Virus record (IMG/VR): IMGVR_UViG_3300025889_000169
Location: 1 to 51,173 of that record
Source: a virus
Length of the DNA: 51,173 nucleotides
Reading direction: 5' to 3' (one strand)
A program made the translations under genes and the position numbers. Under the pieces are notes generated by a model. That model was given only the letters and a program-made list of their open reading frames with translations, did not search any database and was not told the origin of the DNA. Positions 1 through 51,173 of the stretch are shown one piece after another; positions within the stretch are counted from its first letter, which is position 1; every line of letters starts with the position of its first letter.

Positions 1-5738: not shown

Positions 5739-7208
5739 ATGACGATTATACCGACAATTCAAAAGAGGAAGATAGTCAAAAAAATAGTATTACTGCCCTA
5801 CAGGTTCTTGGGATTGGCATCAGTATTGGTGCTCTGTTCTTTGGCGTCCCATTCGTATTCTTCTAATCTAGACACAACTACTAGCAAAAACCAATTAGAA
5901 AATCCAGGATTTGAAAAAAGCACAAACACAACTACGGCACCAAACTGGATTATTAGTGGTGATGTTTATGTCTGTGATACCTGTGGCCCATATGGCGGAA
6001 ATGCATTGCAGACTGGTAACCAATCAACCAGTGGTGGTTCGGTTACGCAGTCACAAGACTTATTTGAAACAATGACACAGGATGAAATTAATCATGGATT
6101 TGATATAAACTATCGTACCCATGTATACAGTCATCCATCTAATACGATTGTGCCCAGTTGCTCTAGTACCGGCTATCAAAGTGACTGTAGAGATGAATTT
6201 TCAATCACACTAGTAATTACAGACTCTACTGGTAATATTCTCCACAAATTTGAACATTCATATACTGATATCACTTTTGGTGGATGGGATACTACTACGT
6301 ATCAATTTACACAGACAATTCCGGAAAACAATTATACCAGCGCAATCGCTACTCTTGAGCTCTGGGGTATGGACGCTGGTTTTTACTCAGGATATGCTGG
6401 ACCAGCTTTTGATAATGTAGCGTTGACAACCACATACGTAACACAGGCTCTATTAGACACACAAGCAGCTATAGATACAGCTATTGATTTGATTGAAAAA
6501 AGTTTTAACTCTACAAGTTCAGAAACGTTTGAGCTAAAAATAGAAGACAATAAAGGTAACGAAATTGAATCATTTACTATTGAAATGGAACCAATACAAA
6601 CAATAGAACCAATACAGACCACTGAAGTAGGAACAATAGACATTAATGGTGGCATGCAAGAACCTACTATTGAACCATTAATAGAGATGCATGGAGGAGG
6701 TGGCAACAATGAGACTCAGGAGTCTATTGTAGATTCTACAGTTGAACAGGTAGAATCAGAAATTCAATCAGAAATTCAATCAGCAGAAGTTACGGTTGAA
6801 TCCCAAGGATCTAGTGAATCACAGGCGGAAAATAATCAAAGTGAAAGCGAACCACAACAAGCTCAAAGGTCTTCAGACAGCGGAGGCAGCGATAGCAAGA
6901 GCACTAGTAATAAGATAGAATCCAAAGAAGATAAAGAACAAAGAAAACAAGAGATTGCAACAAGGGTAGTTACCAAGATACTTGCGAGAATGGATAACAG
7001 CCCGGCGGCGCAGGCTGTTCAACTAGTACTAATGAACTCCATTGGAGCAGATGTAAAATCAAGTGCGCCTAGGTTACAAGATGCCAATCAATGGTATGAG
7101 GATAAAGTATTATCTGATGCTCAAATTTTAGATCCCAGCAGTGCTATGATCAGTGGTGCACAAGATCAGTTGTTTACTCAAATGGTAAACCAACAGTATA
7201 AAAATTGA
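5739..7208 (+). CDS. Large exported protein with carbohydrate-binding-like N-terminal domain
   Basis: The basic start (MTIIPTIQKRKIVKK) leads into a hydrophobic segment, LLPYRFLGLASVLVLCSLAS, that fits a signal peptide. Residues 50-230 begin NQLENPGFEKS and run to AFDNVALTT. This is the typical frame of a jelly-roll, galactose-binding-like domain. Residues 270-390 are rich in Glu, Gln and Ser and probably disordered or coiled. The last 100 residues are helical. It lies between an exported protein and a membrane coiled-coil protein on one late transcript. Specific role unknown. Confidence 0.7.
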   Translation: MTIIPTIQKRKIVKKIVLLPYRFLGLASVLVLCSLASHSYSSNLDTTTSKNQLENPGFEKSTNTTTAPNWIISGDVYVCDTCGPYGGNALQTGNQSTSGGSVTQSQDLFETMTQDEINHGFDINYRTHVYSHPSNTIVPSCSSTGYQSDCRDEFSITLVITDSTGNILHKFEHSYTDITFGGWDTTTYQFTQTIPENNYTSAIATLELWGMDAGFYSGYAGPAFDNVALTTTYVTQALLDTQAAIDTAIDLIEKSFNSTSSETFELKIEDNKGNEIESFTIEMEPIQTIEPIQTTEVGTIDINGGMQEPTIEPLIEMHGGGGNNETQESIVDSTVEQVESEIQSEIQSAEVTVESQGSSESQAENNQSESEPQQAQRSSDSGGSDSKSTSNKIESKEDKEQRKQEIATRVVTKILARMDNSPAAQAVQLVLMNSIGADVKSSAPRLQDANQWYEDKVLSDAQILDPSSAMISGAQDQLFTQMVNQQYKN

Positions 7209-7222
7209 TAAGGAACTAATAA

Positions 7223-7702
7223 ATGCCAGATAACGGTAAAACAGAAGTAGAATTTGCTGGTGTAAAATTTAGGGGAGGTAAAATATTTTTACTGATTACT
7301 GCCCTTAGCACACTAGGCGGCGGTCTTTACGCTGCCTTCGAGTTTTGGAAGGATTATCAGGATATGAAGGCACAAATCCAAAGTTATGTTGCACCAGATC
7401 TAAGTGGTTTCGACAAAAGATTAGATGTTATTAACAAAGAAATGGATTCAGTTAGAACAACAGTAAACGAGTCTACTGATTATACACGCGACATTAAAAA
7501 TGATTTAAAAAACGATATTAGAAAACTTGAAGGCATTGTTGAAGAAATAGAACGTAGTACAAAGGATACTAATCGCATATTAGAAAAAGATATGCGAGAT
7601 TACAAACGTCAAGTTGACAAAGATATTAAAGAATTGGAAAAAAACGTTGAAGATAAAGTACAAAAAGCTCTAAACAACCCACTTAATGCTATAGCAAAAT
7701 AA
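7223..7702 (+). CDS. Membrane-anchored coiled-coil protein (159 aa)
   Basis: One membrane span lies at residues 20-42 (IFLLITALSTLGGGLYAAFE). The remainder (60-150) is a long charged coiled coil with repeated K-D-I-[KR] patterns (NDLKNDIRKLEGIVEEIE). TAAGGAACT precedes the ATG. It is the last gene of the plus-strand operon and is followed at once by a terminator. The shape recalls phage spanin or holin partners, but no such family is recognised. Confidence 0.65.
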   Translation: MPDNGKTEVEFAGVKFRGGKIFLLITALSTLGGGLYAAFEFWKDYQDMKAQIQSYVAPDLSGFDKRLDVINKEMDSVRTTVNESTDYTRDIKNDLKNDIRKLEGIVEEIERSTKDTNRILEKDMRDYKRQVDKDIKELEKNVEDKVQKALNNPLNAIAK

Positions 7703-7725
7703 AAATGCCCCTTAAGGGGCATTTT
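7702..7725. terminator. Bidirectional intrinsic terminator
   Basis: AAAATGCCCC, loop TTAA, GGGGCATTTT is a perfect 10-bp stem with A/T tails on both strands. It ends the plus-strand operon and the leftward small-gene transcript. Confidence 0.9.
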
Positions 7726-7739
7726 CATTAACGTTCTTT

Positions 7740-7898
7740 TTAATTGCTAGCTTTACGTGCGTTTGTCAAATGCTGGGCATAAAGACGCTCGCCTTCAGTT
7801 TTACCATATTCTGTTGTGTAATAACTATGTAAGCCTGGATTGTACTGTGTGGGTGAAAACTTAATAGCTTCGCAAAATGCTTTATAAAATGTTAACAT
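7740..7898 (-). CDS. Small hypothetical protein (52 aa)
   Basis: The frame encodes MLTFYKAFCEAIKFSPTQYN and then HSYYTTEYGKTEGERLYAQH. A CAGGAGAAAAAAGA ribosome site precedes the ATG at 7898, and the stop lies beside the terminator. The sequence looks protein-like and aromatic-rich. Function unknown. Confidence 0.6.
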   Translation of the reverse strand: MLTFYKAFCEAIKFSPTQYNPGLHSYYTTEYGKTEGERLYAQHLTNARKASN

Positions 7899-7984
7899 TC
7901 TTTTTTCTCCTGTGTGTGTGTATTATTGTATTATTAGGATTGGTAATCCAACCCCATTCATCGTCTGTATATGGCCACACTGTC

Positions 7985-8086
7985 TTAAACCAATGGCATG
8001 TATTTTAAGATTGGTAATCCTAGTACTATTACTAGGATAGACATCATTACTGCCCACGCGGTGAGGCCTGCTAAAAAATTAATCAT
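7985..8086 (-). CDS. Single-span membrane micropeptide (33 aa)
   Basis: The frame MINFLAGLTAWAVMMSILVI continues as VLGLPILKYMPLV. It is one hydrophobic span with almost no soluble part. GGAGAAAAGAA lies directly ahead of the ATG. The same frame is open upstream to an ATG near 8163, giving a basic N-terminal extension, but the Shine-Dalgarno supports the short form. A small late membrane protein of this kind could be a holin helper. This is speculative. Confidence 0.5.
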   Translation of the reverse strand: MINFLAGLTAWAVMMSILVIVLGLPILKYMPLV

Positions 8087-8190
8087 TTCTTTTCTCCGTA
8101 TATGTGTGTGCTTGAGGAGAGCAATACCCCGGTCTTTTCCGGCGTCGCGCTTTTGGAGCATGCGTTATGCTATACTCTATGGTATAATAT

Positions 8191-8198
8191 TATTTATA
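8191..8198 (-). promoter_or_regulatory. T4-type late promoter, perfect TATAAATA (minus strand)
   Basis: TATAAATA points leftward, about 105 bases ahead of the 33-aa membrane peptide. The leader between them contains a small CCGG-AAAAGA-CCGG hairpin near 8130. No other gene is seen in 8087-8253. Confidence 0.7.
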
Positions 8199-8253
8199 AG
8201 ATTTCAATAAAAAAAATGTTGCGGTGCAGTATAACCTGGTATGTGTAAAAGTA

Positions 8254-9642
8254 TTAGCTGACGCTGAAGCTAAGTCGTTGCTTGTTAGGTTCGTTAGCAC
8301 TACCTTTGTAGTAAAGTTCTACTTTACCTGTACCCATTTCTCTATTAGGCCATAGTACATCAAAATTTAACTCGCCGCCTTTGGGTCTGGCAAATATTTG
8401 AATAAAGTTGTGCTGTAGAATTTCACGAGCTAGTGCAGGAAAGTTTGGCATTGCATTTGTTTTGTTTACTGCATTAACAATAGTTTTGGCACAAAGATAC
8501 ATTACAACGCCGCTTGGCTTTACACCTTCTCTATACTTACTAAAATCAATTCCTTCTAACATCTTTTGTGCAGTTTCAGGAAGCTCAGAAATATTTTTTA
8601 AATCTACATCTTTGCGATTACGCTGCATATCAACAATACGTGCAATATCGTCTGCACTAAAAGGTAAACCTCTTGCAATATTCTGCGGAATAGAATCTGG
8701 CGCAAGTTCAAACAACTTGTTAATACCAATCAATGATTGTGTGTAGCTAGCAGGCCCAGCACTAGTATCTGGATTTTGTAGCGTTTCGATAAATTCTATT
8801 TCTCTTGCGTATTCCGGTGTTCTTAAATTGTCAGGAATCTTAAGATTATTTAGACTTGGAGGTGCACCTTTTTTACCACCTTTACTACTAATATAGATAA
8901 CATTTCCGCTATCCATATTAGTAAATGCACCGTCGATATCAACACCACCTAAACTATCTCCCAATGGAAAGTTGGGTTTAGCTGGAAAGAAATAGTTAAT
9001 CTTATCTAAGCCTGCGCCTAGGTGTTTAACAAATGCATCTCTATTAGGGAAGTTAGCAGTACCATTTATTAGTGCAAGAACACCTAGGTATTCTCCTGCG
9101 TAATCTCTGATAGCTGGTTGGAATTTTTTATCGACTGTTGCCCAATTTACAAGTTGTCCTGCTTGAATTTGTTTGGCAATATTAACAATAGTTTTACCAA
9201 TCTCGCTACTGTTAAGTGTCTTATTGTTAATTACAGTTGGAAATAGCTGTGTAGCAGTAAAGTTACCACCTTCGCCAGGCCAAAGATCGCTTGGTTTAAC
9301 AACAAATGATTCCTTACCACCTGCTGCAGGATCTGCATCCCAAGCTAGTTGCTGTCCACCAAACTCTTGTGTCTTAGCTAATTTACCAATTGGAATACTT
9401 TGTCCTTGAGTATTACGGATTGTAATTTGACCTTTATACTCTGGATCTTCTAACTGTTGTTTAATTTGTTCTAATTGTGAAGGATCCGCATCAAATCTCT
9501 GTCCATCTGTGGTAGTAAAAGGACTTTTACTTCCGGCGGCAATCTTTTGAAGAAATACTTCCAGACGATTTACGTCTCTAACTTTTAAAAGTTCTGCTTT
9601 AGTTAGGTTGTTTGCTTCTGTAATAAGTTCGTGTAATAACAT
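8254..9642 (-). CDS. Probable head-internal virion protein with capsid-targeting N-terminus (462 aa)
   Basis: The first residues, MLLHELITEA, resemble T4 capsid-targeting peptides such as the start of Alt (MELITELFDE). ITE at 7-9 fits the [I/L]-x-E site of the gp21 prohead protease. The rest is soluble, with no domain I recognise; distinctive stretches are FVVKPSDLWPGEGGNF and GDSLGGVDIDGAFTNMDSGN. An AATAAATA box ends five bases before the ATG, pointing to late, perhaps leaderless, expression. The length and late promoter suit an ejected internal protein. Confidence 0.6.
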   Translation of the reverse strand: MLLHELITEANNLTKAELLKVRDVNRLEVFLQKIAAGSKSPFTTTDGQRFDADPSQLEQIKQQLEDPEYKGQITIRNTQGQSIPIGKLAKTQEFGGQQLAWDADPAAGGKESFVVKPSDLWPGEGGNFTATQLFPTVINNKTLNSSEIGKTIVNIAKQIQAGQLVNWATVDKKFQPAIRDYAGEYLGVLALINGTANFPNRDAFVKHLGAGLDKINYFFPAKPNFPLGDSLGGVDIDGAFTNMDSGNVIYISSKGGKKGAPPSLNNLKIPDNLRTPEYAREIEFIETLQNPDTSAGPASYTQSLIGINKLFELAPDSIPQNIARGLPFSADDIARIVDMQRNRKDVDLKNISELPETAQKMLEGIDFSKYREGVKPSGVVMYLCAKTIVNAVNKTNAMPNFPALAREILQHNFIQIFARPKGGELNFDVLWPNREMGTGKVELYYKGSANEPNKQRLSFSVS

Positions 9643-9646
9643 GTAC

Positions 9647-10360
9647 TTATTTATTTAAAATAAACCAATCGTGTAGTTCATAATAGTAAAGATCATCCCT
9701 GCTATGATTTTTTATTGGTTTTCCAACTATCGTAAAGGGTTTTTTAATAGTATCCTGCCAAAACATACGATAAGGACACTGGTCTTCAGTTTCAATTAAG
9801 TAGAGTCTATCGTTTTCATCGTGCAACCAATTACAAGTAAACTTGGTTCCACTACTAAATCTGCTACGGCTATATTTTTGACTTTTCTTAGTATGACTAT
9901 TGATAAAATTTAATGTTCTCTCTACCGGTTGGTTATGTACTTCACTGTTTTTCCAAGGTGTGTTGTTGTAGTTTTCTTTTAAACTATCTAATAACATATC
10001 CTCTTCATATAACATTGGCAGGCTCATAATCATTCCAGTTTCTTCGTGGGCATAGGCACAGTCTTTTGTTAAAAACTTCAAGAGTTCAGATCTATACTTG
10101 GTTAAAGGCTTATTACCAAGTTGTAGCAATAACAGTTTTCCGCCAAAATGATTTCGAATTTTAACAGCGGTCTCTCGATCTTCTTCCGTAATTCTTTCAA
10201 GCACCATGCGGAAATTTTCCGGCACAGCATTTGTTCTATGCAAATGCCAGGCGCAGGCCACAGGATCGCCATCAAGTTTTAAATCTACTTCTTTAGCCAC
10301 CCATAATGGGTTATTAATATTCTTATCCATGTACTTTGGAAACGCATTTGATAAACTCAT
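9647..10360 (-). CDS. Hypothetical protein (237 aa)
   Basis: A soluble protein, starting [20 protein letters not shown], with [18 protein letters not shown] and a C-terminal [20 protein letters not shown]. Its ATG overlaps the end of the GMP reductase gene by four bases. I do not recognise a family. The charged, aromatic-rich composition resembles other late phage proteins in the window. Confidence 0.6.
9648..9655 (-). promoter_or_regulatory. T4-late-type box, 5 nt before ATG
   Basis: AATAAATA, then AGTAC, then the ATG at 9642. It overlaps the stop codon of the upstream gene. Confidence 0.5.
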
Positions 10361-11427
10361 TCATACACCCTATTATGCGTGTCGCTGCATCTTATAAATG
10401 TAGCACACTTGGTTAAATCTTTTAGACGCCTAGCACCAACATATGTACAAGTACTTCTTATACCGCCCAGCAAATCTTGTAGGGTGTCCTCGACTGACCC
10501 CTTGTAGGGTATAAGCACCTCCCTGCCTTCACTGCTACGATATTCTTTTAATCCGCCACTGTGTTTGTCGTTAGCGGCTTTGCTGCTCATACCATAAAAT
10601 TCAACAAATTGTCGTTCTTCCATAACACGATTTCCATTTGAATCTAGTTCGTCAGTGATGTACATTTTACTAATAACATCTCCTCCGCCCTCGTTGTGTC
10701 CCGCTAGCATTCCACCAAGCATGACAAAGTCTGCTCCAGCCGCAAATGCCTTAGCAACATCGCCAGGACAAGTACACCCACCATCAGCGATAATATGTCC
10801 ACCAAGGCCATGTGCCGCGTCGGCGCATTCCATAACCGCAGATAACTGGGGGTAACCAACACCAGTTTTAATACGAGTGGTACACACTGATCCAGGACCA
10901 ATACCGCACTTAACGATATCTGCTCCTTTGAGGATAAGTTCTTCTGTTATATCACCAGTAACGACATTGCCTGCTATGATTACTTTATCTGGAAATTCTT
11001 GTCTAAACGCTTGAACAAAGTCTATAAATCTTTCACTATAACCATTGGCAACATCAATACAAACGTATTTAATTACACTACCAACATTTACTGCTCTAAA
11101 CTTTGCTAGATCATCTTCTGTAACACCCATGCTATAAACAGCATAGTCACTACCAGGATGATTAAAATGTTCTACTAAACTGGAAATATTATAATGTTTA
11201 ACAACCGCGGTGAGCATGCCTTGTCTACAAAGAACATCATTCATATCCCAGGTGCCAACACCATCCATGTTAGCGGCAATAATAGGAATACCTTTGTAGG
11301 TTTGATGGCTATTGATAAATGTATACTCTCTGCTGAGACCTACATTTTTTCGACTATCCAGTGTACTACGTTTGGGCCGCAGTAGCACGTTAGAGTAATC
11401 TAACTTCAGATCGTTTTCTATTCTCAT
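10357..11427 (-). CDS. guaC: GMP reductase
   Basis: The protein is a full (beta/alpha)8 IMPDH/GMPR barrel of 356 aa, without CBS domains. That matches GuaC (about 347 aa) better than IMP dehydrogenase. It catalyses NADPH-dependent GMP + 2H to IMP + NH3. The catalytic loop [11 protein letters not shown] carries the active cysteine near residue 182. The phosphate-binding segment is in [20 protein letters not shown], and FYGMSS follows near 290. With PurS and the ribonucleotide reductase it forms a purine-recycling set. A promoter with TATAAT six bases before the ATG suggests a leaderless early message. Confidence 0.9.
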
Positions 11428-11433
11428 AAATTT

Positions 11434-11462
11434 ATTATAAGATATTTCTCGGATAAAAGCAA
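11434..11462 (-). promoter_or_regulatory. Sigma70-like promoter of guaC
   Basis: TTGCTT, 17 bp, TATAAT, then AAATTT and the ATG at 11427. The start site should fall on the start codon. Confidence 0.6.
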
Positions 11463-11463
11463 A

Positions 11464-11769
11464 TTATTCTTGTTCTAATTTTACTTCTAGTGGATAACCC
11501 TGATTACGAGCTTGAATAAGGACTTCAACGCCCTTTTGTTCTGCTATTTCAAAAGGTAGTACAGCAACAATTCCAGCACCCTTTTCATGAATTTCTGCTG
11601 TTTTCTTTTCTGCTTTTGGTGCATCGTAATCAAAAACATTTACTAAACTGTCACAAACAAAATCAAATGTAGTTACTTGATCATTTACATAAATGACCTT
11701 ATAGTCCTTGGGTGGTTCGAGGTCCAAAACAGGACGAAACTTTTCTCTAATATCTGTTTGCTCTGCCAT
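11464..11769 (-). CDS. clpS: ClpS, ClpA adaptor / N-end rule specificity factor
   Basis: Residues 25-100 carry the whole ClpS core: YKVIYVNDQVTTFDFVCDSL, a short helix, then HEKGAGIVAVLPFEIAEQKG and YPLEVKLEQE. ClpS binds the N-domain of ClpA, delivers N-degron proteins to ClpAP, and blocks degradation of SsrA-tagged ones. The ATG at 11769 is chosen because CGGAG lies just upstream; the longer frame would read through a hairpin. It follows hsp20. Since no ClpA or ClpP is seen here, it probably acts on the host protease. Confidence 0.9.
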   Translation of the reverse strand: MAEQTDIREKFRPVLDLEPPKDYKVIYVNDQVTTFDFVCDSLVNVFDYDAPKAEKKTAEIHEKGAGIVAVLPFEIAEQKGVEVLIQARNQGYPLEVKLEQE

Positions 11770-11785
11770 TTTTAACTCCGGGTTA

Positions 11786-11811
11786 GTAGGGGGAGATTTC
11801 TCTCCCCCTAC
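11786..11811 (-). terminator. Strong hairpin between hsp20 and clpS
   Basis: A perfect 11-bp inverted repeat (GTAGGGGGAGA and TCTCCCCCTAC) with a four-base loop. No T run follows on the minus strand, so it may be an RNA-stabilising or attenuating hairpin rather than a full terminator. Confidence 0.6.
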
Positions 11812-11821
11812 ACACAATTAT

Positions 11822-12250
11822 TTACACAAATTTAACAGGGATCTGACGAGGCTTTAGCTCTTCAGGTACATGGCGTTCTAGCACAATGCTTAGAATACCA
11901 TCCTGTACAGTTGCGTCCTTGACCTCTACGTGATCTGCAAGGTTAAAGGTACGACGAAACTTGCGACTGCTGATGCCCTTGTGTAGATATTCACGATTAG
12001 ATTCACCAGCATCTGTGCTACCTTCTACAGTTAGCACGCCATTATGGACAGTAACCTCGATATCCTTTTTGCCAAAACCTGCGACAGCAAGTTCAATTTC
12101 AAAGTTATCGTCATCCAGTTTAACCACATTGTAGGGTGGGTAACCTTCTGAAGTATGTCCGTTTACCAGCATACGATCAAGCAAACGATCGATGCCAATA
12201 AAGTTTCTGTTAAGTGTGGGGATGTCAAAAGTTGTAAGAGTATTATCCAT
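11822..12250 (-). CDS. hsp20: Hsp20-family small heat-shock protein (IbpA-like)
   Basis: The alpha-crystallin domain covers about residues 38-130 (YNVVKLDDDNFEIELAVAGF to the closing GILSIVLERHVPEE), with an N-terminal FIGIDRLLDRML motif typical of bacterial IbpA. The family holds unfolding proteins in a refoldable state. AAGGAG lies seven bases before the ATG. Upstream there is both a consensus sigma70 promoter and a perfect TATAAATA late box, so expression through the whole infection is likely. Confidence 0.93.
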   Translation of the reverse strand: MDNTLTTFDIPTLNRNFIGIDRLLDRMLVNGHTSEGYPPYNVVKLDDDNFEIELAVAGFGKKDIEVTVHNGVLTVEGSTDAGESNREYLHKGISSRKFRRTFNLADHVEVKDATVQDGILSIVLERHVPEELKPRQIPVKFV

Positions 12251-12317
12251 TGCATTTCTCCTTTTCTAAGCAAGATATACGTTTTGCGAAGACCCGACTG
12301 TCAGCATCTTCTAACTT

Positions 12318-12359
12318 TATTTATACAAGTATTATATACTTCTATAAAAAACTTGTCAA
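12318..12359 (-). promoter_or_regulatory. Composite early (sigma70) and late (TATAAATA) promoter of hsp20
   Basis: TTGACA (12354-12359), 17 bp, TATAAT (12331-12336), then TATAAATA (12318-12325), all on the minus strand. The start sites lie 60-80 bases before the ATG. Confidence 0.85.
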
Positions 12360-12364
12360 CTTTT

Positions 12365-12592
12365 TTATTTATAAAAGTTATTTTCTATTTCACGTTTTTT
12401 CTTTAGCCAGCGTTTGCGAGCCATATCACGTTCCTTGCGGCGACGCTCACTGGGCTTAGTAAAGCGTTCTTTATCTTTAAGAGTTTGAAGTAACCCATCT
12501 TCCTGTACCATTTTTTTAAGACGGCGCCAGGCCTTGTTAATATTGTTGTTGTGAACTTCTACACAAAGTCCACGTTTTTCTCTGTCTCTCAT
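12365..12592 (-). CDS. rpsU: Ribosomal protein bS21
   Basis: At 75 aa the size is normal for bS21. The core starts with CVEVHNNNINKAWRRLKKMV, followed by ERFTKPSERRRKERDMARKR. This matches the bS21 pattern of a variable N-terminus, a KALRRFKR-like helix and a basic C-terminus. bS21 sits near the 3' end of 16S rRNA and affects mRNA choice at initiation, so a phage copy could bias host ribosomes. Phage-borne bS21 is known in marine phages. Its ATG directly follows the stop of the upstream gene. Confidence 0.88.
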   Translation of the reverse strand: MRDREKRGLCVEVHNNNINKAWRRLKKMVQEDGLLQTLKDKERFTKPSERRRKERDMARKRWLKKKREIENNFYK

Positions 12593-12955
12593 TTAGTCCT
12601 CTAGTTTAGCAAGCCAACCTACCAAGAATGCCACTGGATCCTCGATCTGTTGTTTATTAATAATATTAAAATCTGTACTATTATTGTAATAGTAAGTTTT
12701 AGGTTTGTCAATTAGTAATCCTGTTACTAAATTGTCTACTTCAGTATTTAACAATATATAATCTACATTATTAGAAACATTTACCAACCAGTTTATATCC
12801 TTGCCTGAGTTTGCTAGGTATATAGTTATATCAATATTAATATCCTTGATGTAATTACATACACTTTGATTGTTGTATTCATAGCCAAAACTTAATATAC
12901 TTGGCTGGTCCATAAAATAATAGTCTGGCTGTGTAACCAGGGTAAATTTAGTCAT
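12593..12955 (-). CDS. Hypothetical protein (120 aa)
   Basis: The protein begins MTKFTLVTQPDYYFMDQPSI and ends DPVAFLVGWLAKLED. Alternating hydrophobic strands (ITIYLANSGKDINWLVNVSN, DYILLNTEV) suggest an alpha/beta fold. The start codon overlaps the stop of the frameshift extension upstream (ATGACTAA). No function assigned. Confidence 0.6.
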   Translation of the reverse strand: MTKFTLVTQPDYYFMDQPSILSFGYEYNNQSVCNYIKDINIDITIYLANSGKDINWLVNVSNNVDYILLNTEVDNLVTGLLIDKPKTYYYNNSTDFNIINKQQIEDPVAFLVGWLAKLED

Positions 12956-13265
12956 TTAATAAAAACTTTTTAATTTCGTCACGCTCATCTTCTGTAAGGT
13001 GCTCCAGGGATATTTTTCCACTCTTGATACTATTAACCATATGACGAATGTATTGTTCATTTCCAAGATAACTTGTGGTCCTGGTTTTGGGAATTTCTAT
13101 CCATTTGTTACCTGTAAACCTAAATAATTTATTAGGTAAAAAATCTACTCTTATAAAAAGATCCCCTTTTTCAGGATCTTCTACAAAGCTAGTACCAAAA
13201 TCTATATTGGCACCTAGTGGTAGTTCTAGGTCCCTGATGATATTATCAACAGAGACCTGAGCTAG
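12948..13265 (-). CDS. -1 frameshift extension of the membrane coiled-coil protein (105 aa)
   Basis: This frame has no ATG, GTG or TTG for its first 75 codons, yet it looks fully protein-like (RDLELPLGANIDFG, then PEKGDLFIRVDFLPNKLFRF, then SYLGNEQYIRHMV). It joins the 13262-15031 gene exactly in the -1 frame at a slippery heptamer and would give a 694-aa fusion. The end (KISLEHLTEDERDEIKKFLL) is helical. Without a frameshift it cannot be translated in full. Confidence 0.75.
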   Translation of the reverse strand, partial: LAQVSVDNIIRDLELPLGANIDFGTSFVEDPEKGDLFIRVDFLPNKLFRFTGNKWIEIPKTRTTSYLGNEQYIRHMVNSIKSGKISLEHLTEDERDEIKKFLLND

Positions 13266-13271
13266 TTTTTT
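13228..13271 (-). promoter_or_regulatory. Programmed -1 ribosomal frameshift signal
   Basis: The heptamer A AAA AAC (13265-13271) sits in the correct zero-frame phase immediately before the TAG stop. Six bases later a 9-bp hairpin begins (AGGTCTCTG pairing with CAGGGACCT, loop 13 nt). Slippery site, spacing and stem are all canonical. Confidence 0.8.
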
Positions 13272-15031
13272 GTTGTTGTTTCCGCACCACCTGCTTCTGC
13301 AACTAGATCGTTACCAAACTCGTCTTTCTCTACAAGCTGATATTTTTCTGCCATCTTGATAACAACAGCATCTCTGCGTTCTACCTCAGATTCAAGTTCT
13401 GCAACACGCTTTAGTAATTCTTCAATTCTTGTTGTGAACCCTTCTACTCCTGAGCTTAGTTCGTCTACTTGTTTTTTATAATTGTCACGATCTGCTTCTG
13501 TTTCTACTACCTTGTCTACCAACAACTCGGTCTGCTCTTTGCTAGTGGCAAGTTGTGATTCTAGTTCTATTTTTTCGCTTAGGAGAGCAGCGTGTTCATC
13601 CTGTAATTTTTGATATTCAAGTGGATTAATATTGCTTAAATTGCTGTCTAGTAATTTTTCTAGCTCGTCTAAAATCTCATTATGCTTTTTGAGTTCCATT
13701 TCAAGTTCCTCTACTCTTGGGTCTGGCTGTGTTTTTATCTGTAAATTTGTGTCATAAAAGCCTAGTGGTTTTTTATTTCTTTCTTGACGCCACCAGGTTA
13801 AGGTCATACTGCCTGCTAGCACAAGACATACAGCAAGTGGATCAAAAACTGCTACTATTATAATTATCACCCAACGCACTGCTTCCTCTAATAATGTCTT
13901 ATCTGCTGCACCATAGATAAGTTCTGCGATGTATTTTACTGGGCCTACTTCTGCTTCAAACTGTCTGTACTTTTTCTCAAATACAAACTTCTCTTCACGT
14001 AGTTGATCTATAACAGGCTGTTCGTTTTCTATTTGTTTTTCTAAATCAGCGATACGTGTATCTACACCCTTATTAGCATTACTTGCTTCTAGTGTATAAC
14101 GAGTAATATTTTCATTGGCACTCTTTACTGTGGGATCAACGCTCTTACGAATAGTAGCAATACGTGCTTCAACATCTTTTATACTGTTAGATAGTCTCTT
14201 GTTTATATCACGAATTTCTCGTTGTACCGCACTAGCAATACTAAGCTCATTTGCTTTGGCACGGTCAATATCTGCTTGTAGTTTATCACGCTCAGGCTTT
14301 TGTTTAGCTCTTAGTTCAGCACCCTTGGCAACGTTGTCTGTTGTGCTACTAAACAGACCACTTTCTCCAGTGGTGCCCTGCTTGGTGTATGCTTTCACGT
14401 CATTGTCTAGTCTTGTAAGTTCGTCTTGCGCTACTTTAATACTAGCCTCTGCACGTTTCTGTGCATCTACTAGGCGCTTTTCCTGCTGTCCAATCTCTGT
14501 TTGTGCTTGACTGCGTAGTCCGGGTATCTTTGCATTTTCAGCATCAATCTGCGGCTGTAGTCTAGCATTAGCATCCTTAATACGCTGTTGCTCTCGGGCA
14601 ATGAGACTGTCGATTCGACCACCAGTTTCGCCCTTGTTTAACGCCTGTATGTCTTCTTGCCAGCGTTTGATTTTGGCTTCTGACCTAGCCATCTTATCGT
14701 CAATATTTGCTGCTAGTGCTATTTGCTCTTGCCCTACACTAGCCTGTTCAATATGACTTTTACTTAGGAAACCAAATACACCCATGCTTGTAATAAACAT
14801 AAGCACTATGACCGCTATGGTTAAGTAGCCACGTATAATCTTAGGCGCACGATGCCAGTTTTGGTGTAGCCATACTGTGGTTAGAATTTTACCAACTTCT
14901 AGCACACTGCCCATTAGAACAATAGGCAAGAAGGCTGCTGCAAAGATAGCAGTCAAGCCAATGATGCTATAGTAAGCCGCAATACCTGAGATACACAGAG
15001 CAACTAATAATGTAAGAATACCTAAATACAT
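13262..15031 (-). CDS. Large membrane coiled-coil protein (DUF4407-like), frameshift upstream part
   Basis: Three hydrophobic spans lie near the N-terminus (about 3-25, 30-48 and 70-92) and one or two at 390-425 (WVIIIIVAVFDPLAVCLVLA). Between and after them are long charged coiled coils (residues 110-370 and 450-565). The layout resembles DUF4407 proteins and is familiar from T4-like cyanophages, where the function is not known to me. The zero-frame product ends at 589 aa just after a slippery heptamer; a -1 shift would extend it to 694 aa. The promoter's TATAAT ends six bases before the ATG. Confidence 0.75.
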   Translation of the reverse strand: MYLGILTLLVALCISGIAAYYSIIGLTAIFAAAFLPIVLMGSVLEVGKILTTVWLHQNWHRAPKIIRGYLTIAVIVLMFITSMGVFGFLSKSHIEQASVGQEQIALAANIDDKMARSEAKIKRWQEDIQALNKGETGGRIDSLIAREQQRIKDANARLQPQIDAENAKIPGLRSQAQTEIGQQEKRLVDAQKRAEASIKVAQDELTRLDNDVKAYTKQGTTGESGLFSSTTDNVAKGAELRAKQKPERDKLQADIDRAKANELSIASAVQREIRDINKRLSNSIKDVEARIATIRKSVDPTVKSANENITRYTLEASNANKGVDTRIADLEKQIENEQPVIDQLREEKFVFEKKYRQFEAEVGPVKYIAELIYGAADKTLLEEAVRWVIIIIVAVFDPLAVCLVLAGSMTLTWWRQERNKKPLGFYDTNLQIKTQPDPRVEELEMELKKHNEILDELEKLLDSNLSNINPLEYQKLQDEHAALLSEKIELESQLATSKEQTELLVDKVVETEADRDNYKKQVDELSSGVEGFTTRIEELLKRVAELESEVERRDAVVIKMAEKYQLVEKDEFGNDLVAEAGGAETTTKN

Positions 15032-15037
15032 ATCTGT

Positions 15038-15066
15038 ATTATACTACCTTTTTAGTTCAGTGTCTA
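15038..15066 (-). promoter_or_regulatory. Sigma70-like promoter of the frameshift gene
   Basis: TAGACA, 17 bp, TATAAT, then ACAGAT and the ATG at 15031. Start-site spacing predicts a leaderless mRNA. Confidence 0.7.
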
Positions 15067-15071
15067 TAAAC

Positions 15072-16472
15072 TTAACGCTGTTCAATCCAAGTCATAGATG
15101 CAAGTGCGTCTTTACCTGTGCCACTTGATGCACATAAAATGGTGAATACATCACTGACTGATCCCAGGTTAGTTCTACCAATTTGATACGCTGTGCTTTC
15201 TTCCAGTTGGATGCCTGTGCCACCACCACCTGAGATAACAAATCCACTGTCAAGGACTCTGCCGTGATTGGCTTCAGTGATGTTAGCCGGAGTAATATAG
15301 GTTTGATACTGTGTAAATCCATCTGGGTCAGGATTGTCTAACCACGGTTGCGGTCCTGACTGTCCTGCTGTGACTTCTGCTGGTATGGTGGCATTACGCA
15401 CCAGTTTATAAAAGACGTTGGTGTTGTCAATGGTAGCAACCTGGAACGCCTGTGGTAAAACAATTCCATTCAGTGCCGACGACTTTAATCTAATACTTAA
15501 AACGGGATACCAATTGTCTTTGGTGCCGGCGCTGGACAAGGCATTTGCCATTCGTGTGCCATAAAAAGGAGCACTGATGTTTTGTGCTATACCAAGTTTA
15601 CCCACTGTGCCTTCTGAAATAAGACTGTTTGATCCTTGAAGCATTGTGAATGGTCCACCTGCTACGGTGCTGAGTGCTTCTATTTCCATTCTGATAGGAA
15701 GAAAAGGAGTCTGTGCCCAAGGTAAAGTATATCTGTTGGCATTTCGGTGAGTGTGTATCACGTGAGTTGCACCATCAATTACAAAACCAAACTTAACTTG
15801 ACCTGCGCCATACCATTCATATTCAACGTTGATCAACTGTATCTTGGTTGGGTCTGCTGTAATACCACTTGATTGAGTGCCGTCAAGTCTGTCGCCATTC
15901 CACTGACTTCTTGGAACCACAATGTCAACGCCGCCGTTTGATACTGTGCAGTTATAAACTGGAGCACCATCTACCCATACACCACTGTCTTCAAACCAAA
16001 AGCCATCTTCCCCTTGATTTAACATTCCAAATCTTTTGCGGATACCTTCTACAGGAGTTCCAAGTGTGACAGCAAAACTCACTGTGCTGGTTCTTCCTGG
16101 AACATATCGTTGTGCGAGAAGAGTTTGTCTAATAACTTTATCGCCACTGTCTCCATTGACGCTTAACTGTACTTGACTGCTGGCTAGTACGTGAGTTGCA
16201 CTGCCAGTGCCTGTTACACTAGTTTCCCATACGTCAGTTTCAAGACCATATTGGAATGTGTTAAAGAACACAGTTTCATAAGGACTTACTTTTTGTCTAC
16301 CCTTTGAGGTTAGCCCGCCGGCATCGCCAACACCAGTAGAAGTTTTAATACGCAACACAGGTTGCCCTGACGCATTGTAGTCCATTGCTTTATGCACATT
16401 GAGTAGATTGGTCTCTTGTGGATGGCTATAGTTTGTATTATTGTTTCTAGTGGTGTCTGAACGATCAACCAT
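15072..16472 (-). CDS. Probable virion structural protein (466 aa)
   Basis: The protein is rich in Ser, Thr, Gly and Asn with many short beta strands, as in phage fibre and adhesin proteins. Stretches such as FGMLNQGEDGFWFEDSG and VEYEWYGAGQVKFGFVIDGA resemble a jelly-roll domain that recurs in marine phage structural proteins. It follows the LamG-like gene by three bases, so the two are probably co-expressed and may be partners. No enzyme motif is visible. Confidence 0.65.
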   Translation of the reverse strand: MVDRSDTTRNNNTNYSHPQETNLLNVHKAMDYNASGQPVLRIKTSTGVGDAGGLTSKGRQKVSPYETVFFNTFQYGLETDVWETSVTGTGSATHVLASSQVQLSVNGDSGDKVIRQTLLAQRYVPGRTSTVSFAVTLGTPVEGIRKRFGMLNQGEDGFWFEDSGVWVDGAPVYNCTVSNGGVDIVVPRSQWNGDRLDGTQSSGITADPTKIQLINVEYEWYGAGQVKFGFVIDGATHVIHTHRNANRYTLPWAQTPFLPIRMEIEALSTVAGGPFTMLQGSNSLISEGTVGKLGIAQNISAPFYGTRMANALSSAGTKDNWYPVLSIRLKSSALNGIVLPQAFQVATIDNTNVFYKLVRNATIPAEVTAGQSGPQPWLDNPDPDGFTQYQTYITPANITEANHGRVLDSGFVISGGGGTGIQLEESTAYQIGRTNLGSVSDVFTILCASSGTGKDALASMTWIEQR

Positions 16473-16475
16473 TTA

Positions 16476-17681
16476 CTATAGCCCCCATTTGGTGCCTAGA
16501 TATGACTCTACGTTTGTAATCTCGATTGCGTTTAGCGTTCTATTAAACAACAACACTTCTGCAATGTATACTTCTGCGCCACTTGTTTTTCCAGTGTTAT
16601 TACCTATATAGAAATGTGTGTTGCTTGCGTTTGTGGTTGCGGCAACTGTACCTGTAAAACTCAGTGTTTTGGCTGCGCCATCTTTTCTATACACTAATCT
16701 GTCTGCGTTAGTGCTTTTACTGCCATCAAACACCAGTGTGTGTCTTGCCCAGTTTGTGTCTGCGGTAGAAGCAACTGTGCCTACTGCGCTGTTCATGCCA
16801 ATTTCCATTGTAGTACCGTTAGCGTTCATACGCAGGTCATTTTGGTTTGTTTCACTCAAATACTGCACACCTGTAGTGTTTAGTAGTTTACTAACCATAA
16901 ACACAGTAAAGCCTGCTTGACTTTGTAGTTGTGTAAATGGGTTAACACTCAAGTTGTCATTGCCATCAAACTCCAAGTAACCATAGCCATTTTGAGGTGT
17001 AGTGTTTTCGTAACTTGGTTTAGCACTGCCGCCATTTGGATTAGCATTGTGTGCTTGAACAGATTTATCAGTCCACTGTGTGATCTGACCTTCATCTGTG
17101 GCACTTGGAATAAGTGTGCTTGTATCAGCACCATCATACCAAATCTGCAAGTCAAGAAATGTGCTTTCACCAACTGCTTCTTCTGGACTTGCAGGTGCTG
17201 CACCTTCTACACTGGTCACCCATGGTCTGTGAGGCAATAGTGGATTGTATGTGTTTGCATCATCTTCCAGTGTACTCGCACCATCTGCATAAGGCAAACT
17301 CAGTGCTAGTTGATCATATGTGTTCCACTGTCTATAATATGGCTTTGTAGTATCTCCACCTGCTTTGCGTTTTAGTTGTGCAATCTCAAGTGTCATAAGT
17401 TGATTTGCTTCTTTGTTTGCCTGTGACCTTTCACTGGAAACTGTAATAATATCGCCAGCAACAATGCCTGCACTAGCAAGAGTTGTTGCTGCATTGTCTG
17501 TGCTGTCTTTCACAAGTCCATTTTTGTGAATACTAACACGACTGTAGTAAGAACTGCTCAATCCTTCGTCACTAATAATAGCACTACGAAGTTGTGCCAT
17601 TGTTTGTCCGTCGTCAATTGTAAGGTTGTTTAGTAAACCTGTCAGACCTTTATATTTAATTGCTATATTTGCCACGGTCAT
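16476..17681 (-). CDS. LamG/concanavalin-like structural protein (401 aa)
   Basis: Residues 1-85 look ubiquitin-like (IAIKYKGLTGLLNNL, AGIVAGDIITVSSE). A central acidic linker follows. Residues 175-400 fit a LamG/concanavalin jelly roll: LDLQIWYDGADTSTLIP, then YLEFDGNDNLSV, FTVFMVSKLLN, and the C-terminal VYIAEVLLFNRTLNAIEI. Such domains bind sugars in tail or head-fibre proteins. It overlaps the upstream 99-aa gene and is followed closely by another structural gene. Confidence 0.75.
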   Translation of the reverse strand: MTVANIAIKYKGLTGLLNNLTIDDGQTMAQLRSAIISDEGLSSSYYSRVSIHKNGLVKDSTDNAATTLASAGIVAGDIITVSSERSQANKEANQLMTLEIAQLKRKAGGDTTKPYYRQWNTYDQLALSLPYADGASTLEDDANTYNPLLPHRPWVTSVEGAAPASPEEAVGESTFLDLQIWYDGADTSTLIPSATDEGQITQWTDKSVQAHNANPNGGSAKPSYENTTPQNGYGYLEFDGNDNLSVNPFTQLQSQAGFTVFMVSKLLNTTGVQYLSETNQNDLRMNANGTTMEIGMNSAVGTVASTADTNWARHTLVFDGSKSTNADRLVYRKDGAAKTLSFTGTVAATTNASNTHFYIGNNTGKTSGAEVYIAEVLLFNRTLNAIEITNVESYLGTKWGL

Positions 17682-17955
17682 GCTCCACTTGTGTTAGATA
17701 GTGATATAGGCTTGGCGAATCTGTACGCAAATCTGCTGCGTGTTTTGGACCGTTCACGCCGCCACCTGCATGAGTTGTTACGCTTTCAATATCTGCATAC
17801 TGCTCATTGGGAGCATTTGCAGGCTCGCATGCACTGCGATTATCGTCGGTTAGATCTTCAATCTGACGGAAATGATTGTCATCAACAGGTTCATTTACCT
17901 GCTGGTATTCGTCAATTACACCCAATAGGCGCTTAATAAGTTCACTAGTGTCCAT
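17656..17955 (-). CDS. Hypothetical protein (99 aa)
   Basis: The N-terminus MDTSELIKRLLGVIDEYQQV is helical. The middle is polar, and the C-terminus contains KHAADLRTDSPSLYHYLTQV. An AATAAATA box ends four bases before the ATG and marks it as a late gene. The 3' end overlaps the LamG-like gene by 26 bases. It probably belongs to the same structural operon. Confidence 0.65.
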   Translation of the reverse strand: MDTSELIKRLLGVIDEYQQVNEPVDDNHFRQIEDLTDDNRSACEPANAPNEQYADIESVTTHAGGGVNGPKHAADLRTDSPSLYHYLTQVEHDRGKYSN

Positions 17956-17959
17956 ACTA

Positions 17960-17967
17960 TATTTATT
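17960..17967 (-). promoter_or_regulatory. T4-late-type box, 4 nt before ATG
   Basis: AATAAATA, then TAGT, then the ATG at 17955. Confidence 0.55.
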
Positions 17968-18412
17968 GCAGGACAGCGAACTCCTCAGGATTATCTGTAG
18001 TGTAAACTACACGTTTAAAGTCAAACTCTGCAATGGCCACCATACAGCCCTTGCAGGGTTTAGCAATACCGTTTATCCAGTGTTTAGCACGTTCACTGGG
18101 ACGTTTTACCCTGTAAATGTACAGAGTTGCTTGCCTTAGATCTTCAGGGTTCAAGTGGTTAAGGCTGTTTTTGATAGCATTTATCTCAGCATGCAGGAAG
18201 ATGGCCTCGCTGTTCTTTGCATAGAGTTGTTGAAACGGGTGGCTCTTTTTTTGATTAAGACCAGTGCTAATAACTTTGCCTTTGATAGCAACTGCGGCAG
18301 CAAGTTTGGCACGTCGCAGGCCATTGTTGTCAATAGCCTGTCTACGAAGGAAATCCATGATACGAAAGTCGCGCCGGCTTATCACCGGCCCGGGCGACGG
18401 GCCATCATCCAT
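17963..18412 (-). CDS. Cytidine/deoxycytidylate deaminase family protein
   Basis: The zinc site is complete: H74-A-E76 in HAEINAI and C120-x2-C123 in PCKGC. E76 acts as the proton shuttle. The family converts dCMP to dUMP or cytidine to uridine. In a T4-like phage a dCMP deaminase feeding dTTP synthesis is the best guess, but allosteric-site residues cannot be judged. AAGGAG lies before the ATG, which is inside the end of the upstream gene. Confidence 0.85.
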   Translation of the reverse strand: MDDGPSPGPVISRRDFRIMDFLRRQAIDNNGLRRAKLAAAVAIKGKVISTGLNQKKSHPFQQLYAKNSEAIFLHAEINAIKNSLNHLNPEDLRQATLYIYRVKRPSERAKHWINGIAKPCKGCMVAIAEFDFKRVVYTTDNPEEFAVLQ

Positions 18413-18683
18413 TGATCCACTCCTTTACCTTGCTGTGACTTCCCCAGGCGTTACCCGGAAGTTCATTATAAATGAACTTAACAATATCAAACAATGCCTG
18501 CCGGCTTTCCTCGTCTGCTCGTCCCACACTTTCACTGAGATTGTTAGCAAGCACCGCGGTGAGAAATCCACCAGGTTGCAGACGCTGGAAAACATAACGC
18601 TCCAGTGCGCCACGAATATTGTCAGGGATACTGGGATAACTTGAGAAATCCAGCCTAGCAATGTTAAAAATCTGCGCTGTCAT
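18405..18683 (-). CDS. Conserved small phage protein (92 aa)
   Basis: The sequence IPDNIRGALERYVFQRLQPG followed by GFLTAVLANNLSESVGRADE, then IVKFIYNELPGNAWGS and KEWING, is a pattern common in phages of proteobacteria and without known function. It is helical, with a conserved G-G-F-L. The 3' end overlaps the deaminase start by eight bases. Confidence 0.75.
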   Translation of the reverse strand: MTAQIFNIARLDFSSYPSIPDNIRGALERYVFQRLQPGGFLTAVLANNLSESVGRADEESRQALFDIVKFIYNELPGNAWGSHSKVKEWING

Positions 18684-18943
18684 TCCTGAATCTCAATATC
18701 TTGCGTATCAGCAAACTTAACAACAAATGTACTTTTTGACTCATGATCCCTAACTTCAAATAATTCAGTATTCAAATCACGAGCAACAATATCGCCTGTG
18801 CTTGTATAGTCACCATACCTTTGAACAGGAAGGTCTGCCATGCTGTACAAACCACCGGGACGCCCATAACTGTCCAGAGGAATGTTTACGGTAAATTTGC
18901 AACTGTAACTGTTACCTGCTCGTATGTCTAGTGGTGTGATCAT
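18680..18943 (-). CDS. Hypothetical small beta-rich protein (87 aa)
   Basis: The start at 18943 (MITPLDIRAGNSYSCKFTVN) is chosen because AAGGAG lies 11 bases upstream. A longer frame from 19270 overlaps the neighbour in another frame and lacks coding character. The alternation of strands (FEVRDHESKSTFVVKFADTQ) suggests a small barrel. Function unknown. Confidence 0.7.
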   Translation of the reverse strand: MITPLDIRAGNSYSCKFTVNIPLDSYGRPGGLYSMADLPVQRYGDYTSTGDIVARDLNTELFEVRDHESKSTFVVKFADTQDIEIQE

Positions 18944-18944
18944 T

Positions 18945-19283
18945 TTAGTTTTCTCCTTTTCTATGTGCGTCCAGCAGATCCTGGACATACCAAGACGCAT
19001 CAATACAATAGCCGCCCACATGCCATTCATAGACACCTGTACGGGCAGTTTCTGGGCTGTATTCTTTCCAGTCGTAGATGGTAGCGGTAACCATATCTTC
19101 AGTTTCCTGATCAAAGTCACGCACAAGGATATCTGCGCGAAACTCGTTCCACGTCTTGTCCGAACTGCCAATGTTTTCGCCAAACACTGCTTCAAGTTCT
19201 GCATAGGTAGCCTTAACATAACCCTGCAGACTTGTGCCTGACGCACGAACGTCGTTGCCTGTTGATTCAATCTCCAGTTCCAT
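18945..19283 (-). CDS. Conserved small phage protein (112 aa)
   Basis: Residues 20-75 (YVKATYAELEAVFGENI, then DKTWNEFRADILVRDF and VTATIYDWKEYS) match a protein type often seen in phages and plasmids of alphaproteobacteria, where ATIYDWK is characteristic. No function is known to me. It ends two bases before the start of the next gene. Confidence 0.7.
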   Translation of the reverse strand: MELEIESTGNDVRASGTSLQGYVKATYAELEAVFGENIGSSDKTWNEFRADILVRDFDQETEDMVTATIYDWKEYSPETARTGVYEWHVGGYCIDASWYVQDLLDAHRKGEN

Positions 19284-19705
19284 TACGCTGCCTCCTCAGA
19301 TTCAAATTTTACAATCTCCATCAACTCTTCTACGACAGCTTTGCCGTGAGAAGTAAACAAGAAACCATGGCCATACACCCAAGACTCGACATCCTGTTTC
19401 ATATAGAACGTCTCCTCCATTGTCATCCAACAGAGAGCGGTTTCACGGTCACCGGCACCAGCTTCGATGAACTCACCGACAGTTGCTTCGAAGTCAGCAA
19501 TAGCAACCTCGGCAGCATATGCTTCTTCTGCCTCTGCGACCTCTACCGCTGCACCAATACGGTTAGCTTCTTTGCGAAGGTCATCCATTGACATGGATTT
19601 GAAGTCATAGTGCCGACCCTTGACGCCGAAAGCGTCCTTGTGACCCTCGTAGATATAGAGGATGAGGTCTTCGCGTTCCTGGGCTTCAGTATAAGTGTTG
19701 GACAT
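19283..19705 (-). CDS. Hypothetical acidic protein (140 aa)
   Basis: The start at 19705 (MSNTYTEAQEREDLILYIYE) is set by a GAGGAG ribosome site. The protein is acidic and helical (EVAEAEEAYAAEVAIADFEA), with a C-terminal FYMKQDVESWVYGHGF. It is the first gene of a leftward early-type operon that leads to the deaminase. Codon use is more GC-rich than in the late genes. Confidence 0.65.
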   Translation of the reverse strand: MSNTYTEAQEREDLILYIYEGHKDAFGVKGRHYDFKSMSMDDLRKEANRIGAAVEVAEAEEAYAAEVAIADFEATVGEFIEAGAGDRETALCWMTMEETFYMKQDVESWVYGHGFLFTSHGKAVVEELMEIVKFESEEAA

Positions 19706-19733
19706 CTGTTTGCTCCTCATTTCCTACATATAC

Positions 19734-19761
19734 ATATTAGCACATATAGCAGTTTCGTCAA
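19734..19761 (-). promoter_or_regulatory. Sigma70-like promoter
   Basis: TTGACG, 16 bp, TAATAT on the minus strand, about 30 bases before the ATG at 19705. Confidence 0.65.
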
Positions 19762-19773
19762 CCATTTTAGATG

Positions 19774-19800
19774 AAAAAAGCTCACCAAGTAAGCTTTTTT
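19774..19800. terminator. Bidirectional intrinsic terminator
   Basis: AAAAAAGCT, 9-nt loop, AGCTTTTTT. The perfect stem has an A/T tail on each side. It ends the leftward lipoprotein/tRNA transcript. The stretch 19801-19897 shows no gene. Confidence 0.85.
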
Positions 19801-19897
19801 CTGTAGTGTAAATGCTATTTTTGCCCGCTCCATAACACTTTTGGGAGCCTTTCCCCTGACCCTATATCACGGCCGTCAGCTGGCATAGTTACCATAT

Positions 19898-19986
19898 TGG
19901 CTCCGGAGGTAGGACCGGAGGTAGGATTCGAACCTACGACCCACGGATTAACAGTCCGTTGCTACTACCAACTGAGCTATCCTGGA
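19898..19986 (-). tRNA. tRNA-Asn (GUU)-like gene with 12-nt 3' duplication, probably defective
   Basis: The anticodon arm ACGGACTGTTAATCCGT (GUU) and the T arm GTAGG-TTCGAAT-CCTAC are intact, and CCA is encoded. However, TCCTACCTCCGG is present twice in tandem between the T loop and the CCA end. The acceptor stem has mismatches, and the D arm carries an extra base (GCTC against GTAGC). Total length is 89 nt instead of 76. Confidence 0.7.
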
Positions 19987-19992
19987 TTATTA

Positions 19993-20457
19993 TTAGCCTT
20001 TAATCTTCCAGGTTCCGTCTGGTTGCCTGCAGGCTGTACCATAAGCACTCTGCTGTTGGCCGCCAACTGTAACTGTCTGTTGAAACTCTCTACAATAAGA
20101 CCCAGCGGCTTGATATGTGCGTAGTGGTACCACACTACCACTGTTGCCTGAGTTTGGATTTTGCCAGGTAGATGTTTGACCATCTCTAACTACTTCCAGT
20201 GTTCGTTGAGTAGTGTTGGACATCTTCATCTGGTCTAGTTCATCTAGGCTATTTCCAATGCTGTTACCTAGTAGCATACCACCAAGAGCGCCTATTGCTA
20301 CAGCGGCAAGTTGACCTTTACCGCTGCCAATTTGTGATCCTGCTAGAGCGCCACCACCAGCACCCAGTAGTCCACCCAGCTGAGCTTTAGGTCCTGATTG
20401 GCAGGCTGCTAAACCTAGCGCAACTACACCTACCATGAGTGTATTCTTGATCTTCAT
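19993..20457 (-). CDS. Outer-membrane lipoprotein, 17-kDa surface antigen / glycine-zipper type
   Basis: The signal peptide MKIKNTLMVGVVALGLAAC ends in the lipobox LAAC. Residues 30-75 contain a glycine-zipper pair (LGGLLGAGGGALAGSQIGSG, then IGALGGMLLGNSIGNSLDEL). The C-terminal domain has two cysteines and ends RQPDGTWKIKG. This is the plan of the rickettsial 17-kDa antigen family, usual in alphaproteobacteria and odd in a phage. The start at 20457 has GGAG upstream and a consensus sigma70 promoter. Confidence 0.85.
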   Translation of the reverse strand: MKIKNTLMVGVVALGLAACQSGPKAQLGGLLGAGGGALAGSQIGSGKGQLAAVAIGALGGMLLGNSIGNSLDELDQMKMSNTTQRTLEVVRDGQTSTWQNPNSGNSGSVVPLRTYQAAGSYCREFQQTVTVGGQQQSAYGTACRQPDGTWKIKG

Positions 20458-20481
20458 GTGTATTCTCCTATACAATACTAT

Positions 20482-20509
20482 ATTATAACTTATTCTGAGT
20501 TAATGTCAA
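20482..20509 (-). promoter_or_regulatory. Consensus sigma70 promoter of the lipoprotein gene
   Basis: TTGACA, 16 bp, TATAAT on the minus strand, about 25 bases before the ATG. The -35 box overlaps the stop codon of the upstream gene. Confidence 0.85.
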
Positions 20510-21198
20510 CTATCTTTAAGATAACCAGCAGCATAACTCAGTAACCGCTGTAGTGGTTTTGCGTTCGGGGGGAATATTTGTCTGTGTTTATCATAAGCAG
20601 GAAGTTCATCTCTAAACTTTTCTGGATTGCGAAGCGCGGCTTCTGGGTCACTGCTGGCTTGAATCTCACGTGCTAAATCGTGACCGTGCGCCATTAGTTC
20701 ATGTGGGTCACGGAAATATGTGCGTATAAGATCACGTTCTTTGCCAGTTTTTTCTTTTTTCTTCAACCCCAGCTGATATCCACTGGGTAAACTTTTATAT
20801 TTTTTAACACCCATTCGGTCTCGTTGTGCCAGGTGTATTGTTTCATGCGCCAGGGTTTTTAACACACTATCCTTAAAACTTTTTGGTCCCCAGTATCCAA
20901 TGGTACTGTCAGGATCTAGAATAATATCCATGCTGCCATCACCGTGAACCTGAGCTGCTTGTATATACCAGTCAACTGCTTTACCGCCAGGTTTGCCAAT
21001 ATGCCAATCTATGTTTAGCTCTTCAGAATTACTATAACTTTGTAAAATGTCTATTAGTTCTTCCAGATCATCTTTATCGTTATTGTTTTTTAGAAAATCG
21101 CTATACTCAGCATTGGCGTCGTCTAATACTTCTCCAACAAGAAGTAAAAAACCATGGTCTGGATCCAGTCTGCCTTCTGTGAGTTCATGTAATAACAT
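20506..21198 (-). CDS. HExxH zinc-metalloprotease-like protein with capsid-targeting N-terminus
   Basis: Residues 118-122 (HETIH within LKTLAHETIHLAQRD) form the classic zincin helix with two zinc-binding histidines and the catalytic glutamate. A third ligand may be in HELMAHGHDLA near 170. The N-terminus MLLHELTEGR resembles a T4 capsid-targeting peptide, with LTE as a gp21-type cleavage site. A packaged protease that enters the cell with DNA would be one reading. The gene overlaps the small upstream gene at TAATG. Confidence 0.7.
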   Translation of the reverse strand: MLLHELTEGRLDPDHGFLLLVGEVLDDANAEYSDFLKNNNDKDDLEELIDILQSYSNSEELNIDWHIGKPGGKAVDWYIQAAQVHGDGSMDIILDPDSTIGYWGPKSFKDSVLKTLAHETIHLAQRDRMGVKKYKSLPSGYQLGLKKKEKTGKERDLIRTYFRDPHELMAHGHDLAREIQASSDPEAALRNPEKFRDELPAYDKHRQIFPPNAKPLQRLLSYAAGYLKDS

Positions 21199-21380
21199 TA
21201 AAAAGATCTACCCTTCCAGAAATGAGTATCATAAAAGTGACGTGAGGTATAAAGCGTTTTCGCACTATATCCCTGGTTAAGTTTATAAATTTTAGTACCA
21301 TCGCCATCATATTCCCAGACTCTTTTATCAGGATCATGGCTCTGAAAAGGACCATCATTACTAAACTTATTTTTTTCCAT
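21198..21380 (-). CDS. Small hypothetical protein (60 aa)
   Basis: The sequence MEKNKFSNDGPFQSHDPDKR followed by VWEYDGDGTKIYKLNQGYSA is polar and aromatic-rich. An AATAAATA box ends four bases before the ATG. The stop overlaps the start of the HExxH gene, so both are probably expressed late and together. Confidence 0.6.
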   Translation of the reverse strand: MEKNKFSNDGPFQSHDPDKRVWEYDGDGTKIYKLNQGYSAKTLYTSRHFYDTHFWKGRSF

Positions 21381-21384
21381 ACAG

Positions 21385-21392
21385 TATTTATT
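21385..21392 (-). promoter_or_regulatory. T4-late-type box, 4 nt before ATG
   Basis: AATAAATA, then CTGT, then the ATG at 21380. Confidence 0.55.
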
Positions 21393-22149
21393 GATCGCGC
21401 ATTACAGGAAGTTCACCGTTTGTATCTCTTGGATAAAACCAGCCTGCTAAACTGTATCTGGGTGTGGGCGCTATATAACTAACAGGACTTATAAAATGTT
21501 TATTAATTCTATGGCCAGCAAGTTCGCTGACATCCATGAACACCAAACGGTTACCAAATGGTTCAATACTATGTTTTATGCTGGTTTCGTCTTCATTCAT
21601 AATACATAGTTGTCCTCCCCAGTGCGCCCGCCAGTCTGGATTAAAGTAAAATATGTAGGCTAGCCAGCGTCTTGGATCATGATGTGGATTTAACCAGGAT
21701 TCGTGATCATAAGCACTGTAACTGGGTTCTCTGGTATACATGTTAGGAAAACCACTGATATATTCTGCTATATCTAAAAATGTGGTTTCTGGTTTACCCA
21801 AACTGTAATCTTCTGTTACAACTCTAGTAAATTCAATGACTCTGGGATACTCATTTTCAATAATATCTTCTTCTTTGAGGATCCACTTAGCTCTATGCCA
21901 GTAGCCAAACTCTTGTTGCGCTCCTGTTTTATGGTAACTTTTAAAGCTATCAATATCAATAGTTTGCGCTCTCTCTTGACTTATTTTTTGATGTTTATTG
22001 CCCACACACATCCAATAGCCCATGTTCATGGTAGGCAAGCATTGGTAAAGATGACTAATCCAGGGCTCTTGGATAATATTGTCTATTACACAAAATCTGT
22101 GTTTTTTAAAATCATATCTAGCCTTATCCAAATCATGTGTATTAAACAT
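21388..22149 (-). CDS. 2-oxoglutarate/Fe(II)-dependent oxygenase, prolyl-4-hydroxylase type
   Basis: The iron site is H156-x-D158 (in NPHHDPRR) with a distal His at 218 (HFISPVS). The 2OG-binding Arg is R231 in PRYSLAGWF. The jelly-roll strands between them (LAYIFYFNPDWRAHWGGQLC, then GNRLVFMDVS) match the P4H family. The enzyme couples decarboxylation of 2-oxoglutarate to hydroxylation of a protein or nucleic-acid substrate that cannot be inferred. Such enzymes are frequent in marine T4-like phages. Its ATG overlaps the end of the hydrolase gene. Confidence 0.85.
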   Translation of the reverse strand: MFNTHDLDKARYDFKKHRFCVIDNIIQEPWISHLYQCLPTMNMGYWMCVGNKHQKISQERAQTIDIDSFKSYHKTGAQQEFGYWHRAKWILKEEDIIENEYPRVIEFTRVVTEDYSLGKPETTFLDIAEYISGFPNMYTREPSYSAYDHESWLNPHHDPRRWLAYIFYFNPDWRAHWGGQLCIMNEDETSIKHSIEPFGNRLVFMDVSELAGHRINKHFISPVSYIAPTPRYSLAGWFYPRDTNGELPVMRDQ

Positions 22150-22847
22150 TAATCCGCTCTGTAGAAGATGTGGTCATCAATATGAGCTACTAGGGTCATA
22201 CGCTTACGCCATTCTGGCTTCACATACTCAGCATGATAGTGATTGGCTCCTTCTAACATGCCTTTCCATTTGTTGTATGCTAGTACTTCATAAGCGATGG
22301 CATTAGCAACTTTCCACTTGATGTTATTTTCAGTGTTTATTACTTCATCCTTTTTGCCATCACAATACCAACTAAACTGGCAGCGGTGCTTTACTGGATA
22401 AAATTTCCTGTCTTCCTTATTAATGTTAGGATCGTTTTTGGTACGCCAACTTTCTCTCACTGGCCCTTCGTATATTACGTCACAGACTGTACCAGGAAAT
22501 CTGCGATCATTTACTCTATTCATAACCACTCTAGCTACAGCTATCATTCCAGCCTGGCTTTGATTGGCTGCTTCTCTGTATATGTTTAGGGCCATACAGT
22601 ATAGCTCTTCTTGTTCTACTTTATTTTTATCTTTTTCAGCTGGAATATATATTGTTCTTGTTTGTATAACTGTTTTTGTTGTTGGTACTTCTTTTATAAC
22701 AACTTTTTCTAAAGGAACAAACTTTTCAATTATCTTCTCTACTTCAATAAACTTAGTTATAGTTTTAGGCTCCCCCATGTAATAATGTGCTGAAGCACCA
22801 ACCATAAAACCAATTATTAAAAACAGAGGCATGTTACGTAAATTCAT
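22149..22847 (-). CDS. Cell-wall hydrolase, SleB family, membrane-anchored (endolysin candidate)
   Basis: An N-terminal signal anchor (PLFLIIGFMVGASAHYYMG) is followed by a short coiled linker. Residues 80-232 form a SleB/Hydrolase_2 domain: ALNIYREAANQSQAGMIAVA with the likely catalytic E92, then VVMNRVNDRRFPGTVCDVI, CQFSWYCDGK, and a closing GANHYHAEYV. The family cleaves peptidoglycan as a lytic transglycosylase or amidase. The signal anchor suggests export for lysis. A TAGGAGTAAG ribosome site precedes the ATG. Confidence 0.85.
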   Translation of the reverse strand: MNLRNMPLFLIIGFMVGASAHYYMGEPKTITKFIEVEKIIEKFVPLEKVVIKEVPTTKTVIQTRTIYIPAEKDKNKVEQEELYCMALNIYREAANQSQAGMIAVARVVMNRVNDRRFPGTVCDVIYEGPVRESWRTKNDPNINKEDRKFYPVKHRCQFSWYCDGKKDEVINTENNIKWKVANAIAYEVLAYNKWKGMLEGANHYHAEYVKPEWRKRMTLVAHIDDHIFYRAD

Positions 22848-22901
22848 AGACTTACTCCTAGAGTTAATACTAAACTTAGTTTAACACGTATTTTAGCCCA
22901 G

Positions 22902-23426
22902 TTACCCTTTTAAGCCTGCAAGTTCTCTAAGTCTAACAATAAATCCTTTGTCATTGCGTTCTGATTCAAAAACAAAAGTGTTGGCTTTTTTATTGTTTCT
23001 TAACTTGGTATACAATACACCTAGTTTTCCTGGCTGTATTGGGCCTAGTGAAAAGTCGCTGCCATCATTATTAATAATTCTAGTTCCGTCACTGTCTTTA
23101 ACTAGTACAGCATCCTGATCCCATTGATTGCCTAGTTTATGAATGGTGTCTGCAAAAGAATCTGAACTAGAGGGCGCTATTACAAAAATGCTGTCTTCGG
23201 CTACTTTGCGTTCGTTTTCAGTTCCTTGGTTTTCAATCCAATAACCATCAACATAAAAAAATCCATACCCTTCTTTACGTAAGTCCGCTGCAAGTGTTTT
23301 ATTTCTAGCAACATTCTCTTCATAAGTATAATCACCCCTAAACGCTGTTAATATAGCAACATTCCTGTCTGGATCGTTAAAATGTTGCCACACTCTACTT
23401 AGACTCGCTTCAGTAATCATAATCAA
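22902..23426 (-). CDS. DUF3293-like protein with capsid-targeting N-terminus (174 aa)
   Basis: The start MIMITEASLS contains ITE at 4-6, a gp21-type site inside a short amphipathic leader. Residues 20-110 (NVAILTAFRGDYTYEENVAR, then KEGYGFFYVDGYWIE and VAEDSIFVIAP) follow the pattern of DUF3293 proteins, whose function is unknown. AAAAGGAATT lies before the ATG. The N-terminus suggests packaging into the head. Confidence 0.6.
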   Translation of the reverse strand: MIMITEASLSRVWQHFNDPDRNVAILTAFRGDYTYEENVARNKTLAADLRKEGYGFFYVDGYWIENQGTENERKVAEDSIFVIAPSSSDSFADTIHKLGNQWDQDAVLVKDSDGTRIINNDGSDFSLGPIQPGKLGVLYTKLRNNKKANTFVFESERNDKGFIVRLRELAGLKG

Positions 23427-23493
23427 TTCCTTTTATTTCTAAAATATAATATTATATTATTAATAATATAATTATTTACAAAAAAGTCAACCG

Positions 23494-23937
23494 TTAAAGT
23501 TTAACGATTCCTTCAGCAATCAGGCGTTCTCTGTTACGCATATGCTGGGCTTGAACCTCTTCTTTGCTGCCGCCAAAATAAGGCACACAGTGTCCTTCAG
23601 CAATCATTACTGTAGTAACCATTGATTCTCTGTCATTTTTAGCGTCCCAGCATACAAAGTCACCAAGGATACGACCAAACTTGCCTTTCATATCCTCACC
23701 ATTTTTGTTTACTTGTGTTTGTAGTACTGCGGTTTTACCTAATAAAGATTTGAGTCTAGCCTTAGCAGCAAGCCCAAACTTCTTTTCTACTTTATCCCTT
23801 GTGCGAGATTCTGGTGTATCAATGCCCATAATACGGACACGTTCATCTTTAAGCCACACTCCAAAGCCTAAATCAATATCTACGTCTACTGTGTCTCCAT
23901 CCACAACTCGTAGAATACTTGTGCGGTACTCATACAT
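23494..23937 (-). CDS. Thermonuclease-like (SNase) nuclease
   Basis: The staphylococcal nuclease core is complete: VVDGDTVDVDID, then RVRIMGIDTPESR with the catalytic Arg/Glu pair near 35 and 43, and GRILGDF with a further Arg near 89. SNases are calcium-dependent and cut DNA and RNA. No signal peptide is present, so it acts inside the cell, probably in host DNA breakdown or in the virion. A late-type box (AATAAATA near 23964) and GAGGAG precede the ATG. Confidence 0.88.
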   Translation of the reverse strand: MYEYRTSILRVVDGDTVDVDIDLGFGVWLKDERVRIMGIDTPESRTRDKVEKKFGLAAKARLKSLLGKTAVLQTQVNKNGEDMKGKFGRILGDFVCWDAKNDRESMVTTVMIAEGHCVPYFGGSKEEVQAQHMRNRERLIAEGIVKL

Positions 23938-23961
23938 TTAAATACTCCTCTTCTGAGGTAT

Positions 23962-24126
23962 TTATTTGCCTTGACCGCGATATGCTTTGAAATTTTTTCT
24001 TTTATGTTTGTTTTTTGGTCTAGTTAAATTACTGCATCCAATACTGGTTCTTTTTTTAGTTCCGGATCTGTTTTGTGTTAGTTTAACTCCTTTGTTGGAG
24101 CCAATTGATTTACCACCTTTAGCCAT
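23962..24126 (-). CDS. Very basic small protein (54 aa)
   Basis: Starting at 24126 after an AGGAGG ribosome site, the protein is MAKGGKSIGSNKGVKLTQNR, then a polar part, then a Lys/Arg-rich end (RPKNKHKRKNFKAYRGQGK). Composition resembles ribosomal or nucleic-acid-binding proteins. It lies third in a run of small basic genes that includes a bL33-like protein. Identity not recognised. Confidence 0.65.
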   Translation of the reverse strand: MAKGGKSIGSNKGVKLTQNRSGTKKRTSIGCSNLTRPKNKHKRKNFKAYRGQGK

Positions 24127-24161
24127 AGTGAGTCCTCCTTGTTGACTCACTATTTAGTTAT

Positions 24162-24365
24162 CTATTTGCTATGCGGAGGCATCCTTGACTCAACAAACCA
24201 AACATGAGCACGTCGGCCTGGATGATACTTACGCATACGCAACTTTTTACCTTCGCGTAGTTCGCTCAAGGTTTTAGGATGAACAAAGTGATAACTAGCA
24301 TTGGTACGCGATTCATCTTCTGGAATCATCCATACTTTATCATTACGATTTTTTTTACCTGCCAT
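24162..24365 (-). CDS. Ribosomal protein bL33-like small protein (67 aa)
   Basis: The second half, KLRMRKYHPGRRAHVWFVES, aligns by eye with the bL33 signature [20 protein letters not shown]. The preceding NASYHFVHPKT matches GTGHFYTTTKNKRT. The N-terminus is longer than in cellular bL33 (about 50-55 aa), and the zinc cysteines found in some L33 forms are absent. If real it could enter host 50S subunits near the E site. A profile search is needed before calling it rpmG. Confidence 0.55.
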   Translation of the reverse strand: MAGKKNRNDKVWMIPEDESRTNASYHFVHPKTLSELREGKKLRMRKYHPGRRAHVWFVESRMPPHSK

Positions 24366-24640
24366 TAACCTGAACTCTTCATGGAATATGAACCTGTCTT
24401 CAAAACTTCCCTAGCATTTACCCTAATGAATTTCTTGTTTTTTTCATTTTTGTTTGGATTCGGAATAGTTAGAACTACATTTTTGCCTTTAATAAAAGCA
24501 GCTATTTGATTATTTGCTCTTTCTAAAAGATTATTTTCTAAATATTCACGACGCATTGTTTTACGTAACCAGCGTGATACGTTTGGACGCTCACCTTTTG
24601 AAGTATAATTCTTGCCTGAAGACCTCTTACCCTTTGCCAT
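24365..24640 (-). CDS. Basic conserved phage protein (91 aa)
   Basis: The protein begins MAKGKRSSGKNYTSKGERPN and has a helical basic middle (RWLRKTMRREYLENNLLERA). Its C-terminal part is VVLTIPNPNKNEKNKKFIRV. I recall similar proteins in T4-like marine phages without a known role. It overlaps the downstream bL33-like gene by one base and the upstream lipoprotein gene by 14 bases. Confidence 0.65.
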   Translation of the reverse strand: MAKGKRSSGKNYTSKGERPNVSRWLRKTMRREYLENNLLERANNQIAAFIKGKNVVLTIPNPNKNEKNKKFIRVNAREVLKTGSYSMKSSG

Positions 24641-24947
24641 CTTTGTTTTCCTTTTTTTGCTTTAATTGCTCTTGCGTTTTCAAGTTTTCAATGTAATCTT
24701 TTATTGCTTTATCTAGGTTTACTTTACAGTATTCTTCCCCTTCTAGGAGGCTTCTAGTTTTGCATTCTTTGTCGACTATTTCAGATATAACATGATCATT
24801 AATAGTTTTTTCGTCTGCTATAATTGCCCCTGCATCATAAACAGTTTTTGCTGCTCCTAATATTTGTATGGGCAAAGGAACTAATCCTGCTGCACATCCT
24901 CCTAACATTGTAATAAAAATACTTAAATATGTCAACCTTAAATTCAA
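24627..24947 (-). CDS. Small lipoprotein (about 106 aa)
   Basis: A short hydrophobic segment (LTYLSIFITMLGGC) ends in the lipobox LGGC. The mature part runs AAGLVPLPIQILGAAKTVYD, then NDHVISEIVDKECKT and a Lys/Glu-rich tail. The start is uncertain: a TTG at 24947 has GGAG eight bases upstream, and a TTG at 24959 is also possible. It lies directly behind the tmRNA, whose precursor may extend into it. Similar small lipoproteins occur in alphaproteobacteria. Confidence 0.6.
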   Translation of the reverse strand: MNLRLTYLSIFITMLGGCAAGLVPLPIQILGAAKTVYDAGAIIADEKTINDHVISEIVDKECKTRSLLEGEEYCKVNLDKAIKDYIENLKTQEQLKQKKENKDGKG

Positions 24948-25014
24948 TACCTGCTCCAAGGTAGATGCTAGCTGATTCTGTTGCCAGGTTCAGCTAGCCA
25001 AACCCCGTCTAGCC

Positions 25015-25068
25015 TCAAGCGGCTAGAGCAAATGCAACGTTATTATCGTTTGCGTTTATAAAGTTTGC
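25015..25068 (-). CDS. tmRNA proteolysis-tag reading frame
   Basis: The resume codon is GCA at 25068. The tag is ANFINANDNNVAFALAA, then TGA. The end ALAA is the canonical ClpXP/ClpAP recognition end. Confidence 0.88.
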   Translation of the reverse strand, partial: ANFINANDNNVAFALAA

Positions 25069-25138
25069 TTGATTTACGGTCATCGCCTACCGGTAACTCC
25101 ACTGCGCCTATTACGTGTATCGATCCTAGTTCGCCCCC

Positions 25139-25215
25139 ATCAAAAGCACACCGAGGACTTGAACCTCATTTCTAGAATAGTACCATACTACAGGAGCTAC
25201 CTGCTGGTGTGCTTA
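25139..25215 (-). other. Intervening segment of the permuted tmRNA with tRNA-like fold
   Basis: The segment between the CCA end and GGGGGCG is closed by a 9-bp stem, AAGCACACC/GGTGTGCTT. It contains three hairpins, CAGG-TAGCT-CCTG, TAGTA-TGG-TACTA and GAGG-TTCAAGT-CCTC. The last is a canonical T arm. There is no usable anticodon loop. Confidence 0.75.
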
Positions 25216-25282
25216 TGGTGGAGGCGAGCGGTACTGCCCCGCTGTCTACTCCGTCGTTAACGTGCTTCAACGTTACAATACT

Positions 25283-25311
25283 ATTTAACTATATTTTTGG
25301 ATTTTTGTCAA
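25283..25311 (-). promoter_or_regulatory. Sigma70-like promoter of ssrA
   Basis: TTGACA, 17 bp, TTAAAT on the minus strand, with an expected start at about 25276. It lies in the gap after the stop of the 25317-27251 gene. Confidence 0.75.
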
Positions 25312-25316
25312 CAGTT

Positions 25317-27251
25317 TTATGCTACTAATTCTATTTTATCTTCTGCCATCCATTCAATAGCATATTCCTGAACAGCGTTTCTGTTTATCATTTCACTGGT
25401 AAATGCATCCCAGTAACTCCCAAACTTGTCTCCTGTAACTTTTGCGCCTTCCGCTAATCCTTTTAACATAGCAACAGCGTCTGGACTAGTAACACGGTTT
25501 TCCATGCTAGCTACAAAACCAAATACATTTTGTGGATCGTTTGTTCTAAGATCTAAGTGTAGGTCCATTTTAGGTAGGTGTATAATTTTTTCGTCGTAAA
25601 CTTTTTTCTGTATCTGTTGAATGGCACTTCTTGCACTGCCAAACGCACCACTCCATGTAGAATTATTTGCAATACTAGTCACTTCACTTTGTATGCTATC
25701 CAGCGTTTTCTTAGCAAAACTATCCATGTCTTCATGAGTTATGCCTAGTACTGTATCAACTATACCATCTACGCCATATACTGGGGATCCTCCTCCAGTT
25801 GTAAAGTTACCAGTTAAGCCATTGCTTAGATGACTGTACAAATTATTTAAATTTGTAAATGCTCCTAAATCTTCCATCTTACGCATACTATTTGTAAACT
25901 GATTAATAGGCTCTTTTAAACCTATTCCTGCTAGTGAACCCATTACATCACTGATTTGTAGTCTACCGTCTAGACCTGTACCACCAAGAAATTTGCTTGT
26001 GATATTGGCTGCCGCATCTTTGTCTATTAGATTTAAAGCATTTCCAATTATAGGCAGTTCCGTGGGAATGTCAAATGCTTGCAATAATTTACCAAACTGT
26101 TGTGGTGTTGCTAAACTTCCAAGACTTACATTTGCTAGTTCACCAGCAAATTCTTGAAATGTATCAGGGCTTATAAAGTCAAAACTGGTAGGCAAAACTT
26201 TAGCTAAGTTTGTAAAATCTGCCAAACTTTCTAAACCAGGAATTTTACTGCCCAGTACATCCTGAGCTATATTTAACATGTCTGGGTTAGTTACCATTCC
26301 TAGTGCGTCATTTAGAATATCATTAAATTGTCCGCTTGCTAGATTGCCTATATTATCTAGTAATTCATTCCCAGCAACATCCTGAAGAACATCAAAAATT
26401 CCTGTAATTTCACCAGCACCACTGTTAATTAATTTTTCAACTAGCTGCCCTGGATTGCCAAAATTAGCAATATCGCCTAAATCAAAAGCACCGCCTAGAT
26501 TAACTAAGTCTTGAGCAAAGTCGGGAAGAATATCATTTACTTGTCCGGAAATAAAACTTGTCATACCATTCGTAACTACATCACCTATGCTACCTATGGC
26601 ATCACCTAGGAAATTACCAAAGTCAAATTCACCTCCGCCTAGTATATCAGTTAATTCGCCAGGATCCAGCGCATCCAAGAAACCTGAATCTAATCCGCTA
26701 AGAACATCTCCAAATGGAAGTGCGCTGGTAAGAGCACTAAAAGCACTACCAAACTGAGCACTCAACCCGCTTGTTAAACTGCTTGCTAGTGTACCACTTA
26801 TATTAGAAAATGCTTCAACACCACTGAATGCTTGCATAATACTGTTAGCGCCAAAGCTACCCATTAAGTTACTGGTATGACTACTAATACTGTCTAATAT
26901 ACCAGTACCACCAAGAGCACTAAAACCTTCACCTAGAACACCAGTAATTGATCCAAGACCGTCGCTCAGAGCACTGCCTATTCCGCCGGCAATTCCATTT
27001 AAAGCACCACTTATGCTTGTTAGGGGATTTAGACCTGCACTAACTAGATCAGTTACACCGCCCAGGGCACTTGTTATAGGACTTAAAAAACTGCCTAGTT
27101 GACTGGTTATTCCCATTTGGCCCGCAATGCCACCAAGAGCAGACATGGGACTAGCTAAAGCACTACCTAAATTTCCCAGACCTAAACCACCAAGGCCGCC
27201 GCCTAGCGCATTTAGTCCTATACTTGTAATTGCTGCTTTAATACATGCCAT
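25317..27251 (-). CDS. Large Gly/Leu/Ser-rich virion-type protein (644 aa)
   Basis: The first 150 residues are repeats of the type LGG-LG-LGNLGSALASPMSA, and the middle has many I/L-F-D-L and G-D-V motifs. This is low-complexity, amphipathic sequence common in marine phage baseplate or tail-tip proteins. The C-terminal 120 residues are more complex (KVYDEKIIHLPKMDLHLDLR and VTSPDAVAMLKGLAEGAKVT). It directly follows the PAAR gene, so a role at the tail tip is plausible. No enzyme motif seen. Confidence 0.6.
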   Translation of the reverse strand: MACIKAAITSIGLNALGGGLGGLGLGNLGSALASPMSALGGIAGQMGITSQLGSFLSPITSALGGVTDLVSAGLNPLTSISGALNGIAGGIGSALSDGLGSITGVLGEGFSALGGTGILDSISSHTSNLMGSFGANSIMQAFSGVEAFSNISGTLASSLTSGLSAQFGSAFSALTSALPFGDVLSGLDSGFLDALDPGELTDILGGGEFDFGNFLGDAIGSIGDVVTNGMTSFISGQVNDILPDFAQDLVNLGGAFDLGDIANFGNPGQLVEKLINSGAGEITGIFDVLQDVAGNELLDNIGNLASGQFNDILNDALGMVTNPDMLNIAQDVLGSKIPGLESLADFTNLAKVLPTSFDFISPDTFQEFAGELANVSLGSLATPQQFGKLLQAFDIPTELPIIGNALNLIDKDAAANITSKFLGGTGLDGRLQISDVMGSLAGIGLKEPINQFTNSMRKMEDLGAFTNLNNLYSHLSNGLTGNFTTGGGSPVYGVDGIVDTVLGITHEDMDSFAKKTLDSIQSEVTSIANNSTWSGAFGSARSAIQQIQKKVYDEKIIHLPKMDLHLDLRTNDPQNVFGFVASMENRVTSPDAVAMLKGLAEGAKVTGDKFGSYWDAFTSEMINRNAVQEYAIEWMAEDKIELVA

Positions 27252-27254
27252 GGT

Positions 27255-27539
27255 TTACCCCGCTATCACACTTAATGATCCAGTTAACCTTGGATCACCG
27301 CAGGTATCTATATCGCCCACTCTTACAACCGGTGCTCCTCCTGCTGTTACTTTAAAACTACCAGGCAATGCTGCGAGTGCTGTACAGTGTATAGGAACTA
27401 ATGGACATAGTGGATGTGAAGTCACAGGACCTAGGTGTCTAGCCAAGGGTCTACCATTAGCAGTTACACTTAATACAGGCAATATTGCTGCGCCGCCGGC
27501 TATATTAATATCAAAAATTCTTACTACAGGTCTTCCCAT
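27255..27539 (-). CDS. PAAR-domain spike-tip protein
   Basis: The sequence AILPVLSVTANGRPLARHL, then PVTSHP with a central Cys/His, then FKVTAGGAPVVRVGDIDTCG is the PAAR pattern of a small cone. Its His and Cys residues hold one metal ion at the tip of phage or T6SS spikes. At 94 aa it is a bare PAAR domain like T4 gp5.4. A CATAAATA box ends five bases before the ATG, so it is a late gene and perhaps leaderless. Confidence 0.85.
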   Translation of the reverse strand: MGRPVVRIFDINIAGGAAILPVLSVTANGRPLARHLGPVTSHPLCPLVPIHCTALAALPGSFKVTAGGAPVVRVGDIDTCGDPRLTGSLSVIAG

Positions 27540-27544
27540 ATGTA

Positions 27545-27552
27545 TATTTATG
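27545..27552 (-). promoter_or_regulatory. T4-late-type box, 5 nt before ATG
   Basis: CATAAATA, then TACAT, then the ATG at 27539. Confidence 0.6.
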
Positions 27553-27570
27553 TGTAAAAATAAACTGCTA

Positions 27571-27801
27571 TTATAATTCAGTTATAGAGTAATTTTCGAT
27601 CACAGAGTTAGCGAGCAATTTTGCACATAAAATTTCAATATCATAATCGTCATCACACTCGACAACAAACCATTTTCCCATACGAAGGCTCTGAAGTTTT
27701 CCGTTGCCTAGCATATCGTTTCCGTTTGCAGTTTTAAAGATAGATTCAGATGCAATATCTTTGACACCATCACGAAGACTGATTTCAATTTTATATTTCA
27801 T
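27571..27801 (-). CDS. purS: PurS, small subunit of phosphoribosylformylglycinamidine synthase
   Basis: The 76-aa protein has the PurS fold signature. It has an initial strand (MKYKIEISLRDGVKD), a helix with LQSLRMGKWFVVE, and the characteristic end LCAKLLANSVIENYSITEL. PurS bridges PurL and PurQ and helps transfer ammonia in step 4 of purine synthesis. No PurL or PurQ lies in the window, so it probably acts on host subunits. It follows nrdB and glutaredoxin in the same direction. Confidence 0.88.
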   Translation of the reverse strand: MKYKIEISLRDGVKDIASESIFKTANGNDMLGNGKLQSLRMGKWFVVECDDDYDIEILCAKLLANSVIENYSITEL

Positions 27802-27816
27802 AATAATAGTGTAAGA

Positions 27817-28089
27817 CTAAAGACTTAAATTTTCTAATCCAAGATCGCCCAAGCGTTCACGTAGTTCTTGTTCACTTAAACTTGTAAGGGCGTCAGCACC
27901 ACCATCAATAAACAGTTTACCATCTTTATAAATTTGCGGTGCTGTTCTGTGGCCTTCTGCAATCATATATTCACGTGCATTACTGTCATGATCGATGTTG
28001 ATTTCCTCGAATGGGATATCATATTTTTTTAGGTATGCCTTTGCCATATTGCAATAGCCACACCAGTCTTTTGTATATACTGTTAGCAT
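27817..28089 (-). CDS. grx: Glutaredoxin
   Basis: The redox site C10-G-Y-C13 follows the first strand (LTVYTKDW). APQIYKDG gives the cis-proline (TAPQI), and DGGADAL provides the GG motif for glutathione binding. A 90-aa length is normal. It likely reduces the phage ribonucleotide reductase (NrdA C-terminal CxxC). The start at 28089 is preferred because AGGAAAAAAT lies upstream and the family starts there. Confidence 0.92.
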   Translation of the reverse strand: MLTVYTKDWCGYCNMAKAYLKKYDIPFEEINIDHDSNAREYMIAEGHRTAPQIYKDGKLFIDGGADALTSLSEQELRERLGDLGLENLSL

Positions 28090-28090
28090 T

Positions 28091-28531
28091 TTATTTTTTC
28101 CTAAAGTTTTTATAATAACCTTGTTCTTCAAGTGTCTTTCTTGCTTGCTCTAGTTCCTGTCGTGGTTGTATAAAAGTTATTGCATATTTTCCTTGCTTGT
28201 CTATTTCTTTATCTTCAGGATGATCCCACATTAATATATAGTCATCATTGCTTGCAGCAATGCACATTTCGTCTAGCTTTTTACCTGAGAATAGTTTAGG
28301 ATCTGTAGCCACTATTACAACATCACAGTTTTCTGGCCAATCCTTCATACTGTTTTCAACAACAGTTTTGATGTAACTGTCCGCGTCACTGTCAACTTCA
28401 ATTACCTTTGCTCTATTACTTAACCAAACCTGTTTAGCGTAAGGGCAGGGAGGTAAGCCATTAAATGCTTTGTTTGGTACACCAAGATAATTAAGTATCC
28501 ATTCCTCTATCTGATTAGAGGCTGAGTCCAC
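28091..28531 (-). CDS. Conserved hypothetical protein in the nrd operon (146 aa)
   Basis: The protein starts MDSASNQIEEWILNYLGVPN and contains LPPCPYAKQVWLSNRAKVIE and CDVVIVATDPKLFSG. The alpha/beta character and the PCPYA motif suggest an enzyme or redox protein, but I cannot name a family. It lies between nrdB and glutaredoxin and overlaps the nrdB end by 17 bases. A link to nucleotide reduction is therefore likely by position only. Confidence 0.65.
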   Translation of the reverse strand: MDSASNQIEEWILNYLGVPNKAFNGLPPCPYAKQVWLSNRAKVIEVDSDADSYIKTVVENSMKDWPENCDVVIVATDPKLFSGKKLDEMCIAASNDDYILMWDHPEDKEIDKQGKYAITFIQPRQELEQARKTLEEQGYYKNFRKK

Positions 28532-29687
28532 TGAACGTATCCTCTTCTACGTCTTGCTTGGTGCCACCTATAATATATGAACTTATTTCTGTTTCCTGTG
28601 GCGCTACTTGTACGTCTGCTCCACTAATCCACTTCTGTGTCCAGGGCAACGGACTTGCTTGAGGTACTTTAAACGGACTGGCTAAGCCAATGGCAATCAT
28701 ACGCTTGTTGGCAATCCATTCAATATAATCAGATAATAGTTGTGCGTTTAAACCAATCATACTGCCATCAGCGAACAAATATTCTGCCCAACGTTTTTCT
28801 TGCTTTACTGCGTCGACAAACATGTCTACACACTGTTGTTTTGTGTCCTCAGCAATCTTAGCAAAATCAGCATCCTCTTTGGGCAGTAGTTTTATTAGTT
28901 GTTGTGTGCTAGCAAGATGAACATTTTCGTCTCTGGCAATAAACTTGATAATTTTAGCATTGCCTTCCATTTTTTTAAGTTCGGCAAATGCCCAGCTACA
29001 AGCAAAACTTACATAGAAGCGAACACCTTCTAGTATGTTAACACTCATGAGTGTAAGCCAGAGTTTGCGTTTTAGTTCATACAGATTAACATTTATTTCG
29101 GTTGCTACACTACTAAAGTTACCGTTTACTTTGTTGATGTCATGATCTTTACCACTAACAACAAGATGGCGGCCCTCGCCAAGTAGATTATACCAGCCGA
29201 CCATGCGTACTAAATCGTCGTAGTGTTTGGTAATATCATCAGCGCACTCAACTATCTCTTTGACATCCAGCATCTCGTCAAAGATCTTGCTGGGATCACT
29301 GTAAACATTGCGAATCAGATGAGTATAACTGCGGCTATGAATCGTCTCCACAAACGCCCAGGTCTCAATCCAGGTTTCGATTTCTGGCAAACTTACACAG
29401 GGCAGAAAAGCCAAATTAGGACTACGTCCCTGAACACTATCAAGGAGAATTTGACGTTTTAAATTACTGGTAAAGATATGCTTTTCATGATCTGTCAGAT
29501 CTTTAAAATCTTTTGCGTCACGTAAAATATCTACCTCTTCAGGTCGCCAAAAGAAACCCAGTTGACGGTCAGTTAACTTGTCAAAACTACGATACTTTAC
29601 AGTATCATAGCGTTGTATTCCAACATTGCCGTCAAAAAATGCGTTTCGATCAGTATGATCTTTGTTGCCAGTATTCAGTACTGCCAT
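28515..29687 (-). CDS. nrdB: Ribonucleotide reductase, class Ia beta subunit
   Basis: The 390-aa protein has the ferritin-like NrdB core. Iron ligands are expected in ETWAFVETIHSRSYTHLIRN (ExxH with the radical Tyr region) and in a second helix, FIARDENVHLASTQ (ExxH). The C-terminal end, DVEEDTFSGLSL, resembles the tail that docks into NrdA. It supplies the tyrosyl radical for reduction of NDPs to dNDPs. It follows nrdA by nine bases. Confidence 0.95.
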   Translation of the reverse strand: MAVLNTGNKDHTDRNAFFDGNVGIQRYDTVKYRSFDKLTDRQLGFFWRPEEVDILRDAKDFKDLTDHEKHIFTSNLKRQILLDSVQGRSPNLAFLPCVSLPEIETWIETWAFVETIHSRSYTHLIRNVYSDPSKIFDEMLDVKEIVECADDITKHYDDLVRMVGWYNLLGEGRHLVVSGKDHDINKVNGNFSSVATEINVNLYELKRKLWLTLMSVNILEGVRFYVSFACSWAFAELKKMEGNAKIIKFIARDENVHLASTQQLIKLLPKEDADFAKIAEDTKQQCVDMFVDAVKQEKRWAEYLFADGSMIGLNAQLLSDYIEWIANKRMIAIGLASPFKVPQASPLPWTQKWISGADVQVAPQETEISSYIIGGTKQDVEEDTFSGLSL

Positions 29688-29696
29688 GATTATCTC

Positions 29697-31991
29697 CTAA
29701 ATTACGCAGCTTTCGCATGAATCCTCTTCCTCTAAATTATCAGGAAGTTCCAGTACAACCTGCTCTCTTTCATTTATATTGTCACCAGCACCATCATATG
29801 TTTGAAAATAATATAACTGTTTCATACCATACTTGTAGCAAGTAATTAAATCTTTTAACATGGTACTCATTGGTATTTTTTCATCATCAAAAAACTGTGG
29901 GTTATAACTTGTATTTACACTAATGCCCTGATCTATATATTTTTGTAGTACAGCCATGATCTTAATGTAGCCTTCTGGACTTTTTTGATCCCAGAGAAGT
30001 TCATATTTGTTTTTAAGTCTTGGATATCCTGGCACCACTTGCTTTAATACACCATCCTTGCTTTGTTTTACACTTACAAAACTACGTGGCGGTTCTATGC
30101 CATTAGTGCTATTTGAAATCTGAGCACTGGTTTCCGCTGGCATAAGTGCCATTAGTGTGCTATTACGGATACCTGTGTCAGCTAATTGCTTACGCAACCC
30201 TGCCCAGTCCATGCGTTCAGTATGTTTAACAAGTTCATCTATATCCCGCTTGTATGTTTGATTTGGCGTAATACCATCACCATACTTTGTTTCTCCTACA
30301 CCAGGACAAGCACCCTGCTCAACAGCAAGATCGGCGCTGGCTTTAACTAGATAATAACTCCATGCTTCAGCATATTCATCTATTAGATCCAAATTTGGAT
30401 TAGTGTACGTAGTATCATTACGTGCTAGGAAGAACGCCAGGTTAATAATACCAATACCCAGTGGCCTGCGTTTCATTGTGCTTGTACGAGCTGCTTCGAC
30501 TGGATAATTTTGATAACTTAATAAAGCATCCAGGCCACGAACTGCTAGTGTACAGGGCTTTTCAAAATCTCTTGGGTCCCGAATAAGTCCCCAGTTAATA
30601 GCACTGAGTGTACATAGAGCAATTTCACCTTCTGGATCGGCGTAATCTGTTAATGGTTTAGTAGGCAAATCTATCTCACAACAGAGATTACTTTGTCTAA
30701 TAGGAGCGACATCTGCCTTAAAACTACTGTGTTCGTTGGCGTGATCTACATTCATTAAATAAATGCGACCGGTATTTTTTCTCTCTTCCATAAAAGCACT
30801 AAACAGTTCACTTGCTTTTACAGTCTTTTTACGCAACCGGGTATTACGTTCTGCTCTTTCATATATCTCTTTAAACTTTTCTTGGTCAGCAAAAAAGGCT
30901 TCATATAATCCAGGAACATCGCTGGGGCTGAATAGTGTAATATCTCCGCCAGTAATAAGACGCTCGTACATGAGCTTGTTAAACTGTACACCGTAGTCCA
31001 TGTGACGCACACGATTATCTTCTGTACCCTTGTTGTTCTTGAGCACTAGTAGATCTTCAACTTCTAGATGCCAGATAGGATAGTAGAGCGTAGCAGCGCC
31101 GTTGCGTACACCACCCTGGCTACAACTACGGGTAGCACTTTGGAATAGTTTGTAAAAAGGAATTACTCCGGTGTGGTAGGCGTCACCTTTTCTAATGGGG
31201 CTACCAATTGCTCGGATCGAGCCTGCTCCAATTCCAATACCTGCTTTCTGGCTAACATACTTAACGATGCTGCTAGCAGTAGCATTAATACTATCAAGAC
31301 TATCGCCGGTTTCGATAAGGACACAACTCGAAAACTGCCGCTGTGGCGTTCGTACTCCTGCCATAACAGGAGTAGGAAGACTGATATAATAAGTAGATAT
31401 AGCGTCATAATAATCTTTCACCCAACGCAGCCGATCTTTTTCATACTTGCTAAACAGTGTAGCAGCAATACACATATACGCTATCTGTGGCGTTTCAAAA
31501 ATATCGTTTGTTACACGATTCTTAACAAGATATTTACCACGCCATTGCTCCATGCCGGCGTAGGTTAGAGTTTCATCTCTATCATGTTTAATGTATTCGT
31601 TTAATTCATTCCATTCTGCTTCTGTATAATCTGTAATTAGAGCAGGATCATACATACCAATTTCTACATTTCGTTTTACTAGTTGGTATAATGGCCAGGG
31701 TTCAAATTCACCATAAACCATTTTTCTTAAATGATAGTTAATAAGTCTGCCGGCAACATACTGATAGCCTGGTGTTTCTTCACTGATTAGATCTGCTGTG
31801 CTTTTAATCAGTGTTTCTTGTATAGTACTAGTTTCAATACCATCAAAAAACTGTAAATGACTGCGAATTTCTACCTCGCTGGCGCTAACACCTGTTATAC
31901 CTTCACAAGCATAAAAAACTACTTTGTGTAATTTTTCTAGGTCTAATTGTTCTCTACGACCATTCCTTTTTGTTACTTGAATTTGACTCAT
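29697..31991 (-). CDS. nrdA: Ribonucleotide reductase, class Ia alpha subunit
   Basis: At 764 aa the protein is full length. An ATP-cone-like N-terminus (QVTKRNGRREQLDLEKLHKV) is followed by the barrel. Active-site cysteines are in FSSCVLIET and ALCTLSAINWG, and the thiyl-radical loop is in SNLCCEIDLPTK. The tail DSCESCVI provides the CxxC pair that is re-reduced by glutaredoxin. It makes dNDPs for phage replication. The start codon lies inside the end of the upstream gene. Confidence 0.96.
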   Translation of the reverse strand: MSQIQVTKRNGRREQLDLEKLHKVVFYACEGITGVSASEVEIRSHLQFFDGIETSTIQETLIKSTADLISEETPGYQYVAGRLINYHLRKMVYGEFEPWPLYQLVKRNVEIGMYDPALITDYTEAEWNELNEYIKHDRDETLTYAGMEQWRGKYLVKNRVTNDIFETPQIAYMCIAATLFSKYEKDRLRWVKDYYDAISTYYISLPTPVMAGVRTPQRQFSSCVLIETGDSLDSINATASSIVKYVSQKAGIGIGAGSIRAIGSPIRKGDAYHTGVIPFYKLFQSATRSCSQGGVRNGAATLYYPIWHLEVEDLLVLKNNKGTEDNRVRHMDYGVQFNKLMYERLITGGDITLFSPSDVPGLYEAFFADQEKFKEIYERAERNTRLRKKTVKASELFSAFMEERKNTGRIYLMNVDHANEHSSFKADVAPIRQSNLCCEIDLPTKPLTDYADPEGEIALCTLSAINWGLIRDPRDFEKPCTLAVRGLDALLSYQNYPVEAARTSTMKRRPLGIGIINLAFFLARNDTTYTNPNLDLIDEYAEAWSYYLVKASADLAVEQGACPGVGETKYGDGITPNQTYKRDIDELVKHTERMDWAGLRKQLADTGIRNSTLMALMPAETSAQISNSTNGIEPPRSFVSVKQSKDGVLKQVVPGYPRLKNKYELLWDQKSPEGYIKIMAVLQKYIDQGISVNTSYNPQFFDDEKIPMSTMLKDLITCYKYGMKQLYYFQTYDGAGDNINEREQVVLELPDNLEEEDSCESCVI

Positions 31992-32424
31992 TTCCTACTA
32001 GATCCTCTAGAGTTACTCTTGCTTTTAAATTTTCCGCTTTTAGTTTGATACTAGTATTTACTACTACTAATAGATCATAATTAAGTATATATTTCCCATG
32101 ACATAACCATGCTAAATTATGTTCTTGGCACTGTTCTGTATCAGTATAGCAACGTATTTCGCCCTGTAACTTATGTTTACTATAATATAAAGTATACAAC
32201 ATTCCCAGTGCTCTAGCAATATCATCGTAACAGTTATCCACAATTAATTGCCAAGGATCTGGCCATTCTTCAGGAAAATCACAGTGATAGTATCTTGGAC
32301 TAATTGGAGCGGTATGATAAAAGTTATTTGTAGCATGTACAGCGTCAGATTCTGACATACTATCCAAAGACTCACGAAATTTTTTCCAGTCTAGAATTCT
32401 AGACTGGGTATCGGAATACCACAT
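31954..32424 (-). CDS. Hypothetical protein (156 aa)
   Basis: The protein starts MWYSDTQSRILDWKKFRESL and has FPEEWPDPWQLIVDNCYDDI and ALGMLYTLYYSKH in the middle. It ends with the helical ARVTLEDLVGNESN. It overlaps nrdA by 38 bases and follows the tail spike by three. The pattern resembles a protein type shared by marine T4-like phages, without known function. Confidence 0.6.
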   Translation of the reverse strand: MWYSDTQSRILDWKKFRESLDSMSESDAVHATNNFYHTAPISPRYYHCDFPEEWPDPWQLIVDNCYDDIARALGMLYTLYYSKHKLQGEIRCYTDTEQCQEHNLAWLCHGKYILNYDLLVVVNTSIKLKAENLKARVTLEDLVGNESNSSNKKEWS

Positions 32425-32427
32425 TTA

Positions 32428-33999
32428 TTATCGTATAATTCTTGTTGTTAGGTACATAGTACCTGCGGTTTGGTTGTCTGTTGTATAGTTAAGAGTTGTT
32501 ACGTTAGCAGCATTACTTAAAGCAAAAGTAACACCAACATTGCCATTATTTTCACTAAAATTATCGTCAATGACTTGTGCCGAACTGTCGTGTGTTATAG
32601 TAAGTTTACCTTGTCTAAATCTACTATTTCTACTTATGTTGTAGTCAATTTCAATGGCGTAGTAGTCACCATTATCAGCAAATGTTAACCCAGTTGACTT
32701 TGTTGTATTATTATCCAGTGTTATATTTGCTTGTGTGCGGCGAATGTGAGATCCTATTTGTAGACTATCGTCTTCTGTAACAATATTTCTCGCACCATGG
32801 TCTATTTTTCTTCTTGTACTACTTACATCAACGTCTGGTCTATCAAAACTATCACCAAAACTGTAGCACCCATTGCCAGCAAAAAGTACTACATCATGGT
32901 TAGGATTGCCACTACCCAAAGCGTTGTTGCCACAATCTTTGAATATATTTCCTAAACTTACAAATCCTAGGATTGTACTATAGGCATGTATAGCATTGCT
33001 GTAGATATTATCAAACAGTGAGTTAGTAACTTTCATGCTCTTGGGACCGATAACGCTGGGTGCGCTGCCTGTCACATTTTCACCAATTTTAACACCTTTG
33101 AATGCTGTTAACATGTTACAACCATCAAACAGAATATTTTTCATATCGTTATCTGCTATAACAAGAAAACTTTGGCCTTGTAATGAGCAGTTTCTAAATG
33201 TTACGAACTCTGTTTGATAACTAGCACTACTTGTCAATTTTACACAAGCCTTGCTGTTGCCTACTGTACTTGGCGCAGTGTTTTTGTTACCTAAAAATTT
33301 ACAGTTAATAAAATGTACATTACTGGCCTGATCTACTCGAAATACATCCACATCATTATCAGCTTCGAATGTCATTCCTTCAACTATAATAAAACTTGGT
33401 CTTGTAGCACTGCTTGATCCTACACTAGCATCAATCTGTTGTAAACTATCTGCTGTTTGTGCTACTGGTCCCACTGTATCAGTGCTACGAATAATTGTTC
33501 CGTCTGGACCTTCACCAACTAATTTAGCATAGGTGGGAATCTTAATCTCATTGGTTACACGATAATCGCCTGCTGGGAAATAAAGTGCCCTGCGAACTCT
33601 TTTTTCTTGCTCTCTTGCAAATAGTTCATAAAGTGCTCGATTAATAGCAGCGGTATCATCTGTGGTGCCATCACCAACAGCACCAAAGTCTCTTACACTG
33701 GCAAAATCATCAAGTTTGTTTTGCAGGCTTCTTGTTACAGGTATGCTAGGACTAACACCTGTTTGAGCACTGAAACCAATTTGAGCATCACTATACGTAT
33801 ACGTATCTGCTAATGAAATTACGTTACTTCTGCTTGTAAGAATTTCTAAGTTTTCTGTAGTAGGAGCGTCAGTACCGCCATTACCAATATAAACCTGTCT
33901 TGTATCTACTGCTAGACCAAGTTCACCTCTTGCTAATTGAGGTAGATTATCATGTACACCACTGCGATGGGTAATTCGAGAGATTTGTACAACCGCCAC
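32428..33999 (-). CDS. Tail spike with pectate-lyase-type beta-helix (523 aa)
   Basis: The N-terminal 55 residues (ISRITHRSGVHDNLPQLARG, then ELGLAVDTRQVYIGNG) are the attachment module common to phage tail proteins. FASVRDFGAVGDGTTDDTAA at about 90-110 is the start of a pectate_lyase_3 right-handed beta-helix, which continues to about residue 390. The C-terminus is a beta-rich trimerisation-type domain. Such spikes bind and often cleave surface polysaccharide. The start is GTG at 33999, with AGGAGAAAT upstream and an AATAAATA late box. Confidence 0.85.
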   Translation of the reverse strand: MAVVQISRITHRSGVHDNLPQLARGELGLAVDTRQVYIGNGGTDAPTTENLEILTSRSNVISLADTYTYSDAQIGFSAQTGVSPSIPVTRSLQNKLDDFASVRDFGAVGDGTTDDTAAINRALYELFAREQEKRVRRALYFPAGDYRVTNEIKIPTYAKLVGEGPDGTIIRSTDTVGPVAQTADSLQQIDASVGSSSATRPSFIIVEGMTFEADNDVDVFRVDQASNVHFINCKFLGNKNTAPSTVGNSKACVKLTSSASYQTEFVTFRNCSLQGQSFLVIADNDMKNILFDGCNMLTAFKGVKIGENVTGSAPSVIGPKSMKVTNSLFDNIYSNAIHAYSTILGFVSLGNIFKDCGNNALGSGNPNHDVVLFAGNGCYSFGDSFDRPDVDVSSTRRKIDHGARNIVTEDDSLQIGSHIRRTQANITLDNNTTKSTGLTFADNGDYYAIEIDYNISRNSRFRQGKLTITHDSSAQVIDDNFSENNGNVGVTFALSNAANVTTLNYTTDNQTAGTMYLTTRIIR

Positions 34000-34023
34000 G
34001 GTATTTCTCCTAACTATATATGT

Positions 34024-34031
34024 TATTTATT
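34024..34031 (-). promoter_or_regulatory. T4-late-type promoter of the tail spike
   Basis: AATAAATA lies 24 bases before the GTG start. The leader contains AGGAGAAAT. Confidence 0.6.
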
Positions 34032-34034
34032 AGT

Positions 34035-34712
34035 TTAAGCACCGTAGTATTCACCAATTCTAGCCCACCATTTACGGCTGTAGTCTCTATATTCGTCACC
34101 TGAAATTGTCCAAGTCTGAAATTTATAATCTTGCGTACACATTAATACAACACCGGTTTCTATATCTGTGCCATAAACTTCATTATGAGCATCTCCATAA
34201 GCACATAATTGCATAAAGTAATCTTCAATCCACTCACGCTTTTTTTCTTTGTTTGATTGTTTAAAATCAATAATAGCAGGGCTACCATTGTATAAGCCAA
34301 CACAGTCTGTGGTACCAGCATACACCTGAGGGAAGTATAATGGAACTTCTGTACCCCAACATTCTTCCATTTTATCCAAGCCCTGCTCAACAATTATGTT
34401 AGCCATCTTATGACTCTGCTGACTGTAGGGATTACTGCCAGGCTCGTCGATGCGAGCTTCTTTTACATACTGTTCAAGCCAAGCATGCATACGTGTACCT
34501 CTACCTGCTGCTTCTTTTGTTATTTCCGCAGCCTTGGTTTCGCCTACTCGTTTACGCCATTCACGTAGAGCTTTTTTGCTTTCTTCAGGTTTTGTTTTGT
34601 CTAGGATGGTCGTTACACTAGGCACAGCTAATCCGTCTGGCGTAGTGTACATACGGCGTCCATCAACACTTTTGCGCTTTAGACTTCCATAGTCATATCG
34701 TTCTGTTATCAT
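34035..34712 (-). CDS. PD-(D/E)XK nuclease, RecB/Cas4/exonuclease-like
   Basis: The motif order is typical: GRGTRMHAWLEQY (helix with conserved His), YAGTTDCVGLYNGSPAIIDF followed by K (the D ... D-x-K core near 140-157), and a Gln-containing helix, EDYFMQLCAYG. The leader includes GLAVPSVTTIL, common in phage exonucleases of this kind. It probably trims DNA in recombination or repair. The promoter's TATAAT ends six bases before the ATG. Confidence 0.82.
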   Translation of the reverse strand: MITERYDYGSLKRKSVDGRRMYTTPDGLAVPSVTTILDKTKPEESKKALREWRKRVGETKAAEITKEAAGRGTRMHAWLEQYVKEARIDEPGSNPYSQQSHKMANIIVEQGLDKMEECWGTEVPLYFPQVYAGTTDCVGLYNGSPAIIDFKQSNKEKKREWIEDYFMQLCAYGDAHNEVYGTDIETGVVLMCTQDYKFQTWTISGDEYRDYSRKWWARIGEYYGA

Positions 34713-34718
34713 TATACT

Positions 34719-34746
34719 ATTATACAGGAATTTGCAAATCTTGCAA
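34719..34746 (-). promoter_or_regulatory. Sigma70-like promoter of the nuclease gene
   Basis: TTGCAA, 16 bp, TATAAT, then AGTATA and the ATG at 34712. Predicted leaderless. Confidence 0.65.
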
Positions 34747-34757
34747 GAACTTTCTTG

Positions 34758-35801
34758 TTAGATTGATATCTCATACACATATTCTTTTATCTCTTTTGAC
34801 CAATCCGTAGTAAAATAATGTTTCTTATTATAATCACAGATCTTTTTTATTTCTTCCCATTCCATTTGTGTGAATTTTTTGTGTTTTAAGACATCAATAG
34901 CCTTATCTATTTTTACCCTAATATTAGGTTCTATATCATATGATTCATCAAATAGGTTAGAGAATGTTTTAAATCCTAAAAACTTTAAATGTTCAAGGAG
35001 TCCTTGACCGCCTATGCTTATAAAAGGAATTCCCATTGCAATGTATTTTATTGTTTTCTCCGTTATGAATATATTTTTGTTTATTGTTGTTGTTTCAACA
35101 GTAAAACCAAAGTTTGTGTGTTCAAATATTTTTTTGGGTATATACCAACCAAACGGAAGTCCTCTTACTCTGTTATTGTAGGAAAATTCTTTCAAGTTAA
35201 ACTGGTTTCGTACGACATCATCATCCAGATCTGTAGTAATTACCTTAGGTAACCCATATGTTTTATAATAAAGATTGTTTTCCCTGATTAACTCCAATAG
35301 GCCAATATTGATATCTAGAAAATCAGATGAAACGTGATTACCTAACGCACGTTCTTCAATAGGTCTATAGGTTATTACATTTTTACTCATCATATTATTA
35401 GCTAAACATTTATAATAGACATAAGTTCGTTGCGGATTTACATCTCCAAGTAAACAGTTAAACACTATATCTCCACTATAACGGTTATTAACCGTAGTAT
35501 TCCTATAGAGATCCTGCAATCTGTAAAAAAAGAAAGGGTTATGTATTCTATCTCTAGTTTTGGATCCCCATATAATCACATCATCGGGTTTTACTTTTTT
35601 CAACTTTATATACATATCTTCATCTTCTGAACATACCATTATACATTTGTCTACTAGATCTCTGTTGATATTCTTCCATGTATCAATATCATTATTATCA
35701 ACAATACAAATACGCTTTCCAGTTTTCCTATATAATTCATCTAGTGAATCTACTGGAGTCCCAAAATCAAAGAAGTTACTGGTTTTCCATACATAAAACA
35801 T
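34758..35801 (-). CDS. Glycosyltransferase-like protein (347 aa)
   Basis: The C-terminal half contains VETTTINKNIFITEKTIKYI, then MGIPFISIGGQGLLEHLKFL and GFKTFSNLFDESYD. The order ITEKT-x-K, G-x-PF, L-x-x-L-x-x-x-GFKTF, DESYD is a donor-binding pattern seen in GT-B-like glycosyltransferases of viruses and bacteria. The N-terminal half is divergent. The neighbouring gene is a related copy, so the two may sugar a virion protein or DNA in sequence. The overlap at 35776-35801 suggests coupling. Confidence 0.65.
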   Translation of the reverse strand: MFYVWKTSNFFDFGTPVDSLDELYRKTGKRICIVDNNDIDTWKNINRDLVDKCIMVCSEDEDMYIKLKKVKPDDVIIWGSKTRDRIHNPFFFYRLQDLYRNTTVNNRYSGDIVFNCLLGDVNPQRTYVYYKCLANNMMSKNVITYRPIEERALGNHVSSDFLDINIGLLELIRENNLYYKTYGLPKVITTDLDDDVVRNQFNLKEFSYNNRVRGLPFGWYIPKKIFEHTNFGFTVETTTINKNIFITEKTIKYIAMGIPFISIGGQGLLEHLKFLGFKTFSNLFDESYDIEPNIRVKIDKAIDVLKHKKFTQMEWEEIKKICDYNKKHYFTTDWSKEIKEYVYEISI

Positions 35802-36675
35802 TTAAAATTTCCCATTCATTTGATACTGCATTTTTAAAATGATTAAAATTATGTTCAATCCTAGGCAAGAGATCATTGTACATCTCTCTGCAATCATCTA
35901 TTTCATTTACAATCCTAAATATTTGAGATAACTGCCTGTCATAATTATCAGTTGGTCTGTAATCAAAGTAATCATCAAATGTTTTAAACCCCCGTTGTTT
36001 TAAGAAATCGGACGTTTTTGGGTGCCCATAACATATAAATGGCCTTTTGCCTAATATAGGTTTAAAAATTTTTTCACTTACAAAAACTGGCCCACTTATA
36101 TTATGCGCTGTTTCACTTACAATGTTTAAAAAACTACTGTTCCATACTTCTTTGTTTCCGATCGTCCAAATGTCATTTGGAACAAATATATCACCGTCAT
36201 CAAAATTTTGTCCCATGGAAGAAGTTTGTAAATCCTTATTGATATCAGCAAATAATATATTTCCAAGTGTTACTATACCGCCCCGGTCTTTAAGAGTATG
36301 ATATAACCGTTCTCTTGTCGGTACTACCTTTCTCTGATAACATAAAAATTTATGATTAAAACTACTAGGGATACTAGTATCTACTTGTGTAAAAAATTTA
36401 TCAACAGCCAATAACCAAAAACATAGTTGTTCACAGCCTATTTCCCTAATCCTATTATTTTGTGGCATCACATGTTTTTTTATAGGATCAAATAGCGAAA
36501 TCCATACAACTTTATTGTTTGGATTATCTAACCACTTGTATACAGTCTGTAAATCTTGATCTTGAAACCATGTATCATTAAAAACTAGTGTAGTTTCATT
36601 ATCGAAGCGTTCAAACACTTGTCTTGAAAATTTATGAATATCCCATGCATCAGGAAATTCCCTGGAAAAAATCAT
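35776..36675 (-). CDS. Glycosyltransferase-like protein, paralogue (299 aa)
   Basis: The C-terminus holds the same ordered motif as the downstream gene: PVFVSEKIFKPILGKRPFIC, then GHPKTSDFLKQRGFKTFDDY. The start is placed at ATG 36675, right after the stop of the preceding gene (TAATATG). The longer frame would read the neighbour in another phase. The two proteins are similar only in this C-terminal part, so they diverged long ago or were acquired separately. Confidence 0.65.
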   Translation of the reverse strand: MIFSREFPDAWDIHKFSRQVFERFDNETTLVFNDTWFQDQDLQTVYKWLDNPNNKVVWISLFDPIKKHVMPQNNRIREIGCEQLCFWLLAVDKFFTQVDTSIPSSFNHKFLCYQRKVVPTRERLYHTLKDRGGIVTLGNILFADINKDLQTSSMGQNFDDGDIFVPNDIWTIGNKEVWNSSFLNIVSETAHNISGPVFVSEKIFKPILGKRPFICYGHPKTSDFLKQRGFKTFDDYFDYRPTDNYDRQLSQIFRIVNEIDDCREMYNDLLPRIEHNFNHFKNAVSNEWEILNVLCMENQ

Positions 36676-36676
36676 A

Positions 36677-37036
36677 TTACCAGGTGAGATACCAATAAAA
36701 ATATGTGCCACTAGTGCTTTTACGAGCAATAGTGTAGCCTTTGCTCTGGAAATGAGCAATTACTTCATTCATTTGCTCTGTGGCAACTGCGTCTGTTACT
36801 GTGCCCTGCCAGGCTTTATAGTAGTTTATACCAGCAGCGTCATTGTCGGTCATTGGGCTACCAGTAATAGTAGAACCCTGTATAGTAACTGTGCTAGTGT
36901 TGCTTATAGTGGCACTAAAAGCACCATTCGCCACAGCATCTAAAACTGCTACTTCCATGATAGCAATTTGTTGGGCCAGTGTATTGTTGCCCTGTGCTCT
37001 TTCTCTTGCTTGTGCGCCCGTGGGAAAATATGCCAT
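36677..37036 (-). CDS. Small structural-type protein (119 aa)
   Basis: The sequence MAYFPTGAQARERAQGNNTL followed by a helix and a Ser/Thr-rich beta part (SATISNTSTVTIQGSTITGS) resembles a small virion protein. The end QSKGYTIARKSTSGTYFYWY is strand-like. I do not recognise a family. It is the first gene in front of the glycosyltransferase pair and could be a glycosylated substrate, which is a guess. Confidence 0.6.
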   Translation of the reverse strand: MAYFPTGAQARERAQGNNTLAQQIAIMEVAVLDAVANGAFSATISNTSTVTIQGSTITGSPMTDNDAAGINYYKAWQGTVTDAVATEQMNEVIAHFQSKGYTIARKSTSGTYFYWYLTW

Positions 37037-37040
37037 TTAC

Positions 37041-37826
37041 TTAACCTTTTTTAACTCCAGCAAGTTTAGCTAGGCTGTCAGCTGACTGCCAGTAATCAAA
37101 TTTTTCTTCAACACTTTCTTTTTTACCAAACCATTTGTCTTTATCAATAGTTTTGCTTTTGATGCCTTTAGATTTTCTGTCATTATATCCTTGATAGAAT
37201 GTCTTGCCTTGTGGTCTGGCTTTTTTAGGCAATTCCATCTTGGTAATCTCAAAATCATCTGGTTTGCTGTTGTCAAGTGACATAAAATCTTCATAACTTA
37301 AATAGAAGTCAGAGTCTGGATCGTAGTAGGAACCTTCTTTGGGATCATAGTAAACAACTTTGCCCGAGCGTGTTTGGAATGGACCTTCAAGCCCATCACG
37401 TTCCTGGTATCTGTCTTTATCCATAGGAGGCATTACGTAGTATCCTTCTTCAACTTCATCTACTCTCTTATTCATAGCACGTTTTGCCATCTTGTCAACC
37501 ACTTCTTCTGGTGGTACATCGCCTTCAGGTTTTCCAAGTGTCTCGCCCTCAGCTTCGTCGCCCTGACCAACGAATATAATTTCTTCATCATTAAATGTTT
37601 GAATAACATTGTTTAACTCTGGATGAGCATTGTAGTAGGCTTTTAAGCCAGTATAACTAATAGGCAATCCAGCATTGCGTAGTTGCATTAGAAAAAATGG
37701 AATACTGGTTTTTGCAACTTTACCTTCAGAATCTGCATCTTTACGCATGAGTTCAGCCACACTCATTATTACTGTGGCTGGATTGTCATCTTCTTCCTTG
37801 AGGTAATCTGCAAACAATTTAGGCAC
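37041..37826 (-). CDS. Conserved virion-type protein with capsid-targeting-like start (261 aa)
   Basis: The GTG start at 37826 overlaps the stop of the preceding gene and gives MPKLFADYLKEEDDNPATVI. LKE at residues 9-11 fits a gp21 cleavage site. The body has an acidic middle (DEAEGETLGKPEGDVPPEEV), a Tyr/Asp segment (YYDPKEGSYYDPDSDFYLSY) and a basic end. It probably belongs to the head-assembly set together with its neighbour. Confidence 0.6.
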   Translation of the reverse strand: MPKLFADYLKEEDDNPATVIMSVAELMRKDADSEGKVAKTSIPFFLMQLRNAGLPISYTGLKAYYNAHPELNNVIQTFNDEEIIFVGQGDEAEGETLGKPEGDVPPEEVVDKMAKRAMNKRVDEVEEGYYVMPPMDKDRYQERDGLEGPFQTRSGKVVYYDPKEGSYYDPDSDFYLSYEDFMSLDNSKPDDFEITKMELPKKARPQGKTFYQGYNDRKSKGIKSKTIDKDKWFGKKESVEEKFDYWQSADSLAKLAGVKKG

Positions 37827-38658
37827 GGCGTGCTCTGCCCAGTTCTTCGTCACCTGCTTGTGCTGCGTCTGCGGCAGCAAAGTCTTCTTCTGGTGCTGGC
37901 TGTTCCATGTCCATGTCAGTCGTAGGCTCCATTGCTGGCTCTTCCGCTGGCATTTCTGCGCCCATTGCTGGTGCTGGTGTTTCGCCCTGTAAAATTCTGC
38001 TTGCTTGATCAGCAGCATCTCTACTCATTCTCATACCTTCAAGAGCACCTACAATAACTTGTTCCATGCTTGCCTTGAACATATCAGCAACTTCTGTACC
38101 CATTTCATCTCTAATAGCATCTGTAAGAGGGCCTAGTTGTTCATTCTGCATTTCACCTAAATCTTCAACCATACCCTGAATCTTATCAACCATGTCTTTA
38201 GCAGCAAGAACTAGTTCTGAGTTTCCTAACATGCCTTCACTAATAACTGACTCATTCCAACTATCACCGCTAGACTTACTTTCATCTAAATCAAGTGCTT
38301 TAATCCAATGACTGCCACTACTTTTATGTCCATCATGTGAGCAATCACATCCTGGCTTGGGGTGGTCAAACTTACAACCACAATCCTTGCAAACCATGCC
38401 CTTCATGCCGTGACCTTCTTTAATAAACTTATCAATAGCTTCCAAGAATATTTTGTTCTCCAAATAACTTCTGTTATTAGCAATCCTAGCACCAAGTTTT
38501 TTCTCTAGGTGTGCTAGCTTTCCTGCAAAAGATTCACGTAGTTTTACTGCCTTAGTCTGAGTTAGTTTATCCATATCAAGTGTGTAGCCAAAAGTTCTGT
38601 TTGCTACTTCAGCTACCTTTTTACTTGAGGGGGCGGGAATTAGGTCGTCTAAATTCAT
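37819..38658 (-). CDS. Head-scaffold-like protein with Cys/His cluster (279 aa)
   Basis: Residues 85-112 carry a metal-binding-type cluster (MVCKDCGCKFDHPKPGCDCS, then HDGHKSSGSH). The next part (SVISEGMLGNSELVLAAKDM, then VDKIQGMVEDLGEMQNEQLG) is a long helix familiar from T4-like cyanophage proteins. The C-terminus is rich in Glu, Pro and Ala. ISE in SVISEGML fits a gp21-type cut. This looks like a prohead-core or internal protein that is processed. A CATAAATA late box and AAGGAAAT precede the ATG. Confidence 0.6.
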   Translation of the reverse strand: MNLDDLIPAPSSKKVAEVANRTFGYTLDMDKLTQTKAVKLRESFAGKLAHLEKKLGARIANNRSYLENKIFLEAIDKFIKEGHGMKGMVCKDCGCKFDHPKPGCDCSHDGHKSSGSHWIKALDLDESKSSGDSWNESVISEGMLGNSELVLAAKDMVDKIQGMVEDLGEMQNEQLGPLTDAIRDEMGTEVADMFKASMEQVIVGALEGMRMSRDAADQASRILQGETPAPAMGAEMPAEEPAMEPTTDMDMEQPAPEEDFAAADAAQAGDEELGRARRA

Positions 38659-38681
38659 GGTTAATTTCCTTAACTTTAATG

Positions 38682-38689
38682 TATTTATG
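38682..38689 (-). promoter_or_regulatory. T4-late-type promoter box
   Basis: CATAAATA lies 23 bases before the ATG at 38658, with AAGGAAAT in between. It overlaps the stop of the upstream gene. Confidence 0.6.
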
Positions 38690-39107
38690 CTATTTTAACA
38701 GATTTTAAAGTTTGATTTAGTTCAATCTTAGCTAGTTTTAATCTAGGTGTAATGTCTGAAATTCTATTATAAAGATTTATTTTTTTGAACTCGTTATTTG
38801 TGTTTTTTATACTCCGGATATACCAGAAATAATCTTCATTTAATTTTGCTAAACTTCTATCTAAATGTTGTATTTTATTAGCAAGAACTTGATTGTTAAC
38901 TTCCAAGCACACAGCATAAGCTACTGCTGATTTTTTCCTAAAAAACAAACTACTTCTATTAACAACAAAATAGTCACCGTGTTTTTTAATGGTTTTGTTA
39001 TTAACAAATACCAGATCATCTTTTTTTAAAATTTTAAGTGTGGTATTATCTTTAATAAGATTTTTGAGATTTTGACTTAGAACTTCTTTGGTAGGTAATT
39101 TGATCAT
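38685..39107 (-). CDS. Hypothetical basic helical protein (140 aa)
   Basis: The protein begins MIKLPTKEVLSQNLKNLIKD and has a basic middle (FVVNRSSLFFRKKSAVAYAV). A long C-terminal helix pair follows (IQHLDRSLAKLNEDYFWYIR). No enzymatic motif. It lies in the run of probable head proteins and starts inside the end of the preceding gene. Confidence 0.6.
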   Translation of the reverse strand: MIKLPTKEVLSQNLKNLIKDNTTLKILKKDDLVFVNNKTIKKHGDYFVVNRSSLFFRKKSAVAYAVCLEVNNQVLANKIQHLDRSLAKLNEDYFWYIRSIKNTNNEFKKINLYNRISDITPRLKLAKIELNQTLKSVKIA

Positions 39108-39282
39108 CGATTCTTTTCCTTAGTAGCAAATCCTTGTTTACTAGCCTGTTTGCTAGTTCAGCTTCTCGCTCTGATAACTTCTTTTTATATACAACGCCTT
39201 TATTGATTATTTGTTGTAATAGATCCTGTTCTTCATTTGTAATAAAAGTACTTGGACCTTTGGAAAATTCTAAAAATCTCAT
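39052..39282 (-). CDS. Small coiled protein with capsid-targeting-like start (76 aa)
   Basis: MRFLEFSKGPSTFITNEEQD begins with a short amphipathic leader of the type M-x-x-x-E, though FLE is not a strict [I/L]-x-E site. The rest is helical and charged (YKKKLSEREAELANRLVNKD), with a basic end. It sits among other probable head-internal genes. Confidence 0.6.
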   Translation of the reverse strand: MRFLEFSKGPSTFITNEEQDLLQQIINKGVVYKKKLSEREAELANRLVNKDLLLRKRIDDQITYQRSSKSKSQKSY

Positions 39283-39283
39283 G

Positions 39284-39577
39284 TTAACCCCGCTCCGGAG
39301 TTCCTACAATTCTGGGTGTGCCCTGTATATCAACCATGCTGCCAGGTGGTAGACTACGATCTTTTTCTGCTGGACTTTTTGGTTGTCTGAACACTGGGCC
39401 TTGTGCACCAAATTCTAAAACCCAGCCAGTCAAATCTATTTTAATGGGTTGCTCTCCACCCTGAGGTATGGCTGTTAATACATTGCCTTCATAGTTTAAA
39501 ACCTGATAGGGTGCTTCGTTAACAATAATAGCCGTGCCTCTCTTAAACTCAGGAGTTAAAATTTCTAAAATTTTCAT
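39284..39577 (-). CDS. Small virion-type protein with capsid-targeting-like start (97 aa)
   Basis: MKILEILTPEFKRG has ILE at 3-5 as a possible gp21 site. The middle is beta-rich (GTAIIVNEAPYQVLNYEGNV, then LTAIPQGGEQPIKIDLTGWV), and the end is proline-rich. It overlaps the stop region of the following basic gene by four bases. Function unknown. Confidence 0.6.
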   Translation of the reverse strand: MKILEILTPEFKRGTAIIVNEAPYQVLNYEGNVLTAIPQGGEQPIKIDLTGWVLEFGAQGPVFRQPKSPAEKDRSLPPGSMVDIQGTPRIVGTPERG

Positions 39578-39843
39578 CTGCTTGTCCTGTTAAGGGCTGC
39601 TACTCGCTTGCTAGCAGGATTAACTCGTTTGGTTCTTTTTGTCTTTCTAACCATCCTGCCTCCTAAACGCATTTTAGTCATCTTTAACTTAATACGCTTT
39701 TGTATGTCAGGCGCAGCAAAACACTGAGCGGGTTTAGCAACAATGCGCCCTTTGCGTCTGCCGCTTGAGCAACGAAACTTGCGGACAACTTTGTTGCCAC
39801 GTTTTGCCCATGCCATTCCTTCTGTTATTTCACTAACTAACAT
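39574..39843 (-). CDS. Very basic head-internal protein (89 aa)
   Basis: The N-terminus MLVSEITEGMAWAKRG carries ITE at 6-8. The rest is strongly basic (RKFRCSSGRRKGRIVAKPAQ, then KRTKRVNPASKRVAALNR), with two cysteines. I recall a very similar basic protein in T4-like cyanophages. A packaged DNA-binding or DNA-condensing protein would fit both the charge and the leader. A TAAATA box ends five bases before the ATG. Confidence 0.65.
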   Translation of the reverse strand: MLVSEITEGMAWAKRGNKVVRKFRCSSGRRKGRIVAKPAQCFAAPDIQKRIKLKMTKMRLGGRMVRKTKRTKRVNPASKRVAALNRTSR

Positions 39844-39848
39844 ATATG

Positions 39849-39856
39849 TATTTAGT
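39849..39856 (-). promoter_or_regulatory. T4-late-type box, 5 nt before ATG
   Basis: ACTAAATA, then CATAT, then the ATG at 39843. Confidence 0.45.
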
Positions 39857-39863
39857 AATTTTA

Positions 39864-40118
39864 TTAAAGTAATTTAAGAAGTAGAAACGCTACTGCGCTG
39901 GCTAATCCAGCTATAAGAGCACTGGCCCAGGCTAATACTTGCCTGTTGCGACTTGCCTCTGTTTTTATAACTGCGTGATGTATGTCTTCCAGAGTTTGTT
40001 CTTGACGATCAAGACGTGAATTAATTGCATCGAGTTTATCGTGCACTTGTTTATACCTTTCACTACACAACTCTACGTGTGCTGGAAGGCTCTCTTTTTC
40101 TATATCTTTTGTTGACAT
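39864..40118 (-). CDS. Coiled-coil protein with C-terminal membrane anchor (84 aa)
   Basis: Residues 15-60 form a coiled coil (ERYKQVHDKLDAINSRLDRQ, then EQTLEDIHHAVIKTE). Residues 62-84 form one membrane span (LAWASALIAGLASAVAFLLL). This layout is common in phage holin-like or XhlA-like proteins. The long leader carries four copies of the ATAGGC motif, so translation may be controlled. GTAGGTGAGACTGG precedes the ATG. Confidence 0.65.
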   Translation of the reverse strand: MSTKDIEKESLPAHVELCSERYKQVHDKLDAINSRLDRQEQTLEDIHHAVIKTEASRNRQVLAWASALIAGLASAVAFLLLKLL

Positions 40119-40153
40119 CCAGTCTCACCTACATTTGGGTGATGCTTGATTGG

Positions 40154-40193
40154 TGCCTATTTTTGTGCCTATGTGAGCCTATGCTATGCCTAT
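40154..40193 (-). repeat. Four ATAGGC-type motifs in the leader of the membrane coiled-coil gene
   Basis: TGCCTAT (plus strand) occurs at 40154, 40166 and 40187, with AGCCTAT at 40176. They lie between a GATAAATA box (40205-40212) and the gene start at 40118. The same motif recurs in two other leaders (44885 and 45732-45777). Confidence 0.6.
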
Positions 40194-40211
40194 TGCATCA
40201 TTGATATTTAT

Positions 40212-40676
40212 CTATATTCTGTTCTCGCATATTAATAGCACATTTTGTAGTTTAGGACTTATACTAAACACTGCTGGTTGTATAACAGCATTTTCATCTA
40301 ATCCCGTAATAACAGGAACATTTTCAAATGCATGAAGTAGATTTTTACCATCAAATCTAGCATTTAAATCAAAAACACTTTCTTGTTCTACACCAAAACG
40401 CCACAACCACACATTTAAATCTACTAGCGTTTCCTGTGTAAAATCATGTACTTCTCCCCAGATTACGCCCACCTCTTTAAACTTTCTGTGAACTTCTCCC
40501 CACTTACTCATTACAGGATTTGCAAGTGGATAAGGTTGCGCTAACATACCAATTACTTGTTGAACGGTTTCAAAGTTACGTTGTTGATTACGCTCATGCC
40601 CACTGCCTCTTGTGTGACCAGTTTCCGTAATGTCTACGAGTGTTAACATGTGCCATATTTCTTTATAATTATCCAT
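40212..40676 (-). CDS. Hypothetical protein (154 aa)
   Basis: The protein contains MLTLVDITETGHTRGSGHER followed by a helix (NFETVQQVIGMLAQPYPLAN) and ends VFSISPKLQNVLLICENRI. HTRGSGHE with closely spaced histidines could bind a metal, but no family is recognised. Its ATG overlaps the stop of the upstream gene by about eight bases. Confidence 0.6.
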   Translation of the reverse strand: MDNYKEIWHMLTLVDITETGHTRGSGHERNQQRNFETVQQVIGMLAQPYPLANPVMSKWGEVHRKFKEVGVIWGEVHDFTQETLVDLNVWLWRFGVEQESVFDLNARFDGKNLLHAFENVPVITGLDENAVIQPAVFSISPKLQNVLLICENRI

Positions 40677-41079
40677 TATGTAGCGGATCCTCGTCTCGTA
40701 GGTATAAACCCAGTTTTATTAACTGACTTTGATTAGCACACTCTATACAATCTACACTAGTATATGACATAAATTTAATAGCAGTCAATCTGTTTGTTCC
40801 CATGTACACTCCCCAGATTTTGCCATCTTCATTTACTCGAGGAGGATTAATATGTGGCCACATTTCATGTGATCCTTTTCGTTTAAAAAAACTTGTATTC
40901 CACCATTTAGGTGTGCACTTGTAATACAATAGTGGATACCATAAACCATCATCTATTATTCTAGGTAGATCTCTCCAGTACCAGCGTAGATCATTATGCC
41001 AGCCCATGGGACTTAATTTGTCTACATCAACACTATGAATGTCAGGATAATCCTGCCATATACTGGAACAATGCTTCAT
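40669..41079 (-). CDS. Hypothetical protein (136 aa)
   Basis: The start at 41079 (MKHCSSIWQDYPDIHSVDVD) is chosen because the longer frame would run back through a terminator. The protein is aromatic-rich (MGWHNDLRWYWRDLPRIIDD, then KWWNTSFFKRKGSHEMWPHI), with two nearby cysteines (VDCIECANQS). It and the following gene look like a pair shared by marine phages, with no function known to me. Confidence 0.6.
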   Translation of the reverse strand: MKHCSSIWQDYPDIHSVDVDKLSPMGWHNDLRWYWRDLPRIIDDGLWYPLLYYKCTPKWWNTSFFKRKGSHEMWPHINPPRVNEDGKIWGVYMGTNRLTAIKFMSYTSVDCIECANQSQLIKLGLYLRDEDPLHNG

Positions 41080-41098
41080 AATATTATGTATGTTGAAT

Positions 41099-41129
41099 AA
41101 AAAAGGGCGATGTAAAAACACCGCCCTTT
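41099..41129 (-). terminator. Intrinsic terminator after the virion-protein genes
   Basis: AAAGGGCG-A-TGT / ACA-C-CGCCCTTT forms a stem with one mismatch, followed by a T run on the minus strand. Confidence 0.85.
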
Positions 41130-41149
41130 GATAAAGTTTTAATTAAAAC

Positions 41150-41503
41150 TTATGCCCAAGTGTCACCACTCATTGTAAGTGCGTTGATTGTGCTGGAACC
41201 ACCGGTTGCTGCGTCAACGTCTGTTGTCATTTTAGTAACAGTTGCGGAACTATTGTCTGCACCTTCTAGGCCAAACATAGCGTCGTTAGCAGCAGGTAGA
41301 CCTGCCATAACAACTGTACCGAAACTGGACATTGCTTTTAGGGTTTTTTCCCAATCGCTGTCAACTGCATCATAGCTAGTATGAATGTTTGTTAGTGTAA
41401 CGCGGAACCAGTTGATGTTTCCTGCGAAATGTTCGGCAAATGCGCCAGCATTTTCACCAGTGGTAGATGCTGCATTTCCCTGTGTTCTTGTAATTCCTGG
41501 CAT
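41150..41503 (-). CDS. Probable virion protein (117 aa)
   Basis: The sequence MPGITRTQGNAASTTGENAG followed by a helix (AEHFAGNINWFRVTLTNIHT) and an Ala/Thr-rich end looks like a small abundant structural protein. The N-terminus is similar in style to its neighbour (MAEITRVSGNAFG), so the two may be distant paralogues. A strong terminator follows, in line with high expression. Confidence 0.65.
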   Translation of the reverse strand: MPGITRTQGNAASTTGENAGAFAEHFAGNINWFRVTLTNIHTSYDAVDSDWEKTLKAMSSFGTVVMAGLPAANDAMFGLEGADNSSATVTKMTTDVDAATGGSSTINALTMSGDTWA

Positions 41504-41522
41504 TTTTTTATTCCTTTACCAA

Positions 41523-41939
41523 TTAAACAAGCTCGAAGCCTGGATCTGTTACATCGCTGCTTGAGCAGTCGAGGTTATTACTACCAGCAGCACTTAATGT
41601 ACGAACTGCTGTCTGTAGTGTTGATGCTGTATAAGCACCTGCAGGATAAACTGCAACTGAGATCTGACCACTTGTGTCACCCTCAACCTGATACATTTCA
41701 ATGTTTGCAAGTAGGCTAATGTGACGTAGAATTGCCTCTACCCCTTCGCCTGCATCTAGTTCGTTACGTAGGTCTTCAACGTTACCTGATACGTCCTTGA
41801 CGATGATCTTAAAGAAGTCAAGTTGTGGACCATTTAGGATAACTGTTTCGTCTGCACTGATTGCGCCGCTTCCGGCGACGCCGCGGTCATTATGGACAAC
41901 ACCAAATGCGTTGCCGCTTACGCGAGTAATTTCTGCCAT
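41523..41939 (-). CDS. Probable virion protein (138 aa)
   Basis: MAEITRVSGNAFGVVHNDRG is followed by an immunoglobulin- or jelly-roll-like run of strands (LDFFKIIVKDVSGNVEDLRN, then YQVEGDTSGQISVAVYPAGA). CGGAGAAAAAA lies ahead of the ATG, and a GATAAATA late box lies 37 bases upstream. Conserved late position and composition suggest a head decoration or similar small structural protein. Confidence 0.65.
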   Translation of the reverse strand: MAEITRVSGNAFGVVHNDRGVAGSGAISADETVILNGPQLDFFKIIVKDVSGNVEDLRNELDAGEGVEAILRHISLLANIEMYQVEGDTSGQISVAVYPAGAYTASTLQTAVRTLSAAGSNNLDCSSSDVTDPGFELV

Positions 41940-41976
41940 TTTTTTCTCCGTTGCCCGATCTTTTCGAGCTTATAAT

Positions 41977-41984
41977 TATTTATC
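41977..41984 (-). promoter_or_regulatory. T4-late-type promoter box
   Basis: GATAAATA on the minus strand, 37 bases before the ATG at 41939. Confidence 0.6.
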
Positions 41985-42005
41985 ACAGAAAACTAAAAAA
42001 TTTGT

Positions 42006-42692
42006 TTATTTTTGTTTTATCGTTTTATCTCTGGTCAATGCATAACCAAGAGCAAACCCACCTAGAGCTCCTATTGCAGTTTTAGCTGCCAAACTCATTC
42101 CTGGTTTAGTTTCATCAGGTATTAATTTTTTATTTTTAACAGTGCCAGCATATGGTTTGAACATATCGCTGCGGTATTGTCCGTCCTGTCTAAAAGCATT
42201 AACCATTCTTGCACTTACTGCACTACGTTCGCTACCACTGGTTAATCCATAATCACTTACAAGTCTTCTAGCCTGTTTGAGTAGACTACTATTAATACCC
42301 AAGTTTTTCTGTGTCTTCATGAAAAAAGCACGATCCTGGCCAGGCAAGTAACGGTCTTCTATAATATTACGCAAATAACGTTTAAATGCCAGTTCATCAA
42401 ATCGGAGATTGCTCGAGCCCATGTTGTTGGCAAACTTGCTGGGATTATTTAATATACTTGCCAGATTATGTAGATCAGTTGCTCCTGTTCTAACATTAGT
42501 AAAACTCATAAAACGCAGTGTTTCTTTGGCATATTTTTTAGCAAATGCGGGATTTTCAAAACGCATCTGCTGCAACACAAGAAGATGTTCAAAGAAACTC
42601 TCAGCAATATTATCACTACTACGACCCACAGTGTCTCTGGGCGTTCTAATGTATCTTGCTTCTGCTAGTTCTTCTCTGAAAAATTCAAACAC
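42006..42692 (-). CDS. Probable head-internal protein (228 aa)
   Basis: A GTG start at 42692 gives MFEFFREELAEARYIRTPRD. This matches a capsid-targeting leader with LAE at 9-11. The longer frame back to 42884 reads its neighbour out of phase and looks non-coding. The body is helical (KYAKETLRFMSFTNVRTGAT), and the C-terminus has a Gly/Ala-rich hydrophobic segment (LAAKTAIGALGGFALGYALT) that could insert in a membrane during ejection. Confidence 0.6.
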   Translation of the reverse strand: MFEFFREELAEARYIRTPRDTVGRSSDNIAESFFEHLLVLQQMRFENPAFAKKYAKETLRFMSFTNVRTGATDLHNLASILNNPSKFANNMGSSNLRFDELAFKRYLRNIIEDRYLPGQDRAFFMKTQKNLGINSSLLKQARRLVSDYGLTSGSERSAVSARMVNAFRQDGQYRSDMFKPYAGTVKNKKLIPDETKPGMSLAAKTAIGALGGFALGYALTRDKTIKQK

Positions 42693-42699
42693 TGTTTTT

Positions 42700-43377
42700 T
42701 TATTTCCATGCTTCAGGTTTATTTCGTTTATATTCTGGGTGCGAAGGATCATCCTTTGATCCAAAACCTCCCCAAGATTTTGGTGTTGGTTTAGGATTCT
42801 GTGTTGGCTTTTCTGAAGTCTGGTCGTCAACCCACATAATAGCGGCTCCCGCAGGAAATGCCCCGCGTAAACCCCATTTTCCAAATGTTTTTAGTGGGGT
42901 ATCCCTTTTATTTAAGTTGTCTAACTTCGTCTGCTTTGCATCGATCTTGCTTTGCTGGAAATCCTTTTTTTGTTGAAGTTTTTCTGCTTTTTTAAGTGCT
43001 TTATCTTGTGCCTTTAGGTCTTTATTTGCAGCTTTATTTAATATATCTTGTTCTTTTTTATTTAACTTGTCAATTTTCCTTTCTGCGCCTTGAATACTCC
43101 GTTTTGCTAGTCCTTTTGCGACCCTTTTTCCGGCAGCTTTTGTAGCGAGGGCACCCAAACCCACGCCAGTTGCGCCGGCACCCGCGCCGAGGGCAAGTTC
43201 AGCCCATGCATGGGCTGGCCATTTTAAAGGGTTCAATCCATAATCTCGTGCTAGCATATATCCTGACAAGCCGGCGCCGGCAAGACCTGTTGCCACTGGC
43301 ACCAACTCATCAAGTTTTTGCTTGTCTTCTGCTAGTTGTTGTGTTCTTGATTTTTGTGTTACTTCAGTGATTTTCAT
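42700..43377 (-). CDS. Probable head-internal protein with membrane segments (225 aa)
   Basis: MKITEVTQKSRTQQ carries ITE at 3-5. Residues 25-80 hold Gly/Ala-rich hydrophobic stretches (PVATGLAGAGLSGYMLARDY, then ELALGAGAGATGVGLGALAT). A long basic coiled coil follows (LNKKEQDILNKAANKDLKAQ), and the end is rich in Pro and Lys. Leader, charge and hydrophobic parts suggest a protein packaged with DNA and ejected into the cell. Confidence 0.6.
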   Translation of the reverse strand: MKITEVTQKSRTQQLAEDKQKLDELVPVATGLAGAGLSGYMLARDYGLNPLKWPAHAWAELALGAGAGATGVGLGALATKAAGKRVAKGLAKRSIQGAERKIDKLNKKEQDILNKAANKDLKAQDKALKKAEKLQQKKDFQQSKIDAKQTKLDNLNKRDTPLKTFGKWGLRGAFPAGAAIMWVDDQTSEKPTQNPKPTPKSWGGFGSKDDPSHPEYKRNKPEAWK

Positions 43378-43378
43378 A

Positions 43379-44635
43379 TTATTTGCCCCAGTCTTTGGGA
43401 ATTAGGAAATTGTTGCGATTAAATTCTAGTCTATCGTTAAACTTAACTGCTCCGCCTTCATGCCCTATAGCAACATAACCTTCTGGATTTGTAACCTGAT
43501 ATCCATCATCAGTTTTTAGGAATGTACCTATACTGTCAATCTTATTTAGTTTAGAAATAAGCAATAGCTTTGCCTGGTTGACTGCGTCATACAGCGTAAA
43601 CACTGCTAATAAAGTACCCATATTATCTTTAACAAATTCATTTGTTGCTTTTAGTTTATTCATACGATTATCATAGGCTGCACTGCCGGCACCGCCTTTT
43701 AGTTTAGCAACTTCTTTATCAATACGTTCTTTATAAAACTTGAGAAAGTCTGTTAGAAATGCCTTTGCGTCACCAACATGTGTGCCACCGCGAACCCTGT
43801 TGTTTACAAATATATTAAGCATTGGACCCAGGTCTTGATCTGTTCTAAATTTGTCAAAATCTGCTTTGTCAATTGCTCCCAGTGCGCCCTTCATCTTTGC
43901 CACATCTTGTGTAATCTGTGCGTTTTCAGCATCAGTTAATGTAGCAACACCAGTATAATCTTTGTAGTAAGGATCTTCAACCCATACATCACTTGTTTTG
44001 TTTAAACCACTTATATCTGCTCCAAACTCTGCTTGCATATCGGCTACAGTGTCACCAGTGTAGGTTGTATGAAAAACAATACCCAACTTTGCTTGCTGAA
44101 TACGTTTGCCTAGATCACTGTCCTTTTTAACAGCATATGTAAGAAGTTGAGGTTTAAATGTAATCCAACTCTCACCATCAATCTCTGCTTCCTGTACAGG
44201 ACGTTCAGGTGTGAATAATAAATCACCTTGTAGTACTTTGCCTTTTATACCAAGTTTGCTGAGATATTGTAAAGCATAACCCAGGATAGGATACAAGGGC
44301 AGACCAGCATAGTATTCATCTAGATCTTTTTTTGACTTGACTTTTTTACTGGCTTTAGCAAATACACTTTTACTACCAACAAAAAACTTTCCATCTTCAG
44401 GATCTGTACCAGCAAAAACAGCTGGGGCACCGTCCCACTTTACTGTGACTTCCTGCTTTCCACCACCCTGTGCTAACATGTCTCGTACACCGTCTATGTA
44501 CTGTATAGCACGTACTGCTCCATCATAACCATTGTCAAGTATAAGATCCTCAACATGAGTCATGTGTAGGTTCTTACCCTCCTTGCCTTCTATTAAATAC
44601 CAGGCTTGCCTATGTACTACTTCACGTATTTTCAT
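43379..44635 (-). CDS. Nucleotidyltransferase-fold (ligase-like) protein with capsid-targeting start (418 aa)
   Basis: MKIREVVHRQ has IRE at 3-5, a gp21-type site. Residues 61-80 (QEVTVKWDGAPAVFAGTDPE) contain K66-W-D-G69, which is motif I (K-x-D-G) of DNA/RNA ligases and capping enzymes. Further pieces resemble later motifs: KVLQGDLLFTP, SWITFKPQLLTYAV and KLGIVFHTTYTG. The C-terminal 200 residues are helical. Related proteins occur in T4-like marine phages without tested function. A packaged end-joining or repair enzyme is a plausible reading. Confidence 0.6.
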   Translation of the reverse strand: MKIREVVHRQAWYLIEGKEGKNLHMTHVEDLILDNGYDGAVRAIQYIDGVRDMLAQGGGKQEVTVKWDGAPAVFAGTDPEDGKFFVGSKSVFAKASKKVKSKKDLDEYYAGLPLYPILGYALQYLSKLGIKGKVLQGDLLFTPERPVQEAEIDGESWITFKPQLLTYAVKKDSDLGKRIQQAKLGIVFHTTYTGDTVADMQAEFGADISGLNKTSDVWVEDPYYKDYTGVATLTDAENAQITQDVAKMKGALGAIDKADFDKFRTDQDLGPMLNIFVNNRVRGGTHVGDAKAFLTDFLKFYKERIDKEVAKLKGGAGSAAYDNRMNKLKATNEFVKDNMGTLLAVFTLYDAVNQAKLLLISKLNKIDSIGTFLKTDDGYQVTNPEGYVAIGHEGGAVKFNDRLEFNRNNFLIPKDWGK

Positions 44636-44876
44636 TAATACTTGCTCTCTTTATACCAACAATGAAACGTTTGGTATCTCTATTACGTATACTATTAATA
44701 AATCTACGCTCTAAATCACCAGCAACTTCAGCATCATAGTTTCTATAAATTTCTTCAATAATTCTAATAGCACTCTCAATGAGATTTTCGCCACGAGTTT
44801 CAATAAGATGCTGATGATCTTTTTTATGAGCTGCTAAACTTAGCTCTTGTAATATACTACGAGTTCGTTTTTTCAT
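44622..44876 (-). CDS. Small helical conserved protein (84 aa)
   Basis: The start MKKRTRSILQELSLAAHKKD is followed by NLIESAIRIIEEIYRNYDAE and LERRFINSIRNRDTKRF. This all-helical pattern is known to me from T4-like cyanophages without a function. LQE at 10-12 could be a weak gp21-type site. The leader contains a CATAAATA box (44899-44906) and one ATAGGCA motif. Confidence 0.65.
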   Translation of the reverse strand: MKKRTRSILQELSLAAHKKDHQHLIETRGENLIESAIRIIEEIYRNYDAEVAGDLERRFINSIRNRDTKRFIVGIKRASINENT

Positions 44877-44898
44877 TTTTAGTGTGCCTATTTTGTAG

Positions 44899-44912
44899 TA
44901 TTTATGTTAAAT
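44899..44912. promoter_or_regulatory. Divergent late-type boxes between 44876 and 44936
   Basis: CATAAATA (minus strand, 44899-44906) faces left. GTTAAATA (plus strand, 44905-44912) faces right, ahead of the lipase gene. The two boxes overlap by two bases. Confidence 0.5.
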
Positions 44913-44935
44913 ATTATTATAACAGGAGAGAGAAA

Positions 44936-45682
44936 ATGGATCAACTTAGAGATCTGGCTATTCACTATGCCCGATGCAGCCAGCTGGCATACCTTGACAG
45001 TGTGGAAAAACAGGATTTAACTGAACTAGGATATACAAAAGCTACTTTAATAGATGTAAAAAATGCTCAGGTAATGATATTTGAAAACAAGAATGTTATT
45101 ACGCTTGCGTTTAGAGGCACTGAGCCTAAAGAAGTAAAAGATATTATAGCAGATCTCAAAGCCTGGAAACATCGCGCACAAAGTGGCGTTGGTAGAGTAC
45201 ATGATGGTTTTTATGATGAAGTTAAAAAAGTCTGGAACGATGTGGTGACCTACATAAACAAAGGTAAAAACAAGGATAAAACACTAAACATCACTGGCCA
45301 CAGTCTGGGTGCTGGCATGGCAGTTATTTCTGCTAGTAGACTAAAAAGTAGAGTTAATGATTTGTTTACCTATGGTTGCCCAAGAGTTGGCAATAAACGC
45401 TGGGTTAAAGTTAACAGTGATCTCAAGCATCAGAGATTTGTCAACAATAACGACATAGTTCCAAAAGTTCCTCTTGCTCTCATGGGATATCGTCATCACG
45501 GCACACTAGAGTATATAAACTATTATGGTGACTTCCGTACACCAACCTGGTGGCAGAGATTTAAAGATGGATGGCGCGGAAGATCTAGAGCACTGATTAA
45601 AGGACAAATCTTTGATGGTTTGTATGACCACAGCATTAATGAATATGTAAAATCTTTAACAAGTCCTATACCAAGAAAATAA
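44936..45682 (+). CDS. Class 3 lipase (alpha/beta hydrolase)
   Basis: The catalytic serine is S123 in GHSLGAG. D173 (NNNDIVPKVP) and H242 (YDHSINEY) complete the triad, all in the usual order. There is no signal peptide, so it acts in the cytoplasm, either on the inner membrane at lysis or on internal lipid stores. At 248 aa it is one compact domain. The ATG at 44936 is preferred because AGGAGAGAG precedes it. It is the first gene of a plus-strand island. Confidence 0.85.
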   Translation: MDQLRDLAIHYARCSQLAYLDSVEKQDLTELGYTKATLIDVKNAQVMIFENKNVITLAFRGTEPKEVKDIIADLKAWKHRAQSGVGRVHDGFYDEVKKVWNDVVTYINKGKNKDKTLNITGHSLGAGMAVISASRLKSRVNDLFTYGCPRVGNKRWVKVNSDLKHQRFVNNNDIVPKVPLALMGYRHHGTLEYINYYGDFRTPTWWQRFKDGWRGRSRALIKGQIFDGLYDHSINEYVKSLTSPIPRK

Positions 45683-45700
45683 TATTTGTAGATTCTGTTT

Positions 45701-45777
45701 GCTAAATAAAAACGTCATTACAAGTAATGACTTAGGCAAAAAACGAAAACTTTTAGGCATTTAGGCAAACAGAGGCA
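45701..45777 (+). promoter_or_regulatory. Leader of the polymerase gene: late box, palindrome, TAGGCA repeats
   Basis: GCTAAATA (45701-45708) is followed by a perfect 8-bp palindrome, GTCATTAC-AA-GTAATGAC (45714-45731). TTAGGCA follows at 45732, 45753 and 45761, and AGGCA lies at 45773 right before the ATG. There is no clear Shine-Dalgarno. Confidence 0.65.
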
Positions 45778-47475
45778 ATGAAATTACCAAAAGATGCGAA
45801 GGCTCAATTAGATAGGCTACTTGGCAGGTTCACAAGGCAAATACCAGAGGCTCCTGAGTACCAAGACAGACTCGTCGAAGAATTTGAGATTATTCTCAAA
45901 CTTCGCTTTACTGATTATTTCCTAACAATTTGCGACGTACTAGCTCTGACCGAGGACATTCCACATATGACTCGGGGTTCAGCAGGGTCTAGTCTTGTCT
46001 GTTATCTACTAGGTATTACAGACGTTGATCCCATAAGGTGGCAGATACCTGTTGCCCGTTTCCTAAATCCTTTGAGGGATGATCTACCAGACGTAGACAT
46101 AGACTTTCCGCATTGGCAACAGGACACTGTGATGCAACGTATCTTTGCAAATTGGCCAGAACGTTCAGCAAGAATCAGTAACTATGTGCTATACAAGGAG
46201 CGCAGTGCTCGCAGAGAAGCGGCGCGCCGTCTAGGTGCGTCTGGTAGACTCCCTCGTAATTTTCGTTATGAAGATTTAGACATTGACAAGGAAGAGGCCA
46301 TGAGAATCGAACACAAATTAATAGGCAAAAAACGAAGCATCAGCAAACACTGTGGTGGTGTGCTGGTATTTGAGAGAAAACTACCCAAGAGTTTATTCAA
46401 CAAAGACAATCAGATATTATTAGACAAACGTGAAGTAGAAGACTTAGAACACCTTAAGATAGACATACTTGCTAACAGAGGTCTAAGCCAACTTATTGAA
46501 ATAGATCCTGACACGCCACTGGAAGCATATCCAGAACAGGACTTTGAAACAAGTCAGTTACTATGTAGGGGTGATGTTATTGGCGTAACACAAGCAGAAT
46601 CTCCTGCAATGAGACGGCTGTTCCGTGCAATACAGCCACAATCAAAAGCAGACTGTGTGTTTGCCACAGCACTCATACGTCCTGTTGCAACTACAGGCAG
46701 ACAGAAAGCAAGTTTCTTTCAGGACTGGACAGAACAAAGACTAGAGGACACTATTGTATATGAGGATGATGCTATACGTAAGATTGCTAAACTCATAGGC
46801 TGCGACTTGTATGAAGCAGACATGTACAGACGTGCGTTTGCTAAGAAGGATGAAGAACGTGTAATAGAATTTATGAGTCGAATGGGCGAACATGCTGACA
46901 AGGAAGCAATCATACAAGAGCTGTATGGACTGGGTAACTTTGGACTGTGCCGCGCTCATGCTGTAAACCTGGGTAGACTTATTTGGGCACTTGCATATCA
47001 AAAGGCACACAACCCACTAAAGTTTTGGCAGGCTGCACTCAAGCACTGTCAGGGATCATACAAGCGTTGGGTACACAAGCAGGAAGCAAAAACAGCAGGT
47101 TGGGATCTACGTGATCTTGGATATGAGAATGGAATATGTGAGTCACCTGTTACACAATACAAACGCAATGGCTATTGGTCACAGCCAGAGTTTATGCCCA
47201 ATATGTTTGTACAGGAAACCTATTTGGACCGTGTAAACTTTGCAGGGCTTGTAGCAAATGGGCGTGTATTCAAGGGTGCAGAGGGCAAGTATGTCACGTT
47301 TGTTACGCTAGGCGTGGGCAATAGTGATTACGTAGACGTAACTATCAAAAAGCCCTTTGGCTTCAGAGACCATGATGTTATTGTGGGTTCGGGTAAGATA
47401 CGCATGACTAACGGCACACGCTATATTGACTGTTGGGAAGCAAAGGGCTATAGACTAGATAGATATTTGTCCTAG
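45778..47475 (+). CDS. Short C-family DNA polymerase (DnaE/PolC palm-fingers type, no PHP domain)
   Basis: Motifs of bacterial Pol III alpha follow in order: RGSAGSSLVCYLLGITDVDP (66-85), RFLNP (94-98), PDVDIDF with D107 and D109 (104-110), SKHCGGVLVF (189-198) and HLKIDIL with D229. Next come a GVTQAESPAMRRL-type finger helix and the GNFGLCRAHAVNLGRL helix. The C-terminal 90 residues look like an OB fold (FAGLVANGRVFKGAEGKYVT). All three catalytic Asp are kept, but at 565 aa the N-terminal PHP domain and tau-binding end are absent. It could replicate or repair phage DNA. Confidence 0.8.
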   Translation: MKLPKDAKAQLDRLLGRFTRQIPEAPEYQDRLVEEFEIILKLRFTDYFLTICDVLALTEDIPHMTRGSAGSSLVCYLLGITDVDPIRWQIPVARFLNPLRDDLPDVDIDFPHWQQDTVMQRIFANWPERSARISNYVLYKERSARREAARRLGASGRLPRNFRYEDLDIDKEEAMRIEHKLIGKKRSISKHCGGVLVFERKLPKSLFNKDNQILLDKREVEDLEHLKIDILANRGLSQLIEIDPDTPLEAYPEQDFETSQLLCRGDVIGVTQAESPAMRRLFRAIQPQSKADCVFATALIRPVATTGRQKASFFQDWTEQRLEDTIVYEDDAIRKIAKLIGCDLYEADMYRRAFAKKDEERVIEFMSRMGEHADKEAIIQELYGLGNFGLCRAHAVNLGRLIWALAYQKAHNPLKFWQAALKHCQGSYKRWVHKQEAKTAGWDLRDLGYENGICESPVTQYKRNGYWSQPEFMPNMFVQETYLDRVNFAGLVANGRVFKGAEGKYVTFVTLGVGNSDYVDVTIKKPFGFRDHDVIVGSGKIRMTNGTRYIDCWEAKGYRLDRYLS

Positions 47476-48389
47476 ATGTTTATACCATAGTCTTGTCTAC
47501 GAATACCTTTGAGCATGTCTTGTCTATCCAATTCCTGTATGGTTTGTTCGTTAATTGGAGTCCTAGGATTAAAACATGCAGGCTGAGTTACTTCACTGAT
47601 AAACCAGTTTAGATTATTTTTTTCAAACCAATCTAAAGTTTCCTGTTTATAAGGTAATAGAACATTAGTAAGTGCAAAGTGTACACTAATGTCACAACCT
47701 ATACTTTTAAATTTCTCAAGGTTAACTAATAATTTATCCCATTTTAACGGCCAACGTTGGTATTCGTAACGACTTTCTATACCGTCAATACTTAAACATA
47801 ATATTAATTTTTTGAACTTTTTAAGTACTGTTAGTAAATCTTCCGTTAATTCTATACTACCATTTGTGATAATGCTAACAGTACAGTCTTTGTTTAGTCT
47901 TTCTAATATTTCTATGTTCTTTGATTCTAAAAGTGTTTCACCGCCTAGCAGTTCCACATATTTTGCTGTATCAAAATCTATTTCATTAAGTAACTCGTCG
48001 CCTATTGTTCTTTTATGTGCTATACCATCCAAACTTTCCCACATGCTGCTATAATTTGGAGAACACATTATACAAGCAGCGTTGCAAACATTACTAGTAG
48101 TAATCTGATAGATTGTTGGCTGATAATGTGTACAAATCTTTTTTAAATTTTCAATATCTAGATCATAAAGTGTATCAGCAAGTATGTTTTGCTGTTGTCT
48201 CCTGCTCGTCTGACCTAGGTCTTCTGAGTTCCAGCATTTCTGACATGCAGAAGTTTTTATTCCATTACTAATCTCTGTTCTTATTAAATCTATGTCATAG
48301 TCCTGAGGTAACCAGCAACAGTGCCCGATACGACCTCTTGGATATATTTCTTTTGCTAACCATGGCATAACACAAAATGTATCTGACAT
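47472..48389 (-). CDS. Radical SAM protein, twitch/SPASM-related (305 aa)
   Basis: The cluster motif is C102-x3-C106-x2-C109 (SNVCNAACIMCS). A Cys-rich N-terminal part (IGHCCWLPQD, SACQKCWNSED) is typical of the twitch/SPASM-type proteins in marine phages. KYVELLGGETLLE supplies the GGE motif for SAM. The enzyme would make a 5'-deoxyadenosyl radical, but the target is unknown. It sits next to a second, similar protein, and its end overlaps the polymerase gene by four bases on the opposite strand. Confidence 0.82.
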   Translation of the reverse strand: MSDTFCVMPWLAKEIYPRGRIGHCCWLPQDYDIDLIRTEISNGIKTSACQKCWNSEDLGQTSRRQQQNILADTLYDLDIENLKKICTHYQPTIYQITTSNVCNAACIMCSPNYSSMWESLDGIAHKRTIGDELLNEIDFDTAKYVELLGGETLLESKNIEILERLNKDCTVSIITNGSIELTEDLLTVLKKFKKLILCLSIDGIESRYEYQRWPLKWDKLLVNLEKFKSIGCDISVHFALTNVLLPYKQETLDWFEKNNLNWFISEVTQPACFNPRTPINEQTIQELDRQDMLKGIRRQDYGINI

Positions 48390-49502
48390 CTATAGGTACC
48401 TGCTGTAAAAACTTGAAACTTCAGGAAATGTTTTAGTCCAATCCTGCTTCCTCCAACCATCAACCTTTTGGATCTCAGATATCATTTTTTTAATCAGTGC
48501 AGAATTTTCAACAAAATTAGTTGGTACAAGACCAAAAATATCGGTTCCGGTAATTCTGTCTATATACTCGTTAGTCATTGACTGTAAACTAAAAATACCA
48601 TATGCATTATGCGTTGTATGATTAGTAATATCCCCCAAGCGATTAGTACTAAAATTAGACCTAGCCCAATTGACTAATTCATTATGATAATACAAGTTAA
48701 AAATGCTCAGGGTTTCTTCTACTAGAAACATCATATTAACTGGTGCAGTGTCAACTATTTCTTGGATATTTTCAGTAACTTGATTCCAGCTAGCTGGCCA
48801 TCTAAGATATTCAAAGCGTTCAGCAACACCATCTAAACTAATATTAAGTTTTACAAGATGTGCTTTTTCTATAATAGAATAATGACGTTCTCCAATTGGC
48901 TGTGTGCCATTTGTTTGAAAACTAATTGTAAGCTGGTTACCAGCATTGGGAACATTGTTAACAAGATAGTCAGCAACTTTCCAATAACTTTCTCCAAGTA
49001 ATGTCTCGCCACCGCCAAATACTACGCTTTTAAGATTAGATAAGTCTAGAGTTTTAAGTATAGCAATCATTTCCTCGACACGATCAGGTTTTGGATCCAT
49101 CTCTGAGATTGCATTATTGTCCTTTAAATGTTTTTGCCAAAATGTGCTGCTATGAGGTCCACAGCTACGACATGATAGGTTGCAACTTGTGCTAAACATC
49201 AAATCTAAACGTAACGGGCCAGATATGTTTCTTTGTACACCAAACTGTTCTAACATTCCTTGTCTGAAGCTAATTAGGCCGGCACGTTCATTTGCTTGAC
49301 AAGACCAACAGCTATCTAACCACTCTCCCTGATCGTTTTTTTGTCTAATTACCTCAAAGTTCTTTTTTTCCCAAACATTATTAGTTTGAATAAAGTCACT
49401 GGTGTCCAAACAACAATATTTAATATTGATTCCAGTCCCTTGTTTTAAGTTAATATTAAGACCTCCGTGAATCATAGGGCAATATGTAGAATTATCAGTC
49501 AT
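48390..49502 (-). CDS. Radical SAM protein, twitch/SPASM-related (370 aa)
   Basis: C107-x3-C111-x2-C114 (STSCNLSCRSCG) binds the [4Fe-4S] cluster, and VVFGGGETLLGE gives the GGE motif. The N-terminal part has further cysteines (TYCPMIHGG, IKYCCLD, WLDSCWSCQANER) that could bind an auxiliary cluster. NISLDGVAERFEYLRWPASW is a shared block with the neighbouring radical SAM protein (SIDGIESRYEYQRWPLKW), so the two are paralogues. Substrate unknown. Confidence 0.82.
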   Translation of the reverse strand: MTDNSTYCPMIHGGLNINLKQGTGINIKYCCLDTSDFIQTNNVWEKKNFEVIRQKNDQGEWLDSCWSCQANERAGLISFRQGMLEQFGVQRNISGPLRLDLMFSTSCNLSCRSCGPHSSTFWQKHLKDNNAISEMDPKPDRVEEMIAILKTLDLSNLKSVVFGGGETLLGESYWKVADYLVNNVPNAGNQLTISFQTNGTQPIGERHYSIIEKAHLVKLNISLDGVAERFEYLRWPASWNQVTENIQEIVDTAPVNMMFLVEETLSIFNLYYHNELVNWARSNFSTNRLGDITNHTTHNAYGIFSLQSMTNEYIDRITGTDIFGLVPTNFVENSALIKKMISEIQKVDGWRKQDWTKTFPEVSSFYSRYL

Positions 49503-50889
49503 TTTGCTTCAGACTCGCTAACATATCTTTGAGTTTCGAGCTCTGGACATTCGCAGTGATCTTAGCAACCTCCGTATCCTCTCCATCTCCGGAGTTTCCG
49601 GTTGATTTGAGTTGCTCGTAGATTGAACTGCTTTGCTTCTTAAAGTTCTGATAGTCTTCATCCTCACCTAAGTCTCTAATACGCAGGTTTTCAATATCAA
49701 ACTCCAAGTCTACCTTTTGTCCAACACCACTTGAACTACGTGTTTTCATTAGCTGTATCTGATAACGTCCACGCTCACGCATTGCACGACTTGTAAAGAT
49801 ACCAAACACATTGTCTGCTGTATTGATCTTACTAATACCGCCACTGATGTGCGAATGGTCAAATTCAATTTCTTCCACTGCACTACGGTTCAACTGCGAT
49901 GCCGTTACAAAGATTGTGTTAATTTCTCTAGCCAAGTTACGTAGTTCTTCACTTACATACTTGTCCTTAACAAACAGGTCATTGGGACTGACCTTTGCAC
50001 TAACTGGCATCAACAGATCCAAGTAGTCAATAAGCAGGAAGTCAATACGCATGTTCTTTGTAATCTCAAGTTCCTTCAAATATGCTCTAACATCATTAAC
50101 TGTGCTTTGTGCTGGCATATACTTGATCTGTAGGTTGCCTGCTTTCTTACCCACCATCTTAACTTTCATCTCAACAGTATCCAAGTCTTTGAATACTTCT
50201 TTAGTACTGATGTTTGTAAGCATACTGTCAATACGCATAGCACTCAACCCTTCACTAAGTTCTAGTGTTAGGTATACACCGTTGAGTCCTGCTGTTACCC
50301 AATTAACAGCCAAGTTTTGCATAAACAAACTCTTACCACTACCACTACCACCTGCAAAGATATTTAGCTCGCCCTTGTTCATACCACCAAACAGTTTACG
50401 ATCCAGTGCAGGCCAACCTGTGCTTACCTGTCCGTTGTTGTCCTTGAGTGCCATAAGTCGTGCTCTAGGATTTTCAAAGTAGTCTGTACCCATGTCCTTG
50501 GTTAGACTAATCTGCACTGCGTCTTTGATTAGTTTCTCTACAGGATCATAAGTGCCTTTTTCTAGTAAGTCTGCTGCTTTTAGAATTGCACGTTCCAGTT
50601 CCTGTCGCTTGGTAAACGACTCAAACTCCTCAAGGAACCAATCGTTATGTCCTTCTGCCATTTCTGGGATAGGTTTTGCATCTAAGTGTGTAGCAGCGTT
50701 CAACTGTTCATACGTAGGCATAGTGCTATGCTTTGTAGCATGCTCCTTGATAAACTCTGCTGCGTCACGCAAACTGCGATCAAAGTTCTCTGCGTTAAAG
50801 ATGTTCTGCACTCTGACGTAGTTTTGTGCATCCTGCATCATCATTTCTAAAAACAGTTTTTGTAAATCTGGCGTATATTCTCTAGCCAT
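49495..50889 (-). CDS. 41: Replicative DnaB-type helicase, T4 gp41-like
   Basis: The Walker A motif is in IFAGGSGSGKSLFMQNLAVN (about 177-196) and Walker B is IDFLLIDYLDLL. TASQLNRSAV and SHISGGISKINTADNVFGIF are further RecA-core motifs of DnaB helicases. The N-terminal 130 residues fit the primase-interacting domain. It unwinds DNA 5' to 3' at the fork. The start at 50889 overlaps the stop of the upstream gene as TAATG; the longer frame has no support. It overlaps the radical SAM gene by eight bases. Confidence 0.93.
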   Translation of the reverse strand: MAREYTPDLQKLFLEMMMQDAQNYVRVQNIFNAENFDRSLRDAAEFIKEHATKHSTMPTYEQLNAATHLDAKPIPEMAEGHNDWFLEEFESFTKRQELERAILKAADLLEKGTYDPVEKLIKDAVQISLTKDMGTDYFENPRARLMALKDNNGQVSTGWPALDRKLFGGMNKGELNIFAGGSGSGKSLFMQNLAVNWVTAGLNGVYLTLELSEGLSAMRIDSMLTNISTKEVFKDLDTVEMKVKMVGKKAGNLQIKYMPAQSTVNDVRAYLKELEITKNMRIDFLLIDYLDLLMPVSAKVSPNDLFVKDKYVSEELRNLAREINTIFVTASQLNRSAVEEIEFDHSHISGGISKINTADNVFGIFTSRAMRERGRYQIQLMKTRSSSGVGQKVDLEFDIENLRIRDLGEDEDYQNFKKQSSSIYEQLKSTGNSGDGEDTEVAKITANVQSSKLKDMLASLKQND

Positions 50890-51173
50890 TAACACTTTCC
50901 ACAATTAAAAACACAATAATTAGGCCTTGTATCTTGTATTGTAGCATAAAAATTTTTAAATCTACTAATACATTCACTCAAAGTATAATCCTGTATGCTC
51001 ATTTTATCTTTCCACCATTCGCTTTTATACCAAAATTCATAATTTTTGCTGTAGCAGCAAGGTGCGTAAAAACCGTCAGCACTTATGAAATGTTCTTTAT
51101 CAGAAACACATTTTGGATCTATGCTAAATGACTTAATACCTTTCGTTTTATATTCTTGCTGTACTGTATCTCT
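50889..51173 (-). CDS. Cys-rich (probable radical SAM/SPASM) protein, C-terminal part only
   Basis: The frame is open to the right edge, so only 94 residues are visible. They contain FSIDPKCVSDKEHFISADGF, then YAPCCYSKNYEFWYKSEWWK and a final PNYCVFNCGKC. The CC motif after a short beta part and the closing C-x3-C-x2-C spacing resemble the auxiliary-cluster region of SPASM/twitch proteins. Two complete radical SAM genes lie just to the left, across the helicase. The core radical SAM motif would be outside the window. Confidence 0.65.
   Translation of the reverse strand, partial: RDTVQQEYKTKGIKSFSIDPKCVSDKEHFISADGFYAPCCYSKNYEFWYKSEWWKDKMSIQDYTLSECISRFKNFYATIQDTRPNYCVFNCGKC

Follow-up and report, generated by a model that had tools for sequence, protein, structure and literature searches.

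A large membrane coiled-coil gene in the virus record IMGVR_UViG_3300025889_000169 very probably makes two products by a programmed -1 ribosomal frameshift, which is the best explanation of its slippery site, its downstream hairpin and the coding region that continues in the -1 frame (Table 1). We refer to the whole stretch of DNA that was analysed, 51,173 nucleotides in length, as the window. A spacer of 6 nt (TAGCTC) separates the heptamer from a stem of 9 bp, one of them G-U, which closes a loop of 13 nt in which 4 further inner pairs are possible. The -1 frame contains no ATG, GTG or TTG from the overlap to more than 10 codons past the 0-frame stop, nor any upstream of the conserved core of the domain that it encodes, and the short and long products would be 589 and 694 aa. 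An earlier note on this DNA had described the in-phase heptamer before the stop, the 9-bp hairpin six bases beyond it, the 105-residue -1 frame without a start of its own and two products that differ by a C-terminal domain; each of these features, including the product sizes, is present in the sequence as described. Its reading of them as a programmed -1 frameshift is strengthened by conservation of the heptamer, by covariation in the stem, by selection on the -1 coding region and by in-frame fusions among relatives.

Table 1. Coordinates of the features at the proposed frameshift site in the window
Feature	Position	Strand	Remarks
0-frame ORF	13262..15031	minus	589 aa; ends GAA ACA ACA ACA AAA AAC TAG
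Slippery heptamer A AAA AAC	13265..13271	minus	X XXY YYZ phase, abutting TAG
0-frame stop TAG	13262..13264	minus	
Stem 5' arm AGGTCTCTG	13250..13258	minus	begins 6 nt past the heptamer
Stem 3' arm CAGGGACCT	13228..13236	minus	
-1 frame extension	12948..13265	minus	C-terminal domain; 105 codons (13265-12951) + TAA (12950-12948)
Next gene	12593..12955	minus	120 aa; ATG overlaps the -1 frame stop

Ribosomes finishing the 589-aa protein would reach A AAA AAC while meeting a stable hairpin, and some of them would slip back one base, with tRNA-Lys and tRNA-Asn re-pairing on AAA AAA, so as to bypass TAG and append the 105-residue domain. We infer that both forms are made in the cell, and likewise infer their ratio and roles. 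An inner-membrane coiled-coil phage protein may be built as a mixed assembly of short and long subunits. A limiting fraction of the subunits would carry the C-terminal domain, which is predicted to face the cytoplasm, and would use it to recruit a partner or to cap or trimerise the coil; the two forms might then amount to the dosage trick that the earlier note saw in them. A AAA AAC is known as a mediocre slip site in E. coli, which counts against this explanation. The window also carries a phage-encoded tRNA-Asn(GTT) gene (19912-19987, minus strand), whose product would decode the AAC of the heptamer.

In-phase A AAA AAN is rare in the long ORFs of the window, with 18 occurrences in 13,261 codons. 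The 50 nt that follow the heptamer have a minimum free energy of -19.7 kcal/mol. Set against 500 synonymous shuffles of the -1 frame, which average -6.3 +/- 2.2, this gives a z of -6.2; none of the shuffles was equally stable, and neither was any other 50-nt segment along the gene. A fixed criterion, namely an in-phase heptamer in the overlap, a -1 frame that extends for 20 codons or more and the absence of a nearby start codon, picked out 31 of 141 ORFs of the protein family, a count that takes in relatives by descent and includes three (L066, L122 and L150) whose -1 extension has no homology support. It picked out 0 of 498 control ORFs of at least 250 aa, drawn from the window and the fetched loci outside the family. 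The corresponding Fisher value of 3e-22 is overstated because the relatives are not independent. Elsewhere in the window, a second in-phase heptamer, A AAA AAG, precedes by 21 nt the stop of an ORF that resembles a lipoprotein gene (24627-24989, minus strand) and would open a -1 extension of 29 codons; we rejected it as a frameshift because the -1 reading is noise-like and the gene that follows starts from an ATG of its own. A further ORF (5202-5729, plus strand) carries an in-phase C CCT TTA near its stop, followed by a 45-codon -1 extension without a start codon.

The earlier note named two things in relatives that would support its reading, an in-frame fusion or a conserved slippery site with a stem, and both are found. 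Relatives were drawn from IMG/VR scans; in two of these, the 80 best were taken from some 600 or more candidate stretches. The layout of the window recurs in at least 16 sequences, comprising the window and 15 IMG/VR relatives (L003, L005, L006 [= L007], L008, L009 [= L010], L011, L012, L013, L015, L047, L048, L214, L215, L221 and L222), among which L003/L215 and L221/L222 are near-identical pairs. The heptamers of this clade, A AAA AAC, AAT, AAA or AAG and, in L047, C CCA AAG, are all in phase, and the 0-frame stop falls 0 to 12 nt past them; the last base of the heptamer, the tail of the 0 frame and the sequence of the stem are all variable. The stems, at spacings of 4-7 nt when read by hand, have widely divergent sequences (AGGTCTCTG/CAGGGACCT, GGGTACCTAA/TTAGGTGCCC, AGGCTTCTAC/GTAGGAGCCT, GAGTCCTAAC/GTTGAGGACTC and GGTTCCTAC/GTAGCGGACC), and across the 16 sequences their stability relative to synonymous shuffles has a mean z of -3.0. 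When arms were swapped between members, own arms paired with a mean of -11.4 kcal/mol, whereas permuted arms reached -6.7 +/- 0.94, and 1 of 18,260 sampled permutations paired as well as the own arms; these stems were hand-read, which biases the test toward own pairing, a bias that touches neither the shuffle test nor a consensus fold computed automatically, in which 5 of 7 pairs show compensatory changes. The downstream RNA structure is therefore conserved beyond the constraint on the protein, with the stem covarying. The hairpin of L006 is weak (z -0.9), and in several relatives the stem is no stronger than other segments along the same gene. A pseudoknot between the loop and downstream sequence is possible at a constant position in many clade members; we keep it as a possibility because its swap p is about 0.01 and the helix is not clear in the window, L008 or L009.

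The substitution pattern of the -1 domain bears on whether the gene is simply broken. Across eight pairs the dN/dS of this domain is 0.07-0.28, with substitutions concentrated at the third positions of its own codons, and by this measure it is under purifying selection and evolves as protein. An error made in sequencing or assembly, or a gene that broke only recently, would draw on the proneness of homopolymers to errors and on the in-frame fusion known in relatives. Such an origin is barely credible given that selection and the covarying stem, and is already refuted by the relatives; a second IMG/VR assembly agrees across the whole gene, although that assembly is nearly identical and perhaps from the same population. 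Moreover, the frame relation is kept, with different bases, even by relatives whose domains are only about 40% identical, and a missing or extra A is unlikely because distinct relatives share that relation.

Transcriptional slippage, in which RNA polymerase inserts or skips an A and the edited mRNAs give the long form, would suit the A-rich character of all site types but one, and is plausible at distant family sites with 8-9 A (L061, L085, L086, L088 and L140). For the window gene it is quite improbable, as the run there is 6 A, L047, L159 and L211 use C CCA AAG without any run, and a conserved stem at a spacing appropriate to the ribosome would have no role on short runs. It is most improbable that the domain is instead made separately, by reinitiation or from an internal start. 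A separately started domain, which the earlier note had held to speak against a frameshift, does exist as a gene with its own start in L016, L017, L022, L024, L053 and L061, which are distant relatives whose genes are laid out differently; in the window itself no ATG, GTG or TTG precedes the domain core, and the clade keeps a slippery heptamer that a separate gene would not need. A programmed -1 frameshift thus accounts best for the window gene, and the strong form of this claim is confined to its clade.

The wider family raises the question of how often such sites have arisen. Within the clade, L014 encodes the domain in one frame (679 aa) and L004 has lost it, and on a quick tree built from conserved columns these two form a supported group of 15 with 13 frameshift members. 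In-frame fusions beyond the clade number several dozen sequences, including L018, L021, L023, L049-L052 and L054. Its loss from L004 and its separate coding in some distant relatives mean that the domain is not needed in linked form everywhere. In-phase slippery runs also occur at other positions: after the last TM helix in L140, L149 and L157; within the coil in L063 (7581-7641) and L114 (7521-7629); before a tail with the motif YxQNxEQxxxSxWxK in L056, L057, L059, L060 and L062, and at this same position in L077, L085, L086, L088 and L119; and elsewhere in the gene in L061 and L100. At these alternative sites the -1 frame restores what relatives encode in frame, which in L063, L114, L140, L149 and L157 is the coil together with the C domain. 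The classes fall in separate places on the tree, and together with the differing positions this argues for several origins of the sites, with polymerase slippage or assembly error a live alternative at the runs of 8-9 A. A further candidate, L099, was rejected because what its -1 frame encodes is the next gene, whose own ATG overlaps. The slippery -1 extension is absent from the cultured phages that carry the N-terminal family (Mosig, SCTP-2, Mel-JY01, immuto, XacN1 and RAS14), and in larger contigs, up to 203 kb, a phrog_11591 protein query recovered the frameshift domain and no second copy of the C domain. We lean slightly toward the view that this membrane coiled-coil family is a hot spot for recoding, in which -1 frameshifting arose several times at different positions. 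That these sites alternate with in-frame fusion, separate genes and loss is, with the same slight preference, part of that view. If it is correct, a set ratio of short to long C-terminal forms would itself be the selected property, and the family would represent a frameshift-tuned phage machine distinct from the tail chaperone.

What the two forms might do can be approached from the predicted protein. By hydropathy, three segments of the 589-aa part are hydrophobic (about 1-53, 62-92 and 378-413), the first of which is probably two TM helices, with long coiled coil between and after them. An AF2 model renders the remainder almost entirely as helix (pLDDT 71, pTM 0.34). We predict a coiled-coil membrane protein with four TM helices, belonging to a family of large aquatic phages. 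Its charges suggest that the N-terminus is inside, that a long periplasmic coil lies between TM helices 3 and 4, and that the C-terminal coil and the added domain are inside, on the cytoplasmic side. Searched against PHROG and Pfam at E 0.001, the 589-aa protein matched no family, tail assembly chaperones included; PF14362 (DUF4407) gave weak matches in 3 of 13 members (best E 0.036), below its gathering score.

The added domain has the core motif FGTxFP..KGDLFxRVDxLPNKLFRxTGxxWIEI and its AF2 model (pLDDT 79.5) comprises four short strands along with three helices. Foldseek returned nothing significant for it in the PDB. Among its best matches, it aligns with a collagen XVIII unit at Z 4.0 and rmsd 2.7 over 47 residues, a score that an unrelated chain equals, and with the C-terminus of CBA120 tailspike 3 at rmsd 1.6 over 37 residues; the model weakly resembles a fibre or collagen-XVIII trimerisation module. 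The hairpin part of the domain recurs in phage virion proteins (phrog_11591). From this recurrence and the weak likeness to trimerisation modules, our working guess is that the long form carries a trimerising or partner-binding end on its coiled coil.

The gene is preceded by two genes for virion structural proteins, the nearer at 15072-16472 (phrog_1645), and followed by a 120-aa gene, bS21 and Hsp20; no tape measure gene, which together with the major tail protein gene would flank a tail assembly chaperone, was identified in the annotated part of the window, and in phage Mosig the homologue adjoins a glucosaminidase gene. The 120-aa gene occupies the same position in many relatives and has the motif TGLLIDKPKTYYYNN with no family match. 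Beyond it runs a series of cellular-type genes on the minus strand (10357-12592), namely an IMP dehydrogenase/GMP reductase-like gene, Hsp20 and ribosomal protein bS21. In another part of the window, a 565-aa DNA polymerase III alpha fragment (45778-47475, plus strand) has NTPase and finger parts only, as if split, and adjoins a tandem pair of radical SAM genes (47472-49502, minus strand).

The mechanism proposed here is already known, being an ordinary, canonical -1 programmed frameshift. We did not find a frameshift in such a membrane coiled-coil family in the open-access literature that was searched, nor its repeated use there, and the recurrence is the interesting part. Well-studied phage frameshifts concern mostly tail chaperones, along with a small number of capsid or tail proteins, and a second, unrelated phage family with seemingly recurrent shifts would offer a natural experiment on why it suits phages to make one protein in two C-terminal forms. 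PRFect was trained on tail chaperones (PMC10885494). Such a family also supplies a test site with strong support on which recoding tools can be tried, and it warns that gene callers truncate its proteins.

Among known systems, dnaX and the transposases of IS elements use -1 frameshifts stimulated by a stem or pseudoknot. The window site is like theirs in having a heptamer of the A AAA AAG type followed by a stem-loop at 5-8 nt; by eye there was no consistent Shine-Dalgarno-like enhancer upstream. Unlike dnaX, the frameshift product here is the longer form, and the gene encodes a phage membrane protein. Frameshifts in lambda gpG/gpGT and other tail assembly chaperones have been reviewed (PMC5009743), and the likeness to gpG/gpGT lies in a heptamer near the 3' end of the ORF and in a minority product of a tailed phage that gains a C-terminal domain. 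The window gene differs in encoding a 589-aa protein with four predicted TM helices and a coiled coil and no chaperone match, its clade in having a conserved downstream stem and a member with an in-frame fusion, and its wider family in shifting at several different positions. Structural proteins of Listeria phage PSA and Lactobacillus phage A2 are likewise made in two frameshift forms (PMC5009743), so that two forms of one phage protein arise as proposed here; those are capsid and tail proteins, whereas the window product is a predicted membrane protein. Finally, the virion structural proteins of phrog_11591 (PA5oct EST35_0163 and marine relatives) share with the added domain the core FGxxFP..GDxFLRxDFLPNKLFRxxGxKW, but the remainder of those proteins is unrelated and has neither the TM nor the coiled-coil part of this family.

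Follow-up and report, generated by a model that had tools for sequence, protein, structure and literature searches.

A single-chain minimal C-family DNA polymerase, probably accessory, in a RaK2-like jumbo phage

The DNA analysed here (the window) is an IMG/VR virus record of 51,173 nucleotides (IMGVR_UViG_3300025889_000169), a 51-kb fragment of a phage genome. Near its end lies an ATG-initiated open reading frame of 565 codons, with exactly the boundaries given in an earlier note on this sequence, preceded by a distinctive leader and converging on a replicative helicase gene (Table 1). Its product matches the Pfam models DNA_pol3_alpha (PF07733, E=1.2e-42, residues 19-232) and DNA_pol3_finger (PF17657, E=7.7e-15, residues 247-375). 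No Pfam model for the PHP, HhH or C-terminal domain (CTD) matches the protein, and neither do the DNA_pol_B and exonuclease domains of T4 gp43 (family B). Sequence matches in the PDB are to solved DnaE (DNA polymerase III alpha) structures only. Directly upstream on the same strand is a class 3 lipase gene (Pfam Lipase_3, E 5.4e-25; 44882-45682), a position held by different genes in the related locus L009. Two adjacent radical-SAM genes (47472-49502) separate the polymerase from the helicase, where L009 again has other genes, marking a variable cargo spot; because of these intervening genes, polymerase and helicase do not form an operon.

Table 1. Features of the polymerase gene, its leader and the neighbouring helicase gene (window coordinates; residue numbers refer to the 565-aa protein)
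Feature	Position	Strand	Basis
TAAATAAA box, resembling a T4-type late promoter (TATAAATA)	45703..45710	+	75 nt before start codon; in 40/41 distinct near-clade leaders
Hairpin GTCATTAC/AA/GTAATGAC, just downstream of the TAAATAAA box	45714..45731	+	stem changes compensated in relatives
Four AGGCA repeats, last one touching the ATG; gene-specific leader element	45732..45777	+	leader comparison
CDS, single-chain minimal C-family (Pol III alpha) DNA polymerase, 565 aa	45778..47475	+	ORF, Pfam, PDB sequence matches, fold, purifying selection
Palm part 1, residues ~20-125, with R66-G67-S68 and PDVDIDF motifs	45835..46152	+	PF07733, alignment; approximate boundaries
Codons of catalytic D105 and D107 (E. 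coli D401, D403)	46090..46098	+	169/169; invariant also in DnaE and split forms
Thumb, residues ~129-184	46162..46329	+	alignment, model helices 141-151 and 171-181; approximate boundaries
Palm part 2, residues ~185-245	46330..46512	+	alignment, model; approximate boundaries
Codons of K227 and catalytic D229 (E. coli D555)	46456..46464	+	169/169 invariant
Fingers, residues ~246-452, with R351 and steric-gate H394 (E. coli H760)	46513..47133	+	PF17657 247-375; structural match to DnaE through 452; 169/169
C-terminal OB fold, residues ~482-560	47221..47457	+	VIA-align to SSB/PriB OB folds, Z ~8; DnaE alignments reach residues 556-565
DnaB/gp41-like replicative helicase	49495..50904	-	convergent with polymerase; synteny in L009 and G016

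The catalytic motifs PDxDID and KxD are present with their three Asp residues, D105, D107 and D229, which correspond to E. coli D401, D403 and D555, and H394 lines up with a His that is invariant in the fingers motif of DnaE and is the presumptive steric gate in E. coli (H760; PMC8485763). D105, D107, D229, K227, R351 and H394 are each invariant in all 169 viral homologues, and the same active-site residues are found by alignment in ordinary DnaE. The earlier note had recognized the three catalytic Asp, and none of them has been lost in any relative. An AlphaFold2 model of the protein, built from 43 aligned relatives, has a mean pLDDT of 87.9 (below 50 at residues 308-323 only) and a pTM of 0.86, and displays a Pol beta-like palm, thumb and fingers fold. 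VIA-align matched the model to M. tuberculosis DnaE1 (5lew; Z 34.4, residues 5-452) and to the Taq Pol III ternary complex (3e0d; Z 32.6, 520 residues aligned). The 19 structures that Foldseek matched at E<=0.001 are without exception Pol III alpha or PolC, as are the top PDB matches, and no other fold was matched better than that of DnaE. In the model, the architecture is palm-thumb-fingers-OB; palm, thumb and fingers had been noticed earlier from motifs, while the C-terminal OB fold had been missed.

Comparison with bacterial DnaE defines what has been kept and what is missing. The palm, thumb and fingers superpose on those of M. tuberculosis DnaE1 (5lew/7pu7) and Taq (3e0d) at Z 28-34, with the same catalytic triad and His steric gate, whereas the window protein is half the length, is ~25-30% identical, has a shorter thumb, and lacks PHP, the (HhH)2/beta-binding region and the tau-binding CTD. 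Only ~20 residues precede the palm, with no PHP match, and there is no room for HhH because the fingers stop near residue 452 and the OB fold begins near residue 482. PHP and (HhH)2 are nearly universal in the bacterial DnaE1, DnaE2, DnaE3 and PolC groups (PMC3919608). Pfam matches, conservation and predicted fold agree with the initial description of a minimal C-family polymerase of half the normal length without PHP and tau-binding parts, and its identity as a C-family polymerase is almost certain. From sequence and model, the protein is apparently a catalytically competent, single-chain polymerase in which only the palm, thumb, fingers and OB fold remain.

Viral homologues in IMG/VR number in the hundreds, with at least 590 relatives found by profile search. 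Full length ranges from 553 to 578 aa among the 169 viral homologues, and start and stop are the same in close relatives, which argues that the 565-aa frame is not a truncated fragment. With dN/dS values of 0.03-0.08 against close relatives, the polymerase is a conserved protein under selection. No full-length fused homologue was found among the cultured phages of the phage collection searched. The only deposited phage record with a full-length homologue is LR756508.1, from an uncultured 484-kb phage, in which the protein (574 aa, 39% identity over 97%) is unannotated and belongs to a separate subclade. Used as a sequence query, the LR756508 copy recovered no relatives in viral contigs, but the profile search did find them. 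In bacterial genomes no mini form was found, the matches having at most 30% identity over the core and being mostly full-length DnaE of 800-1300 aa.

The helicase encoded beside the polymerase is closest to those of PA5oct (49% identity), Atu_ph07, Phosso and XaC1, and the gene order helicase, nuclease, NrdA, NrdB is common to the window and PA5oct. A 338,435-base contig, G016 (locus L120), has a polymerase and a helicase both 69% identical to the window's, and carries RaK2-like replication genes (uvsX, 59% identity; gp44, 57%). Judged by these genes, the source of the window is a RaK2-like (group 2.2) jumbo phage of the T4 superfamily; the original label ‘T4-like’ was broadly right, but this placement is more exact. 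Past the helicase, beyond the end of the window, relatives carry a primase and the C-terminal half of a split Pol III. With regard to possible partners, the exonuclease in the window (34035-34712) is PD-(D/E)XK-like, not DnaQ. A DnaQ-type exonuclease partner (PF00929) was not found in the window or the related genomes G016, G002 and G013, with a weak match in LR756508, and the sliding clamp gp45 model (PF09116) gave no match, even in RaK2.

The leader, described earlier as unusual, is real and conserved. Across the leaders of the near clade (41 distinct), GGCA averages 3.2 occurrences per 75 nt (vs 0.17 in shuffles) and the hairpin stem covaries (mean 6.5 pairs vs 3.4), the compensated variants being GTCATTAC/GTAATGAC, GTGTGACA/TGTCACAC and GTTGCA/TGCAAC. 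The AGGCA repeats persist in the 55-72% identical group, where 46 of 75 leaders have three or more. A sigma-70 promoter scan of the region found sites no more frequent than in shuffles. The sequence suggests that the TAAATAAA box is a putative late-type promoter and the hairpin a putative 5'-end hairpin, and the box, hairpin and repeats together suggest that the polymerase gene has its own timing or translational control. The leader (45703-45777) is also a possible translational operator. The only other AGGCA-type repeat cluster in the window (40135-40192, minus strand) lies ~70 nt upstream of a short open reading frame (39864-40118; 84 aa, likely one membrane helix), which may share a regulator.

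Two further types of DNA polymerase are encoded by relatives of the window. The T4 gp43 family B polymerase (PolB), of an unrelated fold family, was sought elsewhere and found on G016, which encodes an intact 887-aa gp43-type PolB with exonuclease and polymerase domains (C-terminal end FTNLFEFI), and in LR756508, which likewise encodes both PolB and the one-chain C-family polymerase. In LR756508 the PolB frame is interrupted (L103 241-3294; ~260-267 kb), with an intein-like stretch in frame and the domain resuming in a later frame. In both long genomes the one-chain polymerase and PolB are ~200 kb apart. The second type, a minimal Pol III alpha encoded in two pieces by genes far apart, is paired with PolB in group 2.2 phages (Iyer et al. 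2021, PMC7824862), and both halves were located in RaK2, PA5oct, Phosso, Atu_ph07 and XaC1. A search of fused-type genomes for the split C-half gave strong matches near the one-chain gene in G016 (E 7e-72), in G002 (E 1.5e-67) and in three more. G002 is the closest long relative of the window (96% identical), and its split C-half is 7 kb from the one-chain gene; in G016 the split N-half is also present (257,444-257,962), beside the clamp loader. Overall, the split C-half was seen at 50 of 150 distinct fused-gene loci, and at 12 of the 14 that are flanked by 7.5 kb or more on each side. Its position in L009 is 18123-18686, past the helicase and primase, and the equivalent site in the window lies past the window's end. 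The co-occurrence of PolB, the split halves and the one-chain gene gives these phages three polymerase gene sets.

The split and one-chain forms are alike in having a C-family core without PHP and other DnaE domains, and share catalytic residues, phage supergroup and synteny, as well as a co-encoded family B polymerase (for the one-chain form, in G016 and LR756508). They differ in that the split form consists of two genes (~170 and ~190 aa), whereas the window protein is one chain, encoded in the window and in all relatives of this gene by one continuous open reading frame with no break inside the palm. By alignment, the split form also lacks thumb, mid-fingers and OB fold. Several features of individual split C-halves can be added. 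They keep the three Asp and the His steric gate (including that of L009) and have neither the thumb nor the part of the fingers that holds R351. PA5oct gp264 (L091 12007-12606) is an unannotated split C-half whose tail, DPFKLFS, resembles a sliding-clamp-binding peptide. In Atu_ph07 gp074 (L092 7091-7670) the annotated start is too late, and the catalytic Asp motif is present, since the upstream open frame restores PDIDIDF.

The earlier note had allowed for either a second polymerase or a true replacement of gp43. The first alternative is borne out, and the co-encoding of gp43 speaks against the second: as related genomes hold a T4-type polymerase and a split C-family polymerase beside it, the 565-aa polymerase is very probably an accessory enzyme. 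For the one-chain enzyme to be the main replicase in the window's own lineage, with PolB kept only by distant relatives, is highly improbable. PolB (PF00136) had no match in the window or in its near relatives (the largest being 131 kb), nor was it seen in fragments of up to 183 kb, and C-family enzymes are the main replicases in some other jumbo phages (group 3.2; PMC7824862). However, given the ~200 kb between the two genes in long genomes, the absence of PolB from fragments is expected and is not a sign of loss, and no domain that could couple the fused enzyme to clamp, tau or exonuclease is present. With respect to origin, the one-chain enzyme might instead descend unsplit from the ancestor of the split minimal Pol III alpha, or have arisen by re-fusion of its halves, and perform the same job. 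The split point is internal to the fused palm, the N-half stopping at the match to RFLN (residue 97) and the C-half beginning at PDVDIDF (residue 104); LR756508 has the fused form without the split C-half; and an AU test did not reject fused and split forms as one clade (p=0.18), so the two forms may share an origin. That the one-chain enzyme is such an ancestor or copy in the same role is nonetheless unlikely, because most fused-type phages in the window's clade retain the split C-half, the split form is missing both the thumb and the region of the fingers around R351, and the best tree, built on 272 shared columns, groups the fused proteins in a single clade (100/100) next to bacterial DnaE and gives the split form a very long branch. 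A simple unsplit orthologue of the split enzyme was dropped as the leading explanation on account of the split halves in the same genomes.

The preferred explanation as a whole, with a probability of about 0.6, is that the protein serves a RaK2-like jumbo phage as an accessory polymerase, carrying out short synthesis and handing over to gp43. Because the enzyme is without exonuclease, tau-binding and beta-binding parts, and also without PHP, its synthesis would be short, distributive and non-proofreading; it may extend primase RNA primers or fill gaps in repair, after which the proofreading gp43 would take over. The specific role in primer extension or gap filling is an even bet. The nearby helicase, primase and split Pol III genes, on the opposite strand, weakly support a fork-associated role. 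A late-type promoter would be easier to reconcile with repair or late synthesis than with primer extension. A fuller division of labour can be put forward only tentatively, in which gp43 PolB would be responsible for bulk synthesis, the one-chain Pol III, controlled through an RNA leader of its own, would be a dedicated primer extender comparable to Pol alpha of eukaryotes or DnaE of B. subtilis, and the split Pol III would be primase/helicase-associated. A less likely but live rival is repair, with the enzyme acting in error-prone or translesion synthesis much as DnaE2/ImuC does in bacteria. In its favour are the lack of exonuclease and tau-binding CTD (bacterial DnaE2 enzymes never carry the CTD; PMC3919608), the variable gene neighbourhood and the own leader; against it, the active site has the residues of ordinary DnaE, and the gene is retained throughout the clade under strong purifying selection. 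It is scarcely credible that the protein is an inactive relic or a nucleotidyltransferase other than a polymerase, given that the catalytic and nucleotide-contacting residues are all invariant, that length is constant and dN/dS low, and that every polymerase subdomain is modelled with confidence.

The enzyme under the preferred reading, an accessory polymerase, is of an already known kind, the minimal C-family polymerase beside PolB in RaK2-like jumbo phages (PMC7824862). About half of the marine jumbo phage cluster PGC_A carry PF07733 (Weinheimer and Aylward 2022, PMC9123017); in the accessible part of that report the domain is listed only, and neither its fused or split state nor coexistence of the two is described. 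The accessible part of a 2026 paper mentions three DNA polymerases in Xanthomonas jumbo phages, with no family detail. In the literature searched, there was no description of a one-chain form that has thumb, fingers and OB fold, of its abundance in metagenomes, or of its coexistence with the split form. The one-chain polymerase may be the smallest single-chain C-family polymerase keeping palm, thumb and fingers, and its comparison with Pol III could show directly what the PHP, HhH and tau-binding parts add. The split enzyme was proposed by Iyer et al. as a model of ancestral Pol III (PMC7824862). The one-chain form is less reduced than the split enzyme, and since the fused clade is placed beside bacterial DnaE, an origin by reduction of a cellular enzyme can be tested as an alternative to that model. 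If all three gene sets are active, these phages would have an unusual multi-polymerase replisome mixing B-family and C-family enzymes.
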